A model generated the notes under the pieces. That model saw only the letters and a program-made list of their open reading frames with translations, had not been told where the DNA came from and made no database searches. From a virus: a stretch of 20,164 nucleotides of DNA. Position numbers and translations under genes: made by a program. Position 1 is the first letter of the stretch. Each line of letters starts with the position of its first letter. This document shows, in pieces, positions 1 to 20,164 of this stretch. The DNA lies in the IMG/VR virus record IMGVR_UViG_3300023180_000526, positions 1-20,164 of that record, one strand, 5' to 3'.

Positions 1-2715
1 ACCCTGATTTCCTTGAACTCCTTGGAAATTACTTAAAGGACCTTGAAGTCCTTGATTTCCTTGAAGACCTTGATTTCCTTGAAGACCTTGATTTCCTTGA
101 AGACCTTGATTTCCTTGAAGACCTTGGTTGCCCTGAGTTCCTTGGAAATTACTTAAAGGACCTTGGAGACCTTGATTTCCTTGAAGACCTTGGAAACCTT
201 GGTTTCCCTGAGTTCCTTGAAAATTACTTAAAGTACCCTGAAGACCTTGGTTTCCAAATCCTTGAATTCCCTGAGTTCCTTGGAAATTACTTAAGGTTCC
301 TTGGTTTCCTTGAAGTCCTTGGAGACCCTGGCCAGCAAACTCTCCAGACAAACCTTGAGAATTTTGTACACCTTGGGTACCTTGGAAATTACTTAATGTC
401 CCCTGAAGACCTTGAATTCCTTGAGTACCTTGAGCATTCTGTACACCTTGAGATCCTTGTGTACCTTGGAAATTACTCAAATCACCTTGAAGTCCTTGGA
501 GACCTTGAAGTCCTTGGAGACCTTGGCGTCCCTGAAGACCAAATCCTTGGGTTCCCTGAAGTCCTTGAGAACTCTGAATACCTTGAAGTCCCTGAATACC
601 TTGATTTCCTTGAGATCCAATACCTTGGAGTCCTTGAATACCTTGGGTACCTTGAGCATTCTGATTACCTTGAAGACCTTGAAGACCCTGAGTTCCCTGA
701 CGACCCTGAGAACCAAGACCTTGCATACCCTGAAGACCTTGGTTTCCTTGAAGACCCTGATTTCCTTGAACTCCTTGGAAATTACTTAAATCACCTTGGA
801 GACCTTGACTACCTTGAAGACCTTGGTTGCCCTGAGCTCCTTGGAAATTACTTAAATCACCTTGGAGACCTTGGTTCCCTTGAAGTCCTTGATTCCCTTG
901 AAGTCCTTGGCGTCCCTGAAGACCAAATCCTTGGGTTCCCTGAAGTCCTTGGATACCCTGATTTCCTTGATTTCCTTGTAGACCTTGGCGTCCTTGTGCA
1001 CCAAATCCTTGGGTTCCCTGAAGACCTTGAATACCTTGGTTTCCCTGAGCATTTTGGTTTCCTTGAACACCTTGGTTTCCCTGCGATCCAATACCTTGGA
1101 GACCTTGAAGACCTTGAGCATTTTGATTACCCTGAAGACCTTGGTTTCCTTGTGCACCTTGGTTGCCCTGAAGTCCTTGATTACCTTGAACTCCTTGGAA
1201 ATTACTTAAATCACCTTGAAGACCTTGATTTCCTTGAAGACCTTGATTTCCTTGAACTCCTTGGAAATTACTTAAATCACCTTGAAGACCTTGGTTTCCT
1301 TGAAGTCCTTGAAGACCTTGGTTTCCCTGATTTCCTTGGAGACCTTGAGTTCCCTGAGTTCCTTGAAAATTACTTAAAGAACCCTGAAGACCTTGGAAAT
1401 TGCTTAAAGTTCCTTGAGTAGCCTGGGTGCCTTGGAAATTTGATAATGTGCCTTGATTACCCTGGGCGCCTTGTCTTCCTTGAGTGTTTTGAGTGCCTTG
1501 AGTTCCTTGGAAGTTAGATATGACACCTTGAGTTCCTTGGAAATTGGATAAAACACCCTGAGAACCTTGGAAATTGCTGAGAACACCTTGAGAACCTTGA
1601 CGACCTTGTGTACCTTGGAAATTACTTAACGTTCCTTGAAGACCTTGGTTTCCTTGAAGTCCTTGGAGACCTTGATTGCCTTGAGTTCCTTGGAAATTAC
1701 TGAGATGACCTTGGAGACCTTGATTACCCTGAAGTCCTTGGAGACCTTGGAGACCTTGATTACCTTGAGTTCCTTGGAAATTGCTGAGAACACCTTGAGT
1801 TCCCTGAAAATTACTTAATGGTCCCTGTAATCCTTGGAGACCTTGAGTGCCTTGAGTGCCTTGAGCACCCTGATTACCTTGAGTTCCTTGGAAATTAGAT
1901 AAAACACCCTGAGAACCTTGGAAGTTTGATATTGTTCCTTGATTTCCTTGGAGACCTTGAGTACCTTGAAAATTACTTAAAGGACCTTGAAGACCTTGAT
2001 TTCCTTGAGCATTCTGAACACCTTGAGAACCTTGAGTTCCTTGTGCTCCCTGAGTTCCTTGGAAATTACTTAACGTTCCTTGAAGACCTTGGAAATTACT
2101 AAGTGTACCCTGAATACCCTGAGCACCTTGTGCTCCTTGTACTTGACCTCTCCATTCAACTTTTTGTCCTGTTGATACTAAAACAGATCCAGCATATCCA
2201 ACATTCCCCTTAGAATCTAAAAGTTGATTATTAATTCTAATTGCTTTAGATATTTCAAAATTGGTAGTAGGTTGTGTTGTACCTATTCCAATAAATCCAC
2301 TATCTTTATTGTAAATTATTGCTGAGGTTGGTTGTATTTCATTATCATCATTAAATAAGAACTCTCCAATATTCTCATCGCTTGGTGCAAAAACTGTAAT
2401 AGTGGCAATTCCACTATCAACAGTTGCTGTTACTGCTGCTCCGACTAAATCGATAATAGTTACATTATTCTCATCACCAATAGGAATACCTTCATCCCTA
2501 AATCTTAAACCAGTTTCTTGCCAATATCTATCTTCATTTGATGCACCATCAAATGTAATGAGCGAATATACTGTACCAATACCTGTAGGAGTAGTCTTTT
2601 CTCCTGGATAACCAAGGTTTGGTTCCGCTTGTTCTAATCCAAGAAATCTATATCTATCAGATGATATACCTGATAGAGGTCTTACTTTTTTTCTCCCGCT
2701 ACTATATTCTGCCAT
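1..2715 (-). CDS. Collagen-like phage fibre protein (partial, C-terminus outside window)
   Basis: The frame opens at the ATG at 2715 and stays open to base 1 (905 codons), so the stop lies beyond the left edge. Residues 1 to about 190 form a non-collagenous head. It contains a stretch like GFIGIGTTQPTTNFEISKAI followed by a DSKGNVGYAGSVLVSTG-type segment, a pattern seen in phage fibre proteins and also in the neighbouring 2168-aa protein. From residue 194 onward the protein is Gly-X-Gln triplets (GTQ, GLQ, GAQ, GNQ, GSQ, GVQ) broken about 25 times by a conserved LSNFQG insert. By family analogy it is a trimeric virion fibre or baseplate/capsid decoration. It starts 9 nt after the previous stop, with a weak AGAG before the ATG, so it probably shares that transcript. 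The host ligand and exact virion position cannot be told from sequence. Confidence 0.9.
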   Translation of the reverse strand, partial: MAEYSSGRKKVRPLSGISSDRYRFLGLEQAEPNLGYPGEKTTPTGIGTVYSLITFDGASNEDRYWQETGLRFRDEGIPIGDENNVTIIDLVGAAVTATVDSGIATITVFAPSDENIGEFLFNDDNEIQPTSAIIYNKDSGFIGIGTTQPTTNFEISKAIRINNQLLDSKGNVGYAGSVLVSTGQKVEWRGQVQGAQGAQGIQGTLSNFQGLQGTLSNFQGTQGAQGTQGSQGVQNAQGNQGLQGPLSNFQGTQGLQGNQGTISNFQGSQGVLSNFQGTQGNQGAQGTQGTQGLQGLQGPLSNFQGTQGVLSNFQGTQGNQGLQGLQGLQGNQGLQGHLSNFQGTQGNQGLQGLQGNQGLQGTLSNFQGTQGRQGSQGVLSNFQGSQGVLSNFQGTQGVISNFQGTQGTQNTQGRQGAQGNQGTLSNFQGTQATQGTLSNFQGLQGSLSNFQGTQGTQGLQGNQGNQGLQGLQGNQGLQGDLSNFQGVQGNQGLQGNQGLQGDLSNFQGVQGNQGLQGNQGAQGNQGLQGNQNAQGLQGLQGIGSQGNQGVQGNQNAQGNQGIQGLQGTQGFGAQGRQGLQGNQGNQGIQGLQGTQGFGLQGRQGLQGNQGLQGNQGLQGDLSNFQGAQGNQGLQGSQGLQGDLSNFQGVQGNQGLQGNQGLQGMQGLGSQGRQGTQGLQGLQGNQNAQGTQGIQGLQGIGSQGNQGIQGLQGIQSSQGLQGTQGFGLQGRQGLQGLQGLQGLQGDLSNFQGTQGSQGVQNAQGTQGIQGLQGTLSNFQGTQGVQNSQGLSGEFAGQGLQGLQGNQGTLSNFQGTQGIQGFGNQGLQGTLSNFQGTQGNQGFQGLQGNQGLQGPLSNFQGTQGNQGLQGNQGLQGNQGLQGNQGLQGNQGLQGPLSNFQGVQGNQG
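521..567. repeat. 47-bp direct repeat, copy A (partner 905-951)
   Basis: This segment, beginning CCTTGGCGTCCCTGAAGACC, is repeated exactly at 905-951, 384 nt (128 codons) away. A degenerate third copy lies near 983-1030. All lie inside the collagen-like coding region and keep its frame, as expected from in-frame duplication or slippage. Confidence 0.85.
905..951. repeat. 47-bp direct repeat, copy B (partner 521-567)
   Basis: Exact second copy of the segment at 521-567. The 384-nt offset is a multiple of 9 plus 6, so the reading frame is kept while the triplet register of the collagen region differs by net insertions and deletions between the copies. Confidence 0.85.
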
Positions 2716-2724
2716 CTCTATATG

Positions 2725-3375
2725 TTATACGTTGCTGTTCTCAAGAATACTTGCAGTAAATTCTAATTGTAGCGGAGCGACCGTTCCTCCACCCTTGAAT
2801 GTGTGTGCAATTCCAACTGCAGTTCCCACATTGGTATCAAATTGATATTCTGATATTATATTATCTATAGTGAATCCTGCCTGGGGATCTGGGAAAAAAG
2901 TTGTTGTTAAACCAGCATTAGAACCGCATGTGAATTCGAGACCACTCATTGTAATTTCTTGTCCAACAACAAAGCTGTGAGGGTCATTAGTGGTTACTGT
3001 CAAAATGCCAGTTGGTTCATCATATTCACACGTAAAGATGCCAACATATCCAGATGTAATTCCACTAATTACAATTGAGTCTGATATGAGTGCCGTTCTT
3101 TCAAGCACTAAACGACCATCGATTACGATTAACTGATCCTCTGGAGGAATTTCTGCATTTTTAATGATTCTAGTATCTCTTGTATTTCCAGTTCTATTTG
3201 TTTTTCTTCGATGAATAACTGTTACCTTAGGATATGTTTCTCCAATACCTACATTCGCAACAGCAGCTCTCAAAACAATCGCAGACACTCCAACAGGTGC
3301 CTCATAGATAACCTGTTCTCCTGGTGCTACTGGGACTGCAAATGTTAGAAACTTATTAAGGGGTGCTACTGCCAT
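2725..3375 (-). CDS. Cyanophage virion structural protein, 216 aa
   Basis: ATG at 3375, TAA at 2725. The start is one base after the TAA of the 2168-aa gene, so translation is probably coupled; no Shine-Dalgarno site is visible. Two parts can be seen. Residues 1 to about 105 resemble a beta-rich cap (VPVAPGEQVIYEAPVGVSAI, then basic VTVIHRRKTN), a pattern of small phage baseplate/tail decoration proteins. Residues 108 to about 192 carry a module with YDEPTGILTVTTNDPHSFVV, GLEFTCGSNAG and TTFFPDPQAGF, which I recognise as recurring in cyanophage structural proteins. Only two cysteines are present (116 and 150), both in this module. No enzyme motif, signal peptide or membrane segment is seen. 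Its place between two fibre-like genes suggests a fibre or baseplate accessory protein; this is inference. Confidence 0.85.
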   Translation of the reverse strand: MAVAPLNKFLTFAVPVAPGEQVIYEAPVGVSAIVLRAAVANVGIGETYPKVTVIHRRKTNRTGNTRDTRIIKNAEIPPEDQLIVIDGRLVLERTALISDSIVISGITSGYVGIFTCEYDEPTGILTVTTNDPHSFVVGQEITMSGLEFTCGSNAGLTTTFFPDPQAGFTIDNIISEYQFDTNVGTAVGIAHTFKGGGTVAPLQLEFTASILENSNV

Positions 3376-3376
3376 A

Positions 3377-6300
3377 TTAACTTAACGCCAGAATTAATGG
3401 TGTGACCTGTGCCTGAATTGACCTATTAAAATCTCTTCCGCTAATTGATGCTGTTGTTTGACTAATTTGGATTCCTCCACCAATGTTGAAGTTTCCAGCT
3501 TGATCACTACTTGTATAAGGTATTTGTGCTCCGTTTATCGCAATAACTTCATTTTCTTTAATTGGAACACCACCTTGCTGTGGTGTAGCTTTATTTATGT
3601 CTGTACCAGAACCGATGTATTCAAAAGACTGTCCACTTGCGATAATTCTACTAATACGATAATGGTAAACAGATACTCCAGCACCAATTGGATATGGGAC
3701 AAATTCATTAAGGACAACTGTAGAAATACCTATTGATCCTGCAGTTGTTTTACTTACTGGAAGTGATGGACTATTTGTGGTAATTCCAGTAGTTACAATT
3801 CCAACAAGATTGTCAATTGAGAGTTTAACATCTGCACAATTTCCTGGGTCAATATTATTTCCACTTAATGGGTCAACATTAATTGTATAGTCGAATATCT
3901 GTTCATAACTATTCAAATCAGTATATTCTTGTTTTGTTACTGCTACATTATTGATGATATCCTTAGCGATATCAGCAGCAGATTCATATGCAAAGATTGA
4001 TTGTTCCTCTTCATCAAGTAGAAATTCTGTTGTGTAATAAAAATTGGCGACATCATATGTTCTATCATTGCCACCAAACTGTAAGTTATATGTAATTGCT
4101 CTTCCAAATGCAAGTTCCAAATCTTCAATACATCTTTGATTTCCAGTGGGAATCTCGAATGGAATACCTAAAGTAACATTCCAATGGTATAATGTTCTAT
4201 CAACTGCTTCTGCGGCGAGGAACTTTAAGTTATTTTGTATTGATTGAACTGCATCAGCATATCTATGATTTGGTGGAGTTGGTTCCGTAGACTCAAGAAT
4301 AGTATAGTAAATTGGTGCCATCTTAGCTTCTGCTTTTGCATCGCCTTCAATATCAATAACAATATTTTGTGTTGAAAGATAATTTCTTCCACTACTTACA
4401 ATATCAATTGCAGTGATTGAACCTGTCAAATCATCAATTGTTGGACTAACTTCAGCAATAATTCCTTCTGGACCCTTTGGAAGAATTGTACCATCTTCAT
4501 CTCTAACAACAATGTTTGGTGGACCAGCAGCACTATATCCACTGCCACCATCAATAACTTTAACACTTTCAAGTAGTTGAAGTGGTGCTGTGATTGGTTC
4601 ACCATCAACTTCAACACCAAACCAAATTGCCTGACCATCATACGGTCTTCTTACATTATTTTCTTGGTCTGCTACATTATAAAGTGAGAATGTATCCGCT
4701 TCTTGAAGTGCTGCAGCACCCAAATAAGATTCAAATTCTAATCTACTTAATCCATCTCCATATAATCCATAATTACCAAAGGAAGAGTTAGAGTTTGTCA
4801 GGTCGCACTGACCACCACTAGAAACATAAACACCAATATCACATGCAATTGTGAACAGAGAAACTAACTGAGCATATCCACTATTAGTAATTGAGATACC
4901 AATACCAGCTTCATTATATTGTGTATAGGCATCAAGAACCATTGATTTGAGGTTTGCACCAATGGTTGATCCAGTGGCATGATCACCTTCAATCTTCATA
5001 CCAATACTTTCTGTCACAAAGTTTGTACAGTTCCTGACATATGGAGATTTCCATCTTCCTGTTGGACCCTCATCTGCTGGCCCTGGTTCTGTATATCCAG
5101 TAATTGCACCATATGCTCTTCCATCAGCAATATATTCTGGAGTTGGTGGGAAAGCGATAATAGCAGCACCAGTATGCCTTTCTCCAGGTTTGCTCTGGAA
5201 ATTCATATTTTCAACCAAACATCCTCTTCTTACATGGAATAAGTCTTTATCAGTATTCAAAGGTACAACAGTAACAAGTCTCAAATCTTGACCACTAACA
5301 CCCACGTCTCTTTGAAGACCGATTGGATTCTGTTCATAATAAGTACCACTTCTAACAAAGATAGTATCACCAGGTTCTGCAATCGCCGCCGCAGCAGCAA
5401 TAGTTAGTTTTGCATCACCTTCAGTTCTTCCACCATTTGAATCATTACCATATTTTGTTACATAAATTACATTCTTAGAATCTGCACCAGGTGGAACCCA
5501 AACAATTCTTCCATCTGGTTCTGCAATTGATGGAGCTTCACTAGGACCAGATTCTATGATTGATGTTATAATTCCTGCATAGGTATCAATTGCTGATACA
5601 ACATTTGCACATCCAAATGGATCAGTATTTACGCCAACTGCTGCATCATCCTGTATTGTTAAATCTTTTATTTGTTTAAAAGTAACAATACCAACAGTTC
5701 TCTGTGGTGCTATTCCACTTATAAATCCCGTAACAATACCAATATACTGTGTGATTGCACAAACTTGATCGCTACAATCAACCTCAATATTTGGAATAGT
5801 TGTAATATCTCCAGTTGCAATCGGTGTTGTAATAATTCCAACCAAATTATCCACAAATGCTTGCTGTGAAGCGCAAGAGTCTGGTGAAGTGTTAAATCCA
5901 GTAAGTGGGTCTGCAATGATTGTTAAATCTTTTGCAAGTAATCCATTTGTGAGAGCAAGTTTCATTAAATCTCTTGCTACATGGAAACTCTCTATCGTCT
6001 CCTGCTCTTCACCAAATACTGCATCAACAATTGGGGTTCCATTGTTAAAGTATGAATTTGCAACGCCAACAACATTACATGTTGACCTGTCTCTTAGGTC
6101 TTCTGCGACGGCATCAATAACAAAACCAATATCACGGAAGCACTTACTACCACCAGCAGTGAATGTTCCAAAGTTATCTAATAGATCATCTAAACTATCT
6201 CCATTTCCTGCACCAATTACAGTTGTAACAATACCAACTAAGTTATCGATATTATCCTGAACATCATTACATGAGACTGAATTGGTATTATTACTTAAAT

Positions 6301-9300
6301 TGCCTTTGGTTCCATATGGTGGTGGATTACTGCCAGGATTTGGGTCTCCAGTAATCGTAAGATCTTGATAATCTGCATCGGGTAAGATATTGTTTATGGC
6401 AAGTTTCATGAAGTTTCTTGCCTCTTCAAAAGCGTAGATGGTTTCCTCTTCTTCTCCTGTTACGGCACCACCTAGATACTGAGCAGCAAATCCTTGAGCG
6501 TAGATATTTCCACCAGTGAATACGTCCGTTGCAACATAATCAACAAGATATCCTATATCTCTTCTACACTTATTGCCAAAAGTATTTCCACCATTTCCAT
6601 CATAGTTTGGATACAGTGCAATTAAATTGTCATATGATTTATCAATAATTACCTGTCTGTTAAGCGTAATTAAACGATATGCATCATAATATCTAGATCT
6701 TCCATTTGTTTCATCATCACCAGGGAAGAAGAAGTCTGGGAATGACTTTGCAATTCCCGCAAGTGCTCTATCTTGAATTTCTCTTTTGTTTGCAACGATA
6801 AGATTATATGAATCATAGTCTCTATATTCTGGAGCGTCTTGGTAATCTCCTGCTACACCAGAAAAATCTCCAAGAATAGTATTATCAACGAACTGAGTAT
6901 ATGTGTTGAGAGTACCAGATATTTTTGTTACTGTTGCATTGCGAATGACTTTATTTGCAACATCTCTTGCTCTTTCGAAAGCATAGATTGATTCTTCAAC
7001 TTCTCCAGACAGAATTGCCGAATTGTTTAGATAAAGTTTTCCTGCATCAAATACTTTATCATTTCCTCCTGCCTTCAAATTATAAATGACTGCTTGTAAT
7101 GTTTTTTTAATGTCATCAATACATTTCGCATTACCTTGAGGAATAACTAAAGATGGGTATTCATCAATAGTTCTATCGACTGCTTCCGCAGCAATAAAAT
7201 CTAAATTATTTTCAATAAGTCTTGCCGCATCACCATTTAATGGATTTGTAGGTCTTGGTTGATATAATTTTGGTGGATTTGCGTTGTTAATTACATATTG
7301 TGCAAGTGTTGATGCTGCTCCAATTGCTGCAATCGTAGCATCCTTGATACTATATCCATTTAAATCTGTTCCAGTAATATGAAGTAGAGTATTTCCACTA
7401 TAATATGATAATGCAGCACCTACTGTTTTCTTATTTCCACCTTTTGTAAGATCTATTGTAATAGATTTTAGAATATCTTTGATGTCATCTTTACATGATG
7501 TATAATCATTGTCCTGCATTGTGAATGTAGGACCACCTTTATAATCTGGACTAATAATATATCCTACCGCTTCTTCTGCAATAAAGTCCAAATTCAAACG
7601 AATTTGATTGGCAGCATCGAAGAATCTGTCGGTGATTACTTCTCCTTCGTCATTAACTGCAACAGAACCTAATACTGATCTTGGAACTTTATATTGTGTA
7701 TTTGCATATCCTACATTATCATTACTGTCAATTAAAGATTCCTCAATCTTTACGTCATCTAAATCTGCAAGACCATTTAAATATAAATTTTTCCATTGCT
7801 TCCCCTCTGTACCAAGATTATAATCATCATCAGTATTTGGTACTAAATCTGATACAAATTCACCAGCAACACTAATATCGTCGGTAACTGAATCACCAAT
7901 ACCAATTGTACCACCTCTGAATATCGCATTACCTATAAATTCTGATGATCCTACTACTTCTAAATTGTTGCCAACATATAAGTCATTTCCAACATAAAAA
8001 TCATTTGTAATTGTACCAATTCCAGCCTCAATAGAAGTTGCAGTAGCGATTCCTAGAGTGGAAAAATCAGACTCTAATACTGTAGTATCAAGAATTGAAA
8101 CTGTAGCAATACCAGTTATATTAATATCACCTTCAAACTCATTTCTATTGCCTTTGAAGAAAGAATCTCCAGTTACTTCTAAGGTTTTACTGAATGTTGC
8201 AATCCCTGATACTGTCAGATTACCATCAATATCTACTTTAGTATTGAAAAATACTCCAGGACTAGTAGACTCTACTGTAAATATCCCATCTGATGTGACA
8301 TTACCCAGTGTTGTAGATCCATCAACATTGAGATTAGTATCAATATCAAGATTGCCACCAATATTTACGTCGTTGAGGAATGTATTAGTTGCTCCAAAGA
8401 AGATTGTATTATCACCGAATGAAGATGTACCTCCTACTAAAAAATCTGCATTTGTTGTAAGGTCATCACTAACTGTTAATTTTTGCTGGAAGAAAACATC
8501 ATCAGCGACGTTAAGTATTCCACCAATATATACGTCTTTTACAATACCAACACCACCATCAATTTGAACAGATCCAGTAGCAATTGATGTAGAATTGGTT
8601 GTATCATCTACACGAACAATATCTAGAAAAGTTGCTTGCTGACCAACAGTAAGTGTTTCACCTATTACAACATCTTCACCAACTAGTAAATTCTTATCAA
8701 TGCCAACACCACCATCAACCACCAGAGCTCCATTGTCCTCTGTTGTTGACTGTGTAGTATTTCTTATATAAACTATTCCATCAACATCCAAATAATTTTG
8801 TGCCTTTATACCTCCACCAATATAAACACTTCTACCAATACCTACTCCACCATTAAATACTGCAGAACCAGTATCTGTAGAAGTGGACTGAGTAAAATTA
8901 GTGACATAAAGACCATTATCTACTGTTATTGAATTACCAACGCCAAGATTGTTGTTAATGGTAGTGGGACCATTAACCAGTAAAGAACTAGTAATTCTAG
9001 TACTACCAGATACATCCAGTTGATATGAAGATATATTATTTGAACCAATGGCAACTTTTCCAGTCGTTGATAATCCACCACTACCATCATTCACCCAGAA
9101 AGATATTACATTAACATCAATAATTTGTGGGTTACCTGGATTAGGTGTCGCCTCAACAACGTCTCCCCCACTCTGTGTTCCAACAAAGTTAAATATACTG
9201 AAAGATTGTCCTACACCAACGAAAACTCCTTCGTTTTGAATAGGAACACCTAGTCCTTCACCAGGAGCAACTGATAACCAGCGAATGCCACTAGCATCTT

Positions 9301-9883
9301 TCGAGAGGAAAAATCCTGGAGTTCCTGGACTATTTGAAGAATCATAGATATCCGCATCGATTTTTATACTTCCAGCGACATCAAGTCTCTGCTCTGGAAA
9401 TAAACTACCTATACCAACTCTACCATCAAAAGGATTATAACCACCAACATCATCCCCAACAAGAACAATATCTGGACCAACATTAAGTCTTCTATTAACT
9501 GTTAAGTAGTCTAAGTCTAGTGGAAGATTAAAAGTTACCTCATCATTAAAAATTACTGGATCATTAAATGTTGCAGTTCCCTGGAAAATAGCATCTCCAG
9601 TTACTTCTAATTCTGAAACTCCACCAAAAGAGACTTCATCATTAAAAAAGACTGGTGCATTAAAGTTGGCAACACCCTCAAATGTAGACGTTCCAGCGAC
9701 AATAAGTTGTTCTAAGTTTCCAAATGAAACTGATGCATTTACAACCAGGTTTTCAATAGAAACATCACCTAAGGAAGCATTTGCGTTCCAAAGTTGCCCA
9801 TATACCCTTACATTATTATTAAACCAATGGTCTGCTTCGTATATGGTTTGTTGGTTTGCTGGTGGGACAGGTTGATTTGCCAT
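3377..9883 (-). CDS. Giant modular virion protein (fibre/baseplate adhesin), 2168 aa
   Basis: ATG at 9883, TAA at 3377. Approximate domain order: residues 1-750, short beta repeats of the type LTVNGxATFxG/xFNDEVTF, including a fibre-type GRVGIGSLFPEQRLDVAGSI segment near 150-205 and three TQSTSxxTGxxxxxGGVGI modules near 326-465. Residues 750-1450 are alternating helical modules (AARLIENNLDFIAAEAVDRT, and Cys-led segments starting at C797, C921, C1106 and C1248) with CxxVxxxIDNLVGIVTT modules. Residues 1470-1720 are a predicted right-handed beta-helix (VIYVTKYGNDSNGG, IAEPGDTIFVRSGTYYE). A GGSGY module lies at 1774-1855, the helical modules recur at 1874-2030, and the conserved C-terminus holds QAGNFNIGGGIQISQ. 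It is probably a trimeric adhesin or long baseplate fibre. No lyase catalytic site could be assigned. Confidence 0.9.
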   Translation of the reverse strand: MANQPVPPANQQTIYEADHWFNNNVRVYGQLWNANASLGDVSIENLVVNASVSFGNLEQLIVAGTSTFEGVANFNAPVFFNDEVSFGGVSELEVTGDAIFQGTATFNDPVIFNDEVTFNLPLDLDYLTVNRRLNVGPDIVLVGDDVGGYNPFDGRVGIGSLFPEQRLDVAGSIKIDADIYDSSNSPGTPGFFLSKDASGIRWLSVAPGEGLGVPIQNEGVFVGVGQSFSIFNFVGTQSGGDVVEATPNPGNPQIIDVNVISFWVNDGSGGLSTTGKVAIGSNNISSYQLDVSGSTRITSSLLVNGPTTINNNLGVGNSITVDNGLYVTNFTQSTSTDTGSAVFNGGVGIGRSVYIGGGIKAQNYLDVDGIVYIRNTTQSTTEDNGALVVDGGVGIDKNLLVGEDVVIGETLTVGQQATFLDIVRVDDTTNSTSIATGSVQIDGGVGIVKDVYIGGILNVADDVFFQQKLTVSDDLTTNADFLVGGTSSFGDNTIFFGATNTFLNDVNIGGNLDIDTNLNVDGSTTLGNVTSDGIFTVESTSPGVFFNTKVDIDGNLTVSGIATFSKTLEVTGDSFFKGNRNEFEGDINITGIATVSILDTTVLESDFSTLGIATATSIEAGIGTITNDFYVGNDLYVGNNLEVVGSSEFIGNAIFRGGTIGIGDSVTDDISVAGEFVSDLVPNTDDDYNLGTEGKQWKNLYLNGLADLDDVKIEESLIDSNDNVGYANTQYKVPRSVLGSVAVNDEGEVITDRFFDAANQIRLNLDFIAEEAVGYIISPDYKGGPTFTMQDNDYTSCKDDIKDILKSITIDLTKGGNKKTVGAALSYYSGNTLLHITGTDLNGYSIKDATIAAIGAASTLAQYVINNANPPKLYQPRPTNPLNGDAARLIENNLDFIAAEAVDRTIDEYPSLVIPQGNAKCIDDIKKTLQAVIYNLKAGGNDKVFDAGKLYLNNSAILSGEVEESIYAFERARDVANKVIRNATVTKISGTLNTYTQFVDNTILGDFSGVAGDYQDAPEYRDYDSYNLIVANKREIQDRALAGIAKSFPDFFFPGDDETNGRSRYYDAYRLITLNRQVIIDKSYDNLIALYPNYDGNGGNTFGNKCRRDIGYLVDYVATDVFTGGNIYAQGFAAQYLGGAVTGEEEETIYAFEEARNFMKLAINNILPDADYQDLTITGDPNPGSNPPPYGTKGNLSNNTNSVSCNDVQDNIDNLVGIVTTVIGAGNGDSLDDLLDNFGTFTAGGSKCFRDIGFVIDAVAEDLRDRSTCNVVGVANSYFNNGTPIVDAVFGEEQETIESFHVARDLMKLALTNGLLAKDLTIIADPLTGFNTSPDSCASQQAFVDNLVGIITTPIATGDITTIPNIEVDCSDQVCAITQYIGIVTGFISGIAPQRTVGIVTFKQIKDLTIQDDAAVGVNTDPFGCANVVSAIDTYAGIITSIIESGPSEAPSIAEPDGRIVWVPPGADSKNVIYVTKYGNDSNGGRTEGDAKLTIAAAAAIAEPGDTIFVRSGTYYEQNPIGLQRDVGVSGQDLRLVTVVPLNTDKDLFHVRRGCLVENMNFQSKPGERHTGAAIIAFPPTPEYIADGRAYGAITGYTEPGPADEGPTGRWKSPYVRNCTNFVTESIGMKIEGDHATGSTIGANLKSMVLDAYTQYNEAGIGISITNSGYAQLVSLFTIACDIGVYVSSGGQCDLTNSNSSFGNYGLYGDGLSRLEFESYLGAAALQEADTFSLYNVADQENNVRRPYDGQAIWFGVEVDGEPITAPLQLLESVKVIDGGSGYSAAGPPNIVVRDEDGTILPKGPEGIIAEVSPTIDDLTGSITAIDIVSSGRNYLSTQNIVIDIEGDAKAEAKMAPIYYTILESTEPTPPNHRYADAVQSIQNNLKFLAAEAVDRTLYHWNVTLGIPFEIPTGNQRCIEDLELAFGRAITYNLQFGGNDRTYDVANFYYTTEFLLDEEEQSIFAYESAADIAKDIINNVAVTKQEYTDLNSYEQIFDYTINVDPLSGNNIDPGNCADVKLSIDNLVGIVTTGITTNSPSLPVSKTTAGSIGISTVVLNEFVPYPIGAGVSVYHYRISRIIASGQSFEYIGSGTDINKATPQQGGVPIKENEVIAINGAQIPYTSSDQAGNFNIGGGIQISQTTASISGRDFNRSIQAQVTPLILALS
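3592..3599 (-). promoter_or_regulatory. Candidate late promoter box CATAAATA
   Basis: Lies in the 3' end of the 2168-aa gene, 217 nt before the 216-aa gene. Support is weak taken alone. Confidence 0.22.
3950..7495 (-). repeat. Five-copy Cys-led helical module within the 2168-aa protein
   Basis: Each copy starts K/R-C-x-x-D-(I/L), runs through (Y/D)(N/D/V)LxxGGN and ends in E(E/Q)xxI(Y/F/E)(A/S)(F/Y)xxARD...INN. First cysteines: C797 (codon at 7495), C921 (7123), C1106 (6568), C1248 (6142) and C1918 (4132). Copy 1 lacks the EExxxxAF segment, and copy 4 replaces GGN with RST. A second five-copy module, C-x3-V/A-x3-(I/V)DNLVGI(V/I)TT with variants, starts at C1205, C1337, C1375, C1425 and C2016. 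The fifth copies of both lie beyond the beta-helix domain, so the beta-helix interrupts the array. Confidence 0.8.
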
Positions 9884-9892
9884 TGGAATATT

Positions 9893-10429
9893 TTATGCGA
9901 AGATTCCTGTAAGACCTTTTATAATATCTTTGGATATGTAAATTTCGGGGTCATCTAAAGTTTGAGATATCCAAGTTTCTTTTTCTGGAACTGCATTTCC
10001 ATCCAAAGCTTTGGTATTACAAATCATAGCTTCCATTTGACATTTATTATTTGCTTTTGCAAAGATATTGTTTGCCTGAATTGATACATCTCCAGAAGCT
10101 TCAAAAACAATATTTTTACCAGAAATTTTAACATCACCATTTTCCATTGCAGTGATAGCAATATCTCCACCTGGAGTTGATATAATTACGCTAGGAGAAT
10201 TAGTTTCATTTTTTGCACCGCCGACTATTTCAACCGATTGATCGGAGTGTATTTTAAATCTGCCCGCATCTGACATTCCAATATTTGCATTATCACCATT
10301 TTTAGAAACCATATACATCCCATATATGGTTTCACCATCATTACCCATAGACGGATTAGTATAATCTACATGGACTTGTGGTCCAAGATTGTAAAATTGT
10401 CTTTTATTCCAATCTATGTCTCTTGTCAT
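9893..10429 (-). CDS. Central spike beta-helix protein (gp5 C-terminal-like), 178 aa
   Basis: The ATG at 10429 overlaps the TAA of the gp5-like gene by one base (TAATG), which indicates translational coupling. Residues 55-125 are short beta strands rich in alternating hydrophobic positions: SVEIVGG, SVIISTPGGDIAITAMENGD, VKISGKNIVFEASGDVSIQA. This resembles the triple-stranded beta-helix needle of T4 gp5 and VgrG spikes. In T4 this needle is the C-terminal part of gp5 itself; here it is a separate polypeptide directly downstream of the OB-fold part. The likely role is the membrane-puncturing tip or its collar. No PAAR-type tip motif or metal-binding His set was seen. The family assignment rests on strand pattern and position, so a different beta-helical baseplate protein remains possible. 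Confidence 0.75.
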   Translation of the reverse strand: MTRDIDWNKRQFYNLGPQVHVDYTNPSMGNDGETIYGMYMVSKNGDNANIGMSDAGRFKIHSDQSVEIVGGAKNETNSPSVIISTPGGDIAITAMENGDVKISGKNIVFEASGDVSIQANNIFAKANNKCQMEAMICNTKALDGNAVPEKETWISQTLDDPEIYISKDIIKGLTGIFA

Positions 10430-12519
10430 TAGCTAATACAATCGATGACTTGTTTTAATTGACCTTTCTGTGTCCCTTCTGGTTTCAATTTCAGTCTTGC
10501 TTTTAATACTGCACCATAACCAGTTTCTGTTTGAATAATAAATGATGGCAAGTCCTTTACTATTCTATTATCATTATTTATTGGTAGTACTTTGACTATA
10601 GATCCATTATCATCGACAACAATTGAATACACATATTCATCACCTTCTTCTTCTGGATTATCATTATCAACAAATACTACAATAGTATCATCAGGTTTAT
10701 ATCCAACACCTGGTTCTATCGGAACAACTTCATCGATAATATAATTTTCATCAATAGATGGATCTACTGGATATTTTTCACCCTCAGATATAATGTAAAT
10801 ATCGTCGATTTCTCCAGTGGTTGGATTTATACTTGCTTTTGCTATTGCACCATATCCTTGATTACAATTATCAGTTATTTCAACCATCGGATTCTTTATA
10901 TAACCAGACCCTGGATTAGTTAAATCTATACCAATGATGCTTGCAGTCTTTGTACCTTCTTCACCTATAATACTTCCAAAGATTGCTTTTGCTGCACCAC
11001 CAACTCCACCACCACCAAATATTTTAACTCCAGTTATACAATTCAATGGTGGTCCAGTATAGCAACTTCCTAATGCACTCTTAAATCCTGGAACAGAAAC
11101 ACTTGGATTATTAAAATCCCATACACCAAGAGATTGTGTAAGTTGACTGACTTCTTGCCCAGCATCTACAAGTGTTTGAACAGCATTATTTGCAGTATTT
11201 GCAACTTCTAAAATTGATTGAATACCTGCTGCTGCAGTCTCTACAGGACCTTTTCCTATTTCATATTGTTCTGCGCCATTATCCTCAGATTCTTTTTCTG
11301 CACAAGATAGGGCACCAATAATTCCGAGAAGACCTTCAAAATTTGATCTTAAGAAACTTATAAAATTAAATCCAAATAAAATTTTATCTATCGCTCCCAT
11401 CAAAGGACCTAAGAATTTAGTAATACCTCCTATAATCATATTTGCTATTCCACCAATAGCTTGATTAACAATACAACTTACCATATTCTTAACATTATTT
11501 GCAATACCACTTACAATATTTGCAATACCACTTCCAAGTGTATCAATAACTTTATTGACAATACATGGAAGTGCATTTTTAATCGCTGTGATTGGAACGA
11601 CTAGTGCATTTTGTGCCAAAACTCCTGCCTTATGTGCAATAACTTCGTTTCCAGTTGCAGCAAGGACAGTATTATACACTATTTTATAAAGAGTTTTTAA
11701 ACCACTCTTTATAACAGGAGACAATTTTTTAAAAAGACCCTTAGTCATGTTGGCGACTAATTTTGATGCATGTTTTTTTATCGATTCTGTTGTTTCACTA
11801 ATAAATTTATCAATTTTTTTCTGAACACCATCTATCGCTTGTGTTACTGATGAAATGCCCACATTTATAGAAGTTGTTACTTCTTTAATTTTATGAACAA
11901 GATTCTTTAAATCTGTTTCTATTTTTTTTAGAGTACTATCTGGTTTTTTAGATGCTATATTTACTATTAATCCATTAGCAGAAGATGCAGGTCTTTCATT
12001 TGATCCTATATTTTGTGCTTGATTTCTTGAAACATCTCTTGGTGCTTTTTGAGATTCAGAACTTCCACCTTCATTAGATTCATTCTTTACAATGTATGCA
12101 TCGGTGGCGACTGCTTTATCATTATAACCAGTAAATGGAACGAAAGGTGAAGTATATTTCGAAGAAGAAACTTCTCCTGTCCTACCCAATATTCCATTGA
12201 TTACGGGAATTTGTGCGTTATCTCCATCCAGAAAGAATCCAAATACAATATCACCTTGACTTATTTTAACACTCTCCGCTTTTCCTCCAGCACCTGAACC
12301 AGATGTTGTTGGTAGCATAACTATTGCCCATGGCAAATCTTCATTGGGCAGTTCATCCGTGAATGGATGATATCCCATGATACGAACCTTATATCTATTT
12401 CCCCATCCACCACCATTCAACTGTCCACCCATGTCTTTTTCTGGTGGTATCTGACCTACCCACCATCTAAAACCATCTCTACCTATAAAATTACTTTTTA
12501 TTAAAGAATCGTTTAACAT
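10429..12519 (-). CDS. 5: gp5-like baseplate hub protein, OB-fold, without lysozyme domain, 696 aa
   Basis: ATG at 12519, one base after the gp27-like TAA. Residues 15-113 match the T4 gp5 N-terminal OB-fold: FRWWVGQIPPEKD, NRYKVRIMGYHPF, LPWAIVMLPTTSGSGAGG and DIVFGFFLDGDNAQIPVING. T4 gp5 then has a muramidase domain; here no lysozyme Glu-Asp-Thr pattern is visible. Instead residues about 190-405 form amphipathic helices and then a long Gly/Ile/Ala-rich hydrophobic stretch (for example IVSGIANNVKNMVSCIVNQA). Residues 526-676 hold two GxGY beta modules (DLTNPGSGYIKNPMVEI, then GVGYKPDD...GYGAVLKARL). Together with the gp27-like and beta-helix neighbours it should form the central hub and spike. 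The gp5 symbol reflects the OB-fold and gene order only; the remainder is not gp5-like. Confidence 0.8.
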   Translation of the reverse strand: MLNDSLIKSNFIGRDGFRWWVGQIPPEKDMGGQLNGGGWGNRYKVRIMGYHPFTDELPNEDLPWAIVMLPTTSGSGAGGKAESVKISQGDIVFGFFLDGDNAQIPVINGILGRTGEVSSSKYTSPFVPFTGYNDKAVATDAYIVKNESNEGGSSESQKAPRDVSRNQAQNIGSNERPASSANGLIVNIASKKPDSTLKKIETDLKNLVHKIKEVTTSINVGISSVTQAIDGVQKKIDKFISETTESIKKHASKLVANMTKGLFKKLSPVIKSGLKTLYKIVYNTVLAATGNEVIAHKAGVLAQNALVVPITAIKNALPCIVNKVIDTLGSGIANIVSGIANNVKNMVSCIVNQAIGGIANMIIGGITKFLGPLMGAIDKILFGFNFISFLRSNFEGLLGIIGALSCAEKESEDNGAEQYEIGKGPVETAAAGIQSILEVANTANNAVQTLVDAGQEVSQLTQSLGVWDFNNPSVSVPGFKSALGSCYTGPPLNCITGVKIFGGGGVGGAAKAIFGSIIGEEGTKTASIIGIDLTNPGSGYIKNPMVEITDNCNQGYGAIAKASINPTTGEIDDIYIISEGEKYPVDPSIDENYIIDEVVPIEPGVGYKPDDTIVVFVDNDNPEEEGDEYVYSIVVDDNGSIVKVLPINNDNRIVKDLPSFIIQTETGYGAVLKARLKLKPEGTQKGQLKQVIDCIS
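10575..10582 (-). promoter_or_regulatory. Candidate late promoter box AATAAATA
   Basis: Lies in the 3' end of the gp5-like gene, 146 nt before the beta-helix spike gene. The distance is long, so support is weak. Confidence 0.25.
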
Positions 12520-12520
12520 T

Positions 12521-13843
12521 TTAGATTGTGGTGGATTTTCCGAATGTGTCTCTAACCAACTTCATCGACGTATAAGAACCGTTAGTGTCAAAATGATGAC
12601 ATAATTCTTTTATCATATATAGACCGCTTTGCTCTTCATCAAACTCTCTTTTATCAGTTGATACTGTAGTCTTTGGAAATTTACATTCTATGATATCACC
12701 AGCCTTCAAATTTGTATTTGAGGGAACAGTCATGGTGAGAGTCTGAGTAAACAGAGAATTATATCTCATCACAGTCTGAGACTGATACTTCTCTGGATCA
12801 GAATTTGTATCATCTTTTGATACTCCTTTGTCTAGTGTTCCAACATCCAATATTTGTGTCATGATACGTGTAGGGACATCTGCAAGCGATACATCACTAC
12901 CCTCAGATATTGGTGGTAATTCAATATTCTTGCCTAAATTTTTAACTTTACCAGAATAATTTTGAGAACTGAATACTGATTTGTCTTTTGGTGTTAGTCC
13001 AAATGTAAGAGGATTTAAAAATATTCTCTGAGATGAATAAGTACCCATTCTCAAGTTTTCAAGTAAATTTTGATTCTTATTGGTTACATAAGAGAGAATA
13101 TTAAAATCTTGATCACTTGGAGAACTTGAAGCGCCTGTTTTGTAAATATACGTCGCCTTCGGATCTTTAGTCATCAATGAATCAATTGACCTAAAATCAT
13201 AACTATCCTTTGTTTGATAAAATACAAATCCTGCAGTAGAATCTTCTTGTGAAATATCAGGAACAGATTTTGATGCTAACCAAGTCAAGACTGTGAATGG
13301 TTTTCTCAGATTACCGATGAAACCATACTTATTTTGAGTTTTGTCAATATTTAATTCTCTCGATGTTTGTATTTTCTTTGTCAGTATATCCTCCACAGAT
13401 GTACTGATAGGAGAGGATGATGGATACTTTCTAGCAACTCTAGTTGTTTCATTAGTAATCGCTTCCCTAGAAACAAGATTCAATGTGAATACTTCTTTTT
13501 CACCTTCACTAACTACATTTGAGATTCCAGAAACATAAAGATATCTGTCTGCGAGAGTAGCAAAATCTATTCCTGGATTACTTTCTGTATTTCCTTCAAT
13601 CTTTAATGATACTCTTTCAGCACCTCTCAGAGGTAGACCATTATAAAGAGATTGTAATGATCCATCCTCACCTTCTACCGTGTTTCCAGTATTAACAACT
13701 ACCATTTTTGCAGTAATAGTAGGTGAAAATATGTCTTCATAGTAATCTACAGAAACGACACCAAGTCTTATATCAATTGCTTTCTTTTTATCATTAGACT
13801 CGATAATTATTTCCGCATATTGTGATGCATCTATTGCTGCCAT
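12521..13843 (-). CDS. gp27-like baseplate hub protein, 440 aa
   Basis: The ATG at 13843 overlaps the TAA of the 641-aa gene by one base. Length is close to T4 gp27 (391 aa), and it sits directly upstream of the gp5-like gene, where the hub partner is expected. N-terminal strands (YAEIIIESNDKKKAIDIRLG, TITAKMVVVNTG) and the later LTMTVPSNTNLKAGDIIECK followed by a short GLYMIKELCHHFD strand are typical of the tube-like domains of gp27 and late-control-D proteins: a beta barrel, a 'G-D-I-I' turn, and a final strand. Family knowledge: gp27 trimers form the torus that adapts the threefold spike to the sixfold tube. The assignment comes from motif pattern and context; direct similarity to T4 gp27 is weak by eye. 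An AATAAATA box lies 65 nt upstream. Confidence 0.7.
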   Translation of the reverse strand: MAAIDASQYAEIIIESNDKKKAIDIRLGVVSVDYYEDIFSPTITAKMVVVNTGNTVEGEDGSLQSLYNGLPLRGAERVSLKIEGNTESNPGIDFATLADRYLYVSGISNVVSEGEKEVFTLNLVSREAITNETTRVARKYPSSSPISTSVEDILTKKIQTSRELNIDKTQNKYGFIGNLRKPFTVLTWLASKSVPDISQEDSTAGFVFYQTKDSYDFRSIDSLMTKDPKATYIYKTGASSSPSDQDFNILSYVTNKNQNLLENLRMGTYSSQRIFLNPLTFGLTPKDKSVFSSQNYSGKVKNLGKNIELPPISEGSDVSLADVPTRIMTQILDVGTLDKGVSKDDTNSDPEKYQSQTVMRYNSLFTQTLTMTVPSNTNLKAGDIIECKFPKTTVSTDKREFDEEQSGLYMIKELCHHFDTNGSYTSMKLVRDTFGKSTTI

Positions 13844-15768
13844 TATGTGTATGCCAGTTCTACAAGTAAATTGGTTCTATTCAATTCTGCCATAACATTG
13901 TTTTTAGTATTTATTGTAGGTCGTGAAGGATCTGCAGAAGCGACCATCGGTTCTTGTTTTGGTGCTTCTGATTGTTGTCCTCCACCTCCAGCAAGAACTA
14001 TTGTCGTCTTTCCTTTTCTTTCTGCAGTAATGTTTGATGCTACCCTATTAGTTTCTGCAGTGATACTAGAAACTTGTGCCTTACTGACTACTTGACCATC
14101 TTTAGATATATCTGATTCTATTAGTGTTTTTCCTATCGAAAGTAAGTTCAAATATGGTTTTGGGTCAATTGCTTTTCCGCCTGGTCTAACTTCATAATGT
14201 AAATGAATGTCATAATTTCCACCAGTCTTACCTATTTCACCAATTGTAGTTCCAAAACGATACTCTTCTCCACTACGGACGTAAATCTTTGCCAGATGGG
14301 CAAACCAATACTGAGTTCCACCAGAATCTTTGATAATGACTAATTTTCCATATCCACCACTAGTTCCTGCAAAACTAACTCTACCATCTATTCTAGCACC
14401 GACATAGTATCCAGTTTGGTTACTAGTTCCAATATCAATTCCCTCATGTAGTCTTTTACCACCATCCCTTGATGCACCAAATCCTTGACCTGGGGTCAAT
14501 CCAACTCTTGGTGTTCCACCAGATGGTCCAGCGACATTAATTTCATCTCTTACAATAGTTCTCTTTCCAGGTTTTATTGGAGATATTGTTGCTTTTCTTG
14601 TGGCAGAAAGATTTTTTTGGAAAACATTTTTCAGATCTCCTTTGCGTTTAGTTGGTTGATTGTAATCATTTCCTGGGAATGATGCCCATGTTGGAGAAAG
14701 TCTTTTGATTACATTATCACTAAGTCCTTCTTTTTTAAGAATCTCAGGACTTACTCCATTTCTTGCGGCTAATCTTAATGCAAGTTCATCTTGGAATGCC
14801 TCATCAAATTTTCTATTTGTACTCATTTTAACAGATTTTGCAAGTCCAGTAATATCAATAAACTGATATGCACCAACTGCAGCAGATTGGTCCTCCTTTC
14901 CAGTACTATCAGTAAATTTACCTCGACCCTCTGCCAAAAATTTAGTTACTAACTCCTCAACTTCAGCAACAGTAAGTTCCGTTAAATCTCCACCATATTG
15001 TGAACCACCAAAGAAAGTACTATATCCCTGCGGTCCAGCAGTTCCTTCAGCAAATCTAATTGTCTTTAACAGTGCTTGCTGTTCAGGAGTTCCATATCCA
15101 GATGTATCATCAAATTCATCTAAATTTACATCATCACCAAAGAAATAACTCATTGGGTCTTTGAAAATTCTAAGCATCTGGTCAAGATTGGATTCCATAT
15201 CCCTTGTACCTCTCCCAATATCCTCCATAGCCTTTTGAACTCTACCACTCTGATCTGTAAAATCAAACTTTGTAATATTAACAATCACACCTCTAAGCAA
15301 ATCTCCAAATCCTTTGAGAGTATTAATAAGACCATCTCTAAAGTTTGAAAGAACTTTGAATAGATTCTGCACTCTCTCTATCAGAGTTTGTGCCATTTTA
15401 AGAATTTTCGGTAGATTATTAATTAACCATCCAACAAGAAGAGTTCCAAAATAGTCTAAAATTCGCCCAAAAAATCCTTTTGTACTAGAGGCAATAACTT
15501 TTCCAGTTCTTTTAACTGCTCCAGCAAGTCCAGAACTTGCTTCAATAATGTCTTCCTTTTGCCTCAATTGTGCAGCATCTCTTCTCTTTTTGAATATTTT
15601 TTGATCCTCAGATAATGCTTTTCTTCTAAATGCAGTGCTTTTTACTATACTTTTATTAATTTTTACGGCAACAGTTCTAGTTGCTGCCATGTTTTTTGTC
15701 AGCGTGTTTGCAGACTTCTGAATTTTCTTTATACTAATTGAAGACCTAAGTAGTGATTGATTTGCCAT
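13843..15768 (-). CDS. Tail-associated peptidoglycan hydrolase: GH104-like transglycosylase plus M23 endopeptidase, 641 aa
   Basis: ATG at 15768, one base after the upstream TAG. Residues 1-100 are basic and helical. A hydrophobic segment YFGTLLVGWLINN (106-118) is followed by more helix to about 170. Residues about 231-385 resemble the lambda R-type transglycosylase (GH104): IRFAEGT with candidate catalytic E241, AVGAYQF, and WASFPGNDYNQ near 359-369. Residues about 435-545 form an M23/LytM zinc endopeptidase: HEGID (H441, D445), WFAH (H491) and HLH (522-524) supply the expected zinc ligands and catalytic histidines. It would cut both glycan and peptide during DNA entry, replacing the lysozyme missing from the gp5-like protein. 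The N-terminal half could make it part of the tape-measure assembly. The M23 call is firm; GH104 is by pattern. Confidence 0.88.
   Translation of the reverse strand: MANQSLLRSSISIKKIQKSANTLTKNMAATRTVAVKINKSIVKSTAFRRKALSEDQKIFKKRRDAAQLRQKEDIIEASSGLAGAVKRTGKVIASSTKGFFGRILDYFGTLLVGWLINNLPKILKMAQTLIERVQNLFKVLSNFRDGLINTLKGFGDLLRGVIVNITKFDFTDQSGRVQKAMEDIGRGTRDMESNLDQMLRIFKDPMSYFFGDDVNLDEFDDTSGYGTPEQQALLKTIRFAEGTAGPQGYSTFFGGSQYGGDLTELTVAEVEELVTKFLAEGRGKFTDSTGKEDQSAAVGAYQFIDITGLAKSVKMSTNRKFDEAFQDELALRLAARNGVSPEILKKEGLSDNVIKRLSPTWASFPGNDYNQPTKRKGDLKNVFQKNLSATRKATISPIKPGKRTIVRDEINVAGPSGGTPRVGLTPGQGFGASRDGGKRLHEGIDIGTSNQTGYYVGARIDGRVSFAGTSGGYGKLVIIKDSGGTQYWFAHLAKIYVRSGEEYRFGTTIGEIGKTGGNYDIHLHYEVRPGGKAIDPKPYLNLLSIGKTLIESDISKDGQVVSKAQVSSITAETNRVASNITAERKGKTTIVLAGGGGQQSEAPKQEPMVASADPSRPTINTKNNVMAELNRTNLLVELAYT
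13908..13915 (-). promoter_or_regulatory. Candidate late promoter box AATAAATA
   Basis: Lies in the 3' end of the 641-aa gene, 65 nt before the gp27-like start. Confidence 0.35.
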
Positions 15769-15769
15769 A

Positions 15770-17395
15770 CTATCCTACCATGTCGATAACACCATACATG
15801 GCGACTGTGCTTGGAAGATAAATGTTTCCTTTATCGGAAGTATCGAATGTTGGAACGAAAACTGCAGAATCTGAACTGACAGATCTTGATGGGGGCGCTT
15901 GTGCTAGTTCTTTCTTTTGCATTTCACGAATTGGTGCAGTAATTATGTTCGGTGCTGGTTCTTGCAAATTACTAAGGGACTGTGAGACCATACTTCTATC
16001 TGCAGATGTCTTCACTGGTGCTATCTGTGCCTGAGCAGTTTTAGTTTCTTCAGGTTCTTTTGGTGTCAAATCTGAATCAGATACATTAAAAGCAATATCT
16101 CCAAAATTAGATGTAGCAAATACTCCATCTGCTCCAAAAAATGGTTTCGTATCTATCAATGGTGTCATTGCCTGTGTGTTAGAAGAAACTTTCTTTTCTT
16201 CTTCGACCTTCTTTTCTTCAGTCTCAGTTTTATTCTCCTCAAGTTTAGATTGAGTATCTTCTGCTTCTGCGGGTTTTATTTCTGCTTTATTCTCTACCTT
16301 CTCTTCACCACTAAACATAGACTTCATACTTTCAAGACCAGATTTTCCAAGATCTGAACCATAAAAATATGCTGGTAATGATAGTAAAAATCCATACTTA
16401 CCAAATAGTGCTTTACCTGCTGTACCAGCAATAGTACTGAGAACACCTCCAGTCAAACCACCAGCAATCGCCCTGTCTGGACTTTCACCTGATAATAATT
16501 CAGCACCTGTTCCAAAAGCAATATTAGTTTTAAGACCTGGCAATAATCCTTTCAGTCTACCAGCAAGTGTCGGTTTTGGCGATGCAGTTTGACTTAAAGA
16601 ACCTGCTGTAGACGAAGTTGTGCCACCAGTTGTAGTCGTAGTAGTCGTAGTCGTAGTAGTAGCTTTACCACCTCCAGTTTTAACAGCACCAAAACCTTTT
16701 CTTATGCCATTGAAAATTAATTGTGGCAATTTTAAAAATAATCCTGTACCAACTGCACCAAGTATCTTAATACCTACTCTCGATAATGTGATAATTAGTG
16801 CATTTACTCCAACATTAATCGCTAAGAATATTCCACCAACAATTCCTAAAGTCGCAAGAACATTATTTTTTATTTCCTCAAGCTTTTCTTTATTACCCTC
16901 AGAATAAGCTTTGATTGTTTGGAATCCTTGATTCAACAACCAACCAGCAAACAGAGTGGTAAGATAAGTCATTACACTCTGCAAAGTAAATTGCACTTTC
17001 GGTGCAATTGCCGCAATTGGTTTCGATAATGCAGACTGTATCTTCCTCTCAATTAAACTTTCTTTTCCTTCAAGAATTTTTTGTTGAGCTAATAATCTTT
17101 GTTGATTCTGTTCTTGTAATACTTTTTGCTTTTCTAATGCTTGGTTTACTTCCAAATTTTGAAGTACCGCCCTTAATGTTGTATCAATAGCAGTCATCTG
17201 CGAATTGATACCATTCAAACTTTGAGATACTCGCTCTAACTGAAGAGAATTTGCACGTATCAATCCTGTAGTAATAGGATCTGGTTGTGTGGTTTCCTGT
17301 TGCTGCGGAACAAATTTGCCCGTGAAAACAGATGACGAAACCCTCGACCTTGCTACTCTTATTCCTCCTAATATGGGCGATGATAACTCAGCCAT
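15770..17395 (-). CDS. Coiled-coil hydrophobic tail protein, candidate tape measure (541 aa)
   Basis: ATG at 17395, overlapping the end of the 57-aa ORF by 8 nt. Residues 50-122 are a predicted coiled coil rich in Gln, Glu, Leu and Lys. Hydrophobic segments follow at about 141-154 (MTYLTTLFAGWLLN), 180-203 and 209-229, then an 11-residue Thr tract (246-256), a Gly/Ala-rich hydrophobic part (about 290-350), and a Glu/Lys-rich acidic stretch near 365-405. The C-terminal third is low complexity. The mix of coiled coil and internal hydrophobic helices, placed just after a chaperone-like pair and before hub genes, matches the usual tape-measure position; T4 gp29 is 590 aa. Clear gp29 sequence similarity was not recognised. 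The segment around GWLLN resembles one in the next gene, so the two may act together. Confidence 0.75.
   Translation of the reverse strand: MAELSSPILGGIRVARSRVSSSVFTGKFVPQQQETTQPDPITTGLIRANSLQLERVSQSLNGINSQMTAIDTTLRAVLQNLEVNQALEKQKVLQEQNQQRLLAQQKILEGKESLIERKIQSALSKPIAAIAPKVQFTLQSVMTYLTTLFAGWLLNQGFQTIKAYSEGNKEKLEEIKNNVLATLGIVGGIFLAINVGVNALIITLSRVGIKILGAVGTGLFLKLPQLIFNGIRKGFGAVKTGGGKATTTTTTTTTTTGGTTSSTAGSLSQTASPKPTLAGRLKGLLPGLKTNIAFGTGAELLSGESPDRAIAGGLTGGVLSTIAGTAGKALFGKYGFLLSLPAYFYGSDLGKSGLESMKSMFSGEEKVENKAEIKPAEAEDTQSKLEENKTETEEKKVEEEKKVSSNTQAMTPLIDTKPFFGADGVFATSNFGDIAFNVSDSDLTPKEPEETKTAQAQIAPVKTSADRSMVSQSLSNLQEPAPNIITAPIREMQKKELAQAPPSRSVSSDSAVFVPTFDTSDKGNIYLPSTVAMYGVIDMVG
16628..16660 (-). 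repeat. ACT/ACG trinucleotide tract encoding 11 threonines
   Basis: Eleven consecutive Thr codons (ACT, ACG, one ACA) code residues 246-256 of the 541-aa protein and are flanked by Gly-rich sequence. It is a probable flexible linker and a site where replication slippage could change length in frame. Confidence 0.85.
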
Positions 17396-17561
17396 TGAAT
17401 TGATTCTTTAGGTTTTCTTCTTCAATATACTGTTGGAGGAAAGTTAGATAAATTTCTTTCTCCCAAGGTATCATATTTTCTAGCTCTGTCAAGCTATATT
17501 TATGGTGTTGCATCAAAGCAAAATTAATTTTGAAGTATGACTCAAGGTCAGTATGAGCCAT
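17388..17561 (-). CDS. Small ORF, 57 aa: tail assembly chaperone-like, probably also made as a -1 frameshift extension
   Basis: ATG at 17561, TGA ending at 17388. The ORF fills the 168-bp space between the gp26/gp51-like gene (TAA at 17564, 2 nt upstream) and the 541-aa gene (overlap 8 nt), where no other gene fits. The protein begins MAHTDLESYF, is acidic and helical, and contains MIPWEKEIYLTFLQQYIEEE at residues 30-49. A 'PWE-x-EIY ... EEE' helix just upstream of a tape-measure gene resembles small tail assembly chaperones. The reading frame is -1 relative to the upstream gene and is open back to its slippery heptamer, so it may be expressed as a 298-aa fusion as well as, or instead of, from its own ATG, which lies inside a predicted hairpin. 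No Shine-Dalgarno site is visible. Confidence 0.8.
   Translation of the reverse strand: MAHTDLESYFKINFALMQHHKYSLTELENMIPWEKEIYLTFLQQYIEEENLKNQFNG
17497..17504 (-). promoter_or_regulatory. Candidate late promoter box CATAAATA
   Basis: Lies inside the 57-aa ORF, 102 nt upstream of the 541-aa gene. It is one of only five ATAAATA matches on the minus strand. Confidence 0.3.
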
Positions 17562-17576
17562 ACTTACGCGAAAAAA
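17533..17576 (-). promoter_or_regulatory. Candidate programmed -1 ribosomal frameshift signal
   Basis: The slippery heptamer T_TTT_TTC lies at 17576-17570 in the correct phase (frame-0 codons TCT TTT TTC GCG TAA). After a 4-nt spacer, AAGTATGGCTC (17565-17555) can pair with GAGTCATACTT (17543-17533): ten Watson-Crick pairs and one G-U pair around an 11-nt loop. A smaller alternative hairpin is AGTATG/CATACT with a 3-nt loop. A -1 slip continues CGC GTA AGT ATG without a stop into the 57-aa frame, giving 238 + 3 + 57 = 298 residues. The spacer is slightly short against the usual 5-9 nt, but the lowest A-U pairs could open. Confidence 0.7.
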
Positions 17577-18283
17577 GATGCCAATCCTTCCAGAACTACA
17601 TCACTCTCAACACCAGTATTAGGATTTTTAACTTTCATTGTATGTGAAAGTTTTGGCATTGTCTCGAAGAACTTTTCAATTTCCTTAAACTGCTTTGAAT
17701 TCAAAGATTCTACAAACTCATTCAATTCTTTCTTTGAACAATCTTTTGCAGACCAAGATTCATCATCACTATAAATTTGCTCGATGCATGATGCAATTAA
17801 TTCAAATGTTTGTGCAACACCAATCTCATCATCGGCAGTAAAGTTATTTTTGATAAACTCACTCATTGATGGATATTTCATTCTCAAGATGTGAGTATCA
17901 TCAAGTTTGATATCTTTGTTATGCTTTTCATCTATGTAAACTTTTATCTCATCCAATGTAATTACAATCGGCACTTGTGTCACACCATCATCTGGACAAG
18001 TAACCAATACTTCAACTTCTTCACCAACAGATTTACCTCTAACATTCAAGAACAAATATTCAATATCAAATGTAGATAATTCATCTACTTTTACTCCACG
18101 TGTCAAAATGCAAGAACTTAGAACATCTTTGATTGCATTGGTGATTTGTTTATTATCTTCACTTTCCATCGCAATGATGAGAACTTTTTCTTCTTTAACT
18201 AGAAAAGGACGATACTTAATTTTTTTCCCAGTTGAAGGTAATTCCAACTCATATGTTGGTGTAGATATTTTTGGTAATGGCAT
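17564..18283 (-). CDS. gp26/gp51-family baseplate hub protein, 239 aa
   Basis: ATG at 18283, TAA at 17564. The N-terminus (PTYELELPSTGKKIKYRPF followed by LVKEEKVLIIAMES) is the signature of the T4 baseplate family that includes gp26 and gp51: 'lP-S-tGk..yRPFlVKEEK'. Residues 50-75 form the helix and Cys-containing segment SSCILTRGVKVDELSTFDIE, and the C-terminal half is acidic and helical. Length fits T4 gp26 (208 aa) and gp51 (249 aa). In T4 these proteins help assemble the hub, and gp51 is a catalyst absent from the finished particle, so a chaperone-type role is plausible here. The last codons contain T_TTT_TTC and the product may be extended by -1 frameshifting into the 57-aa ORF. An AATAAATA box lies 29 nt upstream. 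Confidence 0.85.
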   Translation of the reverse strand: MPLPKISTPTYELELPSTGKKIKYRPFLVKEEKVLIIAMESEDNKQITNAIKDVLSSCILTRGVKVDELSTFDIEYLFLNVRGKSVGEEVEVLVTCPDDGVTQVPIVITLDEIKVYIDEKHNKDIKLDDTHILRMKYPSMSEFIKNNFTADDEIGVAQTFELIASCIEQIYSDDESWSAKDCSKKELNEFVESLNSKQFKEIEKFFETMPKLSHTMKVKNPNTGVESDVVLEGLASFFA

Positions 18284-18310
18284 AATAACCTATAATATTT
18301 TCAGATAAAA

Positions 18311-19198
18311 TTATTTATTGATGATATTTGATCCACTACCCGATATACTACTACCTGATATACTTGATAATGGACTTGTTGATAGTTTTGTATCCCCATA
18401 ACCAGTAAGATTATTATTATAGACTCCACCATTAAGAATTAATGGTTCATTTGTGCCAGTAAAACCAATTACGGGAGAACTCTTATCTGTACCCGTTTTT
18501 TGTGTAGAAGCAGAAAGAGATCCTTTACCTGAAAGAGCCTTTCCTACACTTCCAAGTACAGATTGAAGATTATTTGAAGTACCATTATTAATTGATTTGC
18601 TATCCACAGATCCACATACATATCTTTCATAATTGAACGAAACACCGACCTTCAGAATCTCAGAAGAATCATAACTTACTGGCATTGCGTTTATTGTTTT
18701 TGGATAAAGACCTTTAAAGTTATACTCAATGTATCTATTATAATCTCTATCAAATTTTACAATCTTCATTGAATTGCATTTATACTCTTCAGGATATTGC
18801 ATTCTAAAGTGTGTATAATCTGATAGTCTACTAGCACTCGATGCATCATGCATAAATTCCATCCAGTGCTCAAAGAATTTAATTGCTTTATAACTCCTAT
18901 CAACATAAAATGATAAATCGATAGGTGTAAATGTCCTAGTATGGGGCATTGATTCTGCCACACCCATATAATCACCTACAATATCTGCAGTTGCATATGA
19001 ACTTCCTGGAAGCGATGCAGAGTGGCACAATAAAGTAATATCAGAACTTACAAATGATGAGAACACTCCCCTTGCGGAAAGATGTCCCATTAATTTTGGT
19101 TTTAAACCACTAAATTTAACCTCAAAATGAGATGTTTGTGCCAAAGTTGTCAGAACTGGTTTAAAATCTGATATCTTTTTCGGACTAGGTGCTGGCAC
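18311..19198 (-). CDS. Tail-tube-fold baseplate protein (gp54/gp48-like), 295 aa
   Basis: The start is GTG at 19198: an in-frame TAG lies three codons upstream, and the first internal ATG (residue 37) would delete the first tube strand. Residues 22-240 show the tail-tube pattern: HFEVKFSG, LLCHSASLPGSS (57-67), RTFTPIDLSFYVD (88-100), KAIKFFEHWMEFM (104-116), and later strands SMKIVKFDRDYNRYIEYNFK and VGVSFNYERYV. The C-terminal 80 residues are Ser/Gly/Asn-rich with NNLQSVLGSVGKALSG, similar in style to the T4 gp54 tail. Family knowledge: gp54 starts and gp48 caps the tail tube on the baseplate hub. I cannot separate the two, and a tube paralogue is also possible. It is first in the minus-strand unit, about 34 nt from a CTAAATA box. 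Confidence 0.78.
   Translation of the reverse strand: MPAPSPKKISDFKPVLTTLAQTSHFEVKFSGLKPKLMGHLSARGVFSSFVSSDITLLCHSASLPGSSYATADIVGDYMGVAESMPHTRTFTPIDLSFYVDRSYKAIKFFEHWMEFMHDASSASRLSDYTHFRMQYPEEYKCNSMKIVKFDRDYNRYIEYNFKGLYPKTINAMPVSYDSSEILKVGVSFNYERYVCGSVDSKSINNGTSNNLQSVLGSVGKALSGKGSLSASTQKTGTDKSSPVIGFTGTNEPLILNGGVYNNNLTGYGDTKLSTSPLSSISGSSISGSGSNIINK
18312..18319 (-). promoter_or_regulatory. Candidate T4-type late promoter box AATAAATA
   Basis: Matches NATAAATA (T4 late consensus TATAAATA). It overlaps the last codons of the 295-aa gene and lies 29 nt before the ATG of the gp26/gp51-like gene, a suitable late-leader spacing. Confidence 0.5.
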
Positions 19199-19199
19199 T

Positions 19200-19206
19200 C
19201 TAAATA
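19200..19206 (+). promoter_or_regulatory. Late promoter box CTAAATA driving gp4
   Basis: Plus-strand CTAAATA, 32 nt before the gp4 ATG. By T4 late-promoter geometry the start would be near 19213, giving a leader of about 26 nt. Its predicted transcript overlaps the opposing one. Confidence 0.6.
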
Positions 19207-19231
19207 CCTATTATTATAGACTGTGTGTAGT

Positions 19232-19238
19232 TATTTAG
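19232..19238 (-). promoter_or_regulatory. Late promoter box CTAAATA driving the minus-strand tail unit
   Basis: On the minus strand CTAAATA is placed so that transcription would start near 19225, about 27 nt before the GTG at 19198. It is the inverted partner of the box at 19200-19206; both sit at the edges of the 40-bp divergent gap. Confidence 0.6.
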
Positions 19239-19676
19239 ATGGCATATAGAGGAAAATTTCAACCTTCTTATCCAAAAAAATATAAAGGTGATGTTAGAAA
19301 TATAATCTATCGCTCTCTCTGGGAGCGTAAATTTATGGTGTATTGTGATTTGAATGAGAATATTCTTGAATGGGGAAGTGAAGAGATTGCCTTACCATAC
19401 CGTTCACCCATTGATAACAGAATTCATAGATATTTTCCAGATTTCTATATCAAATACAAAAACAAATCTGGAAAGATAGTAAAGTCTCTTATAGAAGTAA
19501 AACCATTAAAACAAACTACTCCCCCATCAAAACCGCAAAGACAAACAAAAGGATATCTATTCGAAGCATACGAGTATGCCAAGAATCAGGCAAAATGGGA
19601 AGCAGCAAGAGAGTTTTGTAAAGATCGTATGTGGGAGTTTAAAGTTCTAACAGAAAAGGAACTCGGTATTAGGTAA
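19239..19676 (+). CDS. 4: Head completion protein gp4, 145 aa
   Basis: ATG at 19239, TAA ending at 19676. Strong match to T4 gp4 (150 aa) over its length: MAYRGKFQP..., YKGDVRNIIYRSLWERKF, EWGSEEIALPY, RYFPDFYIKY, LIEVKPLKQTTPPSKP, AKWEAAREFCKDRMWEFKVL. It has the restriction-nuclease-like core of the TnsA N-terminal family, with E29, D68 and E86-V-K88 as the probable metal/catalytic set. Family knowledge: gp4 acts with gp2 and gp50 late in head assembly to make the filled capsid competent for tail joining. It opens the plus-strand unit and overlaps the next start by one base (TAATG). It has its own CTAAATA box 32 nt upstream. No Shine-Dalgarno site is obvious. Confidence 0.93.
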   Translation: MAYRGKFQPSYPKKYKGDVRNIIYRSLWERKFMVYCDLNENILEWGSEEIALPYRSPIDNRIHRYFPDFYIKYKNKSGKIVKSLIEVKPLKQTTPPSKPQRQTKGYLFEAYEYAKNQAKWEAAREFCKDRMWEFKVLTEKELGIR

Positions 19677-20080
19677 TGCCAAGAAAAACACTAAAACAAA
19701 GAAAAAAACCTACAGATACAGATAGTAATCGTAATAGGATTCGTGAAATCAGTGATGATATGATTGGATTGAAGAATCCAGATGATTTTATGGTAGCAAT
19801 ACTGGAAGCAGTAAAAGATACCTATACTCCAGTACCAGAACCAGGTAAAGTATATGTTTTTATATACAAACCTAAAACTTCTAATATAAGATACGACCAA
19901 AATCCATTTGTAGCAGTAACAGATATTTTTTCCTGGGGATTCCGTGGTCTAAACTTTCATTGGGGTGAAACTAGACAATACACCTGGAATGAAATCTCTG
20001 GAAACATGTATGAAATATATTCTTCTGAAGTAAAAGACTTACAACAGATACCTTTTCAAAATTTCAAACTAAATAGTTAA
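19676..20080 (+). CDS. Unassigned conserved-type phage protein, 134 aa
   Basis: The ATG at 19676 overlaps the gp4 TAA by one base, so the two are translationally coupled. Residues 1-24 are very basic (RKTLKQRKKP). Residues 59-104 are the distinctive part: VYVFIYKPKTSNIRYDQNPF, then a Trp/Phe-rich stretch with GFRGLNFHWGETRQYTW. A 'YD..P...GF-GLN-H' pattern occurs in several unassigned phage proteins; I do not know a proven function. T4 places gene 53 after gene 4, but no gp53-like sequence is visible. The protein is soluble, with no signal or membrane segment. It could be a small virion or packaging-associated protein, given its coupling to gp4. The gene itself is secure; the function is unknown. 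Confidence 0.8.
   Translation: MPRKTLKQRKKPTDTDSNRNRIREISDDMIGLKNPDDFMVAILEAVKDTYTPVPEPGKVYVFIYKPKTSNIRYDQNPFVAVTDIFSWGFRGLNFHWGETRQYTWNEISGNMYEIYSSEVKDLQQIPFQNFKLNS
20069..20075 (+). promoter_or_regulatory. Candidate late promoter box CTAAATA
   Basis: Same heptamer as in the divergent gap, at the 3' end of the 134-aa gene and 15 nt before an ATG at 20091. It may drive the next plus-strand gene, most of which would lie beyond the window. Confidence 0.4.
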
Positions 20081-20090
20081 AAAACGTGTA

Positions 20091-20162
20091 ATGTCACACA
20101 CAGATCTTCATGCAAAAACTGAAGTATTAGCATCCAGTGGTCAGTCTAGTTCTTCGGTGTAG
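20091..20162 (+). CDS. Possible 23-aa micro-ORF
   Basis: ATG at 20091, TAG ending at 20162; the product begins MSHTDLHAKTEVLASSGQSS. It starts 10 nt after the 134-aa stop and 15 nt after a CTAAATA box. No Shine-Dalgarno site is visible and the length is within chance. It may be a leader ORF or an accident. Confidence 0.2.
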   Translation: MSHTDLHAKTEVLASSGQSSSSV

Positions 20163-20164
20163 GG

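Follow-up and report, generated by a model that had tools for sequence, protein, structure and literature searches.

In long-tailed phages, G-T frameshifting is widely conserved, except in T4 (PMC5009743, 2016). For T4, a listing of hub assembly chaperones includes gp26 and gp51 (PMC3004832). Vladimirov, Gautam and Davidson (2022; Virology 566:9-15) identified the tail assembly chaperones of T4-like phages. As later papers relay that work, some T4-like phages do not frameshift but encode the short and long forms in separate genes (PMC10885494, citing Vladimirov et al. 2022), and poly-T slippery sequences occur in the TAC-N genes of T4-like phages (PMC12846349, citing Vladimirov et al. 2022). 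The original prediction for the locus studied here had known of no description of such frameshifting for T4-type hub genes, an impression that does not stand, given how the two citing papers present the coverage of T4-like tail assembly chaperones (PMC10885494, PMC12846349). Frameshifting in these chaperones is not new, and the locus described here is a well-supported example of it. The abstract of the study that identified them reportedly states that frameshifting appears conserved in several T4-like groups. As for the signal itself, U_UUU_UUC is of the H_HH.U_UU.Y type, which frameshifts efficiently in E. coli, and Shine-Dalgarno (SD)-like elements 6-17 nt upstream have been searched for as stimulators (PMC4066793). 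The dnaX cassette has the same three-part layout as the one we describe below (PMC3711429).

The window, by which we mean the whole 20,164-nt stretch of viral DNA that was analysed, carries on its minus strand a 239-aa ORF (17564..18283) whose 3' end reads GCA TCT TTT TTC GCG TAA. This ORF matches Pfam T4_baseplate (E 1.8e-76) and phrog_150 (E 1.2e-83), and we read it as TAC-N, the putative short tail assembly chaperone, gp26-like and equivalent to lambda gpG. An in-phase T_TTT_TTC had been predicted near the end of this gene, and it is present at 17576-17570 on the minus strand (feature 17570..17576). The heptamer does precede the zero-frame stop TAA (17564..17566, minus strand), as predicted, but the distance given, five codons, was loose, with one sense codon (GCG) intervening. 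In the −1 frame, a putative TAC-C extension (17388..17570, minus strand; the lambda T equivalent) consists of RVS plus a 57-aa ORF (17388-17561, minus strand). No stop interrupts this frame between the heptamer and the end of that ORF; it reads F-F-R-V-S-M-A-H..., and the full product has 298 aa; here our reading of the sequence agrees with the continuous frame and the 298-aa and 239-aa forms proposed originally. The 57-aa ORF has a match in phrog_634 (E 4.9e-25). It also matches phrog_150 at the C-terminal end of that family, an indication that some phrog_150 members carry the short form and the downstream domain in a single protein, as T4 gp51 does. Over all window genes, in-phase X_XXY_YYZ heptamers number 33 in 5,682 codons, and exactly two of them are T_TTT_TTC.

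On comparative evidence, we consider it very likely that two chaperone forms come from this one gene via a −1 slip on T_TTT_TTC, with stimulators probably assisting. Most ribosomes would stop at the TAA, yielding the 239-aa short form (TAC-N). A fraction would slip back one base, with tRNA-Phe on the TTT and TTC of T_TTT_TTC, and these ribosomes would continue into the 298-aa long form (TAC-NC), which ends in a C-terminal domain of about 60 aa. An SD-like sequence upstream and a hairpin just downstream would probably stimulate the slip in the fashion of dnaX. By analogy with lambda gpG/gpGT, both forms may cover the tape measure protein and recruit tail tube subunits to it. We infer the slippage itself, its rate, the effect of the stimulators and the role in assembly from features that comparison of sequences supports directly, namely the heptamer, the −1 frame, the domain homology, the biased upstream codons and the excess downstream structure.

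For this comparison, 235 loci were scored, comprising viral-contig relatives and annotated phage records with a complete short ORF. P-RSM6, ACG-2014d, OLIVR6, QD01 and MA01 served as further seeds for the viral-contig relatives. When Agrobacterium and Vibrio phages were used as seeds, the viral-contig scans yielded only 1 and 2 loci, so most of the 235 loci are of marine cyanophage type, and other lineages are represented by few examples. Among the first 80 viral-contig relatives (70-99% identity), every printed junction has TTT TTC after a T-ending codon, together with a −1 extension. Conservation of the heptamer and of the −1 frame in homologues, which the original prediction had proposed as a check, is borne out: T_TTT_TTC is kept in 233/235 loci, and wherever the downstream domain was found (234/234 loci) it is in the −1 frame. 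The spacing from heptamer to stop is identical in 219/233 loci, and the −1 extension is 56-69 codons long (194 loci).

In the 200 non-redundant heptamer loci, Phe-Phe is always coded TTT TTC (200/200), and the codon before it, which may be AGT, TCT, GCT, GAT, AAT or GGT (Ser, Ala, Asp, Asn, Gly), always ends in T (200/200). Given codon usage, log10 P is −50 for the invariant T and −133 for the invariant TTT TTC, values that treat loci as independent and are overstated by shared ancestry. Within the window clade, the codon before the heptamer has an entropy of 1.57, 1.07 and 0 at bases 1, 2 and 3, the reverse of normal coding sequence. Because the third base of this codon and TTT TTC are invariant while the first two bases vary, T_TTT_TTC is, judging from codon choice, under selection as a site. 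The canonical heptamer is absent in two of the 235 loci, those of Vibrio phage K476 (CTT TTT G) and Salmonella phage Mooltan (A ATT TTC). Both have an overlapping −1 ORF without it (K476, L088 2208-2402; Mooltan, L090 2229-2399), and their lack of the canonical heptamer, with the −1 domain kept in Mooltan, counts against the frameshift reading. In HTVC008M, which was read separately, TAA comes right after TTT TTT.

Upstream of the heptamer by 8 nt lies the SD-like sequence GGAAGGA (17585..17591, minus strand), a candidate stimulator that is GGAGG in most relatives. Among the relatives, the 8-mer ends about 7-10 nt before the heptamer, and its pairing with the anti-SD is −7.5 kcal/mol at 7 nt and −7.3 kcal/mol at 9 nt, compared with −5.2 and −4.2 kcal/mol in synonymous controls. 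Codon choice is biased accordingly at the element: Glu is coded GAG in 162/193 loci versus 32% in the rest of the gene (log10 P −49), and Gly is GGA or GGG in 134/198 versus 43% (log10 P −12). The window's own GGAAGGA is weaker than the element of most relatives, with a best 8-mer of −5.5 kcal/mol. An SD-like upstream element at this locus is perhaps unreported, and of the whole finding it is the likeliest part to be new.

Downstream, a stem-loop (17533..17565, minus strand) is a candidate second stimulator. Both the 4-nt spacer and the 11-bp hairpin with one G-U pair that had been predicted were found: after the spacer GCGT, positions 17565-17555 pair with 17543-17533 around a loop at 17554-17544, and the region has a minimum free energy (MFE) of −15.2 kcal/mol. 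Only 33/70 distinct relatives keep the outermost A-U pair, which leaves a conserved stem of 10 bp. Across 199 loci, the downstream RNA averages −11.7 kcal/mol versus −5.2 kcal/mol in controls that keep the −1 frame protein. The MFE z score against synonymous shuffles averages −4.0 for the window clade (65 loci), −3.0 for the full 199 loci and −2.5 for those outside the clade, and is below −2 in 149/199. The stem of the window clade is nearly uniform (91% of cells pair), and a single pair is changed on both sides (UA 45, GC 18, AU 2). Compensatory stem changes, the other part of the check proposed originally, are therefore present at that one pair but at that pair only. Because only one pair changes on both sides, the stem is backed more by excess stability than by covariation. 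A single hairpin common to the whole group was considered and rejected, as other lineages form different stems. One locus of the window clade (L046) has neither the stem nor the ATG of the 57-aa ORF and keeps the heptamer.

The relation to T4 can be drawn from profile alignments. The short form aligns with T4-group gp26 (E 1.6e-23, 203 columns) and with gp51 residues 6-200 (E 7.9e-11), and the −1 domain aligns with gp51 199-245 (hhalign E 3.6e-6). Because the alignments match those parts, T4 gp26 is, by homology, the short form alone, and gp51 is the short form with the downstream domain fused to it in a separate gene. This strengthens the G/GT (here TAC-N/TAC-NC) analogy of the original prediction. 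Long and short forms lie on two separate genes in T4, RB69, AbTZA1 and Aeromonas phage 25, unlike the one gene and −1 extension of the window; the two-gene arrangement is a feature of the T4 subgroup and not of the whole gp26/gp51 family. In T4 and RB69 gp26, Phe-Phe is kept as TTC TTT after GAG or GAA, with no heptamer, and the heptamer is also absent from AbTZA1 and Aeromonas phage 25. As far as homology can tell, these four phages are natural negative controls, in which a second gene supplies the long form and the slip site is gone.

It is tempting to read the 57-aa ORF as a separate gene, annotated gp51 or "baseplate hub assembly catalyst", on whose own ATG ribosomes reinitiate after terminating at the upstream stop. 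Records of P-SSM2, S-PM2, P-RSM6 and others annotate it in this way, its ATG in the window lies 2 nt after the stop, and an in-frame ATG is found near the slip in 177/200 loci. However, the other 23 loci keep the heptamer but lack any in-frame ATG within 8 codons of the slip, and several of them are without any listed start codon near it; on these losses, independent initiation was rejected as the main route. The Met can be accounted for by a position of the domain that takes a hydrophobic residue (M/L). The ATG lies buried in the stem of the window clade, and this, together with the natural loss of the ATG where the heptamer is kept, upholds the earlier argument that a hairpin over the ATG favours frameshift entry. 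In addition, the downstream domain is covalently fused in T4, the annotated start of HTVC008M gp51 falls well inside the conserved domain, and a separate gene would leave the invariant T before TTT TTC unexplained. We consider this reading very improbable. Less probable again is transcriptional slippage on the T6 run, by which a fraction of the mRNAs would be frame-shifted. The homopolymer run would suit it and the protein products would look identical, but the fixed spacing of an SD-like element and a hairpin points to the ribosome. Six Ts are also short for transcriptional slippage. A heptamer arising by chance, or one gene broken in two by an indel from sequencing or assembly, might be suspected in a single 20-kb environmental record with a homopolymer, but it is already refuted by conservation, as the same junction is repeated in isolate genomes (P-SSM2, S-PM2, S-CAM1 and others) and in 233/235 loci, and its probability is negligible.

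The next gene, of 541 aa (15770..17395, minus strand), begins inside the end of the −1 frame ORF and is a tape-measure candidate by position. Pfam and PHROG searches gave it no significant family or sequence match, and blastp against T4 gp29 and the S-PM2, P-SSM2 and HTVC008M tape-measure candidates gave nothing convincing. It has a long threonine run and hydrophobic stretches. In HTVC008M, the same gene pair is followed downstream by an annotated "putative tail tape measure". Upstream of the chaperone gene, a 295-aa ORF (18311-19198, minus strand, listed with a GTG start) matches the tail tube protein family Phage_TTP_2 (E 1.1e-21) and phrog_45. Elsewhere on the minus strand, a 641-aa ORF (13843-15768) carries an M23 peptidase domain as well as a region that hits an endolysin PHROG, with an N-terminal part that resembles P-SSM2 ORF PSSM2_017, and a 905-aa ORF (1-2715) that runs off the record end has collagen-like QGx repeats with a recurring LSNFQG motif. 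The AlphaFold2 model of the short form has a pLDDT of 85.8. A PDB fold search with this model gave no significant match, the HK97 TAC 2ob9 appearing only at E 1.7 (prob 0.20), and the short-form profile found nothing relevant among PDB sequences. NCBIfam has no family for either the 239-aa or the 57-aa ORF.

In the records examined, the extension appears as a stand-alone "gp51 catalyst", truncated or unannotated, and the long chaperone is therefore absent from gene lists. Annotation of the −1 domain is inconsistent: that of HTVC008M (L239 2561-2698) begins well inside the domain, and in ACG-2014d, S-CAM1 and Aeromonas AP1 (L093, L241 and L086) it is unannotated. A frameshift would explain the identity of the short gp51, as well as how the two hub chaperones of T4 correspond to a single gene in other phages. 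The conserved three-part signal offers a comparative set for how phages set the short-to-long ratio, with T4 as a case where that ratio must be set another way.

How does this locus compare with known systems? The T4-like chaperones of Vladimirov et al. (2022), as described in the papers citing them, belong to the same gene family and have the same short and long forms. T4 itself, unlike the window, has two separate genes (26 and 51). In lambda gpG/gpGT, a −1 slip near the 3' end of one gene, upstream of the tape measure gene, gives a short and a long chaperone; the likeness lies in the slip proposed here and in a placement before a tape-measure candidate. We claim no sequence relation between the lambda and window chaperones, and a like function in the window phage is presumed by analogy. 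The lambda slippery sequence differs from T_TTT_TTC. The TAC locus of phage Adele (Vandenendeviridae/Andersonviridae; PMC12846349) has a conserved −1 frame and a T-rich motif at the end of TAC-N, and its downstream ORF is misannotated as a separate gene, as in relatives of the window; it differs in its motif, GTTTTT, and in belonging to different phage families. The E. coli dnaX cassette shares the SD-like upstream stimulator, the tandem-slip heptamer and the downstream hairpin, but its heptamer is A_AAA_AAG and its product is truncated, whereas that of the window would be extended. Of the dnaX-like parts, the SD-like element is strong in relatives and weaker in the window, and the hairpin is variable in other lineages. 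Altogether, we think it rather likely, with less assurance than for the slip, that in cyanophage-type T4-like phages a dnaX-like signal of GGAGG, T_TTT_TTC and hairpin drives the chaperone frameshift and is under selection throughout the group, a layout that may be undescribed for their tail chaperones.
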